A stretch of DNA of 64,000 nt from Peredibacter starrii. Its GTDB lineage: Bacteria; Bdellovibrionota; Bacteriovoracia; Bacteriovoracales; Bacteriovoracaceae. The translations under genes were made by a program, and so were the position numbers. Position 1 is the first letter of the stretch. The number at the start of each line of letters is the position of its first letter. Positions 1 through 64,000 of this stretch are shown piece by piece. Below the pieces are notes generated by a model that saw only the letters and a list, made by a program, of their open reading frames with translations, was not told where the DNA came from and did no database searches. The stretch covers positions 3,410,001 through 3,474,000 of the forward strand of contig NZ_CP139487.1 in the NCBI RefSeq assembly GCF_034259205.1, in the 5' to 3' direction.

Positions 1-94
1 TGACTTTCCCCTCTTCAGTGAGTTGGATCGCCTTCTCGTTGAGCTTCATCGTAATACTATCTGATATACCTTTGACTCTGGAACTTAAAAGCAT
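1..94 (-). CDS. PLP-dependent aminotransferase, N-terminal fragment (aspartate aminotransferase-like)
   Basis: Only the first 31 codons are present; the rest lies beyond the left edge. The N-terminus (LSSRVKGISDS, then a stretch like KLNEKAIQLTEEGK) matches the opening helices of class I aspartate aminotransferases (SxRVxxIxxSxTxxxxxKAxxLxxxGK). The ATG at 92-94 has an AAGGA site about 10 nt upstream and lies 5 nt after the coaD stop, so it is probably translated from the coaD transcript. Substrate specificity cannot be judged from this fragment. Confidence 0.6.
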   Translation of the reverse strand, partial: MLLSSRVKGISDSITMKLNEKAIQLTEEGKV

Positions 95-99
95 CTTGC

Positions 100-582
100 T
101 TAATCCTTAATCTTCTTCATCTCTTCGTGAACCAAAGGCGGAACAAACGAAGTAATGTCTCCATTATGATTATAAACTTCCTTCACTAGCGAGCTTGAAA
201 TGTAATAAAGCTTTTCACTCGTCATAAGGAAAACCGTATCGCAATCAGGATTGATCTTACGATTCATTGAGGCCATCTGAAATTCAATCTCAAAATCACC
301 CGTTGGACGAAGACCTCTGACAATCGAACCGATTTTATTCTGGCGAGCATACTCAACGATCAAACCGCCCCAGCTATCAACTTTAACTTTCGGTTCATGC
401 GCGAAAAGTTTTTTCAGAACATTCACACGCTGTTCACTAGTCATGAATGGTTTTTTGTTGGGAGATACGGCAACGAGAACAACGATCTCATCAAAAATCT
501 TGATGGCCCGTTGAACGATGTCGAGGTGACCGTTAGTAAATGGGTCGAAAGTACCGGCGTACAACGCACGTTTCTTTTCCAA
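100..582 (-). CDS. coaD: Phosphopantetheine adenylyltransferase CoaD
   Basis: Catalyses ATP plus 4'-phosphopantetheine to dephospho-CoA, the penultimate step of coenzyme A synthesis, in the cytosol. The 160-residue length is usual. The nucleotidyltransferase (T/H)xGH motif is TNGH at residues 16-19 after GTFDPF. The RGLRP segment is at 89-93 and the ISSS motif at 128-131 (YYISSSLVKEV). It lies downstream of rsmD, the common bacterial rsmD-coaD pairing, and 5 nt before the aminotransferase start. Confidence 0.96.
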   Translation of the reverse strand: MEKKRALYAGTFDPFTNGHLDIVQRAIKIFDEIVVLVAVSPNKKPFMTSEQRVNVLKKLFAHEPKVKVDSWGGLIVEYARQNKIGSIVRGLRPTGDFEIEFQMASMNRKINPDCDTVFLMTSEKLYYISSSLVKEVYNHNGDITSFVPPLVHEEMKKIKD

Positions 583-619
583 GCGGAAATCCTTTGGAGA
601 TTAAACTATAGGTCTAATC

Positions 620-1201
620 TTATACCAATTTGCCGACGACGACAAAATGATCGCCCTGTTCCACTTTTTTAATAACTGATTGGAATGCTCCCGTGACGAG
701 ATCGATCTTTGGACCTTTGAGGCGGTCGGATTCAACCCACACTTCACCCTGGAAGTTCATCTCTTTTAAGATCTTCAGAACATCAAAGTAAAGAGCATGG
801 TTTTCATAGGGAGGATCGAAGAAAAGAATCACATTTTCTGTTTCCGGTAACTGATACTGAAGCTCTTTTTGGACCCAGTTTTTTGCGTCCAAGTTAGTGA
901 CAGTGATCATGTCCGGTTCAAATTTAAAGGCCTTTTCTAGATTGGCCTTGTTATCTTTCAAGGTAAGAAATGCCCCTCTCATGGAATCGTTCACAAAGAC
1001 TTTTTGTGAACCACGAGAAAGTGCCTCATAACCCATGGCCCCTGAGCCCGCACAAAGATCCACGAAAATATATTCGTCCATGTGTTGGCGCCAGTCGAAA
1101 AGTTTACGTTTAATGAGAACAGAAGTTGGCCGGGTGGAATCGGCCTTAGGAGTTGCCAAAGGATATCCTCTGGCAATTCCACCTAAGATCTTTATAGACA
1201 T
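620..1201 (-). CDS. rsmD: 16S rRNA (guanine966-N2)-methyltransferase RsmD
   Basis: SAM-dependent methyltransferase that modifies G966 of 16S rRNA on the assembling small subunit. The 193-residue protein has the family N-terminus (KILGGIARGYPL, then DSTRPTSVLIKRKLFDW). SAM motif I is DLCAGSGAMGYEAL at about 48-61 and the N2-guanine catalytic motif is DPPY at 129-132. It is followed by coaD after 37 nt and preceded by an unknown gene with only 3 nt between them, so the three form one minus-strand unit. Confidence 0.94.
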   Translation of the reverse strand: MSIKILGGIARGYPLATPKADSTRPTSVLIKRKLFDWRQHMDEYIFVDLCAGSGAMGYEALSRGSQKVFVNDSMRGAFLTLKDNKANLEKAFKFEPDMITVTNLDAKNWVQKELQYQLPETENVILFFDPPYENHALYFDVLKILKEMNFQGEVWVESDRLKGPKIDLVTGAFQSVIKKVEQGDHFVVVGKLV

Positions 1202-1204
1202 TGA

Positions 1205-1627
1205 TTAAGCAGCTTTTTTACGAGAAGTAGTTTCCGCAGATACTGGCACAGTAAATTTCATACCGCCATCCATTTCGATGTTAAGCCCTGATTCTGTTAC
1301 TTCCAGGCAAACAACTTTGCCGCCGATATCGAATTGAAGTTCCAGGGAAAGATTACCCTGAACTTTAAAACTCATCGATGTCGATGCCGGAGATGATGAC
1401 TGAACAGGAGCTGGAGCAGGTGCTGGTTTTGGCGCGGCCCTCTTTGATTCTAAAGATACTGGCGCAGGTGCAGCAACTGGAATGGCTTCCTTCTCCTCCA
1501 TATGGGCGAGTTCCTCCAGAACCGATGAAGTTGCATGAACTTCCTCTTCGCCTGAAAAATCCTCTTCTAAGGCTTCAATTTCTTTCATGATGTCTGAAAG
1601 CTCTTGGTCGTTGAAGCTTTTATCCAT
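1205..1627 (-). CDS. Hypothetical protein, acidic N-terminus, Pro/Ala linker and beta-rich C-terminal domain
   Basis: A 140-residue cytosolic protein with no signal peptide. Residues 1-50 are acidic and helical (EIEALEEDFSGEEE). Residues 51-85 are a Pro/Ala-rich flexible linker (PKPAPAPAPVQ). Residues 86-130 form an alternating hydrophobic pattern, probably a small beta-sandwich (LSLELQFDIGG, VVCLEVTESGLNIEM). The start has a GGAG site at usual spacing. It is first in the operon with rsmD and coaD. I do not recognise the family; the layout suggests an adaptor tethering a small domain. Confidence 0.75.
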   Translation of the reverse strand: MDKSFNDQELSDIMKEIEALEEDFSGEEEVHATSSVLEELAHMEEKEAIPVAAPAPVSLESKRAAPKPAPAPAPVQSSSPASTSMSFKVQGNLSLELQFDIGGKVVCLEVTESGLNIEMDGGMKFTVPVSAETTSRKKAA

Positions 1628-1656
1628 ATCGCACTCCCGTAGGTGTAATTTATTTA

Positions 1657-1687
1657 ATTATAAAGCTCACTTACCTATTCGGCACAA
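1657..1687 (-). promoter_or_regulatory. Candidate sigma-70-type promoter for the rsmD-coaD unit
   Basis: On the minus strand, TATAAT (complement of 1657-1662) is preceded by TTGTGC (complement of 1682-1687) with a 19-nt spacer. It sits 30 nt upstream of the first gene. The -10 is perfect; the -35 is partial and the spacing slightly long. Confidence 0.4.
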
Positions 1688-1733
1688 TGCGACTAAACTT
1701 TAGGAAAATCGTCTTTTTTAGTCGTCTTTTTTC

Positions 1734-1763
1734 ATGACAAAAACACTGGGATAACCCATAATC
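1734..1763 (+). promoter_or_regulatory. Candidate promoter for the methyltransferase-like gene and dtd
   Basis: ATGACA at 1734-1739 and CATAAT at 1758-1763 are separated by 18 nt, about 63 nt upstream of the TTG start. Just upstream (about 1707-1733) a TCGTCTTTTTT string occurs twice in tandem and may be an UP-like or regulatory element. The other promoter of this 198-bp divergent gap faces left. Confidence 0.4.
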
Positions 1764-1825
1764 TTGTCTCCCAATTAATTAATGTTTTCAATAGTTTTGC
1801 TTTACTGGACAGGAGTTTAGTCCCT

Positions 1826-4660
1826 TTGAGTAATAAAACCTTCTTTGCTTCGCAATGGCTAAATAAGGATATCGAGTCTCTCGAAGACTCGGCCGCTATT
1901 GCTATAGATCAAGAAGTGCCTGAAGTATTTCATGTCAAAGGACGTTTCCCTACTTTCATTCCTGGCCCACGTTTAGCTCGCACTCCCGAAGTAAGCGATC
2001 GCTTCTCTCCTCTGCACTGTTTTGTTCCTGGATGGAAGGGTGACTCTCTTCTTTCTAAAAACGTTGTGAAGTTTGAGCGTCTTCTGACTCTGGTTCAAAT
2101 GGACGTGAAGAACGAACTATTTAAGACAAAAGATTTCCCGAAAACAATTAAGCTTGGACTCTATAATGAGTTCCTTTCATATGCTGAAACTCTGGGCCTT
2201 CACTTTGAAGGGCTGGATGATCTTGGTAACTTCTGGCAGGCGATTTCTCCTGAGAAGCTGCAGGATAATCCTAAGCTTCTGGAGTTCATCGATATCTACG
2301 CTAACCGTGTAGCGACAATTACTTTCTTAAAACTTCGCTTCATCTCATCACTCCTTGATCGTTGTGGCCTTGAGCTGACTGAGAAGGCCCTGCTCTATCC
2401 AACTTCTTTCCTCTCTCAGATCTTTAAAAAAGGTTCTGGCTCTGAACTTCAAAGCCGTGCTCTTGAGAGTAACCTTTATAGCTGGTACCGTCCGCATGAA
2501 GGCATGAAAGAAGCAATGAAAGAGCTTCTGATTGTTTCTCGTGATCTTGCGATCACAGAAATCACAAAACACATTTCACTTCGTACGCAAGTTGAGCAGG
2601 ATCAGCAGAAAGTTTATTCTCATGCTCTTTCTCACGTGAGCCTGGGTCTGTTCCTCAACTCGCTTCAGATCAACTTTCCTCTTTGGTTAGAAACAATTGA
2701 AGGCAAGAAAGTTCCAACTGGTGGAATGGAAGATGAAGAGATCGTAAGCTGTAAGTACTTTGGTGATTATCTTGAATCACTTTCTCTTTCTCACTGGCTT
2801 GCTCAGGAGAACAATAAAGATTTCCACTGGGACCAGTTCCTATGTCCGGACTTCAAAGGTCTTGAGTTCATCTCAGGCACATTCACTAAGATCTGTAATG
2901 AGCTTCAGTTCCTGACTTTCCTTGCTCACAAAGCAGAAAGCCAGCACGAGAAGCCGATTGACTATATTTGCAAAATCATGGGCGGACACTTCAGAAACCG
3001 CAAGAATAATCAGGTGAAGCAAGGTCTTCTTCTTGAAGATAATCCTTTCTACACTTCGACTTATGACCGCGTGGTTCTGAACCTTTGTCACTTCCCTAAG
3101 AACAACCCACAACACTATCTCATGACTCAGATCGGAGATCAGGTGAAGTACCTCAAAGCTAATGGGTACTTGTTTGTTCTATCTTCTAAAAAACTATTTG
3201 TTCCTTCACTACGTGAAAGACTGGAGCCAGTTCTACGCGAACTTAAGACCGAAGCGATCTTTGATCTTGAGAACGTTAAAGGTAAAGGTGAACTTGGTTC
3301 TTATATCTACGTGTTCCGTAAGAAGAACAAGTGCGAGACCGAAAAGCAACTTTGCTCATACTTCCGTATTTCGGCCGAGCTGGACAGCTTCCACAACTTC
3401 TCTTCTGTGACTGAACATTTAAGATCGTTCTATCTGTCGCACTTAAATGAAGTGCCTCCGATGGCGCATCTCGATTTCCCGGATTCATTCCGTGTTGAAT
3501 TCTTCCAGGAAGCGGTTGTAAACGGCATGTTGATTCATTCAACTTCGGAAGACTCTAGCCGTATTACTCACCCTGCTTACTTCAAGGGCCTACTCGCTAA
3601 CTGCGTGCCTCTTGATACAATTTTTGAAATTAAGTCCCTTCACTCTGAAGAGAAGTTCCGTCCTGAATCGACTCTTAATCTCGGTCTAAAGCGTGACGTT
3701 TCTTACTTCCTGGTGGTGGACTTCCGTAATGGAGACGTGAATCTTGAGATTCACCCTATGGACACGTTCCGTTCAATTCATTCGGACTACGGTGAAACTC
3801 TTTGTAGCTACTTCCAGCTTATTCCAAAGATTCCGGGCCTTAACCCGAACATCCTTCGTAACTACTTCCTGACAACTGTTGGTAAGCAAGTTATGAACCT
3901 GACTTTCACTGGTGGCCTGTCACTTGTAAAAGGGTCTTTGAGTAAGTTCTTAGTTCCAAAGTTTTTAACTGAAACAGAATCTTTACCTGAGCACCTTAAA
4001 TCAGGTTTCAGAATGCTTGAAATGAACGAGGAGCAACTTCTAGATGCTTCACCTCGTGACATCCTTCAGGCCTTCCAACATATCGATCAGATCACGAAGA
4101 ACCTTTTCCCACGTTATGCTTGTGAGATCCTTTCTCGTTATTCAAACCTTGAAAGAACTCTCCAATCTCTTATCTGGAAAATGGACGACCTTCGCTTTGG
4201 TCAGAAAGTAAGCTTCAATAATCCACTTATTCAAGGTCAATTGGTTCAAAAACCAACTCGTCCTTTATATCCAGAAAATGAAGATATTTTCCTGGAGTTC
4301 GTAGAAGGAACAGTTCCTACTGATATCCATCTACCTCTTACTCAGACTCAGCTTAAAGTGTCTCACGAGGGTGAATTAAAACTCTTCTCACTTGAGCTTA
4401 TGAGCCACAATAAAGTGATCGTGCGTCTTCACACTGAAGAGCCAATGGTGCTGTTTATTCAGTTCCTATTGTCACACGCAGTGGATGTACCACTTTCAAA
4501 GATTCTTCGTGCAGTTCACATCCCTAGCTTGAGTGACCTGAAAGAGATCATTGAAACGACTCAAAGCTTTAAGTCTTCATACCAAGAGCTTCTGGGCCAG
4601 GTTCAGAACTCAATTACTCACGCCATGAGAGTTCAGGTAACACCGAAGAGGATTCCGTGA
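1826..4660 (+). CDS. Large protein resembling a type I/IIG DNA methyltransferase plus target-recognition region, catalytic motif lost
   Basis: 944 residues, starting at TTG (1826) with AGGAG 10 nt upstream. Residues 1-330 are mostly helical and unrecognised. Around 410-505 the pattern resembles N6-adenine DNA methylases: YDRVVLN, then LKANGYLFVLSSKKLF, then GELGSYIYVFRKK. The NPPY/F catalytic motif is replaced by NLCHF at 419-423, and no DPxxGxGxF SAM motif is visible. Near 690-735, ILRNYFLTTVGKQVMNL and LSKFLVPKF resemble HsdS or type IIG target-recognition endings. No restriction or specificity subunit adjoins it; dtd overlaps by 4 nt. Probably a non-catalytic DNA-binding relative, an inference from motif patterns. 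Confidence 0.5.
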   Translation: MSNKTFFASQWLNKDIESLEDSAAIAIDQEVPEVFHVKGRFPTFIPGPRLARTPEVSDRFSPLHCFVPGWKGDSLLSKNVVKFERLLTLVQMDVKNELFKTKDFPKTIKLGLYNEFLSYAETLGLHFEGLDDLGNFWQAISPEKLQDNPKLLEFIDIYANRVATITFLKLRFISSLLDRCGLELTEKALLYPTSFLSQIFKKGSGSELQSRALESNLYSWYRPHEGMKEAMKELLIVSRDLAITEITKHISLRTQVEQDQQKVYSHALSHVSLGLFLNSLQINFPLWLETIEGKKVPTGGMEDEEIVSCKYFGDYLESLSLSHWLAQENNKDFHWDQFLCPDFKGLEFISGTFTKICNELQFLTFLAHKAESQHEKPIDYICKIMGGHFRNRKNNQVKQGLLLEDNPFYTSTYDRVVLNLCHFPKNNPQHYLMTQIGDQVKYLKANGYLFVLSSKKLFVPSLRERLEPVLRELKTEAIFDLENVKGKGELGSYIYVFRKKNKCETEKQLCSYFRISAELDSFHNFSSVTEHLRSFYLSHLNEVPPMAHLDFPDSFRVEFFQEAVVNGMLIHSTSEDSSRITHPAYFKGLLANCVPLDTIFEIKSLHSEEKFRPESTLNLGLKRDVSYFLVVDFRNGDVNLEIHPMDTFRSIHSDYGETLCSYFQLIPKIPGLNPNILRNYFLTTVGKQVMNLTFTGGLSLVKGSLSKFLVPKFLTETESLPEHLKSGFRMLEMNEEQLLDASPRDILQAFQHIDQITKNLFPRYACEILSRYSNLERTLQSLIWKMDDLRFGQKVSFNNPLIQGQLVQKPTRPLYPENEDIFLEFVEGTVPTDIHLPLTQTQLKVSHEGELKLFSLELMSHNKVIVRLHTEEPMVLFIQFLLSHAVDVPLSKILRAVHIPSLSDLKEIIETTQSFKSSYQELLGQVQNSITHAMRVQVTPKRIP

Positions 4661-5094
4661 AAATCGTAGTTCAACGAGTTCAAGAGGCCTCTGTATCAGT
4701 TGACTCTGAAATCGTAGGACAAATCGGTTCCGGACTTCTTCTTTTAGTTTGTTTTGAACAAGGTGACACTGAAGATTCCCTTCACAAGGCGATTGATAAA
4801 ATTTCAAAACTTCGCATTTTCGACGACGCTGAAGGCCGCATGAATTTAGATATTCAGGCCGTAAAAGGCGAAATCCTATCTGTCAGCCAATTCACTTTGA
4901 GCTGGGACGGAACCGGTGGACATCGCCCGAGTTTCGAGAAATCCATGGCACCACAAGAAGCGCGTTTAAAGTATGCACTTTTTAATCGAGAACTAAGAAA
5001 TCGTGGATTTACAGTGAAGGAAGGAACGTTCGGAGCGTTTATGAAAGTGTCACTGGTCAACGATGGACCAGTGACGTTTATTCTTCAATTTTAG
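4657..5094 (+). CDS. dtd: D-aminoacyl-tRNA deacylase Dtd
   Basis: Hydrolyses D-amino acids from mis-charged tRNA in the cytosol. The 145-residue length is normal. Family motifs are present: MKIVVQRVxxASV at the start, SQFTLSWD near residue 76, GHRPSFEKSM near 88, and the C-terminal VSLVNDGPVTF carrying the Gly/Pro chiral-proofreading signature (NDGPV for the usual NxGPV). The start is GTG at 4657 inside the upstream stop (GTGA overlap), so it is translationally coupled to the methyltransferase-like gene. Its stop overlaps the stop of the convergent gene. Confidence 0.95.
   Translation: MKIVVQRVQEASVSVDSEIVGQIGSGLLLLVCFEQGDTEDSLHKAIDKISKLRIFDDAEGRMNLDIQAVKGEILSVSQFTLSWDGTGGHRPSFEKSMAPQEARLKYALFNRELRNRGFTVKEGTFGAFMKVSLVNDGPVTFILQF
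5049..5087 (+). terminator. Intrinsic terminator inside the 3' end of dtd
   Basis: A perfect 10-bp inverted repeat (gtcactggtc at 5049-5058, gaccagtgac at 5066-5075, 7-nt loop) is followed by a T-rich run. It lies within the last 15 dtd codons, because the gene is followed at once by a convergent gene. Confidence 0.7.
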
Positions 5095-6431
5095 TTCATT
5101 AATTCGCGAGTAAGGTCTTTCTTCTTTCCTTTGAAAACTGAAACAAGCTTGTTGCTTCTCTGATTCGCAGGAATGCGATTAACAATCAGACGGATGTTCA
5201 TACCAACGATGTTACCGTTACGGTCGGTCTTGTTTTCAACGTGCCAGTTAGCACCTGATTCATTCACCATCTCTTTTAAGATGATCATGTTCATATCGAT
5301 GCCATCAACTGCTGCGCCTGGGTTTGAAACGAACTCAAGCTCAGAGGCAGTGTAGATGCTGCCAGCAAGGAAGAGTGAGATCACCGTACGATCAGAATGT
5401 ATCTGGTTAGAGATCATGATCTTTTTATCTTCAAGACGACGAGCAGATAGTTGGTTAATCGCCGCGTTCATCACTTGTTCAAAGCTCTCGTAAGGAACTG
5501 CAAGCTGAACATCACGAACGTCTGTCGCGTGAATAAGTTCTTTTGGCTGAATGTTCTGGATCGAAACCAGCACTTCTTTGAGGGATGTTTTGTGAGTTGG
5601 AAGGGCCGGAGTTTCTTCAACTTTTTCTTCCTGAGCTTCCACTACGGCCGCATCGGCCACTGGCATTTTCGATGTCATTCTTTCCAGAAGATCACCGTGA
5701 TAGTCTTTAAAGATTTGTGCTGTCACCGGCATATTTTGAGTAAGAAGAGCACGATCAACCAGGCGGTCAACCATGGCACCTACGTTTGCCTGGCCGGCCT
5801 TAAGAAGATTAAGCGCCTCTCTTTCGATTTCACGCTGAAGCTGATGACGGTTGAACTCTTGAAGTGAAAGCAGGCTCAGCGAAAGAACGAAAATGATAAG
5901 ACCAACTCCCATTAGGACTTCGTCATTCATTTGTACTTCACGAATTTGAGCATTCGTAGCATCGATTTCATCAACCAGGTTAACTTTGAAATTTTCCATT
6001 TTCCCATAGCGCTCGCTAAGTGGCGCAAGCGGAGTGTCCATCATCTGGCCCGCAAGCATTGGAGAATGAATCTTCAACACTTTTTCATGGAACCAATGAA
6101 CTTCAGAGATCAGTTGATTAAGCGTTTCGTAACCCTTCCCTACGTTCTTACGGAATGGGTTGATACCTTTAATTGTTTCGTTAAGACATTCATCTGAAAG
6201 TGCCATGAACTCACGATTCAGATAAGGAGATTGGATGTCTTTAATCATCATCGCAGTGAATGTTTGCGAGATGCGGTTAAAGCATGTGCCTACACCTTGA
6301 TTCAGCACATTCATACGATCCAACTGCGTCTGATTCGTTTGATGATGCCAGAAAGCACCAAGAGTCATTAATAGACCCAGGCCACAAACCATATAGATTT
6401 TTGAAGCAGAGAGACTGAGTAATTTTTTCAT
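5091..6431 (-). CDS. Two-TM membrane protein with periplasmic helical domain and degenerate kinase-ATPase-like tail
   Basis: 446 residues from the ATG at 6431 (MKKLLSL), chosen because AAGGA lies 11 nt upstream; the ATG 12 nt earlier has no spaced ribosome site. One TM lies near residues 10-30 and a second near 172-192, flanking a helical periplasmic region typical of four-helix sensor domains. The cytosolic part has helices, a linker and a C-terminal region whose spacing resembles HATPase_c: an N-box-like YESFEQVMNAAINQL, then GIDMNMIILKEMVNESG where kinases have GLGLxIxKxIVxxxG. There is no phosphoacceptor histidine box or clear DxGxG loop. It may be a signalling scaffold or pseudokinase; partner unknown. 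Confidence 0.6.
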   Translation of the reverse strand: MKKLLSLSASKIYMVCGLGLLMTLGAFWHHQTNQTQLDRMNVLNQGVGTCFNRISQTFTAMMIKDIQSPYLNREFMALSDECLNETIKGINPFRKNVGKGYETLNQLISEVHWFHEKVLKIHSPMLAGQMMDTPLAPLSERYGKMENFKVNLVDEIDATNAQIREVQMNDEVLMGVGLIIFVLSLSLLSLQEFNRHQLQREIEREALNLLKAGQANVGAMVDRLVDRALLTQNMPVTAQIFKDYHGDLLERMTSKMPVADAAVVEAQEEKVEETPALPTHKTSLKEVLVSIQNIQPKELIHATDVRDVQLAVPYESFEQVMNAAINQLSARRLEDKKIMISNQIHSDRTVISLFLAGSIYTASELEFVSNPGAAVDGIDMNMIILKEMVNESGANWHVENKTDRNGNIVGMNIRLIVNRIPANQRSNKLVSVFKGKKKDLTRELMN

Positions 6432-6572
6432 GGAGAGCAACATCCTTGTTGTTTCGAGATCTTAAAATCCAGAGCTATTGTCTCTTTTTAAGGCCGCTAG
6501 AGTCAAGCCGGGAGAATTTACCCGACTGCCCTGATCAAACCCTGTATTCTCTTGCCGAAGCGGTTAGTTTTA

Positions 6573-6601
6573 TTGATTCTTAGAGTCACAAGAGCTATGA
6601 T
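6573..6601 (+). promoter_or_regulatory. Sigma-70-type promoter for the TonB-like gene
   Basis: TTGATT (6573-6578), a 17-nt spacer and TATGAT (6596-6601). It lies 26 nt upstream of the ATG, with AAGGAG in between. Confidence 0.6.
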
Positions 6602-6627
6602 TTTCTAGAGTAAAGGAGTCCGGCAAT

Positions 6628-7611
6628 ATGTCGGCAAACACGATCACCATTAAGGTTAGAACAGATGTAACTGTGATCTTCTTCGCAGTGGTGATTGCTC
6701 ACGTCCTTTTTCTACTTTTCTCTTACGAAGCTTTCCCTAATTTAAAAGATCTCATTACCCAACACGGACAAAGCGAGCCGATCGCTCCCCTACGCATTCA
6801 AGACATGCGAAGAATCCGTACAGTTGGTGCTCGTGATAGTAAGATTAAAAATTCATCGTATCTTTCGAAGTCGCTGAATCCTTCGAAAGAAATTTCAGCG
6901 GTTAAATCTGGTAACGCCAAGATGACTGAAAATCACAAGGCCCCTCTTCACAAGAAGGCCCTGAGTTTCAGTGATCTTTCAAAAGCCGCTCCATCAATGC
7001 CACAAGTGGCACAACAAAAACCTGCAGCACCAGCGGAACAACCACAGCAACGTCCGGGCTCTCGTCCAGGCGTTATGCCTCAAGCAAGACAGAAGGCCAT
7101 CAATGCCATCAGCTTGAAAGGTAATCAGATTCAGGAGTTTCAACGTACTCAAGGTGCTTCTTCTTATCCAGCAAGTGCAGCAGCTCTTAGTGGTGACCCA
7201 AGAGCGCGCAGTCTTAGTAACTCAGACATTTTGGTGAATCTTGAAGTTCCTGAAGGTGTGAATCCGGATGAATTAAATGAATACGAATTGATGTTCTATG
7301 GTTTCCAGAGAAGAACAGCGATTGGTTACGTGAATTCATTTTATAAAAAACTAGATAAGTTTCAGCGCGAGAATCCGCATATCCAGTTCCCGATGACTGA
7401 TACAAAACAAGTCATGACCGGACGTCTCACTTATGATGAGAAAGGTAACATCAAACAAATCAAAATGATTCGTTGGACGAATGTTGACCGTCTTCAGGGC
7501 TTTTTTGAAGAAGTACTTAAAGACATGGACACACTTCACAACCCACCAAAACCTCTTTGGAGTAAAACTGGTGAGTTCTCAATTTTCTTTAGCTTAGTGA
7601 TTAACGGCTAA
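6628..7611 (+). CDS. TonB-family periplasm-spanning protein
   Basis: 327 residues: a short cytosolic N-terminus, one TM anchor near 13-32, a Pro/Gln/Ala-rich spacer near 125-165 (AAPAEQPQQRPGSRPG), and a C-terminal domain near 225-327. The end has the TonB_C pattern: GRLTYDEKGNIKQIKMIRW, then a helix, then NPPKPL and a final strand GEFSIFFSLVI. This suggests coupling of inner-membrane energy or structure to the outer membrane. No ExbB/ExbD is adjacent; the Tol motor is at 58-59 kb. It converges on the anti-sigma-like gene with an 11-nt overlap. The partner receptor is unknown. Confidence 0.65.
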   Translation: MSANTITIKVRTDVTVIFFAVVIAHVLFLLFSYEAFPNLKDLITQHGQSEPIAPLRIQDMRRIRTVGARDSKIKNSSYLSKSLNPSKEISAVKSGNAKMTENHKAPLHKKALSFSDLSKAAPSMPQVAQQKPAAPAEQPQQRPGSRPGVMPQARQKAINAISLKGNQIQEFQRTQGASSYPASAAALSGDPRARSLSNSDILVNLEVPEGVNPDELNEYELMFYGFQRRTAIGYVNSFYKKLDKFQRENPHIQFPMTDTKQVMTGRLTYDEKGNIKQIKMIRWTNVDRLQGFFEEVLKDMDTLHNPPKPLWSKTGEFSIFFSLVING

Positions 7612-7912
7612 ACCAATCTTCGAACTTAATTCGAACAGAATCGAACAGTCCCTTTGGCTCTTCTTTGAGAAGATTAAAAATCGATGTGCGAATTTCAGAC
7701 TCAAGAGTCTCCTGAGATTCTCTTGTCAGAACAGGCATCGGGATCATGGCCTTAAGACCCTGGATCTCTTCTTCCTTACTCTTAATCTGAGCACCAAATT
7801 CCGGATGGGTATGAACGAAGGCCTCAAACTCTGCAGTTTCTTCTGCAGAAAGAGAGCCATCTAGATAAGGAACAATCTTCTTTTGAAACTGAGTATAGGT
7901 TTTATCCATCAT
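7601..7912 (-). CDS. Small putative anti-sigma factor
   Basis: 103 residues, soluble, no TM. The N-terminal part (VPYLDGSLSAEETAEFEAFV near residues 14-33) matches the first helices of anti-sigma domains (LxxYLDGxLxxxExxxxExHL). The HxxxCxxC zinc motif of ZAS proteins is absent and there is no membrane segment, so any sensing would be cytosolic. It overlaps the upstream sigma-like gene by an ATGA tetranucleotide, the usual arrangement of sigma/anti-sigma pairs. Function is inferred from this pairing and the short motif. Confidence 0.55.
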   Translation of the reverse strand: MMDKTYTQFQKKIVPYLDGSLSAEETAEFEAFVHTHPEFGAQIKSKEEEIQGLKAMIPMPVLTRESQETLESEIRTSIFNLLKEEPKGLFDSVRIKFEDWFSR

Positions 7913-8391
7913 AGATTGGCCCCTTTATTCAGATCATTTAACAGAAGGAATCGACCGTTGTGAACTTTCTCAATGATCTCAAAGCGAGGAATGAAAAGAA
8001 TGTCTTCAATTTCTTCCACGGTAAATTGTGAATCATAACGAAGACTCATCACCACTCTTACTTTAGGATCCAGTGAGTAGAACGAGTTGTACTCTGCCGG
8101 TCGAGTGATCTTCATCTGTTCATTAAGCTGAATGGCACGACGAGATCCGATATCAATCAGAAAACGAAGAATACCTTTATAGTAATGACGACGAAGGATG
8201 AGAGTTTCTTTTTTATTAGTGAGATCAACTTCACGGAACATGATGCTTTTTCTTTCTTTCAAAAGAAACGCATTCATTCCATCAATTACCAATTGCTCGG
8301 CCTGAAGATCATCCGGGATCAACGCAAAGGCCACGCGATAAAGCTTGTCCGTCAGCGGTTGTACAAGTTGATAAAAGTCTTTTCTCTTCAT
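7909..8391 (-). CDS. Divergent ECF-type RNA polymerase sigma factor
   Basis: 160 residues, the usual ECF length. The C-terminal half fits sigma region 4: LDPKVRVVMSLRYDSQFTVEEIEDILFIP..., the LPxxxRxxxxLRyxxxxxxxEIAxxLgip pattern, then IIEKVHNGRFLLLNDL as recognition helix. Region 2 is weakly conserved: helices are present near 5-40 but the usual DAED and core-binding signature is not clear. It overlaps the anti-sigma-like gene by 4 nt. Target promoters are unknown; the TonB-like gene is convergent and may or may not be related. Confidence 0.6.
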   Translation of the reverse strand: MKRKDFYQLVQPLTDKLYRVAFALIPDDLQAEQLVIDGMNAFLLKERKSIMFREVDLTNKKETLILRRHYYKGILRFLIDIGSRRAIQLNEQMKITRPAEYNSFYSLDPKVRVVMSLRYDSQFTVEEIEDILFIPRFEIIEKVHNGRFLLLNDLNKGANL

Positions 8392-8504
8392 AGGGCAACT
8401 ATTAAAGCTCAGACCTGGACCCCTTTCAAGGCTTCAAAATCTATTAAAATCTTTCATCTCTTTTCGTGTTTTCAACATCTTAGCACTTAGGGAGTACGAA
8501 CTTA

Positions 8505-8532
8505 TCAAGTTTCCTTCAGAGTCTTCCGATAG
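8505..8532 (+). promoter_or_regulatory. Candidate flagellar sigma-28-like promoter for the lipoprotein gene
   Basis: TCAAGTTT at 8505-8512 and TCCGATAG at 8525-8532 are separated by 12 nt. The consensus is TAAAGTTT-N11-GCCGATAA. It lies directly before the AAGGAGAAAGG ribosome site of the gene starting at 8557. The -10 core is good and the spacing is one base long. Confidence 0.35.
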
Positions 8533-8556
8533 GTTCAAGGAGAAAGGACGTATTTT

Positions 8557-9594
8557 ATGAAACATATGCCATTATTCTTTGTTTTTGCTCTGATGCTCAT
8601 TGCAGTGGGGTGTCAGGAAACAACGAAAACGAAAACAGTCACGCAGGATCCACAGTGCGCTTGGTACGGAACCTGTGGAGGAACTACTGGCTCAGCTCAA
8701 TATTGTACAGGAACCTACTACTGGACCCAACCTAACTGTGCCGGTTATCAGTACTGTCAATCTTATCCAAGCTATCCTGCTTGTGTGACCTCTGGAACGA
8801 CTTCTGGAACAACTTCAGGTTCTACAACGGGTTCAACGACTTCAGGCACAACCGGTTCAACGACCGGCGGAACAACGACTTATCCAAACCCGTACCGTTT
8901 CTATTATTCTGGTTATGTTGATAAAAATTGGATGGTGAACTATCCATACGTTCCGTCTATCAGCTGTACTGCGGCCTCTGCCCCATCAGGCATTTCATAT
9001 ACTCCATATGACACTCGTAAAGGCAGTATTACTCTGCGTGGACAAGTGAACTATGATCCAGCATCGGGCCAGGAATTCTTTGACACAACTTCTGAACTTC
9101 TTAGAACGAAAGAAGGATCTAAAAACTTCTTCTGGGGTGACTCAATTTTAAAAGTTAGATTTATCGCCAACGTTCAACCGGAATCTCGTAACACAACTAC
9201 GGTTTGCCCAGGTCGCGTGTCTGGTAAATCTACAATGAAAGGTTACGGGCGAATTAAGTTTGATCTTACTTTAGTAGGAACGACCATCAATGGAACGACT
9301 CAAACTGTGAGCCTTGGTACAAAAATCATTGATGTTAACAAATGTACTCCTGCTCTAGATCTTTCTTCATACGCTGCTCAATATCCGGGCGGGATTTATT
9401 TCAAAATCTCAAACGTATGGGGCAACCAAGAGTGGGCCCCAGGCACATATAATGAGGCCGCAATTTATGATACATACGGATTCATCTATCCGCAGAACCC
9501 GAACGTATCTGGTACTTGGAAACAAGTTAGAACTTCTGACTGTTGGTCACTTGATATCGAAGTTGCTTCTAACGGTACAAAAACTTTTAACTAA
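8557..9594 (+). CDS. Secreted lipoprotein with Cys-rich N-terminal region and Ser/Gly/Thr repeat linker
   Basis: 345 residues. The signal peptide ends at a permissive lipobox (IAVGC, Cys19). Residues 30-75 are rich in Cys, Tyr and Trp (CAWYGTCGG, CTGTYYWTQPNC), like a small disulphide-bonded carbohydrate-binding or knottin-type module. Residues 79-107 are a degenerate SGTT/GSTT linker. Residues 110-345 are a beta-rich domain with a few cysteines and no recognised family. A strong SD precedes the ATG. Its stop overlaps the convergent gshB stop. It may be a surface adhesin or binding protein; function unknown. Confidence 0.7.
   Translation: MKHMPLFFVFALMLIAVGCQETTKTKTVTQDPQCAWYGTCGGTTGSAQYCTGTYYWTQPNCAGYQYCQSYPSYPACVTSGTTSGTTSGSTTGSTTSGTTGSTTGGTTTYPNPYRFYYSGYVDKNWMVNYPYVPSISCTAASAPSGISYTPYDTRKGSITLRGQVNYDPASGQEFFDTTSELLRTKEGSKNFFWGDSILKVRFIANVQPESRNTTTVCPGRVSGKSTMKGYGRIKFDLTLVGTTINGTTQTVSLGTKIIDVNKCTPALDLSSYAAQYPGGIYFKISNVWGNQEWAPGTYNEAAIYDTYGFIYPQNPNVSGTWKQVRTSDCWSLDIEVASNGTKTFN
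8791..8874 (+). repeat. Degenerate 12-bp tandem repeat (about 7 units) coding a Ser/Gly/Thr linker
   Basis: Units such as tctggaacgact, tctggaacaact and accggttcaacg follow each other in frame. The repeat length could vary between strains. Confidence 0.7.
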
Positions 9595-10535
9595 TCCAGC
9601 ATATCAATCACTACGTCCGCAAGATTCTTCTTGTGGGCGTAGCTGACTTCAACTAAAAGTCCCGGACACGTAATATTCACTTCCTGAACTGAATCTCCCA
9701 GAATATCAAAAGCGACCCAATCAACACCAAACTCCATCAGCTCTTTTACAATCGTCTCGCATTGAGCACGTGTTTTTGGAGTTAATGGCTCGGCATGGAA
9801 GGTAGCGCCCTGAGCGATATTCGAAAGGAATTCCCCGTCTTTTGGCGTTTTAAGAATGGTCCCTAGCTCCTTACCCTTAAAGTAAAGAGAGCGGATTTCG
9901 CCCATTGCAACTGCCTCAATAAACGGCTGAACAATCACAGGCCCCTGAAGCTCAACGACTTTTTCTTCAAAGCGTTTTTCCCAGGCATTAAGAGAAAGCT
10001 TCTCGACCCCTAACCCACTATAAAGATCCATAGGTTTTAAGATCAAAGCAGATGGTTTCGGATCCAGGTGCTGCACAAATTGTTGAGCGAGTTTTAAGCT
10101 CGACCCCACGTAACTGGCGGTCGCTCCTTCTGTGCGGTAGGCATAAAGCTTTTCATTAAAATTCATGATCCCGCGAGGATCATTCATGACCTTAATGCCC
10201 ATTGATACTAAATGATCAAGCATCCACAAAATGCGCAGATAACGGCTATCAAATGGTGGATCAAGACGCATGTGAAGAACATCATTCGTTGTGAGTTCAA
10301 TCACCTTCTCACCAGTGGTCTCAAAGCTCGCCAGATAAATCTGGTCCTCTTTCAAGGTGCCTTTAAAAGAATGAACACGAAGTTTCTGCATGCCTTGATT
10401 ATGAATCGCGAAGTCACGTTCAAAGAGAACGTAACACTCGATTCCTCTCTTCTGCATAGCAAGTGCCAGCATTAGAGAAGAATCTTTTTTAATGTTTAGT
10501 TTTTCAATGGGATCAATTAGTAGCAAGTGGCGCAT
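9591..10535 (-). CDS. gshB: Glutathione synthetase-like ATP-grasp ligase
   Basis: 314 residues, matching GshB (gamma-Glu-Cys plus Gly to glutathione, ATP-dependent). Visible family elements: RLDPPFDSRYL near residue 90, VMNDPRGIMNFNEKLYAY near 115, an ATP-grasp core with LKPMDLYSGLGVEKL, GEIRSLYFKGKELG near 210, and the C-terminal metal-binding strand DWVAFDILGDSVQEVN followed by CPGLLVE, where classical GshB has TSPTGxxE. The substrate loop is therefore slightly divergent. The start overlaps the upstream metalloprotease gene by 23 nt. No glutamate-cysteine ligase is in the window. Confidence 0.8.
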   Translation of the reverse strand: MRHLLLIDPIEKLNIKKDSSLMLALAMQKRGIECYVLFERDFAIHNQGMQKLRVHSFKGTLKEDQIYLASFETTGEKVIELTTNDVLHMRLDPPFDSRYLRILWMLDHLVSMGIKVMNDPRGIMNFNEKLYAYRTEGATASYVGSSLKLAQQFVQHLDPKPSALILKPMDLYSGLGVEKLSLNAWEKRFEEKVVELQGPVIVQPFIEAVAMGEIRSLYFKGKELGTILKTPKDGEFLSNIAQGATFHAEPLTPKTRAQCETIVKELMEFGVDWVAFDILGDSVQEVNITCPGLLVEVSYAHKKNLADVVIDMLD

Positions 10536-11583
10536 GGGGTACCTTTAGTTTCAGGTAATCGGTAAAGCTTTCGATCTTATCTTGATCGTCAAACTTGTCG
10601 TACTCCATTCTAAGCCAAATTAAGTACTGTTTTAAGTCGAAATTATTCTGAACCATGAGTTTTTCTAAGAAATCCTGCTCTTCTTCATAAGTGAGAAACG
10701 CAGCAAAGCTTGCTTGGTTCCAGTCGTCCTTGATTTCGCAGTCCTCTTCATCCAATTCCAATTTGGCGCAAAGAGATCTGAGGTCCGGACGAAAAACTTC
10801 TGTGATAAAACGCTGAGTCAGCTCATCGGCCTTTTCATTGGTAATGAAGCCACCGAGTTTTGCAAATTCAGTTTGAAGAATTGAAATCAGCTCCACCACC
10901 CGAAGACTTACCTTTTTCTTCTTCGCCTCACGAGCAAGGTAATCTTCAAGTTCAGGTCGGCCCTTAAAATATTCCTGAAGCATGGCCTGACCATAAAGAT
11001 TGGCAAGATTCTCATTCAGATCCACTTCATTCTTAATAAAGAAAATTGTGTGGAAGAGTTCATGGAAAACAAGTTCAGCGAGTTCCACATCATCATACTG
11101 AAAGAAAGATGAGAGAATGCGGTCTTCTAACAATCCCAGAGATGAGTAAGCGTAAACCGGGCGAATCCAGGTCACGAGATTTTCATCTTCGCGAAGGTCT
11201 TTAGCATATTCAATGGCCGAATCTTTCTGGAAGAAACCGATGTAAGGAAAGCTGCCCATGATCGGAAAATTAAATTCGTGGGCCTCAATCTTGGTATGAG
11301 GACTTGCGATCACGAGATAAGTCACTGCCTTATTGGGTAAGATTGTGGTCTTGGTGTAGATGTTGGTCGGTTTTGCACCAAAGTAGTGATAGAAGAATTT
11401 CTTATACTCCCCCACCAGAAGAATCTTTCTCTTCACGTCCTCAGAGACCTTCGGGTCATCCAGGTACACTTCGTTTTTCTTGGCACCCCAATGGACCTTC
11501 GCCTGACCAAACCCTTGCTCAGTAAGGTAACCCATCATGCCACAGCTCGAGCACAAGAATAAAAGCATCAAGATTTTCAACAT
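10513..11583 (-). CDS. Predicted aminopeptidase (COG4324/Aminopep family), envelope zinc protease
   Basis: 356 residues. The short hydrophobic N-terminus ends in LFLCSSCG (Cys11/Cys14), probably a signal or lipoprotein anchor. The zinc motif is HELFH at 174-178, followed by NENLANLYG near 190-198, giving the downstream glutamate ligand of the HExxH...E type. Flanking segments GYLTEQGFGQAKV and WIRPVYAYSSLGLLEDRILSSFF are typical of this predicted aminopeptidase family. It precedes gshB with a 23-nt overlap, suggesting co-expression. Substrate unknown. Confidence 0.8.
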   Translation of the reverse strand: MLKILMLLFLCSSCGMMGYLTEQGFGQAKVHWGAKKNEVYLDDPKVSEDVKRKILLVGEYKKFFYHYFGAKPTNIYTKTTILPNKAVTYLVIASPHTKIEAHEFNFPIMGSFPYIGFFQKDSAIEYAKDLREDENLVTWIRPVYAYSSLGLLEDRILSSFFQYDDVELAELVFHELFHTIFFIKNEVDLNENLANLYGQAMLQEYFKGRPELEDYLAREAKKKKVSLRVVELISILQTEFAKLGGFITNEKADELTQRFITEVFRPDLRSLCAKLELDEEDCEIKDDWNQASFAAFLTYEEEQDFLEKLMVQNNFDLKQYLIWLRMEYDKFDDQDKIESFTDYLKLKVPHAPLATN

Positions 11584-11632
11584 GGAATTATTCTAACGGA
11601 AAGAAACACAAAATCTACCGATCAAAATACTC

Positions 11633-11989
11633 TTATTCGCTCTTTCTGCTCACAACGAAGGCCCAAACGGAGACCAGGATGATCGGAACAATGATTTTAA
11701 CTGCAAGATGGATATTACCATTTGTGAGAATGACCACTACCGAGATAAGGATCATGATAGAGCACCAAATTTTGGCCTTAGTGCGGATGACTCGGTTTTG
11801 TTGCCAGTCCTTGATCCCCTCGCCTGCCAGCGGAAGATTCAAAATCCAGGCATGAAAGCGTGGTGAGGACTTAGAAAAGAGAAAGGCCGAGAGAATTAAA
11901 AACGGCGTTGTGGGAAGGATGGGAAGGAACGCGCCCACAATACCAATTGCGAACGCGATCCATGCACAGACAAACCAAATCGGTTTCAC
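11633..11989 (-). CDS. DUF454 / YbaN-like inner-membrane protein
   Basis: 118 residues with about three TM helices. The family signature GIVGAFLPILPTTPFLILSA is near residues 17-36, followed by AFLFSKSSPRFHAWIL. These are the features of DUF454 (E. coli YbaN), whose function is not established. The start overlaps the miaB stop by ATGA, so it is coupled to miaB. Confidence 0.88.
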   Translation of the reverse strand: MKPIWFVCAWIAFAIGIVGAFLPILPTTPFLILSAFLFSKSSPRFHAWILNLPLAGEGIKDWQQNRVIRTKAKIWCSIMILISVVVILTNGNIHLAVKIIVPIILVSVWAFVVSRKSE

Positions 11990-13407
11990 AGCGTTTTCCC
12001 GTATTCCTTAATCAGAGTTCCTTGAGTCGAAAGTGCGGTCGCAGATGTGATTTCCACATCCACCCAGTTCCACATGTAATCCTGCTCTGGATTAGCTGGT
12101 TCAAAGTGAACAATGCGGTTACAAGACGTGCGGCCCTGCCACTTCTGCACACCTTTATTGATGTTCTTACCATCGACTAGCACGCGATAAGTTTTTCCAG
12201 TCATACCACGACGGATTTCCGCCTGGATTGATAACTGAAGGTCCATCACTTCACGTAGACGACGACCACGTATATCGTCAGTTAGAACATCATTCATACG
12301 TGCCGCTTTTGTTCCCTTACGAGAAGAATAAGCGTAAGCGTAGATGTTATCGAACTGAGCGTCTTTTAAAAGTTGAAGTGTTTGCTGATGCTCTTCTTCC
12401 GTCTCATTCGGGAAGCCCGCGATGATGTCACTTGTGATCACCATCTCAGGGTTTGCCTTTCTCATCTTCGCTAGAAGTGAAAGGTAGTGCTCAACTGTAT
12501 ACTCACGAAGCATACGCTGAAGAACAGTATTAGAACCAGACTGCACCGGAAGGTGAAGGTGGTTGGCCAGTTTTTTAGAATTTGCGTGAGCCTCTACCAG
12601 ATCATCAGTCACGTCGTATGGATGAGACGTTGTATAACGAAGAAGGTGAAGACCGTTCACTTTCTCGAGTTCCATAATAAGCTGGCCCAGAGATTCACCA
12701 TTGTCTTTCCCGAATGAGTTCACGTTCTGACCCAGAAGCATGACTTCCTGAATGCCAGAGTATTCCACCAGGCGCTTCACGTCTGTTACCACTTCAGCAA
12801 GACGACGAGACTTTTCTCTTCCGCGAGTGAAAGGAACAATACAGTATGAACAGAACTTATCGCAGCCCTTGATGATATTCACAAATGCTTGCGGAGTTCC
12901 TTGAGTAATTTTTGTTTCGATTGAGTAATTGTCCGAGCGGTCCCAGGCAGTCACAGTGAATTTCTTCTCACCAGCGTAAGCGCGGTAAACCATTTCACCG
13001 ATGTTATCGATCACATCTGTACCGAATGCGAAGTCTAGTTGCTTATACTTTTGAACCAGGTCCTTCCCTTCCGTTTGAGCGATACATCCACCGGCCGCAA
13101 CAATCACGTTTTTCTTAAGGCCCGTTTCCGGATCAATATCAGGATTGGTTTTTAATTTCTTCGTTTCACCTAAGTGAGAATAAAACTTTTGGTTAGCAAG
13201 ATCGCGAACAGCACAAGTGTTAAAGATCACCAGGTCTGCTTCCGATTGCTCTTCTGTTTTTGTGAAGTTCATCCCCGACAAGTGGGACATGATTCGTTCA
13301 CTGTCATGATAGTTCATCTGACAGCCGTAAGTTTTCATCCAAACTTTACGTGGTGGGAATTCGAGTTCGCCGACTTTCACTGAGTCGTTTTTCGTAGTGT
13401 TTTCCAT
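11986..13407 (-). CDS. miaB: tRNA-2-methylthio-N6-dimethylallyladenosine synthase MiaB
   Basis: Radical-SAM methylthiotransferase acting on i6A37 of tRNAs. 473 residues: UPF0004 domain with cluster cysteines C29 (YGCQMN), C65 (NTCAVR) and C108 (GGCIAQ); radical-SAM motif C182-x3-C186-x2-C189 (GCDKFCSYC, then IVPFTRGREKSRR); and a C-terminal TRAM domain near 390-460. The long form matches MiaB better than MtaB or RimO. An unassigned 83-bp gap precedes it. Confidence 0.93.
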   Translation of the reverse strand: MENTTKNDSVKVGELEFPPRKVWMKTYGCQMNYHDSERIMSHLSGMNFTKTEEQSEADLVIFNTCAVRDLANQKFYSHLGETKKLKTNPDIDPETGLKKNVIVAAGGCIAQTEGKDLVQKYKQLDFAFGTDVIDNIGEMVYRAYAGEKKFTVTAWDRSDNYSIETKITQGTPQAFVNIIKGCDKFCSYCIVPFTRGREKSRRLAEVVTDVKRLVEYSGIQEVMLLGQNVNSFGKDNGESLGQLIMELEKVNGLHLLRYTTSHPYDVTDDLVEAHANSKKLANHLHLPVQSGSNTVLQRMLREYTVEHYLSLLAKMRKANPEMVITSDIIAGFPNETEEEHQQTLQLLKDAQFDNIYAYAYSSRKGTKAARMNDVLTDDIRGRRLREVMDLQLSIQAEIRRGMTGKTYRVLVDGKNINKGVQKWQGRTSCNRIVHFEPANPEQDYMWNWVDVEITSATALSTQGTLIKEYGKTL

Positions 13408-13490
13408 GGGCCCTCAAAGCATTAGCTGTTAAATCTAAGATGTGGGTAAAAATATGCCGCAATATAGCAATGAGGGGGTCTGAAGTAAAT

Positions 13491-14093
13491 CTAAATCACT
13501 TCCAACTGAAGAGCGATATAGAACGACAGATTGAACAAGAAATGTAGGAAAATCGGGGCGATAACTGAGTGAAATCTCAGGAGAGCCTGACCACAAATAA
13601 TCCCTAGAACGAAGGTGTAAAACACCTGAAATCCGATGAAAGGAACGTACTCAACTGGTAGAACCGTTAGCCCAACTAAATGCGAGAAAGCGAAGATCGA
13701 TGCCACAAGCATCGAGGTCACATACTTCCCTCCTACCTGAGCAATCAACACACGCTGGAAAGTCTGACGGAAAACCAGTTCTTCCAAGATCGGAGCGAAG
13801 AATAATAAGTGCCACTCAAGACCATTCACTAAACGGAATGGAGTCTCGATGTCCATATACCAAATGGCCGCAATCGCCGCCACCGCCAGGGCCACCACTT
13901 CCGCCACGGCCTTCCAGGTCTGACGAGTGATGTTCCACTTAAATTTCCAAGGTAATCGATAGAAGAAAGAAACGCCCAGAGCGAACAATAGATCGAAGAT
14001 ATAAGAGAATGAAATGGTCGATGGCAACTTATGCCAAGGAAGACCCCATGAAAAACCGAAATAAATGATAACGAGGGCAAAAAAACCGATCAA
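13491..14093 (-). CDS. CPBP-family intramembrane metalloprotease
   Basis: 200 residues, about six TM helices. The Abi/CPBP motifs are present: EELVFR (EExxxR) at 104-109, FAFSH (FxxxH) at 134-138, and a final helix HFLFNLSF carrying the HxxxN-type metal ligand near 188-192. In other bacteria the family includes CAAX-type proteases and bacteriocin-immunity proteins; the substrate is unknown here. It is last in a chain of overlapping genes, with a 4-nt overlap with the upstream unknown gene. Confidence 0.85.
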   Translation of the reverse strand: MIGFFALVIIYFGFSWGLPWHKLPSTISFSYIFDLLFALGVSFFYRLPWKFKWNITRQTWKAVAEVVALAVAAIAAIWYMDIETPFRLVNGLEWHLLFFAPILEELVFRQTFQRVLIAQVGGKYVTSMLVASIFAFSHLVGLTVLPVEYVPFIGFQVFYTFVLGIICGQALLRFHSVIAPIFLHFLFNLSFYIALQLEVI

Positions 14094-14806
14094 CGAATCT
14101 CTCCTACCTGAGCTATTTTGTGCACCAGCTTAGTTATTTCATCATAGAATTGCGGTTTTGTAACTTTGATTATTTGCTGGTACGTAGGAGTTTTTGATTC
14201 TCCATGCCCCATGTTCTTATCATCAAAGACCACGATCTGAAGACTTTGATCCGGTCTCATGTAGAAAAAGATGTCCAAATTAAAGGCAATTACTCGAAGG
14301 ACATCGTCGTTTCCATCAGGCACCCTTCCTGAAAAACAGGCCGCAGTCAAAATCAGCTCTGGTTTATTTTGCATATTATCCAGAGCTCTCATAAGAGTCG
14401 TAAACGTGGCCTGGATCCATTGGAGAGCTCTCGTCTCATTCTGGATGTCCATGGCAGTCGCTCCACTTACTGGTGTCACCATGAAAGCATGGTTAGACTC
14501 TAAGCTGTGTTTTAGAGTCGAATGGAGCGCGAGATTCATCATTGCCATGTGCTCCGGATCTTTTCCGGGCATTTTGCGTTTTCGAACAATACGATCATTC
14601 TCAAAAAAGCGTAGCTCATCATGTTTTTCCCGCAGCCAATGAATTAACTTAGAAGTTTTGCCGTGGACTTCGATGGTCCACTGGCGAGATTTTGGATCTT
14701 GAAGATCAAAGTTCCAGGTCACCACTCTCCACTGCGTGTCTTGTGGTGAGAATTCTAAAAATAGGTCTTTCGGATCACGTCCGAATAAATTTCCCCACCA
14801 GCTCAT
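14090..14806 (-). CDS. Hypothetical cytosolic protein
   Basis: 238 residues without signal peptide, TM helices or a motif I recognise. Composition is mixed alpha/beta with several Trp and Met residues. It opens MSWWGNLFGRDPKDLFLEF and has a central helical section near 80-150 with NLALHSTLKHSLES. It overlaps both neighbours by 4 nt (ATGA) and is therefore co-translated with the GNAT and CPBP genes. No function assigned. Confidence 0.75.
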   Translation of the reverse strand: MSWWGNLFGRDPKDLFLEFSPQDTQWRVVTWNFDLQDPKSRQWTIEVHGKTSKLIHWLREKHDELRFFENDRIVRKRKMPGKDPEHMAMMNLALHSTLKHSLESNHAFMVTPVSGATAMDIQNETRALQWIQATFTTLMRALDNMQNKPELILTAACFSGRVPDGNDDVLRVIAFNLDIFFYMRPDQSLQIVVFDDKNMGHGESKTPTYQQIIKVTKPQFYDEITKLVHKIAQVGEIR

Positions 14807-15252
14807 TTTAAGACTTTCCCCAGACTGTATTCATGAAAGCCAGGGGCCTCATGATCTGGGTGATAGCCCTCAATGGTATAGCCCTGTTTAAGCTTGATAC
14901 CAATCATGGCGTGGTTGAAATGATAAATCGTAGTCATGACTTTTTTAATACCGATGCGCTTACACTCTTCTTCAATCGCGAGAGAGATTTCCTTCCCGAC
15001 ACCAGTTCCCTGAAATTCTTTGAAGACCGTGGTCTTCACCGTTTCAGCAAGATTAGGAGTCTTCATCACATATCCAGAGATCCCAACTTGTTTTTCATCA
15101 CGCATGGCCCGGAAGTATTTCACTCCACCCTGCATGATCTTCTCTACAGTCGGTGGAAAGGGAGATCTTTCATAATACTCTTGTACCACCGCGAAGATCT
15201 CCTCCGCCTCTGCCTGAGAGGATGTATCGTATGGTTTAAGCTTTACGTTCAT
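14803..15252 (-). CDS. GNAT-family N-acetyltransferase
   Basis: 149 residues from the ATG at 15252. A longer frame runs back to 15336 but would overlap the LOG gene by 101 nt, so the internal start (17-nt overlap) is preferred. Acetyl-CoA motif A is visible as TVFKEFQGTGVGKEISLAI (Q/RxxGxG), followed by motif B MTTIYHFNHAMIGIKLKQGY, typical of GNATs in which the substrate side ends in NxxMxxxxxKxGF. Substrate unknown. Middle gene of an overlapping operon. Confidence 0.85.
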   Translation of the reverse strand: MNVKLKPYDTSSQAEAEEIFAVVQEYYERSPFPPTVEKIMQGGVKYFRAMRDEKQVGISGYVMKTPNLAETVKTTVFKEFQGTGVGKEISLAIEEECKRIGIKKVMTTIYHFNHAMIGIKLKQGYTIEGYHPDHEAPGFHEYSLGKVLK

Positions 15253-15778
15253 TGAAGTGGTTCCAAATTTCGTTCCAGTCAGAAGACTCAAACAAAAGTT
15301 TTCTATCAGGTGCTTTGATGAGATTTCTCTCAACACCCAGATTTAAAAACTTAATCAGATCATCGTAGTAATGATTGATGTTAAAAAGCGCAATGGGCTT
15401 AGCGTGAATTCCCAACTGTTTCCAGGTAAGAATCTCAAACAGTTCATCCATCGTACCCATTCCGCCCGGGAAGATTAAAAACGCGTCGGAAAGGTCATAC
15501 ATCATCTTCTTTCGTTCATGCATGTCTTTGACCACATGAAGTTCGGTCAGACCACCGTGAGCAATTTCTTTTTTCATCAGACGCTGAGGAATGACACCAG
15601 TCACTCTTCCGCCCTTCACCATAACCTCAGTGGCAAGGGCACCCATGATGCCAATTCCGGCACCACCGTAGACCAGTTCCACGTTATGTTTTACAAAATG
15701 ATCTGTGATAAGTTTTACCTGACGATCAACTTCCGGATCAGTGCTGGCATTTGCTCCACAAAAAATACAAACTTTCAT
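15236..15778 (-). CDS. LOG-family nucleoside 5'-monophosphate phosphoribohydrolase-like protein
   Basis: 180 residues from the ATG at 15778 (MKVCIFCGANA), which overlaps the upstream stop as ATGA; a start 24 nt earlier is less likely. Signature features are VYGGAGIGIMGALA, GVIPQRL, and PGGMGTMDE followed by TW, the PGGxGTxxE motif of the 'lysine decarboxylase-like' LOG family. Studied members release free base from cytokinin or purine nucleotides, so nucleotide recycling or stress roles are likely. It is not a lysine decarboxylase. Confidence 0.9.
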   Translation of the reverse strand: MKVCIFCGANASTDPEVDRQVKLITDHFVKHNVELVYGGAGIGIMGALATEVMVKGGRVTGVIPQRLMKKEIAHGGLTELHVVKDMHERKKMMYDLSDAFLIFPGGMGTMDELFEILTWKQLGIHAKPIALFNINHYYDDLIKFLNLGVERNLIKAPDRKLLFESSDWNEIWNHFNERKA

Positions 15779-16335
15779 TTCTTGAATCTCCGCATAAACC
15801 ACTGCATGAAAATCATCTCGATCACCATGAAGCCACCGAAAGCGATATAAAATCCACCGGTCTTCCAGAAAAGCCAGGTCGCAGTCGTCTCGTTAATCGC
15901 CACATGGGCCATAAAGGCCGCGAACACAATCAAGAACACACACATGTGCCACTCTAAAACTTTGTAGGCCTCATCAGGCAGTGGCTGTTTTTGTTTCATG
16001 TCCCGAAGCATTTCCACCATAAGGGACTGGTTTCGAAACTTCTTAAACAGTAAAAAACTCGCGAGTGATAAACCCGTAAGTGTTGGCTGCAATTTAAAGA
16101 ACACACCCTCTTTGGCCACCAGAGAAATTCCACCAAGGATCACAATCAGCGCAACATTGAGTTTTGAAAGAGTGTGAACATGTCCTGTGAATTTCTTTTC
16201 CAGTCCCATTTCCAACAGGCCCAAAAGAATACCGCCGATTAAAGCGACTTCCAGTGAGAAGTAGGTTTCCAGTAACCAATATGCTACCGCGGGAATGAAA
16301 GAGAGAAGAAAAAAGGGTTTCGAGGCATTTTCCAT
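15775..16335 (-). CDS. YciB/IspA-like inner-membrane septation protein
   Basis: 186 residues, five or six TM helices. The central part VILGGISLVAKEGVFFKLQPTLTG and the later WLFWKTGGFYIAFGG follow the YciB pattern (VxxFGGLTLxxxDxxFIKWKPTxxxxLF, then WVxFKxFG). YciB proteins affect envelope integrity and cell division in enterics; the exact role is unclear. It lies 9 nt downstream of the WYL regulator and overlaps the LOG gene by 4 nt. Confidence 0.75.
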   Translation of the reverse strand: MENASKPFFLLSFIPAVAYWLLETYFSLEVALIGGILLGLLEMGLEKKFTGHVHTLSKLNVALIVILGGISLVAKEGVFFKLQPTLTGLSLASFLLFKKFRNQSLMVEMLRDMKQKQPLPDEAYKVLEWHMCVFLIVFAAFMAHVAINETTATWLFWKTGGFYIAFGGFMVIEMIFMQWFMRRFKK

Positions 16336-16344
16336 GCCTCGATC

Positions 16345-17274
16345 TTATGCTATTTTCCTTAGTTTTTCTTCACAATAGATGAGGTAATCATCTTTGAATT
16401 TTACCGGGTCCAGAATTTCCACGTTCTTACCAAGTGTCAAAAGCCAGTCATAAAGCGCTTCGCATGGCTCTACATATGCGGCCCAGATAAGATCGCCATT
16501 TGGATTGGTGATCATGCAAGGCTTACCCAGGAAATGATGCTCGGGAAATAAATTTGTGGTCCCAGGATCGTGGATTTTTAGAATGAGTCTCGTTTCTTTT
16601 TCATTCATCGTCCTCACGGCAGAAATAAATTCTTCCACTTCGTAAGGTGAGACCTGTGGAAGCTTAGAAGACGGAACCATCGAGATATCTTTGACCTCTT
16701 TCAGAGGTACCACCACCAGGCAGTGATCATTTGAGTCTTCAGCGATAAGAGTTAATTGTCCTTCCAGGTGAAGAACGCGGCACGGGTGAACAATAAACGT
16801 TCGATTGTCATAAGTTGCTAAACAGAGAAGTTGTTTTTCAACAATGGCCGTGTCCAGTTGTTGAACCATGTACTGTTCCGATTCATTCAATTCTTGATCC
16901 CAGAGCTCGAGCTGATTCAGTAATTCCATAACCACCTTTATTGGACCATTCTCAGAAACTTTCTTACGGAGTGAATGCATCACCGCCGTATCCGCAGTCT
17001 TGTTCGCATGTAGCATTTTATGGATTTGCATCCATTCGCCAGGTGAAAGAGGAAGCATATACTGAATAGACTCCCCTTTAATATCCACCCAACATTCAGA
17101 ATTTTGATGATAAATCTCGATACCCGTACCTGCCGGAAAAACCTGACGAAGGAAAACCAGGGTCTCTTCAGGGCCCAAACCCATCTCAAGGGCCAGGTCA
17201 GAAAGACGGATCGCTCCTTGCTTCTCTCCTAAAACCACTAATTTGTTCCATACGTCTGGCTTCATCGATTTCAT
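16345..17274 (-). CDS. WYL-domain transcriptional regulator
   Basis: 309 residues. The N-terminal winged-helix-like region (residues 1-60) resembles HTH_11 (LGEKQGAIRLSDLALEMGLGPEE). The WYL domain spans roughly 140-205 (LATYDNRTFIVHPCRVLHL, LTLIAEDSNDHCLVVVPL, KEVKDISMV) and the C-terminal WCX extension ends in YDWLLTLGKNVEILDPV. WYL proteins usually sense nucleic-acid ligands and control DNA-damage or defence genes. It heads a six-gene overlapping operon that it may control. Confidence 0.8.
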   Translation of the reverse strand: MKSMKPDVWNKLVVLGEKQGAIRLSDLALEMGLGPEETLVFLRQVFPAGTGIEIYHQNSECWVDIKGESIQYMLPLSPGEWMQIHKMLHANKTADTAVMHSLRKKVSENGPIKVVMELLNQLELWDQELNESEQYMVQQLDTAIVEKQLLCLATYDNRTFIVHPCRVLHLEGQLTLIAEDSNDHCLVVVPLKEVKDISMVPSSKLPQVSPYEVEEFISAVRTMNEKETRLILKIHDPGTTNLFPEHHFLGKPCMITNPNGDLIWAAYVEPCEALYDWLLTLGKNVEILDPVKFKDDYLIYCEEKLRKIA

Positions 17275-17296
17275 AATGCCTCTTTCTTGACTAGGC

Positions 17297-17324
17297 TTAT
17301 CGGATATATTCTTAGAGGTCTTTA
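17297..17324 (-). promoter_or_regulatory. Candidate sigma-28-like promoter before the WYL gene
   Basis: On the minus strand TCCGATAA (complement of 17297-17304, 7 of 8 to consensus GCCGATAA) is preceded, after 12 nt, by TAAAGACC. The -35 keeps only TAAAG. This is suggestive, not strong. Confidence 0.3.
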
Positions 17325-17359
17325 GTGCAAAAAAAGGTTTTTAAAGAGATAATCCTTAC

Positions 17360-17842
17360 ATGCGATACCTCATGCAAAAACCAATACTTGCCATCGGAAT
17401 TATCATGATGGGCCTCTTCCTCTATCAAGTGGCAAGAGACCAGAAATGGGGCATTTTCCACAATGAGAAGTTGATTGCGACTTCTTGTAAGGGCGCCCTC
17501 GTTAAGATCCAGAAACAAATTCCGGAGAATTGGAAGACCTTCTGTGAAGGTAACAATTTGGCAGTGGAAATTAATGAGTTAGGAGTTCCACCTGAGGCGA
17601 CCAATTTAAGATCTCTTATGTATCGTCAACTCGCTAATCACATGGCCTTTGTGGCCCGCATTTCCCACACCGATATTCTGGAAAAAGTCGATTTCGTGCG
17701 TTTCCGTTTAGATCATCCGAAGATGGTGATTAATGCCGTGACTGAGGGAAAATATATTGTGAAGCTCGCGACGTTAGAATCGCCCGAACATATCATGACT
17801 CATCTGAAGACTACCGTTCAGGTCAAAGAAGACATTAAATAA
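17360..17842 (+). CDS. Hypothetical single-TM-anchored protein
   Basis: 160 residues. An N-terminal hydrophobic segment near 6-24 (KPILAIGIIMMGLFLYQVA) would anchor it in the inner membrane with the rest in the periplasm; a second Met at residue 5 is an equally good start. The remainder is mixed alpha/beta with two cysteines (Cys43, Cys62). No family recognised. Its last 69 nt overlap the 3' end of the opposite-strand pseudouridine synthase gene, which is unusually long for converging genes. Confidence 0.65.
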   Translation: MRYLMQKPILAIGIIMMGLFLYQVARDQKWGIFHNEKLIATSCKGALVKIQKQIPENWKTFCEGNNLAVEINELGVPPEATNLRSLMYRQLANHMAFVARISHTDILEKVDFVRFRLDHPKMVINAVTEGKYIVKLATLESPEHIMTHLKTTVQVKEDIK

Positions 17843-18667
17843 TTCGGCGGTAGTGTCCTCGACGGTGTCTGTGAATTCATAGCGAAGAGCATGAAGAAAT
17901 AATCTCTCAGCTTTCCTTCCACCATAAAGTTCATCACCCAGAATAGGAAATCCCAAGTGCGCCAACTGTGCTCTGATCTGGTGACGTAAACCTGTTTTAA
18001 GATTCACTAAAAGAAGACTCGTTCCCTGATTCATCGATACTTTCAACACAGCAAGAGTAGCGGGCTGAGAAAGTTCATGCTCTTCATCGGAGACTTTTTG
18101 TTTTTGTCCCTTTACACCACTGGCACGAAAATGATGTGTCCAAAGACCTTCTTTATTGAAGTCTCCTTCCACAATCGCCCAATAAAACTTACGTTTCATG
18201 GCCGTGCTAAAATGCTCTCTAATTTGCTTTAAAAAGCTCTCCGTTTTGGCCAGTACCATCACACCAGAAGTCTCGTGATCTAATCGATAAAGCAGACCTC
18301 GATCGTAATTTTCACGATTAACTTCTACTGCTTCCCACTTCCCTTCTTGAACAAGAAAATTCAAGAGCGTGTCTTTGTCAGTGTAACAAAGTGGATGGCA
18401 GTGAACACCCGGTGGTTTGTGAAGAACAATATAGTCCTTGGTCTCAGAAATGATTTTCACTTCCGGGCCCACATAGACCGGATTGATTTTCATATGATTC
18501 ACAAAATCCAGTGGCAAGCGAGAAGTGCTTCTCGCTTTCACCGGACGATCTTGTTCTTTAGATGAGAAATGTCGCTTAATTTGCTGGCCGGAAGCGCCCA
18601 ATGTCTTCTTTAAGGCGTCCTTGAGGGAAGAATCATCATAGAGCCAGGACAGTTCAACAAGCTCCAT
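17774..18667 (-). CDS. RluA-family RNA pseudouridine synthase
   Basis: 297 residues. The catalytic motif is RLDHETSG at 128-135 (Asp130 nucleophile), preceded by VLHKPPGVHCHP and followed by KTGLRHQIRAQLAHLGFPIL and GDELYGG, all family hallmarks. No clear S4 domain precedes it; residues 1-60 are a short basic N-terminal region. Target uridine (rRNA or tRNA) cannot be assigned. The start overlaps the motB stop (TAATG), so it is translated from the motAB message. Confidence 0.9.
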   Translation of the reverse strand: MELVELSWLYDDSSLKDALKKTLGASGQQIKRHFSSKEQDRPVKARSTSRLPLDFVNHMKINPVYVGPEVKIISETKDYIVLHKPPGVHCHPLCYTDKDTLLNFLVQEGKWEAVEVNRENYDRGLLYRLDHETSGVMVLAKTESFLKQIREHFSTAMKRKFYWAIVEGDFNKEGLWTHHFRASGVKGQKQKVSDEEHELSQPATLAVLKVSMNQGTSLLLVNLKTGLRHQIRAQLAHLGFPILGDELYGGRKAERLFLHALRYEFTDTVEDTTAELFNVFFDLNGSLQMSHDMFGRF

Positions 18668-19458
18668 TACTGGGCCTCGACCTTCCGTCCCTCAGTTCTT
18701 AGATCAACTTTCTTTAAAAGAAATTCTACTCTTCGATCAGACACGTTTCCATTCACTTTTGCTTGAGGACGAGAGTCCCCATAGAAAATGGTAGTAATAC
18801 GATCCGCTGAAATACCTCTCTGAATCAGAGACTTAGAAACGGCAAGTGCACGCTGGCTTGAAAGCTCATACGCGTCTTCACCTTTCTTCCCTACTTCACC
18901 GGCCTCAGCATGACCTTCCACCATAATGTTCCAGTTATTTTCTCGCATCATTTTTACTAGATGATCGAACACTTGGATATTAATTTCATCAATCCCAACT
19001 GAACCTTTCTGGAACTGCACTTTGTCCTTCATGCGCACCATGATGGTTTCTGGCATTTCATAAACGTTCGCTGATTCTGAGAGTTCATTATCTGCGAGCA
19101 TTTTCTTCAGCTGATTCAATTGAGCATCTGATTCACGATTGATCTCGTGCTTATCGAGTAGACCTTCTGCAGTCAGAAATTCGATAGGAAAAGGTTTTGA
19201 CGGCATGTCTGAATCAATCATCGTAGGAGCATCACTTGGTGATTTACCCGGACGCATGACCTCACCCGCTTTAAGCACGTTACCACCGAAAGCGTTTCGA
19301 AGTGATCCAATCGCCGCTTCATACTTTGCTGTTTCAGTCTTTGCGAATGAAAGCAGCAGAATGAAGAACGTTAGAAGAAGTGTACAAAGGTCCGAGAAGG
19401 TTGCAAGCCAACCGGGAGCACCGGGCTTACAAGGAGGACACTTAGGAGCGTCTGCCAT
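18667..19458 (-). CDS. motB: Flagellar stator protein MotB
   Basis: 263 residues. After a Cys/Pro-rich N-terminus (CPPCKPGAPGW), the single TM helix holds the ion-binding aspartate (TFSDLCTLLLTFF, Asp23). The C-terminal OmpA-like peptidoglycan-binding domain runs from about 140 (NIMVEGHAEAGE, then LSSQRALAVSKSLIQRGI, then GDSRPQ). It pairs with MotA in the inner membrane to drive flagellar rotation. It starts 4 nt after motA with AAGGAG, and the downstream rlu gene overlaps its stop. Bdellovibrio-type genomes often carry several stator pairs. Confidence 0.92.
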   Translation of the reverse strand: MADAPKCPPCKPGAPGWLATFSDLCTLLLTFFILLLSFAKTETAKYEAAIGSLRNAFGGNVLKAGEVMRPGKSPSDAPTMIDSDMPSKPFPIEFLTAEGLLDKHEINRESDAQLNQLKKMLADNELSESANVYEMPETIMVRMKDKVQFQKGSVGIDEINIQVFDHLVKMMRENNWNIMVEGHAEAGEVGKKGEDAYELSSQRALAVSKSLIQRGISADRITTIFYGDSRPQAKVNGNVSDRRVEFLLKKVDLRTEGRKVEAQ

Positions 19459-19461
19459 GAC

Positions 19462-20232
19462 TTACTCCTTGCCTTTATCATCGGCCACCAGACGTTCACC
19501 TGGAGGTAAGAATGAATCTAGTTTTTCACGAATCACACGTGGGTTCTCACCCGCCACAATTCCCAGAACACCCGCAACGATAATATTCATCTTCGTTGCT
19601 TCTTGTTTTGAACGCTGCTTAAGTTTTGCAGCAACCGGAATGGTAAACACGTTCGCGATTACCGAACCGTAAAATGTAGTTAAGAGAGCAACCGCCATCG
19701 CGGGACCAATCGATGAAGGATCCGACATGTTCTGTAACATTTGTACCAGACCGATCAGTGTACCGATCATACCGAAAGCAGGACCATCGGCCCCCATCCC
19801 TTCCAGCATATCCACACCTTTCGAGTGACGATCTTCCATCGCAGCAATTTCAAGCGAAAGAATTGAAGTGATCACTTCAGGTGGACGGTTATCCGCAGCA
19901 AGTGTCACTGCTTTCTTCAAAAATTTATCTTCAACTGGAACTTTCTCAAGTGCGAACACTGATTCACGACGAGCAGTTTCAGCGAGCTTTTGAATTTCTT
20001 CAATCATCGCTTTCGCATCAACCGGTGTCGAGAAAACTGACTTCATATAGTAGGCCACAAGAGCTTTAACGTTTTCCATTGGCCACTTAATGAGTGTTGT
20101 TGCAATAACACCCCCGATAACTACCACGATTGATGGTGGATCGATGAAAATTGAAAGTGGAGATCCATAAAGAATCGAACCGATGATCGCTAATGTAGCG
20201 AGTACTAATCCTGCGACTGTTGAAATATCCAT
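19462..20232 (-). CDS. motA: Flagellar stator protein MotA
   Basis: 256 residues, four TM helices. N-terminal helix-loop-helix with FIDPPSIVVVIGGVIATTLI; C-terminal pair GMIGTLIGLVQMLQNMSDP and GPAMAVALLTTFYGSVIANVF, typical of the PomA/MotA family, with the cytosolic loop between. The sequence alone does not say whether protons or sodium drive it. First gene of motA-motB-rlu; AAGGG precedes the ATG and a sigma-28-like promoter lies upstream. Confidence 0.93.
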   Translation of the reverse strand: MDISTVAGLVLATLAIIGSILYGSPLSIFIDPPSIVVVIGGVIATTLIKWPMENVKALVAYYMKSVFSTPVDAKAMIEEIQKLAETARRESVFALEKVPVEDKFLKKAVTLAADNRPPEVITSILSLEIAAMEDRHSKGVDMLEGMGADGPAFGMIGTLIGLVQMLQNMSDPSSIGPAMAVALLTTFYGSVIANVFTIPVAAKLKQRSKQEATKMNIIVAGVLGIVAGENPRVIREKLDSFLPPGERLVADDKGKE

Positions 20233-20270
20233 AGTTCACCCTTGAACAAAAAAGAGTCTTTATGGATAAA

Positions 20271-20297
20271 GTATCGGAATCTTGGAAATGAACTTAA
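20271..20297 (-). promoter_or_regulatory. Sigma-28 (FliA)-like promoter of motAB
   Basis: On the minus strand TTAAGTTC (complement of 20290-20297), an 11-nt spacer, then TCCGATAC (complement of 20271-20278). The flagellar consensus is TAAAGTTT-N11-GCCGATAA, so 6 of 8 match in each box with exact spacing. It lies about 39 nt upstream of the motA ATG. Confidence 0.6.
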
Positions 20298-20361
20298 ATA
20301 TTTGGTTTTACTAAATTGAGATGGTCAGGATTAGATGAAAAAAAATTGAGGCCCTAAAAAC

Positions 20362-20390
20362 AAAAAACCCCCGTCACAGCGGGGGTTTTT
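20362..20390 (-). terminator. Intrinsic terminator after the 70-residue gene
   Basis: Six-bp GC stem (cccccg 20368-20373, cggggg 20380-20385, 6-nt loop) flanked by A-run and T-run, so it could act in both directions. It sits directly after the stop of the minus-strand small gene and isolates it from motAB. Confidence 0.85.
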
Positions 20391-20391
20391 C

Positions 20392-20604
20392 TTATTTTTC
20401 TTCGCTCATGAGCATGGTCGAATCAATATATGAAAGCATCGCAGAGCGTAGGTCTTCTAGCGAAACTTCGCTGCCCACTTCTCCACCTTTGAAGACTTCT
20501 TCTTTGATCATCTCAACTGGAAAGCCGGTCATCTTGGCCAGTACTTCCAGACTAACTTTACCGTTCTTTTCTGAACCTGCCGTGGTCAGATTATCAGCTG
20601 TCAT
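20392..20604 (-). CDS. Small hypothetical protein (70 aa)
   Basis: A 70-residue acidic soluble protein with AAGGAG at good spacing and its own terminator, so very likely a real gene. The middle (VSLEVLAKMTGFPVEMIKEE, then VSLEDLRSAMLSYIDSTM) looks like a small helix-turn-helix or MerR/DNA-binding-like helical fold, but no family is certain. It is monocistronic, between pabB and motAB. Confidence 0.7.
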   Translation of the reverse strand: MTADNLTTAGSEKNGKVSLEVLAKMTGFPVEMIKEEVFKGGEVGSEVSLEDLRSAMLSYIDSTMLMSEEK

Positions 20605-20653
20605 TTTCGACTCCTTGAAACTTAAGGCTACCTAAATCCATTTAGTAGCGGTT

Positions 20654-20676
20654 GCTCAAAAGCGTATCTTTTGGGC
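20654..20676. promoter_or_regulatory. Inverted repeat upstream of the 70-residue gene
   Basis: gctcaaaag (20654-20662) and cttttgggc (20668-20676) form a 9-bp stem with one G-U pair around cgtat. A TTGACT -35-like box lies just upstream on the minus strand (complement of about 20685-20690), so it could be an operator over the promoter. The rest of 20605-20769 shows nothing else. Confidence 0.4.
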
Positions 20677-20769
20677 AAAAACAAAGTCAATCAAAGGGCC
20701 TAGAGATGTAAGATATTGTTAGGATATTCTTGAGAGAATTGGTTTAAATGTCGGAAATTACTGTTTTTA

Positions 20770-21936
20770 TCAGGCTTTATAACCCGGGGCCGCAAGCAAT
20801 GTCAGAAAGCTGGCAACCTTCTCTTCCATTTCCTGATATTCGGCCGGCGCCCTCGAAAGCAAAGTCACTCCACCACCAGCACCGTATCTCCACAAGCGAT
20901 CCATTATTGATAATTGGGCCGTGCGTATATTGATGCTCGCGATTTTTTTGTCATTCAAACACAGAAGTGTCGAACCACAATAGATGCCCCGAGAGTATCT
21001 TTCTACTTCTTGAATAATTTCCATCACACGTTTTTTTGGTGCACCTGTTACACTGCCACCTGGAAAAAGTGATTCGAGAGTTTTTAGAAGAGAAATTTTT
21101 TGCGTGAGTTCAACTGAAAGCACTGAGTGCTGATGCAAAAGATTTGGAACCAAGAGAGGTGAACGTTTTTTAATGACACGGGCCTCTGGTTTATCGAGAC
21201 GATTAAGATCATTGCGAAGAAGATCAGTGATCATATTAAGCTCACCCTCTTCTTTCACATCTGCTTTCATCTTCTCCCAATCTTTCTTCCAATCTTTTCC
21301 ACGCTTCATCGTGCCTTTGATCGGCATCGTGTACATTTTGTTGTTCTGATATTGGAAAAGACACTCAGGCGAATTACTTAGAATCATTTCATCACCTAAG
21401 AAAGTGAGATGAGCGTAAGCACCAAGACCTTTCTGAGCGAAGAAGAAATCAGCGATGTCTCTTGGATCAATCACCTCTTCCGTCTCAAAGTCATACGGGT
21501 AAGTGAGATTGACCTGATAACAGTTACCGTTTAATAAATGCTCTTGAATATGATTGAAAGCACTCTTGTACTCAGACCAGCTTGGGCGCTCAAGAGACTT
21601 AAGCGGAATGCTTTTCAGACGAGACTTAGGGGACTTCTTAAACTTTTTATCTTCGTATTCTATTTCAATCGCAAGCGGCGTGTTCTCATCTACGGTGTGG
21701 CCCAGACCCATGAGGATGAGACCCAAGTCATAATAAAAATGAAACACGGTTGGTGTCTTCATCTTGCCCTGTAGCTCAATGCCCTCTAATCGCTTTAAAA
21801 AAAGCTCCAGGCGATAAGTTTCAGGGAAACCAGTGATGAGATTAAGTCTCGTGGTACGGAAGTAAATGAAAGCGCTTTTCGGCCTCGAGAGTTCAAGAAA
21901 AGAATTTTCATTCCACTTGAATCTTGAATAGATCAT
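20770..21936 (-). CDS. pabB: Aminodeoxychorismate synthase component I (PabB-like)
   Basis: 388 residues of the chorismate-binding enzyme family, forming 4-amino-4-deoxychorismate for folate synthesis. PIKGT at 205-209, with Lys207, is the PabB type (anthranilate synthase has PIAGT). Also GELNMITDLLRNDL near 231-244, SVTGAPKKRVMEII and GGVTLLSRAPAEYQEM-type C-terminus. The N-terminal half is about 70 residues shorter than E. coli PabB. PabA and PabC are not in the window. It starts immediately after the dnaB stop, so it is co-transcribed. Confidence 0.85.
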   Translation of the reverse strand: MIYSRFKWNENSFLELSRPKSAFIYFRTTRLNLITGFPETYRLELFLKRLEGIELQGKMKTPTVFHFYYDLGLILMGLGHTVDENTPLAIEIEYEDKKFKKSPKSRLKSIPLKSLERPSWSEYKSAFNHIQEHLLNGNCYQVNLTYPYDFETEEVIDPRDIADFFFAQKGLGAYAHLTFLGDEMILSNSPECLFQYQNNKMYTMPIKGTMKRGKDWKKDWEKMKADVKEEGELNMITDLLRNDLNRLDKPEARVIKKRSPLLVPNLLHQHSVLSVELTQKISLLKTLESLFPGGSVTGAPKKRVMEIIQEVERYSRGIYCGSTLLCLNDKKIASINIRTAQLSIMDRLWRYGAGGGVTLLSRAPAEYQEMEEKVASFLTLLAAPGYKA

Positions 21937-23274
21937 TTACTGCTCAGTTTTTTGGGGAGCAAGATCAGCAAACTTCGTCTGCGAACCGATCCATGCTAAT
22001 TCAACCGTACCCGGTTCACCGTTACGGTTTTTAGCGATGATGATTTCCGCGATACCCTTCTTAGGAGTCTGAGGATCGTAGTAATCTTCACGGTGAATCA
22101 GACACACGATGTTGGCATCTTGTTCAAGTGAACCAGACTCTCGAAGATCCTGAAGTTGCGGACGACGGTCAGTACGAGAAGCAGCGGTACGGTTAAGCTG
22201 CGAAAGTGCCACCACTGGAATTTCCAGTTCGTTGGCGAGCATTTTAAATCCACGCGAAAGTTCGGCAATTTCCTGTTCACGGTTTTGCTTCTTCACGTGC
22301 ATTGGCATGATCTGTAAGTAGTCCACGATGATCATAGCTAGTCCCTGCTCCGCTTTTAATTTACGGCAGTAAGAACGAATATCCATCAGGTTCGTGGCAC
22401 CAGAGTCATTGATATAAAGCTTTAAGTTTGAAAGCTTCTGAACGGCATTTGAGATTTGTCTCAAATCCATTTCATTAAATTCTTTGGTTTTGAGTTTTCT
22501 TGAATCCACACCTGCTTCTGACGAAAGAAGACGCATAGAAAGCTCGGCGTACATCATCTCGTAAGAGAACACCGCCACCGCCATATTGGTTTGCTTAGCG
22601 GCCGCCACCGCCCAGTTAAGTGCGAAAGCAGTCTTACCCATACCAGGACGAGCAGCAATAAGAACTAGCTGACCTGGTTGAAGACCAAGAAGAGATCTGT
22701 CGATGGAACCAAAGCCCGTCGATACACCCATGATTTCACCCTTAGCACGGGCCGGCTTTTCGAGTTCTTTTAAGTTCTCGTAAAGCGCCTGCTTTAAAGG
22801 GATCATTTTATTGTTTTTAGTTTGAGCAGTTAGTTTAAAGAAGCCAGCTTCCACTTCCTGCATGAAGTCTGCAACGTTACCAGTGAAGTTCGTTCCAGTT
22901 TGCATCACTCGAGTCGCAGTTCTCACCACTTCACGAAGCATGCTTTTTTCTTTGATCATCTGGGCATAGTATTCAACGTTCGCCGCAGAACCGATCTCAT
23001 CACAGATGGCAACAAGAGCACCTTGTCCGCCCACTTTCTCAAGCTTTCCGTGATCGTTTAATTTAGAGGACACAGTCACGATGTCAAAAGGCATCGATTC
23101 CATGTGAAGGTCTTTAATGACCGAGAAGATAATTCCGTACTGAGGATGATAGAAATCATCCGGCATCAGGTTTACGTCCGAAATCTCATCGAAGCTTGAG
23201 TTGTCGATTAATAGACATCCAAGGAGTGCTTTTTCAGCGCTTAAATCGTGAGGAAGTTCGTTCGGTCCGGCCAT
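21937..23274 (-). CDS. dnaB: Replicative DNA helicase DnaB
   Basis: Hexameric 5'-3' helicase of the replisome. 445 residues: N-terminal primase-interaction domain (LPHDLSAEKALLGCLLID), linker, and RecA-like core with Walker A GMGKT at 211-215, Walker B IIVDYLQIM, and SQLNR...RRPQLQDLRESGSLEQD. No intein. It lies downstream of rplI across a terminator-like hairpin, and its stop abuts the pabB start. Confidence 0.97.
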   Translation of the reverse strand: MAGPNELPHDLSAEKALLGCLLIDNSSFDEISDVNLMPDDFYHPQYGIIFSVIKDLHMESMPFDIVTVSSKLNDHGKLEKVGGQGALVAICDEIGSAANVEYYAQMIKEKSMLREVVRTATRVMQTGTNFTGNVADFMQEVEAGFFKLTAQTKNNKMIPLKQALYENLKELEKPARAKGEIMGVSTGFGSIDRSLLGLQPGQLVLIAARPGMGKTAFALNWAVAAAKQTNMAVAVFSYEMMYAELSMRLLSSEAGVDSRKLKTKEFNEMDLRQISNAVQKLSNLKLYINDSGATNLMDIRSYCRKLKAEQGLAMIIVDYLQIMPMHVKKQNREQEIAELSRGFKMLANELEIPVVALSQLNRTAASRTDRRPQLQDLRESGSLEQDANIVCLIHREDYYDPQTPKKGIAEIIIAKNRNGEPGTVELAWIGSQTKFADLAPQKTEQ

Positions 23275-23290
23275 GATGTCCCTAAAAATG

Positions 23291-23316
23291 AAAAAGGGAG
23301 GACTTTCGCCCTCCCT
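23291..23316 (-). terminator. Hairpin with U-tract between rplI and dnaB
   Basis: agggagg (23295-23301) and cctccct (23310-23316) form a 7-bp stem. On the minus strand it is followed by a TTTTTCATTTTT run, the form of an intrinsic terminator. Since dnaB starts only 16 nt later, it probably lowers dnaB relative to ribosomal protein genes. Confidence 0.65.
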
Positions 23317-23330
23317 GATTTTGAGTCAGA

Positions 23331-23903
23331 TTACTCTGCGTTTGCAGCAGCTTCTGCTTCAGCAGCAGCAGCGGCCTTAGCAGCTTCAGCTTTAGCTTTC
23401 TTCTCAGCGTTACGCTTTTGAGCTTCAGCTTGTTCTTTCTTAAGTTGTTCTGCCATAGCAGCATCGATAGCAACTTTAAGATTGAATGTAGCTACAACGT
23501 CGTTGAAAAGTTTAGCTTTAACTTCGTAAGTCCCTAGAGACTTGATCGAACCATCGAAAGAAAGAAGACGACGCTCAACAGATACGCCAGCTTTTTCAAG
23601 TTCTTTAACGATGTCTAGAGATGTAACAGCACCGAAAAGGCGACCGTTAGATCCAACTTTTTTGATAAGTTCAACAGTGATACCATCAAGTTTTTTCTTG
23701 ATTGCAACAGCTGCATCTCTTTCAACAGCAATTTTCTTAGCAAGAGCTTTTTGCTTATCTTTAAGAATGTTTGAGTTCTTATCGTCAGCAAGTAGAGCTA
23801 GCTTTTGTGGGAATAGGAAGTTACGAGCGAAACCGGCAGATACGTTAACGATCTCACCGATTGTTCCTAGAGACTTCACCTTTTCTGTAAGGATGACTTT
23901 CAT
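23331..23903 (-). CDS. rplI: 50S ribosomal protein L9 with extended Ala/Glu/Lys-rich tail
   Basis: L9 binds 23S rRNA and projects from the large subunit. N-terminal signature KVKSLGTIGEIVNVSAGFARNFLFPQKLA at about 8-36, long connecting helix, C-terminal domain with GSNGRLFGAVTSLDIV. Usual L9 is about 148 residues; here residues 148-190 are an extra low-complexity tail of Ala, Glu and Lys, probably helical. It is followed by a terminator-like hairpin and dnaB. Confidence 0.96.
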   Translation of the reverse strand: MKVILTEKVKSLGTIGEIVNVSAGFARNFLFPQKLALLADDKNSNILKDKQKALAKKIAVERDAAVAIKKKLDGITVELIKKVGSNGRLFGAVTSLDIVKELEKAGVSVERRLLSFDGSIKSLGTYEVKAKLFNDVVATFNLKVAIDAAMAEQLKKEQAEAQKRNAEKKAKAEAAKAAAAAEAEAAANAE

Positions 23904-23919
23904 ATTGTTCTCCTAAAAA

Positions 23920-24909
23920 TTAATCTTCAGTTTTACGTTTTACAAAATACTTTCTGAAATCAAACCAATTATCAAATAAACCGGCGACTGCGATGAGGTA
24001 GTTTGCCATGAGGATGATAATCATCACGATCAACGTACGGAAGAAGCCCATAATCCCTAAGAAGTTAAGCAGGTCACTTAGAACACCAAAGCCCTGGAAG
24101 AAATAAAAAATTCCAAGACACTTAATGATCGTCATTCCCACTGTTTCAAGGGAGCTGAAAGATCCAATTCCAAGATCATTTCCCCAAACCGCAAGTACCA
24201 GACCTGCAACAAGAAGAACTACGAACCCGAAAGGAACCTTAAAGTTTAATAAGTTTCTCTCGTCATGCGGATAATCGTTTCCAGAAAGTAAAAGCCTGCG
24301 GCTTTTAAGAACCAGGAACATATTGAACCAAAGCATGATAAAAACACCCATGAAGAAGTAACTTGGAAAAGAGTCCACCATTTCTTTTGCCAGTAGATCT
24401 GGACGATCTAATAACTGAAGAACTTGAACGGCCTCTTTATCTGTACTTTGTTCAATGGCCTTTTTCTGCTCGGCAATTTTATCCGAACTTTTCTCAATCT
24501 GCTGAATGATAAATTCGCTAGGAGTGAGATTATAAGACTTCAAAGTAAAACCAAAACCAGCGGCAACTAACAGAATAAAACTTAGTCCGAAAGTAACCAT
24601 GCCCTTAATCGGTGAAACACCTCTTAGGACGATCTCAGCAATACCAAGTCCAAAAATAAACACGCCAACGTAAAAACCAAACAACGTCAAATCTCTGTAA
24701 ACCATCAGGGCGAACAGGAAACTAATAATGAGTCCGGCCACACCTATTAAATACCCCTTCACTCTTCCATAAAGAATTGTGGCAAGGGCCAATGGAAACG
24801 GAGCGAACACCGCCATGATGAAACTAATACACAAAATCACTGAAGATGCGCCTAAAAGGAGCAATCTACCTGTGGAAAGTTGTGGCGTTTGCATCACTTG
24901 AGCATTCAT
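23920..24909 (-). CDS. DUF2232 (YybS-like) multi-TM membrane protein
   Basis: 329 residues with eight or so TM helices. The layout is that of DUF2232: an N-terminal four-TM group, a cytosolic stretch near 135-165 (IQQIEKSSDKIAEQKKAIEQ), and C-terminal TMs with LLNFKVPFGFVV and FFQGFGVLSDLLNF. Its position between rpsR and rplI is typical of this family, whose function is unknown. Spacing to rpsF-rpsR is 19 nt and to rplI 16 nt, so it is a member of the ribosomal operon. Confidence 0.8.
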   Translation of the reverse strand: MNAQVMQTPQLSTGRLLLLGASSVILCISFIMAVFAPFPLALATILYGRVKGYLIGVAGLIISFLFALMVYRDLTLFGFYVGVFIFGLGIAEIVLRGVSPIKGMVTFGLSFILLVAAGFGFTLKSYNLTPSEFIIQQIEKSSDKIAEQKKAIEQSTDKEAVQVLQLLDRPDLLAKEMVDSFPSYFFMGVFIMLWFNMFLVLKSRRLLLSGNDYPHDERNLLNFKVPFGFVVLLVAGLVLAVWGNDLGIGSFSSLETVGMTIIKCLGIFYFFQGFGVLSDLLNFLGIMGFFRTLIVMIIILMANYLIAVAGLFDNWFDFRKYFVKRKTED

Positions 24910-24928
24910 ACCAGTTTAAAATCCCAAA

Positions 24929-25543
24929 TTAACGAGCAGTTTCGTTAGATTGGTAGCTGATAAGAAGCATGTTACGACCGCGCTTAATAGCTTCGTTTGC
25001 ACGACGCTGGAAAGTCGGTGTAAGGCCTGTGATGCGAGCTGGAGAAATTTTTCCGAACTCGTTAACTAGCCATGAGTAAGACTTAGGGTTTTTCCAGTCT
25101 GGTGAAGACTTAGTTGCAGAGAAGTAACAAGACTTGCGCTTAGAGTGCATTTTCTTGTCTTTATCGTCTGAACCGCCGAACTCGTCACCTTCAACTTGAG
25201 CAGCTTGAGTGTGATTAGGGTTCTTGTACTCTTTAACGATATCAGCTTGGTGCTTATCTTCACCTAGCTTGATGATCATGTGACGTACAAGGTGTTCGTT
25301 AATACGGAACTTACGCTCGATTTCTGCGTTAAGGTTACCAGCACCTTTGTACATGAAATAGTGGTAAGCACCTTTCTTAAGACCTGATTCTGTTGGTTGA
25401 GCGAAAGTCTTCACTCCCCATGAATCGTTAACTAGAACTTCTGCACCGAACTCTTTGAAAGTTTCAGCAAGAGAGTTCTTGATGGAAGCTACAACTTCCT
25501 CAGATGCGTCAGGGCGAACGACGAAAGCCGTTTCGTAGATCAT
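24929..25543 (-). CDS. Fused ribosomal protein S6-S18
   Basis: One 204-residue frame carries both proteins that are normally separate. Residues 1-100 are S6 (MIYETAFVVRPDASEE, GLKKGAYHYFMYKG, RINEHLVRHMIIKL). Residues 101-131 are a charged linker (EGDEFGGSDDKDKK). Residues 132-204 are S18 (KRKSCYFSATK, FGKISPARITGLTPTFQRR, AIKRGRNMLLISY), with the second zinc-type Cys lost. An in-frame ATG at codon 132 lies where S18 would start, but no Shine-Dalgarno precedes it. AGGAGG precedes the S6 ATG. No ssb lies between them. S6 and S18 form a heterodimer in the 30S platform, so fusion is structurally reasonable. Confidence 0.85.
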   Translation of the reverse strand: MIYETAFVVRPDASEEVVASIKNSLAETFKEFGAEVLVNDSWGVKTFAQPTESGLKKGAYHYFMYKGAGNLNAEIERKFRINEHLVRHMIIKLGEDKHQADIVKEYKNPNHTQAAQVEGDEFGGSDDKDKKMHSKRKSCYFSATKSSPDWKNPKSYSWLVNEFGKISPARITGLTPTFQRRANEAIKRGRNMLLISYQSNETAR

Positions 25544-25870
25544 ATTTCCTCCTGGATTATAATTAAGCCCGTAAGACCATTCCTACGAGCGAGATGAAAT
25601 ACTTAATATGAATGTCCGAGGGAAAATAACACAAAGACCCAAGATTTGGCCATTTCTTTCTCTCTTGAACTTGTTTTCCGGCTCCTCTGAGGAAGGAATA
25701 GATTCAATAACTTAAGGCATCGCATCATTTTGCTCAGATTTAAAACCCTCCCTAGGATCGTCTTGGCCCCAGTTTCCCTCTTAATTGTTATAACTTCTTG
25801 CAGCCTATTGTGAGAATTCCTCCTTCGTTGATAAAAACAAAAAGATCGCTTCAAAAATCTGGGAGGATAA
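25544..25870. other. 327-bp divergent intergenic region
   Basis: It separates the S6-S18 operon (left) and the secreted repeat protein (right). It contains the leader hairpin, a TATAAT too close to the S6 start to serve that gene unless the transcript is very short, and a TTAATTGTTATAAC segment near 25781-25794 that might be a -10 for the rightward gene. No paired -35 was convincing. A 95-codon minus-strand open frame here is not protein-like. Confidence 0.4.
25567..25590 (-). promoter_or_regulatory. Leader hairpin upstream of the S6-S18 gene
   Basis: gcccgtaag (25567-25575) and cctacgagc (25582-25590) pair as a 9-bp stem with two G-U pairs and a 6-nt loop, ending 23 nt before the ATG and just upstream of the AGGAGG site. 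S6:S18 complexes are known to autoregulate rpsF through leader RNA in other bacteria, so this is a candidate. The known CCG-bulge motif was not identified. Confidence 0.45.
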
Positions 25871-26665
25871 ATGAAGAAATTTCTACTCACGCTGGTAGTG
25901 GCGTTCTCCGCGTCTGCTTCTTTCGCTCAATCAGGAATGTCGGCGGCTCAGGTTTGTCAGAGAATTGCCGAGGTCAGTGGTTCAAATGGTTCAGTTTGTG
26001 CTCAGCTCATTGCCCGCAATCATTTTGATCAAGGCGCCTTAGATCTTGCTTATCAGGTTCTTCCTCAAGGTAGTTCATACGCAGTGGGAGTTTTAAATGC
26101 CACTGCCAACCGCCGTTTTGAAATTGAAGCAGGCCAGGCCTGTTCAACTATTTCATCCATCAGTGGTTCAAATACAGTTGCTTGTGCGACGGCCGTTGTT
26201 GATAAAAGAATCTCACCAGAGCTGGTTCGTATTGTAAGACCGCTGGCCGCTCAAGGGAGTAGCTATGTCGTCGGTGCAGTTCAGGCAGGTGCAGATACTT
26301 ACCTTTATTCTCCACTGGCGGATGTCTGTGTGGCGATGGCAAGTGTAAGCGGATCAAATACAGTCGCCTGTGTTTCTACCATTGCAAATAAAGTAACTAT
26401 GAATCAGTCAGAACAAGTATGTCGTACGGCCCTTAACAATGGGAGTTCATACGCACTTCAGTGCCTTCGCGGCATCGTTCTGGATTACACACCAGTTCCA
26501 GAACCAACTCGTGTGATGGTTGAACTCTACCAGCTTCAAGATCTAAGACGTTCCCTTTCAAAAGCACGCTCAATGCTGGATCGCGGGATGATTGAAAATG
26601 CTCGTCGTACAATCGACGATGCTCTCATCCAACTTGATTACATGACAGCTCCTACTCAACAGTAA
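25871..26665 (+). CDS. Secreted protein with three 62-residue Cys/SGSN repeats
   Basis: 264 residues. Signal peptide residues 1-19 (cleaved after SASFA). Three tandem repeats with exact 62-residue spacing: cysteine pairs C29/C43, C91/C105, C153/C167 around SGSN, and GSSY at 68-71-type positions (GSS at 67, 129, 191). Each pair could form a disulphide. A C-terminal helical region near 215-260 (LYQLQDLRRSLSKARSMLDRG) follows. GGAGG precedes the ATG and a strong terminator follows. No family recognised. Confidence 0.8.
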   Translation: MKKFLLTLVVAFSASASFAQSGMSAAQVCQRIAEVSGSNGSVCAQLIARNHFDQGALDLAYQVLPQGSSYAVGVLNATANRRFEIEAGQACSTISSISGSNTVACATAVVDKRISPELVRIVRPLAAQGSSYVVGAVQAGADTYLYSPLADVCVAMASVSGSNTVACVSTIANKVTMNQSEQVCRTALNNGSSYALQCLRGIVLDYTPVPEPTRVMVELYQLQDLRRSLSKARSMLDRGMIENARRTIDDALIQLDYMTAPTQQ

Positions 26666-26680
26666 ATTTTAAGTTTTCTT

Positions 26681-26706
26681 TAACCGGTCTCACGCGAGAC
26701 CGGTTA
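26681..26706 (+). terminator. Terminator after the secreted repeat protein
   Basis: Perfect 11-bp stem (taaccggtctc 26681-26691, gagaccggtta 26696-26706) with a 4-nt loop acgc, followed by atattt. It isolates the gene from the outer-membrane protein gene downstream. Confidence 0.85.
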
Positions 26707-26775
26707 ATATTTCCCCACATCCCATCTAATATTTCTTAAGTTTGGGCTTTTGCTTTTCCCTATTAAATTTAATGT

Positions 26776-27423
26776 ATGAAATTTTTTTTATGCATTCTAT
26801 TACTGTTGGGAGCAATCTCGGCCCGCGCTGATTTTGTGGCCGGAATTGGCCTTGAAGGGTCTACCAGTGGCGAAAGTAACAGAGGTGAATTCAGACATAA
26901 CTCCTTATTTGGTGTCCGAGGAGATTTTGAAATTGGTTTCAAGTATTTGACCCTCCATTTATCCGGGGCCTATAGTTTCGGAACCGCAGACTCAGACTAC
27001 CAACTCACCGATCCAAACAACGCCAGTAATACAGCAACTGCTGAAGGACTAGAGACGACTCTTGGACTACTTCGCTTGGGAGTTGGTGCCAGATTAATGC
27101 TTATACGCTCACAGAGATTTCGTTTCTTCGCCGGAGGCGGTGGACTCTACGGTGCCCTCGCCTTGATGTACGACAAAGATGAATATTACTGGAAAACCGG
27201 TTCAACCAATGGACTTAAATCAACTGAGGCGCAAGCACTCAAGGGCAGTTATCTCGAAGCTGGCATGGATTTCATCTTTACCAAAACCGTAGGGATGAGA
27301 CTTCTTTATCAAAAAACATTCCTTCAAACTGACGCTTTTGAAACTCTCAATAACAAAGAGCTCGATCTACAAACAAATTATTTTTCACTCAACTACATTC
27401 AATACGTTGATACAAAGTGGTAA
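26776..27423 (+). CDS. Outer-membrane beta-barrel protein
   Basis: 215 residues with a signal peptide (cleaved near ISARA-DF at 18-20). The mature protein has alternating short amphipathic strands (VAGIGLEGST, HLSGAYSFG, LGLLRLGVGARLML, RFFAGGGGLYGALAL, VGMRLLYQKTF) ending in a strand with terminal aromatic Trp (YFSLNYIQYVDTKW), like OmpA/OMP_b-brl eight-stranded barrels. No clear Shine-Dalgarno precedes the ATG. First of a cluster with two DUF3015 genes and a DUF4105 gene; its stop is 14 nt before the first DUF3015 start. Confidence 0.75.
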   Translation: MKFFLCILLLLGAISARADFVAGIGLEGSTSGESNRGEFRHNSLFGVRGDFEIGFKYLTLHLSGAYSFGTADSDYQLTDPNNASNTATAEGLETTLGLLRLGVGARLMLIRSQRFRFFAGGGGLYGALALMYDKDEYYWKTGSTNGLKSTEAQALKGSYLEAGMDFIFTKTVGMRLLYQKTFLQTDAFETLNNKELDLQTNYFSLNYIQYVDTKW

Positions 27424-27437
27424 AAGGAGAAATTATC

Positions 27438-27893
27438 ATGAAAAGAATTTTAGGAAGTGTGCTGGTCATGATTGGCCTCATCTTCCCTCACCTTTCACAG
27501 GCCGTTGACCGCAGTTCAGGTTGTGGACTAGGAAGACAGATCGCCCCAAGAAAAACATTGTTCTCTACATCTACTGCTGCGACAACTGATGGTGTATCAT
27601 GGCCGACTCAACCTTCGGCGATGACCTCTGGAACTTCGGGTTGCGCTCCTCACGGTTTATTAATCGAGGCCAGCAAAAGAGAACATTTCATCTCTACTAA
27701 TATCGCAGCCATCAAACTTGAAAGTGCTTTGGGTAAAGGTGAACACCTGGCGGCCCTTGGACAATTTTATGGATGTGGTGGCAGTCAGGAAGCTTTCGCT
27801 CGCACGATGAAGTCAAACTATTACTCGGTCTTTAAAACATCAGATGCTCAGACGATTAATCAATCCATCACTGGCCTAGGATGTGCACTATGA
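27438..27893 (+). CDS. DUF3015-family secreted protein, copy 1
   Basis: 151 residues from the ATG at 27438 with AAGGAG 9 nt upstream (an open frame extends 21 nt earlier). Signal peptide to about residue 22. Motifs SSGCGLGRQIAPRK near 27 and MTSGTSGCAPHG near 60 are those of DUF3015 (GCGLGxxx ... GTSGC). Four cysteines remain in the mature part. DUF3015 proteins are envelope proteins of unknown function. The stop overlaps copy 2. Confidence 0.85.
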   Translation: MKRILGSVLVMIGLIFPHLSQAVDRSSGCGLGRQIAPRKTLFSTSTAATTDGVSWPTQPSAMTSGTSGCAPHGLLIEASKREHFISTNIAAIKLESALGKGEHLAALGQFYGCGGSQEAFARTMKSNYYSVFKTSDAQTINQSITGLGCAL

Positions 27894-28357
27894 AATATAT
27901 CCTCGTAGCTTTGATCGCATTGCAAGTTTCAACAGTATTTGCTGATAACAGTTCTGGCTGTGGAATGGGCTGGAAAGTGACGAAGAGTATGACGACATCA
28001 GGTTCTTCAACTCGTACCACGACTAATGGCACGTTCTCGAATACTTTTGGTATGACTTCCGGGACAAGCGGTTGCGACTATCACTCACTCGTTCTTCAGG
28101 ACAAAAACAAATTACATTTCATGGAATCAAATCTTATTCCTATGAAATATGAAGTTGCTGTTGGTTCAGGCGAACGTCTGGATGCATTCGGAATGATGAT
28201 GGGTTGTAAGCAGGAAAGCCTGGGTCATTTCAAATCAGTTATGAAGAAAAACACTCCTCAGATTTTTGGTCACAATAATTCTCCATCTGTTATCATTGAA
28301 GAGATGGAGAAAATTATTTCTACTGATTCATCGCTAGGTGTTGGCTGTTTAATCTAA
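27890..28357 (+). CDS. DUF3015-family secreted protein, copy 2
   Basis: 155 residues from the ATG at 27890, chosen because it overlaps the previous stop as ATGA. Signal peptide to about residue 19. Paralogous to copy 1: SSGCGMGWKVTKSM and FGMTSGTSGCDYHS, with the same cysteine layout and a similar C-terminal end (GVGCLI against GLGCAL). Tandem duplication with divergence is likely. Its 3' end overlaps the start region of the DUF4105 gene. Confidence 0.85.
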   Translation: MKYILVALIALQVSTVFADNSSGCGMGWKVTKSMTTSGSSTRTTTNGTFSNTFGMTSGTSGCDYHSLVLQDKNKLHFMESNLIPMKYEVAVGSGERLDAFGMMMGCKQESLGHFKSVMKKNTPQIFGHNNSPSVIIEEMEKIISTDSSLGVGCLI

Positions 28358-30171
28358 AATTTCTTTCAATCATCATATTATTAGGGATCTGCTCCACATC
28401 CGGAGCAGATCCTATTTCATTTCATGAGAGATGGAAGAAACTATATTATCCAGAACTCAAGAGCGATCCCGGGTTTTATTTCACAGATGAGCCTCACAAG
28501 GCAGAAAAAGAAATTGCGGCGGCCAAAGTTCTTTTTAAATCTGAGGTGCATTTCAACACTGATCAGCATCCTCAATGTAAGTTCCCTGCCCGTTTCAAAT
28601 TATTAAAAGAGAACTCTACGGAAAGTTTTCCGACTTCAAAATGCCCAGCTTATGACGAATGGCTCGCGACCCTTGACCCACAAGGCGCCTCGCTCGTATT
28701 TGCCGGCAACTATCCGGACAATCCTGGCTCGATTTTTGGACATACTTTTTTAAAAGTTAAAACCAGTTCTCATTCAAGATTACAATCCAAGGGGAAACAG
28801 CATTCAGAGATTCTGGATTACGCCCTTAACTATGCGGCCGCAGTGGATGATACTGGCAGCTTTATGTATGCCATGAAGGGCATCTTCGGAGGCTACTACG
28901 GTTTTTTCTCCATGGATCCCTACTACGTTAAAATTAATGATTATAGTGAAGGTGAAGGAAGAGACATTTGGGAATATGAACTGGCATTCGACCAAAAAGA
29001 CGCTCAGTTCCTGCTCGCTCACTTCTGGGAAGTCAGATATCAGGCCAAGTTTAAATACTACTTTTTAGATGATAATTGCTCGTTCCTGGTTCTAAAATTG
29101 ATCGATGCGACCAAACCTGAATGGAAAGTCGTCACATCAGATCCTCCCTACGTGATCCCAATCGAAACGGTTAAAGAGCTCAAAGAATTTCCAGGAGCGA
29201 TTAAATCAACTCATTACAGACCTTCGGTCAGAAAGAAGGCCGAAAACTCTTACAAGAACCTGAATCCAATTCAGAAGCATGAAACGATTAAACTTCTTCA
29301 TCACGAACTTAGCCCGGCCAAGATTACGGATGCGAACGTTCTCAACACCGTGGTCCTCTCCCTTTTCTCTAAACGCAGTAAAAATAATGGGGCACTTTCA
29401 ACGGAAGATAAGTTACTTCAAGATGGTACCTTGATTCAACTTTCAACTCTGGATACTTCTAAACTAACAAGTGAGGTCGAAAATCAAGGTGACCCCTCGA
29501 AGAGTCACAAAGTTAAACAAGTGGGACTTGGATTTGGGTATCAGCAGAAGGCCTATGGAGAACTTAGCTTCAGACCCGGTCTTCACGATATGACGGACTT
29601 TCAGCGTGGTTATCTGGATTATTCGGAATTAGAAGTCGCAGATATTCATGCTCGTATTAAAGAAGACCAGTTCACCATTCATAACATTGATCTATTTAAT
29701 TTGGGTCTCTATCGCCCAACCTCTCTTCAGGAAAATTCCTTTTCATGGAGAACTCGCTGGGCCTATCAAAACCAATCACAAATTTTCTGTGAGTTTTGCA
29801 AGAGTGTTTATGGGGAAGCGGCCGTTGGCTACGCCTACCATCTTTATCCCAAGCTCCTTACCTACATCATGTTTGGTGGTTTCTTGAATGCCGGGGCCAT
29901 TGATACTCATGAACTAAAGTCTGGAGGAATGAGTGAGATCGGAACGATCTCCAATTTCACAGAAAAAACCAGGCTATTATTTGCCATCTCTTCCTACTTA
30001 AATCTCACGAATACTACTTCTGGGAGAACACTCTACAGAGTCTCAGTCCAGGGAACTTACAACATTGATAAAGACATTGATGTGAATCTAACTTCACACT
30101 CAGGACTTCAGTTATCTGGATCCGAGAAGTTTGAAAGTGACGTTCAGGCCTCAATTGACTTCCATTTTTAG
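28345..30171 (+). CDS. DUF4105-family envelope protein; start codon not canonical
   Basis: The first ATG in frame is 28546, but the frame upstream encodes a clear signal peptide (LKFLSIIILLGICSTSGA) and conserved-looking N-terminus back to 28327, where a stop precedes. No ATG, GTG or TTG exists between, so initiation probably uses CTG at 28345 or another rare codon, overlapping the DUF3015 stop by 13 nt. About 608 residues: the DUF4105 core near 110-270 (YPDNPGSIFGHTFLKV, LNYAAAVDD, GIFGGYYGFFSMDPYY, DIWEYEL, YYFLDDNCSFLVLKLID, with Cys as in papain-like folds) and a C-terminal beta-barrel-like half. An unknown envelope function is shared with DUF3015. Confidence 0.65.
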   Translation: MFNLKFLSIIILLGICSTSGADPISFHERWKKLYYPELKSDPGFYFTDEPHKAEKEIAAAKVLFKSEVHFNTDQHPQCKFPARFKLLKENSTESFPTSKCPAYDEWLATLDPQGASLVFAGNYPDNPGSIFGHTFLKVKTSSHSRLQSKGKQHSEILDYALNYAAAVDDTGSFMYAMKGIFGGYYGFFSMDPYYVKINDYSEGEGRDIWEYELAFDQKDAQFLLAHFWEVRYQAKFKYYFLDDNCSFLVLKLIDATKPEWKVVTSDPPYVIPIETVKELKEFPGAIKSTHYRPSVRKKAENSYKNLNPIQKHETIKLLHHELSPAKITDANVLNTVVLSLFSKRSKNNGALSTEDKLLQDGTLIQLSTLDTSKLTSEVENQGDPSKSHKVKQVGLGFGYQQKAYGELSFRPGLHDMTDFQRGYLDYSELEVADIHARIKEDQFTIHNIDLFNLGLYRPTSLQENSFSWRTRWAYQNQSQIFCEFCKSVYGEAAVGYAYHLYPKLLTYIMFGGFLNAGAIDTHELKSGGMSEIGTISNFTEKTRLLFAISSYLNLTNTTSGRTLYRVSVQGTYNIDKDIDVNLTSHSGLQLSGSEKFESDVQASIDFHF

Positions 30172-30259
30172 ACTGACTAACTTTTAGACACCAATCAGAA
30201 TCCTACTCTTTGGGCCCTTTTTACGGGGCCTTAAAATCCATTCCCCCTAGTGCCTAAAG

Positions 30260-30279
30260 ATTTGACAGCAGGGTCAAAT
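30260..30279. promoter_or_regulatory. 7-bp inverted repeat in the 30172-30347 gap
   Basis: atttgac (30260-30266) and gtcaaat (30273-30279) around agcagg. It could be an operator of the following lipoprotein gene or a weak terminator. The left arm contains TTGACA, but no paired -10 was found. A second GC-rich element (ggccc and gggcc near 30210-30230) may end the DUF4105 transcript. Confidence 0.3.
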
Positions 30280-30347
30280 TTACAAGCGCTCGCCCTCTTA
30301 ACCCGTTCCTCACATAAGATTAGGTCATATTTATTAAGGAGTTTTTC

Positions 30348-31373
30348 ATGAAAACGTCATCAATGGTTCTGGCCTGTCTTGTGCTTGCCTGCTCTTGCTC
30401 GAAAGTAAAAGAACTTGATAAGCGCACGCAGAACATGGAGAAGGCAACTGAAACCATGTCGACCACAACTGATGACATGAAAGAAACGATGGCGAATATG
30501 TATCAGCAAATTCGCTCTAAAGAGGCGGAAGATACCCGTGATGAAAAATTCACAATCCTTATGGACGACAAGGCCGACATGGGAACAAGAGTGACTGCGG
30601 CCGGTGTTTTCTTTAAATCACTTGAATTCCAACTTTGGACAGATAACGGAACATATGACAGCGAACATACACGTAACCTTCTTTACGTTGATGCTGCAAA
30701 CGAATTTACTCGTCGCATTTGTGATCTTTATACTCACATCAATGTGAAGAAAATGAGCCCAACAAAAGACGGTAACGAATACGAAAACTCTTTCTATGCT
30801 CTCGCTGCGGCCATGCATATGAATCACCATCTCCAGGAAGAAACGGCGGCGAAAGATTCTAAAATGAAAGTGACTTCATTTTATGATCTGGTAAAGCAAG
30901 CATTAATCAACGAACAAAAAGGCAATCGCCTCGCTGAACATGAGGAAATCCTTCTTCAAGGAGTCAACCGTGAAATCATGGTTGAGCTAATCAAAGCACG
31001 TGTAGACATCATGTCTGCCCTTGCTCTTAAAAACCTGACTGACAAACGTGAGATGACAATCGGCCAAAAAGCCAAAGGTCTTCTCTTTAAGGTTACCGGT
31101 GGACGTTTTGGTTCAATTGATCTTCCAGAACTTTTTGATAAATCAAACGATGCCACAAAAATTTATACTGAAAAGTATCTTGATGGTGCTTTAAAGGCGA
31201 AGCGCTTTCTCTCACAAATTGGAGTTGAGAAGCACCTTGAGAAGACCCTTCAATCTGCTTACAAGAACATTGATTTCAATGAGAAAAATTCTGATCTTAA
31301 GAAAGATGAAGAACCTGCTCAGGACAAGAGAAAAATGGCAATCAAGGCCATGATCACAGAACTAATGGAATAA
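30348..31373 (+). CDS. Predicted helical lipoprotein
   Basis: 341 residues, signal peptide ending in a lipobox (VLAC, Cys15). The mature start (KELDKRTQNMEKATETMSTT) is a short coiled coil, and the rest is strongly helical with many charged residues. A Gly-containing turn near 245-255 (LLFKVTGGRFGSIDL) is flanked by helices. No family recognised. AAGGAG precedes the ATG. The next gene starts 4 nt after its stop, so the pair is co-expressed and may act together. Confidence 0.75.
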   Translation: MKTSSMVLACLVLACSCSKVKELDKRTQNMEKATETMSTTTDDMKETMANMYQQIRSKEAEDTRDEKFTILMDDKADMGTRVTAAGVFFKSLEFQLWTDNGTYDSEHTRNLLYVDAANEFTRRICDLYTHINVKKMSPTKDGNEYENSFYALAAAMHMNHHLQEETAAKDSKMKVTSFYDLVKQALINEQKGNRLAEHEEILLQGVNREIMVELIKARVDIMSALALKNLTDKREMTIGQKAKGLLFKVTGGRFGSIDLPELFDKSNDATKIYTEKYLDGALKAKRFLSQIGVEKHLEKTLQSAYKNIDFNEKNSDLKKDEEPAQDKRKMAIKAMITELME

Positions 31374-31377
31374 AGAC

Positions 31378-33120
31378 ATGCGAATTCTTTTAACTTTCAC
31401 TCTCCTCTTTTCTTTGAATGCTCAAGCAATGAGCGAATCAAGATACTTCGAGCGGCCACTAAGCTGTCCGCTCCGTTTCTCTTCTCTGACCACTCTAAGA
31501 GACCAGGTTCAAGTCCTGGTGGCGTCCCTCGGAAATGGTTGCACGAAGGAAAATCAACAGGCGATCAACTCGCTTAATTCCAATGTGGCCAACCTTGAAG
31601 GGATTTATAACAGCTACAGTAGCTATAATACCAATGGCAGTAACACTACCGCCCAGTACGCTAAAAACGTGGGCCAGGTTTTGGGAAACATCAATCTCAT
31701 AACATCGAACAATGCTTGTTTCTACGACATTAAGTCTCGGGGTGTGTTGCCGGTACTGGGTGACGTGATCATGAGTGCTTCGCAATTGGGACTTCTGGTT
31801 CCAAGTGCTACCGGTACCATCATCGCTGCCGGTGGTTTTATCGCGGGCTCAAGTTTAAAAATCATCAATGAACTGGTGAAGAAAAAATTCAACTTCAATA
31901 AGCCGGAAGAGCGCCGTGCTTTTATTCAACTCAACTGTGCTTTCTTTGATAGCCGCAGACTGATGGAAGAATCAGGAATTTTTAACCCTGAGACCGAAGA
32001 GTTCCGTGAGGACATTGTCAATCAACTCCGTCGTGAGAGAGTTGAGCTTTTAAAACTTCAAAAGAAGCAAGAGTCGGACATTAAAGAGCTGGATGAGATG
32101 CTGACCTTAGTAATTAATAACCTTCCAGGTGTGGAAGACAAAAACCTTGATCCGGTACTGGCACGCACTTTTGATGAAGTGACGACGGCCTTGGCCTTTA
32201 AGCCCGCTGATTATTCGCAGAAGCTTCGTCAGGTGACTTATCTCAATGAGCGCATTAATAAACTCATTGATGGCTCGCAGAAGCTTGTACTGGAGACCAA
32301 AGCCGAACCAGCAAGACAACTTCTTCTCTCAAGTCTTTTGAAAATTCAAGACGATCTCGTTCCAAACGGTAAAGCTTGGAGCAGCACGATTGATGATTAT
32401 GAGATGAATGTACGCGGACCACTCATGGCCTTTATTGGCCCGGTAAGTGATGCATTGAAGAAGGAACTTGCCTCGCTTGAATCTGAACTCGTCGTGAATG
32501 ATTTAGGTGCTAGTAAGGACATTACTCGCCTTAGAATTAGAATCAAAGAAGGCAAAGACGCTTCTTGGGGAATTGCCCTTCGATTAAGCTCACTTGATGC
32601 AAAAATCACCTCACTTGATAATAAATATAACTCAAGAATTTTTTCCGATCAGGATGAGGGAACTTCAAATGCAGTCGAACTTCTGGATTACTACAGAAAG
32701 CTTCAAAGCAGTATTCTTGGTCGCGAAGGAAAAGATTATTTGAAGAATGCGATTAAGGTTGGCTTCAATATGAAGGAAGGTCTCGAACATCAACTTTCAT
32801 TGTTCAAGAGCACAACTAATCAACGCGAAAGATGTTCGGCCGCAGAGAAGACGCGTTTCGCCTGGACCCAGTACCGTTACAAAATCCAGGAAGTGCATGA
32901 CTTCGTGGCCACGAACCTGGATCTTTATCGTTCAAGTTTCCGAATTGGAAAAGAACGTCAAAAACGTGCGACGTCTTATGTTCTGGCCCAAATTGATTCG
33001 GTTGAAGACTTTCTGAGTGACAAACGACCAGCAGACGAATCCGCTGGTTATTTGATGAAGGATGTAGCTAATAAAGTAAAAGATGTAGAGATTCTACTCC
33101 ACGCCTCTGGATGTTTTTAA
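31378..33120 (+). CDS. Secreted helical protein with central hydrophobic segment
   Basis: 580 residues, signal peptide to about 17 (ALNAQA). A long hydrophobic, Gly-rich stretch lies near 122-165 (LPVLGDVIMSASQLGLLVPS, then TGTIIAAGGFIAGSS), possibly two TM or membrane-inserting helices. It is preceded by a Ser/Asn/Thr-rich linker and followed by long coiled coils (LKLQKKQESDIKELDEML). Cysteines are scattered. The layout recalls alpha-helical pore-forming toxins but no family motif is seen. It sits 4 nt after the lipoprotein gene and converges on RNase G with overlapping stops. Confidence 0.7.
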   Translation: MRILLTFTLLFSLNAQAMSESRYFERPLSCPLRFSSLTTLRDQVQVLVASLGNGCTKENQQAINSLNSNVANLEGIYNSYSSYNTNGSNTTAQYAKNVGQVLGNINLITSNNACFYDIKSRGVLPVLGDVIMSASQLGLLVPSATGTIIAAGGFIAGSSLKIINELVKKKFNFNKPEERRAFIQLNCAFFDSRRLMEESGIFNPETEEFREDIVNQLRRERVELLKLQKKQESDIKELDEMLTLVINNLPGVEDKNLDPVLARTFDEVTTALAFKPADYSQKLRQVTYLNERINKLIDGSQKLVLETKAEPARQLLLSSLLKIQDDLVPNGKAWSSTIDDYEMNVRGPLMAFIGPVSDALKKELASLESELVVNDLGASKDITRLRIRIKEGKDASWGIALRLSSLDAKITSLDNKYNSRIFSDQDEGTSNAVELLDYYRKLQSSILGREGKDYLKNAIKVGFNMKEGLEHQLSLFKSTTNQRERCSAAEKTRFAWTQYRYKIQEVHDFVATNLDLYRSSFRIGKERQKRATSYVLAQIDSVEDFLSDKRPADESAGYLMKDVANKVKDVEILLHASGCF

Positions 33121-34694
33121 TTCTCAGGGGCGTAGATCTCATATTGTTCAGCGTGATAGTTGTTGTCAGCACGAACGAGAAGCGTTTTATTGTGAGTTTC
33201 TTCCAGTACTTCGATGATTCCGAAATCCTCAGAAGATAGTTTTGCACATACTTCAGGGTGAGCGAAGATCGTGATCTTCCCTGCACTCGTGCGCTTCATG
33301 ACTTTCTGAAGTTCACGAATCACTTCAAAACTCACTGTCTCAACCGACTTCACGCGGCCCACACCCTCACAATAAGGACATGGCTCACACATCGTACGGA
33401 TAAGAGTGTCGCGTGTACGTTTACGGGTCATCTCAACCAGACCAAGACCAGAGATCGGAAGCACGTTTGTTTTCGAGCGGTCCTTCTTCAGGGCCTCAAG
33501 CAGTGACGTATAGACCTGAGTGCGGTGTTCTTCTTTTTCCATATCGATGAAATCGATAATGATGATCCCGCCGCAGTTACGAAGACGTAATTGATAAACG
33601 ATTTCTTTTACGGCCTCGAGATTTGTTTTAAGAATAGTTTCCTCAAGGGTCTTCTTCCCTACGAACTTACCGGTGTTCACGTCGATTGAAACCAGAGCTT
33701 CCGTCTGATCGATATTGATTGAACCACCAGACTTTAAGAACACCTGATTTGAAAGAGCTCTTTCGATCTCGATATCAATTCCGTAGTGCTCAAAAATCGG
33801 TAATTCACCGTCGTAGAACTTAATCTTTGCTTTATGATGAGGGATAAAGCGCTGAATGAATTTCTCAATCTGCTTCACAGATGATTTTGAGTCAGCAATT
33901 AGGTTATCAACGTCCTCATCCATAATGTCACGAAGAGCACGTTGGATGAATGAAAGATCCTGGTGAAGTTCAACCGGGGCCTTCGCCTTCTCCATTTTCT
34001 TCTGAACGTCTTTCCAGATTTTCACCAGATTGTTGTAGTCGTTCTTCAGAACTTTATAACTTTGAGTTTCGGCCACAGTACGAGCAATGACACCCACACC
34101 TTCAGGACGGATTGAATCCAGGATGTCTTTAAGACGCTTTCTTTCTTCTTCTGATTCGATTCTGCGAGAAACACCCGTGTGCTCGATAAACGGCATATAA
34201 ACGATATGACGGCCGGCCAGAGTGATATGACGAGTAACTCGCGGACCCTTCGTTGAAATTGGTTCTTTCGCGATTTGCACCACGATCTCGTCGCCTTCTT
34301 TCAGGAAGTCCTGGATTTTTACGTCCGGGCGGAATTTCATGTCTACGGTTTCTGTCAGGGTGGAAAATTCATCAGGGATAACTTCACCCAGGCGTTTGGT
34401 GTTGGCCTCGGTGGTTTCGATTCGACTTTGCATCTCTCGCTGCTCTTCCAGAGTCGGAAGATAAGCGTCGTCCACATACAGGAAGGCCGCGCGCTCCTGA
34501 CCAATGTCAATGAAGGCAGACTGCATCCCTGGAAGAACTCTTAGAACTCTTCCGAGATAAATGTTACCGACGATTGGAGCTGATTCATTTTTTGGGGAAT
34601 GTCGTTCAATAAGGAAGTCTAGGATCTCACCATTCTCAATGAGCGCAATACGCGACTCACTGTGAGTCTGGTTGACCACAAGTTCTTTTGCCAT
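33117..34694 (-). CDS. rng: Ribonuclease E/G-family endoribonuclease (RNase G)
   Basis: Cleaves single-stranded RNA, in rRNA and mRNA maturation. 525 residues, close to RNase G. The S1 RNA-binding domain spans about 36-125 (VGNIYLGRVLRVLPGMQSAFIDIG, then ERAAFLY), followed by the catalytic core with Asp in ALVSIDVNTGKF and IIIIDFIDMEKEEHR, and the zinc-link CEPCPYCEGVG (CPxCxG). No long C-terminal degradosome scaffold as in RNase E. The leader forms a hairpin covering its Shine-Dalgarno. Confidence 0.94.
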   Translation of the reverse strand: MAKELVVNQTHSESRIALIENGEILDFLIERHSPKNESAPIVGNIYLGRVLRVLPGMQSAFIDIGQERAAFLYVDDAYLPTLEEQREMQSRIETTEANTKRLGEVIPDEFSTLTETVDMKFRPDVKIQDFLKEGDEIVVQIAKEPISTKGPRVTRHITLAGRHIVYMPFIEHTGVSRRIESEEERKRLKDILDSIRPEGVGVIARTVAETQSYKVLKNDYNNLVKIWKDVQKKMEKAKAPVELHQDLSFIQRALRDIMDEDVDNLIADSKSSVKQIEKFIQRFIPHHKAKIKFYDGELPIFEHYGIDIEIERALSNQVFLKSGGSINIDQTEALVSIDVNTGKFVGKKTLEETILKTNLEAVKEIVYQLRLRNCGGIIIIDFIDMEKEEHRTQVYTSLLEALKKDRSKTNVLPISGLGLVEMTRKRTRDTLIRTMCEPCPYCEGVGRVKSVETVSFEVIRELQKVMKRTSAGKITIFAHPEVCAKLSSEDFGIIEVLEETHNKTLLVRADNNYHAEQYEIYAPEN

Positions 34695-34701
34695 GAAAAA
34701 T

Positions 34702-34739
34702 GTCCTAATTCTAAAAACTTAATAACTTAAAATTAGGAC
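34702..34739 (-). promoter_or_regulatory. RNase G leader hairpin that sequesters the Shine-Dalgarno
   Basis: gtcctaatt (34702-34710) and aattaggac (34731-34739) are perfect 9-bp arms, extended by ctaa/ttaa after a mismatch, with a 12-nt A/T-rich loop. On the minus strand the AGGA ribosome site (complement of 34703-34706, 8 nt before the ATG) lies inside the stem. This could permit control of rng translation, possibly by RNase cleavage of its own leader. Confidence 0.6.
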
Positions 34740-34784
34740 CAGAATACAGGCAAAAGAACTAAAGTGAAAGTCGGTAATCTATGA

Positions 34785-36077
34785 CTAGTTGAGCATACCA
34801 ATGATTGTCGCTGAAAGAAGCGATGCAAAGGTACCACCTAAAAGGGCTTTTAGGCCCAATTCTGCCAACATTCCACGTTTTGAAGGAGCTAACCCACCGA
34901 TTCCTCCCAATTGAATTCCAATTGAAGAAAAGTTGGCAAATCCACTCAATAAGTATGTGGCCATTAATAGCGATTTAGGACTTTGTAGAACACTGATCTC
35001 TTTCATTTTAGCAAGAGTCGTATAGGCCACGAATTCATTAAGAATTGTCTTCTCACCAAGAAGCTGACCGATTGAAACCATATCGATGTGTGGAACACCC
35101 ATTAACCAAACCAGTGGTGAACAAAGGTAACCAAGAATAAACTGAAGAGTAACGCCTGAGTACTGTCCGCCAGTAAAATTCTGGATAACAGTATTAAGAC
35201 CCGTATAGTATCCGAACAGGTCATTCAAAATGAAGTTAACCATTGCAATCATAGCAATGAAAACGATAAGCATTGCGGCCACGTTTAGAGCTAGTTTAAG
35301 TCCATCTTCTGTACCTAAAGCAACTGACTCCAACATACTTGAACCAACTTTCTCATTCGCAAGATTAAGAGAAGTGTCCACATTTTCAGTCTGAGGAAGA
35401 AGGATTTTTGAAACAATGATCGCTGCCGGAGCAGACATCACAGAAGCAGCGAGAAGGTGTTTAGCGAAATAGAGCTGTTGAACCGGATCGTCCCCACCAA
35501 GAAATCCTACATAAGCGGCCAAAACGCCCCCTGCAGTACTTCCCATACCACCTACCATCACACATAGAATTTCAGAGCGTGTCATCTTATCCAGGTATGG
35601 CTTAATCAATAACGGAGCTTCGGTTTGCCCAAGAAAGATATTGGCAGTAGCAGAAAGGTTTTCAGCTCCAGAAATCTTCAAGAATCTTCCTAATAGCCAA
35701 GAAAGTCCGAACACAACTCTTTGTAGAATTCCTAGATAAAAAAGTAAGCTTGTAAGAGCAGAAAAGAAGATAATTGTAGGCAGAACTTGGAAAGCAAAGA
35801 TAAATCCAATCGATTTAACATCCATCAAATTGCCGAAAACGAATGTTGACCCTTGCTTGGTAAAACTTAGAACCACAACAAATACACTTGAGATTCTTTC
35901 AAAGATTGATGCAACAAATGGAATGTGTGTAATGCTTAGGGCAAAAATAATTTGAAGCAATAAACCAAGGCCAACGAGTTTCCATGGTATTTCTTTTTTC
36001 TTGGAACTAAAAAGGTACAAAATCCCAATTAGAACACAAATGCCTAAAATACCACGCAACAACGACTCTAGGTTCAT
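34785..36077 (-). CDS. nupC: Concentrative nucleoside transporter (NupC/CNT family)
   Basis: Ion-coupled uptake of nucleosides across the inner membrane. 430 residues from the ATG at 36077 (MNLESLL), preferred because GGGAG lies 6 nt upstream; an alternative ATG is at 36098. Ten or so TM helices; family motifs GQTEAPLLIKPYL near 180 and NEFVAYTTLAKM near 350, where CNTs bind nucleoside. It stands apart from the deoA-pnp-cdd operon but belongs to the same pathway. Confidence 0.9.
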   Translation of the reverse strand: MNLESLLRGILGICVLIGILYLFSSKKKEIPWKLVGLGLLLQIIFALSITHIPFVASIFERISSVFVVVLSFTKQGSTFVFGNLMDVKSIGFIFAFQVLPTIIFFSALTSLLFYLGILQRVVFGLSWLLGRFLKISGAENLSATANIFLGQTEAPLLIKPYLDKMTRSEILCVMVGGMGSTAGGVLAAYVGFLGGDDPVQQLYFAKHLLAASVMSAPAAIIVSKILLPQTENVDTSLNLANEKVGSSMLESVALGTEDGLKLALNVAAMLIVFIAMIAMVNFILNDLFGYYTGLNTVIQNFTGGQYSGVTLQFILGYLCSPLVWLMGVPHIDMVSIGQLLGEKTILNEFVAYTTLAKMKEISVLQSPKSLLMATYLLSGFANFSSIGIQLGGIGGLAPSKRGMLAELGLKALLGGTFASLLSATIIGMLN

Positions 36078-36113
36078 AGAACTCCCAGCTATTAGCACCG
36101 CTAATGTAAATGT

Positions 36114-36140
36114 TTAGTGTAACTCATAGAGTTATACTAA
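36114..36140. promoter_or_regulatory. 11-bp interrupted palindrome upstream of nupC
   Basis: tttagtgtaact... in detail: ttagtgtaact (36114-36124), centre catag, agttatactaa (36130-36140), 10 of 11 positions pairing. It lies between nupC and the convergently ending small gene and is the size of a dimeric repressor operator. It is also a possible terminator stem but lacks a U-run. Confidence 0.45.
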
Positions 36141-36177
36141 CAGGGAGTTAATAATGGCAAGAAAAAGTCGGGTATTT

Positions 36178-36570
36178 TTAAAAAGTCATCTGCCAGAATT
36201 GAGTGCCATACTGCACCTGAGGCAATGTCAGATTTCCAGTATTTTCCGCATGCCAGGCCACTCTTTCTGAGGAATTAAAATCTACTGAAGATGTAAGATC
36301 GTCCTGATTTCTCTGCACACTGTCGTAGGCAACCCAGATTACACCAAGGATTACACCGATGGCAGCTCCGGTCCAAATGTTCGAAACGTGCTGACTTGGC
36401 TTATCGACAAATGAAAGAGTCGAAAGACCTAGAATCGCCCCGCCTGCACCTGCAGCTCCGATTAAAATTAAATCATTTTGAGTGCTCTTAATCAGATCGT
36501 CCTCTTGAGCGAAGGCCGCCGAAGGAAGAACGAAAGAGAGACATAAGAGTAAACAAATGAGTTTTTTCAT
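36178..36570 (-). CDS. Small envelope protein with Gly-rich hydrophobic segments
   Basis: 130 residues from the ATG at 36570 (MKKLICLLL) with AGGAT spaced 7 nt; the open frame runs 87 nt further but the Met-Lys-Lys signal peptide starts here. Signal peptide cleaved near SAAFA. Two Gly-rich hydrophobic segments follow (LIGAAGAGGAILGLSTL and IWTGAAIGVILGVIWVAY), which may pack as a TM hairpin. No family recognised. It shares its promoter region, divergently, with deoA. Confidence 0.6.
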   Translation of the reverse strand: MKKLICLLLCLSFVLPSAAFAQEDDLIKSTQNDLILIGAAGAGGAILGLSTLSFVDKPSQHVSNIWTGAAIGVILGVIWVAYDSVQRNQDDLTSSVDFNSSERVAWHAENTGNLTLPQVQYGTQFWQMTF

Positions 36571-36591
36571 ACCAAATCCTATGGAGTTAGA

Positions 36592-36620
36592 TTGCAAACG
36601 AGAGTCCATGAGACTATGAT
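36592..36620 (+). promoter_or_regulatory. Sigma-70-type promoter of the deoA-pnp-cdd operon
   Basis: TTGCAA (36592-36597), 17-nt spacer, TATGAT (36615-36620). The predicted start is about 36627, giving a 42-nt leader to the ATG at 36669. Its -10 overlaps the -10 of the opposite promoter. Confidence 0.65.
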
Positions 36621-36644
36621 AAGTGCCCATCTTAAAGATGGCAA
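36616..36644 (-). promoter_or_regulatory. Promoter of the small envelope protein gene
   Basis: On the minus strand TTGCCA (complement of 36639-36644), 17-nt spacer, TATCAT (complement of 36616-36621). It overlaps the rightward promoter face to face, so the two cannot fire at once. Confidence 0.55.
36627..36641. promoter_or_regulatory. Palindromic operator candidate for nucleoside genes
   Basis: CCATCTT-A-AAGATGG, perfect 7-bp arms around one base. It covers the predicted start of the deoA transcript and lies in the spacer of the leftward promoter. A repressor there could block both. No regulator gene is adjacent. Confidence 0.5.
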
Positions 36645-36668
36645 ATCTGTATTGCATTGAGAGACGAA

Positions 36669-37991
36669 ATGACGAATGAAAATTTTCAAGTGTATCCCCT
36701 AATCGACAAGAAGAAACGTGGGGAGCGTTTAACTAACAAAGAAATCAAATGGTTCATCCAGAGCTACACTGATGGCAAATTACCTGACTATCAAATGTCA
36801 GCGATGTTAATGGCCATGTTTATCAAAGGTATGGATGTATCTGAGACAGCATATTTAACGGATGCCATGCTCGAGTCCGGGAAACAATTGAAGTTCCCTG
36901 GAAAGAACGTAATCGATAAACACTCTACGGGTGGAATTGGTGACAAGGCCTCTTTCGTACTCGCCCCTATTGCATCAGCTGCGGGTGTGAAAGTTCCCAT
37001 GATCGCGGGTCGCGGTCTGGGTCATACGGGCGGAACTGTTGATAAAGTTGAGGCGATCAAAGGTTTCAGTACGGCCCTTGATCTCGATACGTTTTCTCAG
37101 AAATTAAATAAAGAAGGTCTGGTTCTGATCGGTCAAACTCCTGAGATCGCTCCGGCCGATCGTCTGATCTATGCTCTTCGTGATGTGACTGCCACTATCG
37201 ACTCTATTCCTCTTATTACTGCATCGATCATGAGTAAGAAACTCGCCGAAGGTGCTAATGGCATCGTGTTTGATATTAAGTGTGGCACTGGTGCTTTCAT
37301 GCGTACTCCAAAAGATGCTCGTAATCTTGGTAAAAGCTTGATTGCGACTTCAAAACGCTTTAAGAAGAAAGCAGTCGCTCTTATTACTGATATGAACCAG
37401 CCTCTTGGTAATACGGTTGGACACTCTCACGAAATTATCGAGAGCATCGAAACACTTAAAGGTAACGGTCCAAAAGATCTTACAGATATTTCAATTGCTC
37501 TTGCGGCCCATATGATTCACATCGCGGGTGTTGAGAAAACTTTCGAGAAGGCCCATAAGAAAGCACTAGAAATGGTGAGTTCTGGAAAGGCGCTGGAAGA
37601 ATTCAGAAAACTCATTAAGTCGCAAGATGGTGATGACAGAGTGATCGACGATTACTCTATTCTTCCCCTGGCCTCGGCTGAAACACAAGTTCTTGCTCCT
37701 AAAACGGGCTTCATCAAGATGTTCCAGAATGAACAAATCGGACTTCTTCTGATTGAACTTGGTGGCGGTAGAAAAACAAAGGCCGATCTTATTGACCACT
37801 CAGTAGGATTTACATTCCATAAAAAGATCGGTGATAAAGTGAAAAAAGGTGAACCTATTTTCACGATTCATCACCATCCACACCAACAGCCGATTGTAGA
37901 AAAAATCAAAGCTCAATTCGTAAAAGAAGTTCTCACCATGTCTTCTACGAAAGTAAAAGCCCCAAAACTTATTATTGAAAAACTAAGCTAA
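36669..37991 (+). CDS. deoA: Pyrimidine-nucleoside/thymidine phosphorylase
   Basis: Phosphorolysis of thymidine, uridine or deoxyuridine to base plus (deoxy)ribose-1-phosphate. 440 residues from the ATG at 36669; a TTG 12 nt earlier is possible. Family signature VIDKHSTGGIGDKASFVLAP near 80-99 (phosphate-binding KHSTGG) and AGRGLGHTGGT near 112. The C-terminal barrel-sandwich domain is present (GFIKMFQNEQIGLLLIELGG). Whether it accepts uridine (Pdp) or only thymidine cannot be told. First of deoA-pnp-cdd. Confidence 0.9.
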   Translation: MTNENFQVYPLIDKKKRGERLTNKEIKWFIQSYTDGKLPDYQMSAMLMAMFIKGMDVSETAYLTDAMLESGKQLKFPGKNVIDKHSTGGIGDKASFVLAPIASAAGVKVPMIAGRGLGHTGGTVDKVEAIKGFSTALDLDTFSQKLNKEGLVLIGQTPEIAPADRLIYALRDVTATIDSIPLITASIMSKKLAEGANGIVFDIKCGTGAFMRTPKDARNLGKSLIATSKRFKKKAVALITDMNQPLGNTVGHSHEIIESIETLKGNGPKDLTDISIALAAHMIHIAGVEKTFEKAHKKALEMVSSGKALEEFRKLIKSQDGDDRVIDDYSILPLASAETQVLAPKTGFIKMFQNEQIGLLLIELGGGRKTKADLIDHSVGFTFHKKIGDKVKKGEPIFTIHHHPHQQPIVEKIKAQFVKEVLTMSSTKVKAPKLIIEKLS

Positions 37992-38000
37992 GGACACCAT

Positions 38001-38837
38001 ATGTCGATGACGAAAATTGTTGAGGCCTCACAGTACATTCTTTCCAAGATCAATAACAAAAAACCAAAGATCGGTATCGTTCTTGGTTCCGGTCTTGGAA
38101 TTTATATTGATCAGATTCAAAACAAGACAGTTATTCCTTACCAGGACATCCCTCACTTCAAACGCACATCGGTTGAAGGTCACTCCGGTGCCCTTATCAT
38201 CGGTGAAGTTCATGGAGTAACGGTTGCGGCCCTTCAAGGTCGTCTTCATGCTTACGAAGGCTATGCTGGTGAAGAAATTGTTCTTCCAGTAAGAACTCTT
38301 GCTGCTTTGGGTGTTGAAACAGTTTTCCTAACGAACGCTTCAGGCGGTATCAATCCTAATTTCCACCCTGGCGATCTTGTGGCCATCACTGACCACATCA
38401 ACCTTTCAGGTCGTAACCCACTGGTTGGACCAAATATCGCTGAACTTGGCCCTCGATTCCCGGACATGGGTAACGCTTATGATAAAGAAATGCGCGATGT
38501 TCTTCATGCTGTTGCAAAAACTCACCATGTGGAAATCAAAGACGGAGTTTACTGCTCTGTTTTAGGTCCGACGTATGAAACTCCGGCAGAAATCCGCATG
38601 ATGAGAATCATCGGTGCTGACCTGGTTGGCATGAGTACGGTTCCAGAAGTGATCGCCGCTAATCACCTAGGGCTTAAAGTTGTAGGTGTTGCTTGTATTA
38701 CTAACTACGCAGCAGGGATCAAAGAGGAAAAATTAAGTCACGCAGACGTTAAAAAAGTGGCAGAAAAGGCCATGGTTGGATTTGCCACCGTTTTAACTGA
38801 AACTATAGGTGAGTTAAAAAGAATGGGAAAAGTTTAA
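38001..38837 (+). CDS. Purine nucleoside phosphorylase (trimeric type)
   Basis: Phosphorolysis of inosine, guanosine and deoxy forms. 278 residues of the PNP/MTAP low-molecular-mass trimeric group: IGIVLGSGLG near 24-33, GHSGALIIG near 62, GRLHAYEGY near 83, TNASGGINPNF near 115, and VLGPTYETPAEIRM near 190 with the substrate Glu, then SMSTVPEVIAA. Asn in ACITNYAAGI is the purine-binding residue. Product symbol could be punA or deoD2. It starts 9 nt after deoA and its last base is the A of the cdd ATG. Confidence 0.9.
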   Translation: MSMTKIVEASQYILSKINNKKPKIGIVLGSGLGIYIDQIQNKTVIPYQDIPHFKRTSVEGHSGALIIGEVHGVTVAALQGRLHAYEGYAGEEIVLPVRTLAALGVETVFLTNASGGINPNFHPGDLVAITDHINLSGRNPLVGPNIAELGPRFPDMGNAYDKEMRDVLHAVAKTHHVEIKDGVYCSVLGPTYETPAEIRMMRIIGADLVGMSTVPEVIAANHLGLKVVGVACITNYAAGIKEEKLSHADVKKVAEKAMVGFATVLTETIGELKRMGKV

Positions 38838-39217
38838 TGAGTCTACGAGATAAAGCACTAGATGCATCTACCCGCGCCTACTCACCGTATTCAACTGCAA
38901 AAGTTGGTGCCGCGATTGAGACAACCGACGGGAAAGTTTACCAAGGCTGCAATATTGAGAACGCAAGCTACGGTGGAACGGTTTGTGCTGAACGTGTGGC
39001 CATCTGGAAAGCAGTTTCTGACGGTCATATGAAGTTAAAGCGCATCTATGTTTATACTAAAGACGGCTGGCCACCTTGTGGTCTTTGCCTTCAGGTCATC
39101 TCGGAGTTCGCTGACCCAAGCTTAGAAATTACCTTAGGAAATGAAGCTGGAGTTGAGACGACGAAGAAGTTCAAAGAATTTCTTCCTAATGCCTTCACTC
39201 CGGAACACTTAGATTAA
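38837..39217 (+). CDS. cdd: Cytidine deaminase
   Basis: Zinc hydrolase converting (deoxy)cytidine to (deoxy)uridine, feeding the upstream pyrimidine phosphorylase. 126 residues, tetrameric type. Zinc motif TVCAERVAIWKA (CAE: Cys ligand and catalytic Glu) near 49-60 and PPCGLCLQV (PCxxC) near 79-85. Substrate part GCNIENASYGGT conserved. One-base overlap (TAATG) with pnp indicates coupling. Confidence 0.95.
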   Translation: MSLRDKALDASTRAYSPYSTAKVGAAIETTDGKVYQGCNIENASYGGTVCAERVAIWKAVSDGHMKLKRIYVYTKDGWPPCGLCLQVISEFADPSLEITLGNEAGVETTKKFKEFLPNAFTPEHLD

Positions 39218-39258
39218 ACTATAAAATATAGGGATGAGGCGAATGTCTCATTTATTAC

Positions 39259-40575
39259 ATGCAAGACAAAGAAAAGACCTACGAGTCGTCTAAAGAGTTA
39301 TTAAGTTCCCTCAATTTCGTTGTTATCGATCTCGAAACAACCGGGGGAAATCCTGAAACAGAAAAAATCATCGAAATCGGAATGGTCCGCATTGAGAATC
39401 GAAAGATTACTGAGGACCGTTCTTTTCTGGTGAATCCTCAGAAGGAAATTCCGGATTTCGTTCAGAAACTTACTGGTATTCGCAAGGCCGATGTTGAGCA
39501 CTCCCCTAAAATTGAAGAAGTGATTGATGAGATTGTTGAGTTTATCGGAGATTCAATTCTCGTGGCCCACAATACATCATTTGATATTCCGTTTTTAAAT
39601 GGCGTTCTGAAGAAGCTTCAACGTCCGACCCTTGATAACAAGGTGATCTGTACCAACATCATGACCAAGTACATGATCCCAGACATCATGAGTTCTAATC
39701 TTCAATATATGTCGCAAATCTTTGGCATTCACCACTCACAGGCCCACCGTGCGATTGAAGATGCTCGTGCAACCGGACTTCTCCTTTTAAAATACCTCGA
39801 TATTTTTGAAAGTAAGAACATCCGTAAGATTAATCAACTTTATTACCCTCGTAATAAGTTCGAGTTAGATCGTGCGATTATTGAAACTCCGGAAAGTCTC
39901 GATAAGGTCTATGAGACCCTGGCCCAGATTTCTAATCCATGTGTTCTCACGGTTAAAGGTGACAATGGTGTGATCCTTACGATTCTTCCGATTAAATCTC
40001 CGAAAGATGAAGTGGAAGATCTGAAGACGTACCTGGGTGACTTCCGTTGGAGCCAAATTCATATTCGTCTATGTGGCCCTTTCATCGAAGGTCTGTTCTT
40101 TATGAACGCGAACTTCGTAAAGATCCCTGAGACCTATCGCAAGAAATCGATTGAGTATCTTAAAAAGAAACACAAACTTCCGCCCGCTCCTCGTTTAATG
40201 GATGAGCATGACTTTGTGGTGACTCCACATTTGATCAGTGGTCAGTTCATTGTGTATTCGTTTTTAAATTTCTCGCCGTATTCGCAGCTGATCTTTAAGT
40301 TTCCTTCTCACAAAAAGAAACTTCACCAGTTCCTTCTTGGACAGGTGGGACGCTTTGAGACTCAACAGAAGGGCAAGAAGAAGGCCTTTATTCAGAATGA
40401 CATTCGTGACATTTTCTTGAGTCTCTTCCATGACTCACTGGCAAATGAACCGCAAGTGTATCTGCCGCTTCGAATTGCGGACATCAAAGATGAGAAGAAG
40501 CACTATCTGGAAAAGATCGAAAAGCTTTCAGAAACAGAAGTAGATCGTTACAACTTCCCTACTAAACATCTTTAA
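39259..40575 (+). CDS. DEDDh 3'-5' exonuclease (DnaQ/PolC-like) with a 250-residue C-terminal domain of unknown type
   Basis: 438 residues. N-terminal exonuclease domain 18-185: motif I VVIDLETTGG, motif II LVAHNTSFDIPF, motif III QAHRAIEDARATGLL (DEDDh). It acts on DNA or RNA 3' ends, as in polymerase III epsilon and its paralogues. Residues about 190-438 have a mixed alpha/beta sequence (NQLYYPRNKFELDRAI, GVILTILPIKSP) not recognised; UvrC-like or Cho-type endings were considered without match. The ATG lacks a clear Shine-Dalgarno. It lies 41 nt after cdd. Confidence 0.75.
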   Translation: MQDKEKTYESSKELLSSLNFVVIDLETTGGNPETEKIIEIGMVRIENRKITEDRSFLVNPQKEIPDFVQKLTGIRKADVEHSPKIEEVIDEIVEFIGDSILVAHNTSFDIPFLNGVLKKLQRPTLDNKVICTNIMTKYMIPDIMSSNLQYMSQIFGIHHSQAHRAIEDARATGLLLLKYLDIFESKNIRKINQLYYPRNKFELDRAIIETPESLDKVYETLAQISNPCVLTVKGDNGVILTILPIKSPKDEVEDLKTYLGDFRWSQIHIRLCGPFIEGLFFMNANFVKIPETYRKKSIEYLKKKHKLPPAPRLMDEHDFVVTPHLISGQFIVYSFLNFSPYSQLIFKFPSHKKKLHQFLLGQVGRFETQQKGKKKAFIQNDIRDIFLSLFHDSLANEPQVYLPLRIADIKDEKKHYLEKIEKLSETEVDRYNFPTKHL

Positions 40576-40598
40576 AATCACAGATTTTTTTCATTCTT

Positions 40599-40622
40599 AG
40601 GGAGTAATTTTAATTACTCCCT
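40599..40622 (+). terminator. Palindromic hairpin after the exonuclease gene
   Basis: agggagtaatt (40599-40609) and aattactccct (40612-40622), perfect 11-bp arms with a 2-base centre, followed by a T/C-rich stretch. It probably ends the exonuclease transcript. Confidence 0.5.
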
Positions 40623-40712
40623 GTCCTGTATTTCTTTTCATTCCGACTATTTAAATCTTTCAAAATATTCCAGGTAATTTGCATGAAGCTTATAGCCTGG
40701 AAACTTCCATGA

Positions 40713-40737
40713 CCCCCAATGAAGGGGGCCTTTTTTT
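40713..40737 (+). terminator. GC hairpin with seven-T run
   Basis: ccccc (40713-40717), loop aatgaa, ggggg (40724-40728), then cc and TTTTTTT. It is a typical intrinsic terminator. No protein gene ends just before it, so it may end a short RNA beginning after about 40640 or act as an attenuator for the small peptide that follows. Confidence 0.65.
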
Positions 40738-40753
40738 ACGAAAAGGATTTGTT

Positions 40754-40828
40754 ATGGAAGACATGATCAGGGTTCTGGTAGTGATTATCCTTTTATTGCA
40801 GCTTGCTGTAATACTTAGAATAATCTAA
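40754..40828 (+). CDS. Possible 24-residue hydrophobic membrane peptide
   Basis: ATG at 40754 with AAAAGG 7 nt upstream. The frame encodes 24 residues: an acidic-basic start (MEDMIR), 16 consecutive nearly all hydrophobic residues (VLVVIILLLQLAVIL) and a short basic end, then TAA. The pattern fits one TM helix, as in type I toxin peptides or small membrane regulators. It lies between hairpins, one a terminator. Too short for homology judgement; whether it is translated is unknown. Confidence 0.4.
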   Translation: MEDMIRVLVVIILLLQLAVILRII

Positions 40829-40837
40829 TCAGATTTA

Positions 40838-40861
40838 GGAGGGGTGGTGACTCACTCCTCC
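40838..40861 (+). promoter_or_regulatory. Hairpin after the small peptide frame
   Basis: ggaggggtg (40838-40846) and cactcctcc (40853-40861), 9-bp stem with one G-U pair, 6-nt loop. It has no T-run. Could stabilise a short mRNA 3' end. Confidence 0.35.
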
Positions 40862-40914
40862 ACCTGTCATGTTTCAAGATTGTATCAAAAAAATCTGAGT
40901 CAATTCAATGTCCA

Positions 40915-41015
40915 AAAGGTGCCAGGTTGCTTTCGCTGGCGGAAGTAGAAACTACCTTTCAATAATTTATATCAACTAACCTTGGCTTAATTCAAGGTCG
41001 AAATGGTGCCAGGTT
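40915..41015 (+). repeat. Two copies of ggtgccaggtt flanking the desaturase 3' end
   Basis: ggtgccaggtt occurs at 40919-40929 and 41005-41015 in the same orientation, 86 bp apart; the second lies in the last desaturase codons (EPGT). The first also begins an inverted pair aaaggt (40915-40920) and acctttc (40953-40959). It may be a dispersed palindromic (REP-like) element; only genome-wide counts would show this. Confidence 0.35.
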
Positions 41016-41880
41016 CCTGTTGAGAAAGGGCCGGCTTCAGATTATCAATGACTTCTTTTGAAGGAACTTTCACGTCCCAAACGAGTCCCATTTTCTCAAA
41101 GAGTTTGATCACGACAAACGAAGCATCAAACTGACCTTTAAGAATTCCAGTCGTCGCAGAGAATGGAAAGCAGTGATGATTATAGTGCCAGCCCTCACCA
41201 AATGTGAGCCAGGCAAGCCAGGCGTTGTTGTGACTATTATCACGACCTTCTCTCGCCGGAAAATCATAGGGCCGATCACCATGAAGGTGGCCCCAAGAAT
41301 TCACCAGGAAGATCGTGTGAAGGTGACAAAGACCACCAATTAAATAGACCCATACCAGAAACTGAAAACCATTTGTTCCAAGTTCTGGTTTAAAGTAGCG
41401 AAGACCTTCGCCTAATAAAAATAAAAAGAGCGCAAATATTCCGTGAATCGCATCACTCTTCTCATTTAAAAACTTAAGCTCAGGGAATTTCTCCCAGTCT
41501 TTGATACGAGAGTAATCAGTAATAAAAGATTTCTTCTCCATCGCCCAACCAATGTGGGAAGTGAAAAAGCTGTGAGCAATCGGAGAATGAGGATCCTTTT
41601 CGGTATCAGAATACTGGTGGTGCATACGGTGATGGGCCGCCCACCAAAGAGCACCTCGCTGCATACAGATGTTTCCGGCCAGGGCCAGGAAGAACTGAAA
41701 GCCACGCGTGGTTTTAAAACTTCTGTGAGAAAAATAGCGGTGATAAGAAATGGATAAAAACAAACCTCTCCACACGAAGAAGAAAAGCGTGAGGTAAAGG
41801 GCCGTCGCAGAGGTTCCCGTCCAGATGACGTTTAAGACCAATAGATGAATAAAAACCAGGCGTATTGTTTGTTTGTCCAT
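40987..41880 (-). CDS. Membrane fatty-acid desaturase (acyl-CoA delta-9 type)
   Basis: 297 residues, four TM helices with three histidine boxes binding the di-iron centre: HRYFSHRS near 47-54, HRMHH near 82-86, and GEGWHYNHH near 228-236, with an extra HxxxW-type box (HLHGDRP). This is the delta-9 desaturase layout acting on acyl-CoA or acyl lipids to adjust membrane fluidity. TATAAT ends 6 nt before the ATG, so the transcript may be leaderless. Its final codons carry a short repeat. Confidence 0.9.
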   Translation of the reverse strand: MDKQTIRLVFIHLLVLNVIWTGTSATALYLTLFFFVWRGLFLSISYHRYFSHRSFKTTRGFQFFLALAGNICMQRGALWWAAHHRMHHQYSDTEKDPHSPIAHSFFTSHIGWAMEKKSFITDYSRIKDWEKFPELKFLNEKSDAIHGIFALFLFLLGEGLRYFKPELGTNGFQFLVWVYLIGGLCHLHTIFLVNSWGHLHGDRPYDFPAREGRDNSHNNAWLAWLTFGEGWHYNHHCFPFSATTGILKGQFDASFVVIKLFEKMGLVWDVKVPSKEVIDNLKPALSQQEPGTISTLN

Positions 41881-41886
41881 TCCCGG

Positions 41887-41892
41887 ATTATA
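41887..41892 (-). promoter_or_regulatory. Perfect -10 box directly before the desaturase start
   Basis: Minus-strand TATAAT with 6 nt to the ATG at 41880, so transcription would begin at or next to the A of the ATG. No clear -35 or Shine-Dalgarno is present. Confidence 0.45.
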
Positions 41893-42003
41893 GGCCCATT
41901 AAATCAAGATATACCGATGGGAGACGACATTTACAGAGGTGTCAAAACCTTAGACGGCCCAAGGATTTCCTACAAAGGCACTTATGTTCCTCTAAATACC
42001 ATT

Positions 42004-42009
42004 GATAAT
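42004..42009 (+). promoter_or_regulatory. -10 box directly before the lipoprotein start
   Basis: GATAAT with AGGCCC (6 nt) before the ATG at 42016. The same geometry as the opposite desaturase gene, again suggesting a leaderless mRNA. Confidence 0.4.
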
Positions 42010-42015
42010 AGGCCC

Positions 42016-42591
42016 ATGAAGCTTTTAACGACGATTCTGGGCCTTTTAGGACTTCTCTCACTATCATCTTGCAACGAGGTGGATGCCCGTCGCACTTTGA
42101 TTAAGAAAGAGACCGCTAAAAGCTCAACCTCTCCTCTTACGGCCAAAAACTCAAAGACCATTGTTGGTTACGAGTGTGACCTATTGGACTCGGAAAGTTA
42201 TGAATCGCAAAAGATCTTTTTTACTTCCGAAAAATGGACCTCGAATGAAGGCATCTCTAAGATGACCCAGAACTTTTATGGATTTGATGTGAAAGGGATT
42301 CTTAGAAAAGGCATTGAATTAGATAGAAGCACACTCATTAGTGCTGAATACAATTTAAATTCGAAGACCACTAAAAGAGTGCTTAAAGAGACAAGGACCG
42401 GCTACGATGATACTTTTGCGGAAGAACGTTTCTATATAAAATTCAATTCACTTAATCTCACTTTCAACATCGAAAGAACTCAGTACTTCCGTACCTCGGT
42501 TGATACAGCGGAAGAAAAACTAGAAAAAATCAAACCGGGGATCATCACGGTTGGTAATTGCGCTGGCAAGGAAATGATTGTTACTGAGTGA
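42016..42591 (+). CDS. Small predicted lipoprotein
   Basis: 191 residues from the ATG at 42016 (MKLLTTILGLL), chosen because it begins a signal peptide with lipobox LSSC (Cys19); the open frame extends upstream through the divergent gene without support. Mature part is Lys/Ser/Thr-rich then beta-rich with one late pair of cysteines (YECDLLD, NCAGKE). No family recognised. It abuts, tail to tail, the sensor kinase gene. Confidence 0.65.
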   Translation: MKLLTTILGLLGLLSLSSCNEVDARRTLIKKETAKSSTSPLTAKNSKTIVGYECDLLDSESYESQKIFFTSEKWTSNEGISKMTQNFYGFDVKGILRKGIELDRSTLISAEYNLNSKTTKRVLKETRTGYDDTFAEERFYIKFNSLNLTFNIERTQYFRTSVDTAEEKLEKIKPGIITVGNCAGKEMIVTE

Positions 42592-44265
42592 TTACGGGTT
42601 GTAGATAAAGCGCAGCGAGTAATCCGAAACCTGAAGTACGAAATTCTCAATCGTCAGAAGATTCTGAATAAGCTTAGAAAGGCCCAGATTTGAAATATTA
42701 AGCTCATGGAGCTGAATCTGAATCTCTTGAGAAGACTCAACAATCTCACCCTTAATCACTTTTTCAATTTGGTTCTTATTCGCCACCAGAAGCTGGTGAG
42801 AATAAAGAGTCATGAGTTCACCCAAGATCAGGTAAAACGTCATCGTTAAAAGACTCAGGTTCACCTGGGCCTTAAAGTCAGCGTGTTTAATGGATTCAAA
42901 GTTAAAACGGATACCACTTTCAACCGTTCGGAAACGAAGCAGGTTCTGTGCCTGTTGGTAACAGATCTCAATCGGACTCATGGTCGATTCATAAATCTGA
43001 AGCTTACTAGGATTCGCGCGAGAGAAACCAAGGAAGGTCTCAATTAATTGCTTACAACGAATCGCTCCGTTCTTCATTTCAGTCAGAGTTTGCTCTGCCT
43101 CTTGATTCAGAGATTCATCTAACAGCAGAAGACTCAGGGCCGCTTGAATACCGGCAATAGGATTATTCAACTCGTGGGCGATACTCGAACTGATGATACC
43201 TAGCTCCTGACCAGACGGCGTAAGGTTACCGTCCCCTTTCAGGAAGAAACTTTCCGTGAAGAACACGAAGAGGATCTTTTTCTCATCCAGATGGAAAACG
43301 TCTTTGCGATAAACATTATAAGGAATGTCGTTGATGAGGATCTTTTCACGAAGCTTTAGCTTAAGACACCCACTTGGAGCAAATCCAAGTTTTGCAAACA
43401 AAGTATTATGCTGGTGGACTTCCGCTTTCTCTGACAGAAGTGCTACCGGGAATGGAATACTATCAAGGACACTCTCCCATAGCTTCTCATCAAAGAAAGG
43501 GTCTTCAATGTTCTGCTGGGATCTGAAAAAGTTAACTAACGTATAGAAGAAGAACAAACGCTTAAAGAGACGGAAGTGATCTTCATCATTCCAATTCATC
43601 TCGATGGCAATGAACACACCTTTAAACGGTGGCAATAAAAGAAAGTTCTCACTCGGAGTTACTTCAGCGAGTTCCCCTGAAGAGAAGAACTGAAACTTAG
43701 AGCGTTCAATATTTACTTTGGTAAATTGTTTTAAAACTTTCTCAAGCTTTCCTAAATCATCGGCCTGAATCAGATCTTTCTCAAGATCTACGAGTGCCTG
43801 CGCATAGTTTAAAAGGTCTTCTGAAGTAAAAGCATTCTGAGTGATTTTACGAGCACGAGTTTCAAACTTGCGGATGTTTTTCATCCCCAGAGTGACAAAG
43901 GACTCTTCCTTCACTTTCACAAGTGCCTGAAGTCTCGGAGCGATCAGGCGCTCGATTTGTTTTAAATCGAGACTATCATCCAGGACCGCATGAACATGAG
44001 ATTCATCCAGATTCTGGCCAAAGCTAAAAAGACCTTGGTTACTATCCAGGACACAGATGCGAAACTCTGGTCCTGGTTTTAATGTATGAAGTGAACTTTC
44101 AGAAACAAAATCTACAGTGAGTTTTTTTAGAGAAAGTGGAGCGGTCAAAGAGTCGGCCCTCTCAGCGTCCTTAAGCCCAGTCAGGATAGAATCAATCGAG
44201 CGCCGAAGATCCGGCGACAACATTGGGTCTACTCTAAATTGCAGAAGTCCTGAGTGTGATTGCAT
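42592..44265 (-). CDS. Soluble sensor histidine kinase-like protein with reduced ATPase domain
   Basis: 557 residues, no TM. N-terminal GAF-like region (1-250), PAS-like region near 265-345, and a HisKA phosphoacceptor box SSSIAHELNNPIAG with His364. The expected catalytic domain is only about 100 residues long; N-box, G1 (DxGxG) and G2 motifs are not seen. It may be phosphorylated in trans, or be a regulator by binding. Last gene of the ftsE operon; the preceding M23 gene stop abuts its start. No response regulator is adjacent. Confidence 0.65.
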   Translation of the reverse strand: MQSHSGLLQFRVDPMLSPDLRRSIDSILTGLKDAERADSLTAPLSLKKLTVDFVSESSLHTLKPGPEFRICVLDSNQGLFSFGQNLDESHVHAVLDDSLDLKQIERLIAPRLQALVKVKEESFVTLGMKNIRKFETRARKITQNAFTSEDLLNYAQALVDLEKDLIQADDLGKLEKVLKQFTKVNIERSKFQFFSSGELAEVTPSENFLLLPPFKGVFIAIEMNWNDEDHFRLFKRLFFFYTLVNFFRSQQNIEDPFFDEKLWESVLDSIPFPVALLSEKAEVHQHNTLFAKLGFAPSGCLKLKLREKILINDIPYNVYRKDVFHLDEKKILFVFFTESFFLKGDGNLTPSGQELGIISSSIAHELNNPIAGIQAALSLLLLDESLNQEAEQTLTEMKNGAIRCKQLIETFLGFSRANPSKLQIYESTMSPIEICYQQAQNLLRFRTVESGIRFNFESIKHADFKAQVNLSLLTMTFYLILGELMTLYSHQLLVANKNQIEKVIKGEIVESSQEIQIQLHELNISNLGLSKLIQNLLTIENFVLQVSDYSLRFIYNP

Positions 44266-45108
44266 TTACTCTTTAAAAGCTTTTTTCGTCTCATCAATAA
44301 GAACGAAGCCGTCCACATACTGGCCCTGAATTTTTACACCCCAATGAAGATGAGGTCCAGAAGTTCTTCCAGTATTTCCAGAAAGCGCGATTAATTGGCC
44401 TCTTTCCACCATATCGCCCTCTTTAACAAGAGTTTTTGAGCAGTGCCCATAAACCGTAAACACATCCATCCCGTGATCGATAATCACGGTCCAGCCGGTA
44501 TAGAAAAGGTCGCCTGCGAATACGACTTTACCAGCATTGGCAGCAGGTACTTTGTCCCCAATCGCCGCTCGATAGTCAGTTCCTAAGTGTTGGCCCTTCT
44601 TCACATTGTTGTAAACGCGTTTAGTTCCATACACACTGGTGACCACACTGTTCATTGGTTCTTGGAAAGCTTTCGTAAAAAGAAATCTAGGCTCTGATGA
44701 AGCATAAATTTTATTCAAAACTAATTGTTCAGCATCCGCGCGTTTCTGATTTTTTGGAGATAAGGCGATTCTCTTTGAATCCACTTTTAACTTTTCTGCC
44801 TTATATTCTTTCTCAACGACCTTGAAGAAAACTTCTTCCAGGACCTGATCGTTAGATTTTAGGCTACAGGTAAAAGGCTGAAGGTCTGAAAAGTAACTCT
44901 CAATCACAATGGCCTGGGCCTTATCTTTATGGGCCTCAACTTTTACTTCTTGTCCTTTACAGAAAAGCTTTACACCAACGTCAGTCGTTTTAAATTCAAG
45001 CCACTTCACCTCACCTGGGTGAATGGTTTCTTCACGAGATACTGGATTTTTAGCAATTGCACAGCTTAAGAGGAATGGGGCCAAAAGAGTGAGAGAGATG
45101 TATTTCAT
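44266..45108 (-). CDS. M23-family (LytM) peptidoglycan endopeptidase lipoprotein
   Basis: 280 residues. Lipobox LLSC with Cys16. A beta-rich N-terminal region (20-140) precedes the LytM domain, whose zinc and catalytic residues are complete: HLGTD (His174, Asp178), YGHC (His222) and HLHW (His253, His255). Predicted to cut cross-links in periplasmic peptidoglycan. It lies 2 nt after xseA, in the operon that also has a degenerate LytM protein (EnvC type). Confidence 0.9.
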   Translation of the reverse strand: MKYISLTLLAPFLLSCAIAKNPVSREETIHPGEVKWLEFKTTDVGVKLFCKGQEVKVEAHKDKAQAIVIESYFSDLQPFTCSLKSNDQVLEEVFFKVVEKEYKAEKLKVDSKRIALSPKNQKRADAEQLVLNKIYASSEPRFLFTKAFQEPMNSVVTSVYGTKRVYNNVKKGQHLGTDYRAAIGDKVPAANAGKVVFAGDLFYTGWTVIIDHGMDVFTVYGHCSKTLVKEGDMVERGQLIALSGNTGRTSGPHLHWGVKIQGQYVDGFVLIDETKKAFKE

Positions 45109-45110
45109 GA

Positions 45111-46379
45111 TTATTCCTTTATCGCTAGACCTTTTCCATCGTGGAATTGTATTTCAATTTTTGAGCCTGAAGTTGCTTTTGAGTAATCCTTAAGTGAAGT
45201 AAGGACAGTTCCCTCTTTCGTCGTAACGTAAGAATAACCGCGCCCTAATACTTTTGAAGGATTCAGCGCCTCCAGTACATGTTCAAAACGATTTAGTTTT
45301 TCAGTTAAAGTCGCGCTCTTCATCTGCATATTATGAAGAAGCTTAAGCTCCGCCTCATCTAAGCGCTGTTCAGCTTCAGGAAGACCAATCAGTTCCGACG
45401 CACGCTCAGAAAGATGAATGGACTTAAGTCTCATATGAGCGTCCTGGATCTTTTCCTTCATCAGCGCGAGAAGTTCTTTCGGATGAAACTTCTGAGTCAT
45501 GAGCTGCACGTGTTGATAAAGCTTAAATAGATCAGACTTCAAATGTGTCTGGCAGAAAGTAAGACGAGCTTTCAATTCAGTTTGTGGTTGAGAGAGAGTT
45601 TCCGCCGCCGCAGTTGGAGTTTCCGAACGGTGGTCGGCCACATAATCACAAAGAGTGAAGTCCACCTGGTGGCCAACGGCACTTATCACTGGAATCGGGC
45701 AATCATGAATCGCACGCACGAGATTCTCATCATTGAAGCCCCAAAGGTCTTCCATGCTTCCTCCCCCACGAGTCATCACGATCACATCAACATCAGAGAT
45801 CGCCTGGGCCTTCTTTAGAGCAGACACCAAAGATCTTGGAGCTCCGTCACCCTGAACCAGGGCCGGAACAATCAGAATATCCATCCACAGTGAACGACGA
45901 TTCATCACATTCAGGAAATCCTGAAGAGCGGCACCGTGTTCAGCAGTAATAACTGCTATGCGCTTTGGAAATTTTGGAATTTCTTTTTTCTTTTCTATGT
46001 CAAAAAAACCTTCCTGAGAAAGCTTTGCTTTTAAGCGTTCATATTGAAGCTTTAGCTGGCCTTCACCCGCAGGAAAAATTCTTTTCGCCAGAAGCTGGAA
46101 GGAACCACGCTTCTGATAAACACTAATTGGTCCAACGATGACAATCTTGTCACCGTCTTTTAAATTTCGAATAAGAGGATTTCTGAGGGCGTCGCCCTTG
46201 AAAAGAGCACAAGAGAGAGCGGCATTCTCATCAGATAGTGTGAAGTACCAGTGGCCCGCACCTGATGGGGAGAGATTTGTCACCTCTCCCTGAACCATTA
46301 CTTCCTGGAACTGTTCTTCTAATACATCTTTAATGGAGGACACAAGGTCAGAGACCGAGGCCGCATCAAATCCCATCAT
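45111..46379 (-). CDS. xseA: Exodeoxyribonuclease VII large subunit XseA
   Basis: Large subunit of the single-strand DNA exonuclease. 422 residues: N-terminal OB fold (VQGEVTNLSPSGAGHWYFTL), catalytic domain with KRIAVITAEHGAALQDFLNV near 147, VIVMTRGGGSMEDLWGFNDE near 203, and GHQVDFTLCDYVADHRSETPTAAAE near 237, then the helical C-terminal domain. The small subunit XseB is not in the window. It starts with one-base overlap (ATG/TAA) on the ctp gene. Confidence 0.95.
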   Translation of the reverse strand: MMGFDAASVSDLVSSIKDVLEEQFQEVMVQGEVTNLSPSGAGHWYFTLSDENAALSCALFKGDALRNPLIRNLKDGDKIVIVGPISVYQKRGSFQLLAKRIFPAGEGQLKLQYERLKAKLSQEGFFDIEKKKEIPKFPKRIAVITAEHGAALQDFLNVMNRRSLWMDILIVPALVQGDGAPRSLVSALKKAQAISDVDVIVMTRGGGSMEDLWGFNDENLVRAIHDCPIPVISAVGHQVDFTLCDYVADHRSETPTAAAETLSQPQTELKARLTFCQTHLKSDLFKLYQHVQLMTQKFHPKELLALMKEKIQDAHMRLKSIHLSERASELIGLPEAEQRLDEAELKLLHNMQMKSATLTEKLNRFEHVLEALNPSKVLGRGYSYVTTKEGTVLTSLKDYSKATSGSKIEIQFHDGKGLAIKE

Positions 46380-47803
46380 TACTTAGTAGACGTCTTTAAG
46401 AAGGTCTCAAATACACCAAAGCCTTGTAAGTAACGAACGGCCTGAAGTACTTGATAGTCTTCTGCTGGTTGATATGTTTTGAATAGATCTTCTTCTTTAG
46501 CTTCACCGTTTTTCTTCGCGGTTTTCTTCGCCGTCATGGCCTTGATACGCTCAGCACGTTCTTTACGCTCATTGGCCTCACGGTGAGCCTTCTCTTCCGG
46601 AGTTTCGATTGTAGCCGTCAGATGGTTCTTAAGATCTTTTTCACGGATGTAACGATCATCCTTCAGGCTCTTCTCAAAATCGGCCTGGCTCATTTCTTCG
46701 ATCTGAACATCCGGCTTGATACCTACCGCTTGGATCTTACGATTCTTCGGAGTCATGTACTGAGCGATTGTAAGTTTCACACCTGTATACTTATCAAGCT
46801 GAGCAACCGTTTGAACTGAGCCTTTACCAAAGGATTGTGAGCCCATGATAATCCCGCGTTGATAGTCCTGAAGAGCACCGGCAACGATTTCAGAGGCCGA
46901 AGCTGAAGCACCGTTAATCAGTACCACCATCGGAGTTGTCAGATCTTTGAAACCAGATTTCTTAACGTAACGAATATCTTTGTTCTGAGGATCACGTGCC
47001 TCAGTTGAAACCACGATACCTTCTTTTAAGAATAGAGAAGAGACATCAACCGCCTGATCAAGTAGACCACCCGGATTCGAACGAAGATCGAGGATGATAC
47101 CATGAAGCCCGTTCTTCGATTTTGCCTTGAGTTCTTTCATTGCTGATTCAACTGATTCAGCTGAACGTTTCTGGAACTGAGTCAAACGAATATAAGCATA
47201 GCGATCTTGAATAAGCTCAGATTTAACCGGCTTCACTTTGATGATTTCACGAGTAAGGGTGAAGTGCTTAACACTCTCCTCACCTTCACGCACGATTCCC
47301 AGGTGAATCTTCTCACCTACTTTACCGCGCATTTTTTCAATGGCCTGCTCTAGAGTCATACCAACGATTGGTTCGTTGTTGATTTCAACTAGTTTATCTT
47401 TTGGTTTAATTCCCGCTCTGAATGCAGGAGTATCATCGATTGGAGTAATGATGTAGATCACGCCTTCTTTCTGAGTTACTTCAAGTCCTAGACCACCGAA
47501 CTCTCCGGCAGTATCATTTTGCATTTTTTCAAAGAAGTCTTTATTTAAGAAGGCCGAGTGTGGATCAAGTGTCTCCATCATCCCTTTGAGTGCTCCTTCC
47601 ACCAGGATCTCAGTTGATACTGGACGGTAGTATTGAGTTTCAATCAGGTGAAGAACTTTATTAAAAAGTTCCAACTGTTCAAAGCGTGAACGGTTTTCTG
47701 AAATTTTTGGAGCGGGAGCTGGTGCGGCCTTTTTTTCTTCGCGAGCGATGACCGGAGAAACTAAAAAAGCAGACAGGAATGCAATATTTGCAAGACGAGA
47801 CAT
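46379..47803 (-). CDS. S41-family carboxyl-terminal processing protease
   Basis: 474 residues with signal peptide (1-19), N-terminal helical region, PDZ domain near 95-180 (GGLGLEVTQKEGVIYIITPI) and S41 catalytic domain. Catalytic Ser lies in NGASASASEIVAGAL and Lys in SQSFGKGSVQT, both intact; preceded by LRSNPGGLL. Processes periplasmic proteins, commonly regulators of cell-wall hydrolases. Downstream of envC, a known functional association in several bacteria. Confidence 0.94.
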   Translation of the reverse strand: MSRLANIAFLSAFLVSPVIAREEKKAAPAPAPKISENRSRFEQLELFNKVLHLIETQYYRPVSTEILVEGALKGMMETLDPHSAFLNKDFFEKMQNDTAGEFGGLGLEVTQKEGVIYIITPIDDTPAFRAGIKPKDKLVEINNEPIVGMTLEQAIEKMRGKVGEKIHLGIVREGEESVKHFTLTREIIKVKPVKSELIQDRYAYIRLTQFQKRSAESVESAMKELKAKSKNGLHGIILDLRSNPGGLLDQAVDVSSLFLKEGIVVSTEARDPQNKDIRYVKKSGFKDLTTPMVVLINGASASASEIVAGALQDYQRGIIMGSQSFGKGSVQTVAQLDKYTGVKLTIAQYMTPKNRKIQAVGIKPDVQIEEMSQADFEKSLKDDRYIREKDLKNHLTATIETPEEKAHREANERKERAERIKAMTAKKTAKKNGEAKEEDLFKTYQPAEDYQVLQAVRYLQGFGVFETFLKTSTK

Positions 47804-47830
47804 GAGTACTCCTAAGACTTGATATACGTC

Positions 47831-48838
47831 TTAGATTTTACTCACTCCCGACTGCTCTAACCACAAAATAGTGTTCTGTGCCGTGTTTTTCTTACGAACT
47901 TCGAAGTAGAGATTTTGAGGCTCCGCTGTGTCGTTAAGAGTGTAAGCAAGAATGTCTCCGTCATGAACAGAATCATTCTTTTTCACTCTGACGTTCATCT
48001 TTCCGAGAAGAACTGTTCTAAGGTCATTACCGTGATCAATGAGAACCACCTGTCCGTAAGCAGCGAGATCACCTGCAAACACCACTTTCCCCCCGCCCAC
48101 AGCTTTCACTGGCTGAGCAGATTGGTATTTAAAGGTCACGCCCTTTGGACTGGCAGTGAAACTAAGATAATCATCAACAGGCCTGTGAAAGAACCGATCC
48201 GGCTTCTTCTCGATGACTGGAGCAACACTTAGCTCTTTCTTCACAACAGCGATGCGCTTTTCAAGCTTCTTCACCTGAACCACGCTCTCCATTTTCTTCT
48301 TCTTCTCCACTTTCGTGAGATAAGAATCCATGGCGGTCTTTTTACGTGCTTCAAGCTCTTGAATCACCTGGCTCAATTCTTCTTCATTTTTACGAAGATC
48401 AACAAGCTTCACATCAAACTCTGCGACTTTTGCGTTGAAAGAAGCGAGTTCAGTTTCTTTGTTTTTAAGTTTGTTTTGCGCCTGCTTTAAAAGTTCCAAA
48501 TGGACCTTTCGCTGCCACGGCTCAGTGGTTTCATTCTCACTCTCAAGAAGATAGTTCTTAAGAATGCGTTTGTTTTCGGCCTGAGCAGAGAGGACTTCTA
48601 CTTGCTTCTTCTTTAGGGCCTCTCGATAAAGCTTAATATCGCCTTCAAACTGTTTGATTTGCTCAATGCTTGAAAGATATAAATTGTTCTTCGAACCGAT
48701 CTCTTTTTCGAGAGTCGATAGACGAGCGCCCATTTCCATCACTTCAGTGCGGTAACGAGCAAGTTCATCAGTTGGGCGTCTGACCGCCGCTGATGCGCTA
48801 ATTGAGATTGTGAGTGCGAGGATGAGACTTAATCTCAT
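47831..48838 (-). CDS. envC: EnvC-like murein hydrolase activator with degenerate LytM domain
   Basis: 335 residues from the ATG at 48838 (MRLSLIL), which overlaps the FtsX stop as ATGA. Signal peptide, then coiled coil from about 20 to 210 (ELARYRTEVMEMGARLSTLE), then a LytM domain near 230-330 (AGDLAAYGQVVLIDHGNDLRT). The zinc ligands are lost: HxxxD is replaced and HxH is LYF. As in E. coli EnvC it likely binds FtsX and activates an amidase. It precedes the S41 protease. Confidence 0.85.
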   Translation of the reverse strand: MRLSLILALTISISASAAVRRPTDELARYRTEVMEMGARLSTLEKEIGSKNNLYLSSIEQIKQFEGDIKLYREALKKKQVEVLSAQAENKRILKNYLLESENETTEPWQRKVHLELLKQAQNKLKNKETELASFNAKVAEFDVKLVDLRKNEEELSQVIQELEARKKTAMDSYLTKVEKKKKMESVVQVKKLEKRIAVVKKELSVAPVIEKKPDRFFHRPVDDYLSFTASPKGVTFKYQSAQPVKAVGGGKVVFAGDLAAYGQVVLIDHGNDLRTVLLGKMNVRVKKNDSVHDGDILAYTLNDTAEPQNLYFEVRKKNTAQNTILWLEQSGVSKI

Positions 48839-49635
48839 AGAGTTGGTTTCCATCTCCATTCTTGCATTGAGAACGTCCAGAACACTGAGAACACCATAAA
48901 TAGAATGATTGTATCAAATACTTTTAGAGTGCCATTCCAGATTCCAAGACCAGTGAACGCAGCTAAAACAATCATAAGACCTGTCGCAATACTTTTCGCA
49001 GCAACTAATCTCTTACGCTGAAACTTCTCGATGATATATGAGCGAGAACGGAAAACATCATAACAAAGCCAGTAAGAAATGATCCAGCAGAGAGCGATGA
49101 TCGCAACCACACCCCAATCCCCTGCTTTAGCAAGGAAGCTATAAAAAGGATGGGCCTTCATCACCGATGTTACTTCCGGATATTTAATTTCTGTCGCGGT
49201 TACGTGCTCTTTGCCACCCATCTTCACGACTTGATTTCGAACAAACTCCAAACTCTCCACTGAAAGTGATGGACTCATCACAATACGAAGAGATTTGAAA
49301 TTCATAAGGTCAGAATTAAGTGAGTAGTCAGCACCAAGCTGCGCCACGAGTCCGTTTAGTTTTGAACGACTGCGATCTGATTCTTTATCATCGATGTTCA
49401 TCACACCTGGTAAACGAGCAAGTACACCTTTGATTTTATCGGCATCCACTGCTCCATCAACCACAGCAACGAAGTATGGGTTGACCATTTTTTCAGGAGT
49501 CACACGTTCAATCGTGTTCGCAATCCAAGAGCGATGAGTAAGGCTCATGGCCAGAAGACAAGAGAACAATAAAAAGCTCACACCACGAATCGGAGATTCG
49601 CCGATAGATTTAAAAAACTCTTTTAGATAAAACAT
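48835..49635 (-). CDS. ftsX: Cell-division membrane protein FtsX
   Basis: 266 residues, four TM helices: one near 17-34, a periplasmic domain of about 120 residues (FVAVVDGAVDADKIKGVLAR...), then three near 175-250. Typical FtsX, transmitting FtsE ATP hydrolysis to the periplasmic EnvC-type activator. The overlap with ftsE is 13 nt and with envC 4 nt. Confidence 0.88.
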   Translation of the reverse strand: MFYLKEFFKSIGESPIRGVSFLLFSCLLAMSLTHRSWIANTIERVTPEKMVNPYFVAVVDGAVDADKIKGVLARLPGVMNIDDKESDRSRSKLNGLVAQLGADYSLNSDLMNFKSLRIVMSPSLSVESLEFVRNQVVKMGGKEHVTATEIKYPEVTSVMKAHPFYSFLAKAGDWGVVAIIALCWIISYWLCYDVFRSRSYIIEKFQRKRLVAAKSIATGLMIVLAAFTGLGIWNGTLKVFDTIILFMVFSVFWTFSMQEWRWKPTL

Positions 49636-50333
49636 GCATGTCCCGAATAAACTAAGCGGCCCTGATCAAGGTGAGCGATTTTACCTGGGAACTGTTTAAT
49701 AAGTTCTTTATTGTGAGTCGCCCAAACGAGAGTCAGACCTTTTTTATGATTATAGTGATTCAACACTTCAAATAGTCGGTAGGAATTATCTTTATCAAGA
49801 GCGGCAGTCGGCTCATCCGCGAGAACCGCAGTTGGACGAGATAAAAGTGCTCTGATCATGGCAACTTTGCTTTTAAAACCACCATTGCAATCTTCGATTT
49901 TGCGATTCAAATGATCGTGTACTTGAAGATGACGAGCAAGATCCGTCATCTCTTTATAGAAATCATTTTTTGAATTGTAGATTGAGCTATCGTAAGCAAG
50001 CCACAAATTATCTTCACAAGACTTCTTCTGAAGAAGGCGCAGATCTTGAAACACAGTTGATACAAAGTGTTTTGAATTACGCTCTTGTGGAAGAATGGCC
50101 TTACCGGAAGTAGGCGCAAGGTGACCACCCAGTACATTTAAAAGTGATGTCTTTCCGGCACCAGAAGGGCCAGTTACGAATAGAATTTCACCTGGATAGA
50201 TTGTGAGCTGTACCGATTTTAGAGCTTTGACAGAACCGTACTCCACCGACAAATTGTCGAGATGAAATAAATAATTCTGATTAGTTGAACCTGCTTGGGT
50301 TCGCCCTTGTTGTGGAAGACGACCGGTTAACAT
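49623..50333 (-). CDS. ftsE: Cell-division ABC ATPase FtsE
   Basis: 236 residues. Walker A GPSGAGKTS at 55-63, Walker B AVLADEPTAALD near 169-180, H-loop ATHNK near 205. The ABC signature is CNGGFKSK near 148-155 instead of LSGGQ/E, so hydrolysis may be slow. An extra 20 residues precede the usual start (LFHLDNLSVEYG). First of the ftsE-ftsX-envC-ctp-xseA-M23-kinase series. An 8-bp palindrome lies upstream. Confidence 0.88.
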   Translation of the reverse strand: MLTGRLPQQGRTQAGSTNQNYLFHLDNLSVEYGSVKALKSVQLTIYPGEILFVTGPSGAGKTSLLNVLGGHLAPTSGKAILPQERNSKHFVSTVFQDLRLLQKKSCEDNLWLAYDSSIYNSKNDFYKEMTDLARHLQVHDHLNRKIEDCNGGFKSKVAMIRALLSRPTAVLADEPTAALDKDNSYRLFEVLNHYNHKKGLTLVWATHNKELIKQFPGKIAHLDQGRLVYSGHACFI

Positions 50334-50357
50334 CCGTGAAACCTGCCTAGTACTTTG

Positions 50358-50378
50358 TAGGTTCCCTCATGGAACCTA
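50358..50378. promoter_or_regulatory. 8-bp palindrome upstream of ftsE
   Basis: taggttcc (50358-50365) and ggaaccta (50371-50378) around ctcat, about 25 nt before the ftsE ATG. It could be an operator or a 5' UTR hairpin. No convincing -35/-10 pair was found in the 126-bp gap. Confidence 0.35.
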
Positions 50379-50459
50379 ATTAACGTTATGCAAACATTGT
50401 ACCGAGTTTGGAGCAAGAAAGTAAAGATGAAGGGTCAGCTGAATGACCGACCAAAAGAA

Positions 50460-52664
50460 TCAAGGTCTAAAGACTTCCCAGATGGCAAGTGGCCCACTAG
50501 TAGACATCCCACCACTAATCAAAATGTAACCGGAATTGAGAAATGTCGCCGTATGTTGGTAGCGAGGAAATTTAAGAGTCGGACCTGCAGTCCAGACACC
50601 AGTTTGAGGATCAAAAAATTCCGTTTGGTTTAAAGCTGCAGAGGCTCCATCCATCCCACCCAATACCATGACCCTTCCATCTGGAAGAGCTAGAGCAGTA
50701 TGATAATTTCTAGCGTGGGCCATAGGTGCGCTCAGAGTCCATGTGTTGGTCGCAGGATCAAAAATCTCAGCACTATTTAAATAACCTGAATTACCCTGGC
50801 CACCTATAATCATGACTCGTCCATCATTCAATTTAACCATTTGAGCATAGACTCTTCCTTCAGTTAGAGTTCCTACAGCAGTCCAAGTGTCCATAGCTGG
50901 ATCATAAATTTCAGACGTATTTCGCATAGGGGCCATTGGAAAGGCCGCAGGATTATGGCCACCGGCCACTAAAACTTTGCCGTCATTCAGCTTCACCATG
51001 GAATGTACGGCCCTCGCTTCATTCATAGATGCAGCAGGAGACCAAGTATTCGTAGTTGGATTATAAATTTCAGTAGTGGCCAAACGAGTTGAGGCCGCAT
51101 TTGAACCACCAGCAATTAAAACTCGTCCATCATTCAAGAGCACAGCAGTTGAGCTAAGTCTTTCTGTTGAGAGGTCTGGTATTTGAGTCCAAGATTCATT
51201 AGTGGGATTGAAAATAAAGGCCGTTTTGAGTAAACCACCATCATTCTGACCGGCAGTAACAAGAACTCTGCCGTCATTCAATTTTACGCTGACAGGTCCT
51301 ATACGTTTATGGCCAATCGCCGTACTGGGCCTAAAGTTTCCCATGAGAGATACATTTACGTCTTGAGTGTACATCAGAGTTTCAGGTACGTAACCGAGGC
51401 CTTGCCCCCCAATATGAACAACTCTCCCATCGTTCAATTTAGTTGAACTGAAAAAAACTCTTTCAGAAAAAGGAAGATTATAAATTTCCCATGAGTTGTC
51501 TGCTGGATCAAAAATCACCGAATCTCTTAGTACCGCCGTGGTGGCCCCACCGGAAAAAAGAATTCTTCCATCGCCCATTAGTACTGAGCTGTGATAGAGC
51601 CGTTTTCCACTATCATGAAGAATGAATGTCCAAAGATTTGTATCAGGATCAAAAACTTCAACGTGATCGGTTAGATTACTATTAACATTCATTCCGCCAA
51701 ACAAATACACTTTTCCATTCAATCCTTTCTCTAGCGTAAACTCAATTCTCTCTACGCTAATTTGTCCGGCGGTGGTCCATGCATCTAAAATGGGATCATA
51801 AATTGCACTTGTATTACTGGCCATGCCGTAAGCGTATCCCCCCACTACTAGGAACTTACCATTATCGAGAGCAACCATTCTATGGCCCGCTCGAGAATCC
51901 AACATGGGCGAGAGAAAAGTCCAGGCACCAGTTAGAGGATCAAATACTTCAACACTACTGAGTGGAGTTCCAGTACTATCAGCACCGCCAGTTACAAACA
52001 CTCGACCGTCACTTAAAATTCCGATGTCGTGACCTTCACGCTCAGTATTTAAATTTCCAGTCGCAGACCATGATCCTGTCACGGGATCATAGATCTCAAC
52101 CGAATTAAGAATGCCAGCTCCATTATTACCACCTGTGGCCAGAACTCTTCCGTCCTGTAATTTAATGATGGCGGTATTTGTACGGGCAGAACTCATTGCA
52201 CCTGTCAGTGCCCAAGTCTCTGTCGCCGGATCAAAAAGCTCACAAGAACTAATTGGTGCACTTGAAACATCAGTTCCACCAACAGCGAGGACCTGACCTG
52301 AATTAAGAAGCAATGATTTATGCCACATCCTTCCAATAATAGTTCCAGCGATGACTCTGTTTTTCCCTGCTGCAACGTCGAAAAGTTCTGAAAAAAGAGC
52401 GGCATTAAATCCTGTGGATCCACCGGCAACTAAAATGTTTCCATTGTTCAGTTTAGTCGTCGTATGAAGTCCTCGGCCTGCAACTAGGCCTTCTACCAGA
52501 ATTGGCACCCAGGTGTTCTGCGGAATAACTAATGGAGCATTACCGGTTCCTCCCCCATTATTGGTAGCAATCTTTCCATCAGCTAGATCGATATTAATTT
52601 GCTGAAAGTTGCAGGAAACCTGCAGTGAGAGGAGGAACAAGAATAGGGACAAAGGCCTGTTCAT
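50460..52664 (-). CDS. Secreted lipoprotein of Kelch repeats (beta-propeller)
   Basis: 734 residues. Signal peptide ends near LQVSC (Cys18, unusual Gln at -3). From about 60 the protein is made of some 12-14 Kelch-type repeats of about 47 residues, each like LxDGRVLVxGG ... Y(D/N)PxTxxWxxxGxMxxxRxxH (for example LNDGRVLVTAGQND, ATEIYNPTTNTWS). This forms one or two beta propellers for binding, surface-located. No enzyme domain. Monocistronic with its own 5' region. The many similar repeats could vary by recombination. Confidence 0.88.
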   Translation of the reverse strand: MNRPLSLFLFLLSLQVSCNFQQINIDLADGKIATNNGGGTGNAPLVIPQNTWVPILVEGLVAGRGLHTTTKLNNGNILVAGGSTGFNAALFSELFDVAAGKNRVIAGTIIGRMWHKSLLLNSGQVLAVGGTDVSSAPISSCELFDPATETWALTGAMSSARTNTAIIKLQDGRVLATGGNNGAGILNSVEIYDPVTGSWSATGNLNTEREGHDIGILSDGRVFVTGGADSTGTPLSSVEVFDPLTGAWTFLSPMLDSRAGHRMVALDNGKFLVVGGYAYGMASNTSAIYDPILDAWTTAGQISVERIEFTLEKGLNGKVYLFGGMNVNSNLTDHVEVFDPDTNLWTFILHDSGKRLYHSSVLMGDGRILFSGGATTAVLRDSVIFDPADNSWEIYNLPFSERVFFSSTKLNDGRVVHIGGQGLGYVPETLMYTQDVNVSLMGNFRPSTAIGHKRIGPVSVKLNDGRVLVTAGQNDGGLLKTAFIFNPTNESWTQIPDLSTERLSSTAVLLNDGRVLIAGGSNAASTRLATTEIYNPTTNTWSPAASMNEARAVHSMVKLNDGKVLVAGGHNPAAFPMAPMRNTSEIYDPAMDTWTAVGTLTEGRVYAQMVKLNDGRVMIIGGQGNSGYLNSAEIFDPATNTWTLSAPMAHARNYHTALALPDGRVMVLGGMDGASAALNQTEFFDPQTGVWTAGPTLKFPRYQHTATFLNSGYILISGGMSTSGPLAIWEVFRP

Positions 52665-52781
52665 GACTTACTTTTCGACGTAAATCAGTCAGGCTTTAAA
52701 GAAACCTTAACGCCTTTAGTCCATATTAAGATGGAGCAGCTAACTCTTAATAACTTCGGAAGTGTCTAAACCTTAAACAGC

Positions 52782-54209
52782 TTAACCAGTGATTATTCCT
52801 TCTGCTTTTAGGAGCTCGTAAGCAGAGTCAGAACAATACACATTCGGAACAAAGTTAAACTTCGTTTGAAGATCACTGATGATTGAGTTCTCAACATCTC
52901 CTAAAAGTCTCACGTCACCATTATCCATAAGAATCTTGGCCGGATCTCTTTCAAGCAGAAGATTATCGAAGGTCTTAGACTTCACAAGCTTCTTGCGAGA
53001 CTTAACGAAGATGATATTTTTCTTAGGAAGATCTTCAACGATCCAGTCTTGATCAGTGCCTTTCTTCTTCAGAATTTCTTTGATCTCTTCGATTTTGGCT
53101 TCCGCTTTCTTCACGATCTTCTCATAAACTTGATCTTCATCTTGAGAAAGAATTCGTTGTTTAAACTCTTCACACTTCACAGTACGAGGGGCCTTACCAA
53201 ATAGAAGGCTGAAAGCAAGGTCCTTGATGCGAGGATTCTTATCGAACTCACCACTTGTGTAATAGTGGTGAACCTGATTCATGAAATACTGATCATTAAA
53301 TGTATAGAACTTGTCCGGATCATTCGCAATGAAGTCCATCAGCTGAGAGTAAGTATAGATCTTGCCCTTCTCCAGCATGTAGAACGTCAGTTCTTCAGCG
53401 ATAGCATCGAAGCGAGCACCTCGAGCTGAACGCACCACTTGCGAGTACCAGGCGAATCTCGCCATCAAGAAATCTTCAACAGCGTGAAGAGCATTATGGT
53501 GAATCGCCACGATTTCTTGTCCATTAACTTCAGCAACGCGGAAGTGATGAAGAAGATAATCACGGTCATAAGTCCCGTACTTAATGCCAGAATAATGAGC
53601 ATCACGAAGAAGATAATCCATTCGGTCGCAATCCACTTCAGAGTGAAGAATCTGGTTTGCAAGAACGTTCGGATCAATCCCTTTCACAAGATTAGAAATC
53701 TTCTGAGGATCAAGGCGATACTTTTTCAGGATATAAGTGATCCCACGTGGGTAATCAGTGTTCTTGATGATGTATGAACCCAAGTGCTCGTGATCATCCG
53801 GGTGGCCCTTACCATTTTTCTCATGGGTCGTTTCACCGTAACGGATGTAGGCCATCTCAGTTGTATGCGAGAACATAAATGTCCCCAGATCATGCAAGAG
53901 GGCCGCAAGACGAATACTTTGATGAAAGGCCTTTTCTGGCGATTGAATCTTATCATCGAAGAGATCAGACTCAGGCACTGCCTTCCCTAGCCTTTGAAGA
54001 ATCTTGTGAGCATTGAACATCACGCCAATTGAGTGGCCATAACGAGAATGCTCGGCTCCAGGGAACGTATAGAACGTGAAACCCAATTGCTTAATCCAAC
54101 GAAGACGCTGGTAGAAAGGAGTGTGGATGATTTCCCATTCAAGATTTGTTAAGTGAATAAAGCCGTAAAGAGGATCAAAAACGATTTTGGTTTTTAGCGA
54201 TACTTCCAT
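52782..54209 (-). CDS. HD-domain phosphohydrolase (SAMHD1/dGTPase-like, COG1078)
   Basis: 475 residues. N-terminal IVFDPLYGFIHLTNLEW and PFYQRLRWIKQLGFTF are typical of the YwfO/COG1078 family. HD motif: His in EHSRYGHSIG near 54-57, LAALLHDLGTFMFSH near 98-108 (HD pair), and SEVDCDRMDYLLRDAHYSG near 190 (Asp). Members hydrolyse dNTPs to nucleosides plus triphosphate. An extra C-terminal region (380-475) is charged. It follows the small gene and terminator at 54227. Confidence 0.88.
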   Translation of the reverse strand: MEVSLKTKIVFDPLYGFIHLTNLEWEIIHTPFYQRLRWIKQLGFTFYTFPGAEHSRYGHSIGVMFNAHKILQRLGKAVPESDLFDDKIQSPEKAFHQSIRLAALLHDLGTFMFSHTTEMAYIRYGETTHEKNGKGHPDDHEHLGSYIIKNTDYPRGITYILKKYRLDPQKISNLVKGIDPNVLANQILHSEVDCDRMDYLLRDAHYSGIKYGTYDRDYLLHHFRVAEVNGQEIVAIHHNALHAVEDFLMARFAWYSQVVRSARGARFDAIAEELTFYMLEKGKIYTYSQLMDFIANDPDKFYTFNDQYFMNQVHHYYTSGEFDKNPRIKDLAFSLLFGKAPRTVKCEEFKQRILSQDEDQVYEKIVKKAEAKIEEIKEILKKKGTDQDWIVEDLPKKNIIFVKSRKKLVKSKTFDNLLLERDPAKILMDNGDVRLLGDVENSIISDLQTKFNFVPNVYCSDSAYELLKAEGIITG

Positions 54210-54226
54210 GTGGTCCCAAAATAAAG

Positions 54227-54250
54227 AAGGGCCCCATTCTTAGGGCCCTT
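54227..54250 (-). terminator. Terminator after the 69-residue gene
   Basis: aagggccc (54227-54234) and gggccctt (54243-54250), perfect 8-bp arms; on the minus strand a T-rich run (cttctttatttt) follows. It sits between the small gene and the HD hydrolase. Confidence 0.75.
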
Positions 54251-54262
54251 GTTAGAAATTTT

Positions 54263-54472
54263 TTACTGAAGAGTCTTAGAGCGTTTGCCTTTGCGAACTT
54301 TGGCAACTTTGCTGATGGCGTATTCCATCAACATGAAAGCTTCACGGCGAAGTCCATTGTCATGGATGTAGCGGTAGAAGTTTTCGATATCACCGTTTGA
54401 GCGGAAGTTTTTGATCGTCATTACTTCTGGTGCTGCTCCGGCTTTTTCATCTGTATTTGTTGTTTTAGACAT
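54263..54472 (-). CDS. Small conserved-looking basic protein (69 aa)
   Basis: 69 residues; helical middle (NFRSNGDIENFYRYIHDNGL, then REAFMLMEYAISKV) and a basic tail (KVRKGKRSKTLQ). AGGAG at 7 nt and a terminator make it a credible gene. No motif assigned; could be nucleic-acid binding because of the tail. It lies 55 nt downstream of the regulator gene, perhaps on its transcript. Confidence 0.65.
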   Translation of the reverse strand: MSKTTNTDEKAGAAPEVMTIKNFRSNGDIENFYRYIHDNGLRREAFMLMEYAISKVAKVRKGKRSKTLQ

Positions 54473-54527
54473 ATATGGCTCCTAGTCGTGTTATTTTACT
54501 TTTTTCTCTCTAACTCTTCAATTTTTT

Positions 54528-56015
54528 TTATTGTTCACGAGCTTCGATTAGGCCGTAGCTGTGAAGTTTGTTGTAAAGAGTTTTCACTGTAATTCCAAGA
54601 GCTTTAGCTGCACGTGTTTTATTCCCACCTAAATGATCAAGAGTGTCAATGATGTGCTTCTTCTCAAGATCAAACAGAGTGAACTCAACATATTTAGCAG
54701 GAGCTTCAACTTTCTCAACTTTTACTTCTACAGCGAACTCAGGAAGGTGTGAAGCTTCGATGTATTGGCCGTCAGTTAGGATATAAGTGCGCTCCATAAT
54801 GTTTTTAAGTTCGTGTGCATTTCCTGGCCAGAAGTAAGAAGTTAGCTTCTCAATTGCACCAGAAGTTAGAACTTTCTTCTCAGCTTTACCAGAGTTAAGG
54901 AAGTGCTCGGCCATGACTTTGATATCGTCGTGACGCTCTTTCAGAGAAGGGATCTTAAGAGCTACAGTGTTAAGTCTGTAGAAAAGTTCTTCTTTGAATG
55001 AACCAGCTTCAACAAGATCTTTTAGAGATACTTTTGAAGTTGCGATAAGACGTACGTTAAGAGCAATTTTTTCTTCAGTATCAACCGCGATCATTTCACC
55101 AGCAACTAGAGCTCTAAGAAGCTTAGTTTGGATATATTGAGAAGTTGAACCGATATCGTCGATGATAAGAGTACCACCGTTAGCTTGAACCATCAGACCT
55201 TTAGAAGAGAAGATCTCACGGTCAAGTTGTACTTCATTGAAAGCACCACAAGATGCTACAACTACTCCACCTTTACGGCCTGACCAAGTGTGGATTTTAC
55301 GAGCTAGAATCTTCTTACCAACACCGTGGTTACCTTCTAGAAGAACCGGGAAATCCTGACCAGCTACTTTCTTAGCAGTCTGTACGATTTCAAGGAAGTT
55401 CTTAGAAAGACCAATCATTTGTGAGTTATCTTCAAGACCTTTTGTAACCTGGATTTCAACACGGTTAGAAAGTTCTTTTTCTTTAGCTTCGATTTTGCAC
55501 ATTAGCTCACGGTTAAGGTTTTTCGCCATAAGGTAAAGGTGCATGTTACGGATCGGAGACTGAAGTTGAGCAAGGATATCGTTAAGGATTACGATTTCGC
55601 CTTCACCAAAGTTACGATCTTTTTTAGTAGATTGAACGTTGATTGTACCGATTACTGAACCTTCAACCATGATTGGCATACAAAGCTCAGCTTCAACAGC
55701 GTCGTCACGTAGACCAGTAGAAGCGATAGGATCACGCTTTACTGAGTTAGAGTAGTAAGCTCTTTTCATACGAGCTACATATCCAGAAAGACCTTGGCCT
55801 TTGTTTAAAAGTTTTGCAGAAGAAAGTGCGTGACCATTTTCTGATACAAGACGAGTACAACCATCTGAAAGAACTTCGAAACCAAGAACTTTGTGCTCGT
55901 TCATTACGTCTTGAACGAAACCAGAAAGCTTTGAGAAAAATACTACTTCATCTAGGTTTGAAAGAAGAACTGTCGAAAGAGTAGCAAGTTCGTTTTGGAT
56001 TGAAGCTGTTTTCAT
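54528..56015 (-). CDS. GAF-AAA+-Fis regulator resembling sigma-54 activators but lacking the GAFTGA loop
   Basis: 495 residues. GAF domain about 25-160 (ELCMPIMVEGSVIGTINVQS); AAA+ domain 200-425 with Walker A GNHGVGKK at 228-235, Walker B GGTLIIDDI at 280-288 (second acidic residue Asp not Glu), arginine finger region FKEELFYRLN and WPGNAHELKN; Fis-type HTH 454-489 (LDHLGGNKTRAAKALGIT). The ELFGHEKGAFTGA segment normally between Walker A and B is deleted (EIFSSKGLMVQANGGT). Without it sigma-54 cannot be remodelled, so it may act as a repressor or on sigma-70. Its promoter is sigma-70-like. Confidence 0.85.
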   Translation of the reverse strand: MKTASIQNELATLSTVLLSNLDEVVFFSKLSGFVQDVMNEHKVLGFEVLSDGCTRLVSENGHALSSAKLLNKGQGLSGYVARMKRAYYSNSVKRDPIASTGLRDDAVEAELCMPIMVEGSVIGTINVQSTKKDRNFGEGEIVILNDILAQLQSPIRNMHLYLMAKNLNRELMCKIEAKEKELSNRVEIQVTKGLEDNSQMIGLSKNFLEIVQTAKKVAGQDFPVLLEGNHGVGKKILARKIHTWSGRKGGVVVASCGAFNEVQLDREIFSSKGLMVQANGGTLIIDDIGSTSQYIQTKLLRALVAGEMIAVDTEEKIALNVRLIATSKVSLKDLVEAGSFKEELFYRLNTVALKIPSLKERHDDIKVMAEHFLNSGKAEKKVLTSGAIEKLTSYFWPGNAHELKNIMERTYILTDGQYIEASHLPEFAVEVKVEKVEAPAKYVEFTLFDLEKKHIIDTLDHLGGNKTRAAKALGITVKTLYNKLHSYGLIEAREQ

Positions 56016-56079
56016 GTTGATCCCCTTTACACTTATTATCTAATTTCGTTTAAAAATTACACAGTGCGTTGATAGGGAG

Positions 56080-56108
56080 ATATTACAGGCTGCCTGAAAA
56101 ATTTACAA
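56080..56108 (-). promoter_or_regulatory. Sigma-70-type promoter with palindromic spacer for the GAF-AAA+-Fis gene
   Basis: On the minus strand TTGTAA (complement of 56103-56108), 17-nt spacer, TAATAT (complement of 56080-56085). The spacer begins with the palindrome caggc-t-gcctg (56086-56096), a possible autoregulatory operator. The leader to the ATG at 56015 is about 58 nt. Confidence 0.55.
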
Positions 56109-56157
56109 GACTATTTTGCTGCAGTGTTTAAAAAATCTTCAAATTTTCTAGTAAATT

Positions 56158-57504
56158 CTATAGGTTAGTCCACTGAGGAGAGAAACAGCGGCCGAAATCC
56201 TGGGTTAATTGGCCCAAAATCTCACCTTCTCTGTTCATAATGTATATATCTTGGACGGCCTTGCGGTTAACTACGCGTTTAGATGTAAAGATAATGAACT
56301 CTCCATCTCCTGAGTAGCTAGGCTCTTCATTTGATCCGAAGTTCTTAGTTAGACGAACTAAGTTATTACCATCGGCCCCAATACGATAAAGATCAAATCC
56401 ATTGTCCACCCATGAAGTGAACGCGATCTCTTTACCATCTGGTGAGAAACGAGGAGCAGCGTTGAATTGACCTACGAACGATACACGCTTCACACTCTTC
56501 TCTGTATCAGAAGGATCCATGGTATAGACGTGAGCGCGGCCAGGACGATTAGAAAGGAAGGCCATCATCTTACCATCACGAGTAATAGATGGATCTACAT
56601 CATCACCATAATGAGAAGTAACCTTCTTCATGGCGCCAGTTGCAGTATTCATTTCGTAGATATCAGCATTACCGCTATACGAAAGAGTTAGGTAGATAAG
56701 ACCTTCATTAGCACTGAAAATCGCTCCAGAGTTGATTCCTGGGCGCTCAGAGATGGTCGTCATCTTTTTTGTTTTAAGGTCAAACATCTTAAGATCAATG
56801 TTTTTAATCATGCGAACTTTGTTGCGAGAAAGATCTTTTTTAGCAGCAATTAAAGAGAACATCACCTTAGAGTTGTCCGGAGAAATCGCCGGTGATATCA
56901 CTACGGAATTGAAGTTCGTAAGCTTATCTACACGACGGCCATCGAAGTCCATAATATAAAGTTCTTTCTCAATGTCTCTGCCCTTAGTTGTACGGTCAGA
57001 AACGAAAACGATCTTTGAATTAAAGATTGATGCCTTACCCGTGATTGAACGGTAGATGGCGTCTGAAATTTGGTGACCCATGCTTCTTAGTTCGCTCGGG
57101 GCCACTCTCCAGCTTTTTGAAAGAAGCTCTTTATTAGTAAGGACAGACCACACTTTTACCTTCGCTTCAACACCAGCACCGGCGTTGCCCATTTCCGTTG
57201 CCACGAAATAAGTCACACCACCGGCCTTCCACTTTTCTACGTCCGGAAAGTTATAGCTCTTCTTCCCTTTGTCCGAATAATCAACTGTGTTGAATTTATG
57301 CTTATAGAAAATGAAGTCATTTCTTAGAACTTCTGTAAGCTCTGAAGCAAGACGCTTCTGATCCCCAGTAAGGTTATTGAACTCAGGATCATCAATTACA
57401 AGTTTATCCTTATCTTGTTCGGCCGCGCCCACTGCGATCACTGCATCTTGAGCAAACACAGAAACCTGGAACAACACTACGAATAGAGCAATAATAAGTT
57501 TCAT
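56158..57504 (-). CDS. tolB: Tol-Pal translocation protein TolB
   Basis: Periplasmic beta-propeller of the Tol-Pal system. 448 residues with signal peptide (1-18), N-terminal TolB domain (20-150: ASELTEVLRNDFIFYKHKFN), and five or six WD40-like/PD40 repeats (YIMDFDGRRVDKLT, SPAISPDNSKVMF, APRFSPDGKEIAFTS). No pal gene follows in the window; 142 bp separate it from the regulator. Last gene of the operon. Confidence 0.93.
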   Translation of the reverse strand: MKLIIALFVVLFQVSVFAQDAVIAVGAAEQDKDKLVIDDPEFNNLTGDQKRLASELTEVLRNDFIFYKHKFNTVDYSDKGKKSYNFPDVEKWKAGGVTYFVATEMGNAGAGVEAKVKVWSVLTNKELLSKSWRVAPSELRSMGHQISDAIYRSITGKASIFNSKIVFVSDRTTKGRDIEKELYIMDFDGRRVDKLTNFNSVVISPAISPDNSKVMFSLIAAKKDLSRNKVRMIKNIDLKMFDLKTKKMTTISERPGINSGAIFSANEGLIYLTLSYSGNADIYEMNTATGAMKKVTSHYGDDVDPSITRDGKMMAFLSNRPGRAHVYTMDPSDTEKSVKRVSFVGQFNAAPRFSPDGKEIAFTSWVDNGFDLYRIGADGNNLVRLTKNFGSNEEPSYSGDGEFIIFTSKRVVNRKAVQDIYIMNREGEILGQLTQDFGRCFSPQWTNL

Positions 57505-57512
57505 ATAAACCT

Positions 57513-58295
57513 CTATAAAGGGAATCCTAAGATAATTCCTGAATTAGTTAAACGAGCTCCCACTTCAGCGCTTGGCTGAGGGAATGAAGCGTCTCGAATC
57601 GCCTTCTCTGCACGACTGTCAAACTCGGGAGTTCCAGATGACTCCTGGAGTTCGAGTTTTAAGAGTTTGCCGGCCGGAGAAAGATAAATTTTGATACGAC
57701 AACGAAGATCTTTTTCCATTAAGTAACTAGGTAGTTTCCAGAATGGACGAATGATACCGGGAAGATTCTGAACGTAGGCCGAAAACTCTGAGTTCTGCTC
57801 GTCAGTGTAATCACCAACTAGTGCTGAACCTTTTGAAAGACGGTTACCTTCAATAATAAGAGAATCAAGGTTCTTATCACCAGTGGCCGCTGCAGCACCC
57901 TTTTTCTGGGCCTTGGCAGTTACCTTCTTGCTGGAGTAATCGCTCAACATGTTTAAGAAGTTGGCCTTTTTCTTTTTGTCCTGCTCCTGAATCACCAGAT
58001 CATCTTTCTTGATCACATCTTCAGTCTCAGGCTTAGTTTCTTCTTTAACACCTTTAGCAACTTCAGGTTGTTTCTCAATAATAGGTTCTGCCTGCATCTT
58101 CTTCAGTTCTTGAACCGTGAATTTTGGCATGCCTACGACATCAACACGCACTGAAGAACGGATGACTTCAACATCACCGTTTTTCCAAACTTTCGAAATG
58201 AGCTCGCCACCTGCAAAACAAAGCAGGAACAAGGCGCTGTGGGCACCAAGCGAGATCAGAAAGTTTTTATTAAAATCATCAGTCTTGGAGAACAT
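57513..58295 (-). CDS. tolA: TolA-like protein with TonB-type C-terminal domain
   Basis: 260 residues: TM anchor near 13-30 (LISLGAHSALFLLCFAGG), a charged spacer (60-125, Lys/Glu-rich), and a C-terminal domain (170-260) with YLMEKDLRCRIKIYLSPAGK, SSGTPEFDSRAEKAIRDASF and PQPS, the TonB/TolA pattern. Spans the periplasm and links TolQR to TolB/Pal. Shorter than E. coli TolA (421). Overlaps tolR by one nt; tolB follows after 8 nt. Confidence 0.82.
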   Translation of the reverse strand: MFSKTDDFNKNFLISLGAHSALFLLCFAGGELISKVWKNGDVEVIRSSVRVDVVGMPKFTVQELKKMQAEPIIEKQPEVAKGVKEETKPETEDVIKKDDLVIQEQDKKKKANFLNMLSDYSSKKVTAKAQKKGAAAATGDKNLDSLIIEGNRLSKGSALVGDYTDEQNSEFSAYVQNLPGIIRPFWKLPSYLMEKDLRCRIKIYLSPAGKLLKLELQESSGTPEFDSRAEKAIRDASFPQPSAEVGARLTNSGIILGFPL

Positions 58296-58717
58296 TATTC
58301 TTTACTCTTCTCCACTTCAGTCACGAGAGCGATGTTACTTACGCCGGCCTTTTTAAGGTTGGCGATAAGCTTTGCAACTTTTTCATAACGAAGGCTGTAA
58401 TCAGCACGGAGATAAACCACTTCTGTTTTACTTTCTTTTAGCTGTTTCAAAATCGCTGGTACCAGGTCTTTTGAAGCAACTGAGTTTTTACCAATGAAGA
58501 ATTGCTCGGCCTCAGTGATGGAAAGAATCACAAGCTCCGGACGAAGACCCACGTTGTTCACTTTTTGAGTCTTAGGAAGTTTTAGATCAATTCCGCTGAA
58601 GAGCATTGGTGCAGTGACCATAAAGATCACCAGGAGCACCAGCATCACGTCCACAAGTGGAGTAACGTTAATGTCTGAAACAGGTCCTTTTTTACCAGAC
58701 CCCATGTTCATACCCAT
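58295..58717 (-). CDS. tolR: TolR/ExbD-family motor protein
   Basis: 140 residues. One TM helix near 23-43 with the proton-path aspartate Asp23 in DINVTPLVDVMLVLLVIF, the same position as E. coli TolR. Periplasmic C-terminal domain with a TolR-type ending. Works with TolQ as a proton-driven motor. Three nt follow tolQ. Confidence 0.92.
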   Translation of the reverse strand: MGMNMGSGKKGPVSDINVTPLVDVMLVLLVIFMVTAPMLFSGIDLKLPKTQKVNNVGLRPELVILSITEAEQFFIGKNSVASKDLVPAILKQLKESKTEVVYLRADYSLRYEKVAKLIANLKKAGVSNIALVTEVEKSKE

Positions 58718-58720
58718 GGA

Positions 58721-59419
58721 TTAGTCCTTCTTAATCAGGATCGTACGCTCAATCAGGTTAAGGAAGTCTTGTGAGAAAGATTCCATCTGAGAATTGATGC
58801 GAGCAATTTGATTGTTGAATAGGTTGAAGAAACATACTGCCGGGATAGCGGCAGCAAGACCTACAGCTGTTGCAACAAGTGCTTCCGCGATACCAGGAGC
58901 AACCGCTTCAATACTACCGCCACCCTGAGATAGACCAGAGAAAGCGTCGATGATCCCCCACACTGTTCCAAATAGTCCAATGAATGGAGTGATTGAACCG
59001 ATTGAAGCAAGAGTTGAAACTCTTAGATCCATTTTTTCGTTAGCAGAGTTGTAACCAGTTTTAAGAGCTCGCTCCAGAGACTGGAAGCCGTGATCAGCAA
59101 AGTACTGAGCAAGATTGTTCTTACCCGCATTGCTTAATTTTTCGCTTACTTTATTAAGCTCATCGAAACCACGACGAAACATAAGACTCATTGTTGAATC
59201 ATGGTTCTCATTCGCTTCACGATTAATTTCAGTGATTGAGTTCGTCTTCTTGAAGAAGTCATTGAACTTATCATTGGCCTCAGTTACGGCCTTAAGCTCT
59301 TTGTACTTCTGCCAGATGATGGTCCATGAAAGCACAGACGAAAGGATAAGAAGAAGAAGAACGAATTTAACGACAAGGCCAGAGTCCCAAAGGATTTGCC
59401 AAATGTTTAAGCCATGCAT
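58721..59419 (-). CDS. tolQ: TolQ/ExbB-family motor protein
   Basis: 232 residues, three TM helices: 14-36, and a pair near 135-155 and 170-195 (IGSITPFIGLFGTVWGIIDAF, IAEALVATAVGLAAAIPAV). Between them is the cytosolic domain. Hallmark G(L/F)FGTVxG and AVGLAAAIPA. Energises TolA. It heads the tol gene block within the larger operon, 11 nt after the upstream membrane protein gene. Confidence 0.93.
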   Translation of the reverse strand: MHGLNIWQILWDSGLVVKFVLLLLILSSVLSWTIIWQKYKELKAVTEANDKFNDFFKKTNSITEINREANENHDSTMSLMFRRGFDELNKVSEKLSNAGKNNLAQYFADHGFQSLERALKTGYNSANEKMDLRVSTLASIGSITPFIGLFGTVWGIIDAFSGLSQGGGSIEAVAPGIAEALVATAVGLAAAIPAVCFFNLFNNQIARINSQMESFSQDFLNLIERTILIKKD

Positions 59420-59430
59420 GTTTTAAAACC

Positions 59431-60258
59431 TCAACGTAGAAGCTTGCGGGTAGAAATTACAATTTGATCCCGGTATTTATAATAACAAAAAGATACCATC
59501 CAAATTGCGGCTAGAAAAGCCAAGTTGAGTTTTGTTTTTACAGTGAACGGTGAAAAGTCATCTCCCCACACTGGATCCATTCCAAACAAAGATCCCATCG
59601 GGGCAACAAACACGACAAGAAAACAAACTACATTGCTCCAACTCTTAAAAGATTTGCCTGAAAGGTACATAAGAGTTGAAAAACAAAGAACCACATAAGG
59701 TAGTAGTTCATAATAGTCAGGAACACTCAGGCGAAATCCAGCAGAGAAAAACACTGTGTAGATGAGACTCAGCCATCCAAGACTCGGCTGTTCTTTTTGG
59801 TTGAGAACATCATCCAAATAAGCGATCACAATGAACTCGATACCAAAGAATAAAAAAAGTCCGAGGAAAGAGGCCAAATGGTAATACCAGTAACCTAAAT
59901 TCTGACCGGTATACACCACCCCACTAAGACTGAGATAGCTTGCGATCATAAAAAATGAAATAATGATCGCCTTTGGCTCCGGCCAGCGCACGAGTTCGCG
60001 AATGAGTTCACGAATAGACTTCAATTGATAAAGACGAACTTTGAACCAGCGATTCAAGAGAAACAGTGAGAGAAGCTTCCCGAAAATCAGGATCTCCCAA
60101 TGGTTATTGTGAAGCCATGATTCAACAATGCTGATTTCGTGATCAAGGAGGAAGTGAAAGAACGCACCTATCGAAGTCAAAATGATTACGATCACCACAT
60201 AAAGTAGCTGGTAGGCCCCGTAATACTTAACGTTCTTTAAGAGATTGCCTTCAAACAT
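59431..60258 (-). CDS. Hypothetical polytopic membrane protein
   Basis: 275 residues from the ATG at 60258 (MFEGNLLK); the frame extends 30 nt upstream, but this ATG overlaps the previous stop as TAATG. About seven TM helices (LLYVVIVIILTSIGAFFHFL, IIISFFMIASYLSLSGVV, FLGLFLFFGIEFIVIAYL). No family recognised. Its place in front of tolQ suggests an envelope role. Confidence 0.65.
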   Translation of the reverse strand: MFEGNLLKNVKYYGAYQLLYVVIVIILTSIGAFFHFLLDHEISIVESWLHNNHWEILIFGKLLSLFLLNRWFKVRLYQLKSIRELIRELVRWPEPKAIIISFFMIASYLSLSGVVYTGQNLGYWYYHLASFLGLFLFFGIEFIVIAYLDDVLNQKEQPSLGWLSLIYTVFFSAGFRLSVPDYYELLPYVVLCFSTLMYLSGKSFKSWSNVVCFLVVFVAPMGSLFGMDPVWGDDFSPFTVKTKLNLAFLAAIWMVSFCYYKYRDQIVISTRKLLR

Positions 60259-61142
60259 TAGAGCACTTTCTCTTCGGGTGAGAGCCACTTCACTTGCATC
60301 TCAGGTGAAGGATAAAGACGAACATAGTCTTTATATTGAACATTTACTTTGATGAATCGATCGATCTTCCCTAAAAGACGGAAGTAAGTGTTCCAAAGTT
60401 CAGGATTCGATTTCAGGAAAGCGTCCATCTTTTTGGTAATTTCAAACTGCTGCTGAAAAGTATAACCTTTCTGATTCACCTGGTTGGTGTAGTTCTTCAG
60501 AAGCTCTTCCACCATCGAAAGGTCCGGTTTAGAACCGTAAAAATTGGTTCCAGCGAGTTTCGTCATTTTTTCAGTGGCCACGTTCTTTTTAAAGTAACCG
60601 GCCTCAAGACGAAAGTAATCTTCCAATAGAAGAAGTGAAATTTCTAATTTAGATAGATCCAACGAACGAACAAATGGAACGGACAGGATAAAGATCATCT
60701 CTTCATTTCCAGGAAGTGCCGCTCGTACAGTGGTAGGAGTATTGAGCATCAGGATCTTGAATTTTTTTTGATAGAAACCAAGTTGCTGCATGATCTTTTT
60801 GAAGTTTTCTTCCAGTCCATAGTCTGGTTTTTCAAAGTCCCAGTTTAAGAGCTGAGCGTTTTTCACCAGCCAGTATTCAGAAACAAATCCCCATAACTCA
60901 GATTCAGTTGGATAGTTGTATCTACTCTTCTCTACCTGGGTCTGTTCTTTCTTAAGAACTTGAACTTGCTTCTCTTTATTCTTAGCGGCCTGAGAGAGTC
61001 CATCTTGCTGAAGGACTTTTTTAATGCTCTTGAAGTTTACGACCTCAAGCTCTTTCTCTTCCTGCAATTTCTCAGTCTGAGCGATGGCCGAAAAGGCAAA
61101 GAGTCCAAGGCAAAGACAAAAGAAGTTCTTTTTAGTTAACAC
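60258..61142 (-). CDS. Secreted helical protein, possible inactive M48-like peptidase fold
   Basis: 294 residues, signal peptide 1-21. N-terminal coiled-coil (KKVLQQDGLSQAAKNKEKQV). The middle (EEMIFILSVPFVRSLDLSK followed by LEISLLLLEDYFRLEAGYF) follows the M48 layout in which LxxxVLAHELGH lies just after a strand and SxxELxxxL helix, but HExxH is LEDYF. Hence an inactive relative is possible (weak inference). Positioned between the SH3-like gene (overlap 11 nt) and the membrane protein gene. Confidence 0.5.
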   Translation of the reverse strand: MLTKKNFFCLCLGLFAFSAIAQTEKLQEEKELEVVNFKSIKKVLQQDGLSQAAKNKEKQVQVLKKEQTQVEKSRYNYPTESELWGFVSEYWLVKNAQLLNWDFEKPDYGLEENFKKIMQQLGFYQKKFKILMLNTPTTVRAALPGNEEMIFILSVPFVRSLDLSKLEISLLLLEDYFRLEAGYFKKNVATEKMTKLAGTNFYGSKPDLSMVEELLKNYTNQVNQKGYTFQQQFEITKKMDAFLKSNPELWNTYFRLLGKIDRFIKVNVQYKDYVRLYPSPEMQVKWLSPEEKVL

Positions 61143-61524
61143 GGGTTTCCCCTTGTACGTACTGGTCGTTTAAACGGCCCCAGTAGTAGAGTTCTGAAAG
61201 ATCCATATTAAAGGCATCAAAAAACTTCGGATACTTGCCCTGAAAACATTCTGGTCTCTTCTCTGCAAGAAATCTCTTCAACACAAACCCGCGGTAGTCC
61301 GCGACTTGTACATAGGCCCACTCAGGACCTGCAGAAACTTTTGAGGACTCAATCACCTTCACCGGATGAGAACACTGGATCGTCGTTAAGCTCGCCGAAG
61401 TTTTAACTGAAGATTGATGAACATGTCCGAACATGGGAGTGAAGTAAAACACCCCTACGACTTTTTCGTCGGTCGAAACAGTTTCAGCAAAAAGCAAACT
61501 TGGGAGCAAGAGGATCCACCACAT
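61132..61524 (-). CDS. Secreted SH3-like domain protein
   Basis: 130 residues from the ATG at 61524 (MWWILLLPSLLFA), with GGAAGG 8 nt upstream and 2 nt after the lapB stop; the open frame extends 54 nt earlier. Signal peptide to about 13. The mature part (VHQSSVKTSASLTTIQCSHP, then EWAYVQVADYRGFVLKRFL) resembles bacterial SH3 domains that bind peptidoglycan. Two cysteines (IQCSH, ECFQG) may form a disulphide. Function inferred from pattern. Confidence 0.6.
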   Translation of the reverse strand: MWWILLLPSLLFAETVSTDEKVVGVFYFTPMFGHVHQSSVKTSASLTTIQCSHPVKVIESSKVSAGPEWAYVQVADYRGFVLKRFLAEKRPECFQGKYPKFFDAFNMDLSELYYWGRLNDQYVQGETRVN

Positions 61525-61526
61525 CT

Positions 61527-62756
61527 TTATACCTTCCAACGGAACTGGATCGTTTCCCAGTTGTGACACTGAGGACATCTCCAGAAAATTTCGTCCGAGT
61601 TATAACCACATTGTGAACAATAGTGACGAGTAAGTGAGTTATGAAGGTTATTCAGAAGCGCTTTGGTATGGGCCAAAGCTTCGTCAACCTTACCTACTTC
61701 AATAAGGATCTTAATATATTCAACTTTAAGCACATCACTCTGACCGTGATTTTTCATCCAATCATCAAGAAGTGAGAACGCATCAGTTGTTCTCTGAAGG
61801 TCTTTCAATAGACGAATCTTTGAAAGCACAACAGAAGGAGAACTCATAAGATCAACATCTTTAAGACCTAAGAAATAAGTCTTAAGTTGATTCAGGCGCT
61901 CTCTATATTCATCTTTCTGCGGAAGCTTAGGATTGAACTGATCCAATGATACGAAAATAAAAGTCGCATACATTGGGTGCTCTTTCAGAAGCTCAAGAAG
62001 AATGCTGTTGGCGTTCTCCATGTTTCCAAGCACAAGATAAAGTCTTAAACGAAGGATCTTTGCCGATACTGATGGAGCAAAACGAAAAGCATCTTCCAGT
62101 TCTTCGGCACAGGCCTTGAACTGACCTTTATCAAAAAGAGCTTTCGCTTTTTGAACCAGGATATGTGAAATGGTTTCTGATTGGTTCTCCTGCCCTACTT
62201 TTGAAAGCATGATGCGGTAGTTGTAGGCCTGGTCCCAATCTTCGGTATCTTCAAAAATTCTACAAAGAGCAAGAATCACATCGTGTTGATCACGATTGAT
62301 TTTTAAAACGTCTTTATAAGTCTCAACCGCTTTATCAATGAAACCACCCTTGTCAAAATCCAGGGCCAGTTCTTTCAAAGCAAGAAGTCGAGTTGATTCA
62401 GAAATACTTTCGCGGGCAATCAGTGAACGGTGAATGGAAATCGCCTTCTCAATCTCTCCGTTAGACCGGAAAAGACCACCGAGTGCGAAATAAGTATCAA
62501 TCGTTTCACGATTAAGATCTACGGCATTCAGGAACTCTTTAATCGCGAGGTCTTTGTTACCATCAATTAAGTATTGAGTAGCATTTAAGAAGATGCGTGA
62601 CTGGGCCTCAAAAATAGAATTGCGATATTTCTTAGAGAGCTTGACTGCTTTATCACGTTCGATCACGTAGTGATAAATAAGCACAAGTGTGATCACCACT
62701 GCCACAACTGTGAGTGCGTGATCCTTTCCCCAATCTAGAAGAAAACTATAATCCAT
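61527..62756 (-). CDS. lapB: LapB/YciM-like TPR protein with C-terminal zinc ribbon
   Basis: 409 residues: N-terminal TM anchor near 13-28 (ALTVVAVVITLVLIYHYV), about nine TPR motifs, and a rubredoxin-type metal motif CSQCG...CPQCHN near 382-399. This is the architecture of LapB, which regulates LPS synthesis by controlling LpxC turnover with FtsH in enterics. FtsH is not in the window. Between sppA (8 nt) and the SH3 gene. Confidence 0.85.
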   Translation of the reverse strand: MDYSFLLDWGKDHALTVVAVVITLVLIYHYVIERDKAVKLSKKYRNSIFEAQSRIFLNATQYLIDGNKDLAIKEFLNAVDLNRETIDTYFALGGLFRSNGEIEKAISIHRSLIARESISESTRLLALKELALDFDKGGFIDKAVETYKDVLKINRDQHDVILALCRIFEDTEDWDQAYNYRIMLSKVGQENQSETISHILVQKAKALFDKGQFKACAEELEDAFRFAPSVSAKILRLRLYLVLGNMENANSILLELLKEHPMYATFIFVSLDQFNPKLPQKDEYRERLNQLKTYFLGLKDVDLMSSPSVVLSKIRLLKDLQRTTDAFSLLDDWMKNHGQSDVLKVEYIKILIEVGKVDEALAHTKALLNNLHNSLTRHYCSQCGYNSDEIFWRCPQCHNWETIQFRWKV

Positions 62757-62764
62757 TCGGGTCC

Positions 62765-63685
62765 CTACGGTTTAAAGAGGTACGCCGGCGTGGTCTTCGT
62801 CTCTACTTTGTTTTTGATAAATGAAAGAGTATCTTCAGTATCTTGCAAAAATTCAGAGAGAGAAAACTTTTTACGTGCCGGTTTCATATAACGAAGAGCA
62901 AACTTCCCTTCGAGTTTCATTTCTTTATGGATGGCACGGCCTGCCTGCCATAAGCTTCCCACTTCATCTACAAGACCAAGTTCTTTCGCCTCGTATCCGT
63001 GGAAGATCTGACCTTGAGCAAGTTCAGTAATATCTTTTTTCAAACGGTCCTTACGAACAGCTGAGATATCGTCCATGAATTGTTTATGAGTTCCAGCAAG
63101 AAGTGTTGTTAAGAACGCACGCTCTTCTTCAGTCATCGGACGACCAGGGTTACCAATGTCTTTATAACGGCCGGCCTTGATTGTTTCTTGCTTATACTTT
63201 GCCCATGCGAATAGTTCAGAAAGGTCCGCCATCTGCATGATCACGCCGATTGAACCAGTAAGTGTTCCTGCATTGGCCCAAATCTTACGAGTAGCTGCAC
63301 CGATGTAGTAACCACCAGAAGCGGCAACTGTACCAAATGAAGCGTAGATAGGTTTTTTCTTATCGATACGTCTCACCTCTTCATAGATCTCTTGAGTTGG
63401 GGCAACTGCACCACCGGGAGAATCAATGCGAAGGATGATCGCTTTGATTTCTTTATCTTCTTCGGCCGCAAATAGCATCTCAACAACTTTCTTCGATTCC
63501 ATGATTTCATTTTCAATTGGAATCACGGCGATTGGTGCTGACTTTGAATCCATCAGACCTTCACCCATCGAAGTTGTTTGCTTTAGTTGCGAAACTGTAT
63601 AGAAAGCAAAAATGAGGAACACAAAAAATAGAACAGTAACGAGGATAAATATACCAACTATCCCTTTGGATCTTTCACGGCTCAA
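62765..63685 (-). CDS. sppA: Signal peptide peptidase SppA (36-kDa type)
   Basis: 306 residues starting at TTG (63685), with AAGGAG 7 nt upstream. TM near 9-30. S49 motifs: RIDSPGGAVAPTQEIYEEV near 87-105, catalytic Ser123 in TVAASGGYYIGAA, GTLTGSIGVI near 140-149, and a Lys in KAGRYKDIG near 172 as candidate general base. Degrades cleaved signal peptides and membrane fragments. Heads the lapB-tol operon. Confidence 0.92.
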   Translation of the reverse strand: MSRERSKGIVGIFILVTVLFFVFLIFAFYTVSQLKQTTSMGEGLMDSKSAPIAVIPIENEIMESKKVVEMLFAAEEDKEIKAIILRIDSPGGAVAPTQEIYEEVRRIDKKKPIYASFGTVAASGGYYIGAATRKIWANAGTLTGSIGVIMQMADLSELFAWAKYKQETIKAGRYKDIGNPGRPMTEEERAFLTTLLAGTHKQFMDDISAVRKDRLKKDITELAQGQIFHGYEAKELGLVDEVGSLWQAGRAIHKEMKLEGKFALRYMKPARKKFSLSEFLQDTEDTLSFIKNKVETKTTPAYLFKP

Positions 63686-63718
63686 GCGGAACTCCTTCCC
63701 TAAGTTTCCAGAGCCTTA

Positions 63719-63747
63719 AGTATATCTAACTTTTAGATAAAAGTGAA
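63719..63747 (-). promoter_or_regulatory. Candidate promoter for sppA-lapB-tol operon
   Basis: On the minus strand TTCACT (complement of 63742-63747), 17-nt spacer, TATACT (complement of 63719-63724). The palindrome tatcta-actttt-tagata type (63723-63739) covers spacer and -10, so it might be an operator. About 34 nt upstream of the TTG. Confidence 0.4.
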
Positions 63748-63756
63748 AAGATTGTC

Positions 63757-64000
63757 CTAGAAATGGTAGCCCTTGTTAGCACAAGCGGCCTCTTTCTGGC
63801 TCACCTGTTGAAGAAGCCAAGAGTTGGGGCCGAGTGAAGCACTCTGCTTAATTCTGTCGTATTCACGTGCATACTGCTCAGCAATTCCTACACCCTCAAC
63901 CACAACCAGAGTCTCGTCATTGATGTAGTTTGCCGCTTCGGACCAGTTCTGAGAACCAACGATTACGGCCCTACGGTCAACAACTGCAAATTTATGATGG
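63757..64000 (-). CDS. Phospholipase D-like (HKD) protein, C-terminal fragment
   Basis: 80 codons plus stop; the rest is beyond the right edge. The fragment opens with HHKFAVVDRRAVIVGSQNWS, i.e. the HxKxxxxD motif with the GSxN(W/F)S follow-up of PLD superfamily nucleases and phospholipases. A cysteine near the end (AACANKGYHF). The first HKD copy and signal peptide are not visible. Could be a secreted nuclease or lipase. Confidence 0.8.
   Translation of the reverse strand, partial: HHKFAVVDRRAVIVGSQNWSEAANYINDETLVVVEGVGIAEQYAREYDRIKQSASLGPNSWLLQQVSQKEAACANKGYHF

Follow-up and report, generated by a model that had tools for sequence, protein, structure and literature searches.

A conserved gene fusion of ribosomal proteins S6 and S18, preceded by a covarying leader hairpin, in Peredibacter starrii and its family

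Few partners in ribosome assembly have been studied as thoroughly as the ribosomal proteins S6 and S18, which must pair before they bind 16S rRNA. A first-pass annotation of a 64,000-nt window of the Peredibacter starrii genome (the whole stretch of DNA analysed here) placed both proteins in one uninterrupted frame of 204 codons, which raises the question whether the two genes are truly joined and what form their product takes in the ribosome. Here we report that the fusion is real at the gene level and conserved in the family Bacteriovoracaceae/Halobacteriovoraceae, whose members are mostly predatory bacteria. The first-pass annotation left unsure whether such a fusion had been described; no description was found in the open-access full texts searched (subscription papers and protein databases were outside the scope of the search), and automatic annotation may already list both domains in one entry.

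The fused rpsF-rpsR gene lies on the minus strand (25543..24929; 615 bases), a strand that the first-pass annotation had not stated, and runs from an ATG start through 204 codons to a stop; the plus strand of the same interval (24929-25543) is rich in stops. It is preceded by the Shine-Dalgarno sequence AGGAGG (25548..25553, minus strand). The S6 domain spans about residues 1-98 (25250..25543, minus strand; Pfam PF01250 at residues 3-92, E 2.7e-19) and the S18 domain about residues 132-204 (24932..25150, minus strand; Pfam PF01084 at residues 147-195, E 3.4e-13), and between them lies a charged linker of residues 101-131 (25151..25243, minus strand). NCBIfam models place S6 at residues 1-93 and S18 at residues 134-198. 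All four matches are above the curated cut-offs, and the protein satisfies membership of both bS6 and bS18; the claim of a single 204-codon frame thus held at the level of the frame, Pfam and NCBIfam. An AlphaFold2 model built with 41 family sequences (pTM 0.75) is confident for the S6 domain (pLDDT about 90) and moderately confident for the S18 domain, and its low values at linker residues 112-125 (pLDDT below 50) were read as disorder. Foldseek matched the S6 part of the model to S6 chains, confirming the S6 fold, and none of the 60 listed sequence matches among solved structures contained both domains.

The surroundings resemble those of the separate bS6 and bS18 genes of Escherichia coli (rpsF-priB-rpsR-rplI) in that the same two domains occur in the same order with rplI nearby, but here they form one polypeptide with a linker and no gene between the parts, neither ssb nor priB. 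Downstream follow a DUF2232 membrane protein (Pfam PF09991; 23920..24909), rplI (L9; 23331..23903) and the replicative helicase gene dnaB (21937..23274), all on the minus strand; upstream, the next sizeable frame is on the opposite strand. The DUF2232 gene is thus flanked by the fused gene and rplI; in Pseudomonadales, a conserved gene of unknown function is reported at this position (PMC9132574).

The P. starrii genome is a single contig of 4,153,408 bases (4.15 Mb), in which family searches for S6 and for S18 each gave exactly one match, inside the fused frame. Among 129 genomes of the family, 119 were matched by the fused-protein query, and in 110 of these, from tens of genera, the match was unbroken over essentially all 204 residues. 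Of the nine others, five carry separate S6 and S18 genes (G026, G112, G113, G114, G118), three are cut by contig ends (G033, G070, G136) and one (G125) has a single in-frame TAA. Named records assign the group to Bacteriovoracaceae/Halobacteriovoraceae, and the fusion is also present in records not labelled as metagenome-assembled genomes, those of Halobacteriovorax marinus (L139) and Bacteriovorax sp. DB6_IX (L136); in both, the single S18 match falls within a long open frame. Other Bdellovibrionota have separate genes, and the S18 genes compared there occupy frames of 74-161 aa, against at least 203 aa for intact fused genes; other phyla were outside the survey. Nearly every genome searched had one S18 copy, and the S18 match scores of the fused proteins were below those of most unfused relatives. 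With both domains in one frame, in single copy and conserved across species, the criteria of a true fusion of the Rosetta-stone type are satisfied. The first-pass annotation had named a stop lost by sequencing error and a second rpsR or rpsF as findings that would refute it; both are excluded, because the fusion is conserved over tens of genera and present in single copy.

Several other records were set aside or noted separately. Matches spanning both proteins in a plasmid collection proved to be separate S6 and S18 frames (Halomonas), separate genes (Phocaeicola) or a pair annotated as two genes (Legionella). Apparent additional S6 fragments in G121 and G122 lie at contig ends, and that of G121 reads as the beginning of the gene, preceded by its leader. 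Genome G332 was the only one in the S18 survey with two S18 matches (C2:33809 and C6:40983), and in G040, a complete relative from another family, rpsF and rpsR are unlinked and more than 700 kb apart (C1:30505 and C1:768055).

The five genomes with separate genes (L037-L041) suggest how the fusion may have arisen. Their S6 proteins end in KNYKSPF(S)NN or similar, their S18 proteins carry a charged N-terminal extension ending in DKDRRMFSRKKSC or similar, and the fused linker resembles the two joined. In the proposed scenario, the fusion would have arisen within the family from adjacent rpsF and rpsR genes, when the stop codon of S6 disappeared along with the start codon that S18 had of its own, which produced one frame; the C-terminal end of S6 (motif KNYKxP) would thereby have been joined to the charged extension of S18, with the linker replacing the two free tails. 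A tree of RpoB gives the split lineages a weakly supported position close to the base of the family, and a single origin of the fusion was not rejected (p-AU 0.25), so that this evidence does not discriminate between a single fusion event, two such events and a later split. In G125 (L042, C61; also L137), no ATG, GTG or TTG occurs between the TAA that separates the S6 and S18 parts and the S18 core, a pattern that points to a mistake in the assembly, a nonsense change of recent origin or read-through.

The S18 part has retained its contact residues, as judged by four positions known from E. coli S18 (PMC4647458): K60 and R63, which touch conserved cytosines of 16S rRNA, and Y23 and K24, on the side towards S6. 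The equivalents of K60 and R63 are K and R in all 92 distinct fused proteins, and at the S6 interface Y23 is replaced by W and K24 is kept, likewise in 92 of 92; with these residues conserved, the fused protein still looks built for the normal S6:S18 site. The zinc motif CX2C...CX2H, whose presence or absence in bS18 among bacteria has been described (PMC11791143), is incomplete in every one of the 92, the second Cys being absent, so that the fused S18 fails the test for the zinc-binding (C-plus) type and is of the C-minus type, with zinc cysteines lost. All four ligands are kept in the split S18 proteins of the five genomes with separate genes. Very few evolutionary events underlie this correlation, and causation by the fusion is therefore not shown.

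The region directly upstream contains an RNA element that the first-pass annotation had not mentioned, as it had neither the loss of the zinc motif nor the retained RimK discussed below. A leader model (R1) comprising hairpin, Shine-Dalgarno sequence and start codon matches at 25541..25609 (minus strand; cmsearch 55.7 bits), and its hairpin, GCTCGTAGGAATGGTCTTACGGGC (25567..25590, minus strand), stands directly before the Shine-Dalgarno sequence. The hairpin emerged from inspection of the sequences upstream of 89 fused genes. In an alignment based on sequence only (34 sequences), six of eight pairs had changed on both sides and 88.6% of cells were paired, compared with 73% in shuffles; in the model alignment, which was fitted to the structure (82 sequences), seven of eight pairs had changed on both sides and 95.6% of cells were paired. 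The covariance model gave one match in the window and one strong match in the whole genome (E 3e-9; the next at E 0.08). Across the phylum the leader was detected in 103 of 369 genomes, 102 of which belong to the 129 of the family; in these, it coincides with the beginning of the fused gene in every case in which positions could be compared. The sole match outside the family (G286) precedes an unfused rpsF, and weaker matches precede rpsF in the split genome G118 and in G038, from another family; since the leader also precedes unfused rpsF in relatives, it predates the fusion. As a separate observation, L211 (G130:C76) holds another copy of the leader, with a broken S6 gene start after it, in a genome with an intact locus on contig C17.

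In E. coli, the complex of separate S6 and S18 represses its own translation via a leader (PMC4647458), and S6:S18 leaders are widespread, with a distinct Chlorobi-specific version (PMC7247131). The Rfam model RpsF_leader (RF02893) did not match the stretch at the fused gene even at E values up to 10, and as a positive control it matched the E. coli rpsF leader with 110 bits. Both elements are structured RNAs directly before the rpsF start that touch the Shine-Dalgarno region, but that of the family is a single short hairpin with CUCGCUC...GGGC, unrecognised by the Rfam model. A conserved covarying RNA structure before rpsF, the criterion for such a leader, is present. By analogy with E. coli and from its position, the element is probably an S6:S18 autoregulatory leader that has diverged, although binding and repression are inferred; because such leaders are already widespread and include the Chlorobi version, it is likely a diverged relative or a further version and not a new kind.

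The reading that we consider best supported, with a probability of roughly 0.8, is that a single polypeptide comprises both S6 and S18, acts as a tethered heterodimer, enters the 30S subunit as one unit and represses its own synthesis. The fused protein would fold as an intramolecular form of the normal S6:S18 heterodimer and join the 30S platform as one unit, which would enforce a 1:1 supply of the two parts and skip the bimolecular dimerisation step; it would also bind the leader hairpin beside the Shine-Dalgarno sequence and repress its own translation, as the E. coli complex does. The suggestion of the first-pass annotation that fusion could lock a 1:1 stoichiometry is thus supported as the best reading by the invariant rRNA and partner contact residues and by a linker that is long and predicted to be disordered, and the stoichiometry in the cell is still inferred. 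Evidence at the protein level is lacking: that ribosomes contain the full-length protein, that supply is 1:1 and that the fusion binds the leader are inferences.

Four alternatives were considered. The first, which remains possible, concerns only the leader: the hairpin may act in transcription or translation without any connection to S6:S18, for instance by stabilising the mRNA. In its favour, no resemblance of the hairpin to 16S rRNA was demonstrated in this analysis and RF02893 did not match; against it, the hairpin is tied to one gene in the genome and is specific to rpsF in relatives with and without the fusion, and, like S6:S18 leaders, it touches the Shine-Dalgarno region.

The second alternative, which we regard as unlikely, is that the fused protein is a precursor: a protease would cut the linker, mature ribosomes would contain separate S6 and S18, and the S6 tail could be extended by RimK, an enzyme that in E. 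coli and Pseudomonas attaches glutamates to S6 at its free C-terminus (PMC11957791). An orthologue of RimK is encoded in P. starrii (C1:2989798-2990667; 58% identity to E. coli RimK, nearly full length) and in most fused relatives searched. S6 has no free C-terminus in the fused protein, yet RimK is retained, so that either it has another substrate, as is considered possible in some bacteria (PMC11957791), or the linker may be cut after translation. On this view, cleavage would restore an acidic C-terminal tail to S6. The linker is acidic in many members, and its predicted disorder also fits; in addition, RimB of Pseudomonas can cut internal poly-glutamate (PMC11957791). However, no conserved cleavage motif is visible in the 92 linkers, that of P. 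starrii lacks a glutamate run long enough for RimB, inspection by eye of the surroundings of rimK in P. starrii (L218, 2278-3177) revealed no RimB-like gene, and other roles of RimK are possible (PMC11957791). Post-translational processing of the linker can nonetheless not be excluded, and it is mainly the retention of RimK that keeps us from higher confidence in the intact fusion as the mature form.

The third, very unlikely, is that cells make a free S18 from an internal ATG in addition to the fusion. The first-pass annotation had pointed out an ATG at codon 132 without a Shine-Dalgarno sequence, which held, and had left open a minor free S18, which is now largely answered in the negative. 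This ATG stands at the S18 start throughout the genus of P. starrii and in some neighbours, as part of the motif KKMHSKRKSC and usually with no Shine-Dalgarno sequence, but the motif is confined to that genus and near relatives, and most other genera have another residue in its place. When the 92 distinct fused genes were surveyed from codon 96 to the conserved S18 cysteine, the linker proved variable in sequence with a reading frame that is always open; an ATG occurred somewhere in 53 linkers, and 28, including those of H. marinus and Bacteriovorax sp. DB6_IX, had no ATG, GTG or TTG. Any Shine-Dalgarno-like motif upstream of a linker start codon was present in 11 of the 92 genes, compared with 86 of the 92 for the main start. 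Because the internal ATG is not conserved and so many linkers lack a start codon, S18 is not generally translated from a start of its own.

The fourth, that the joining of two genes is an artefact of sequencing or assembly or that a second copy of rpsF or rpsR is the functional one, is all but excluded: the in-frame TAA of G125 indicates that errors or nonsense changes do occur at the locus, but the same frame is found in 110 genomes, isolate-type records included, and S18 is single-copy almost throughout.

The tethered heterodimer, which remains the preferred reading, differs from known special forms of these proteins. In contrast to E. coli, where both tails are free, neither the S6 C-terminus nor the S18 N-terminus is free in the fusion, whereas the rRNA and partner contact residues are conserved. 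The human mitochondrial pair bS18m-bS6m likewise has a special physical link, but there a [2Fe-2S] cluster bridges two chains (PMC11791143), whereas here the link is a peptide and the metal-binding cysteines of S18 are lost. Eukaryotic ubiquitin-ribosomal protein fusions, which are cleaved (PMC10296562), also produce a ribosomal protein inside a fusion, but one of ubiquitin and a ribosomal protein instead of two ribosomal proteins in mutual contact.

A bolder reading, which we offer tentatively and would not favour over its negation, is that the whole family has a covalently linked S6-S18 protein of the 30S platform, one assembly unit autoregulated by its own leader hairpin, that the zinc site of S18 became dispensable at about the time of the fusion, and that RimK was redirected to a different substrate. 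The fusion provides a clean marker of the clade, and the leader is a candidate S6:S18 leader outside Rfam. Bacteriovorax and Halobacteriovorax can be cultured, which makes direct tests feasible. If the tethered form is indeed the ribosomal one, evolution would have removed the dimerisation step that precedes 16S rRNA binding, and the family would offer a natural experiment on the importance of dimerisation, 1:1 stoichiometry, free tails and tail modification by RimK for ribosome assembly.
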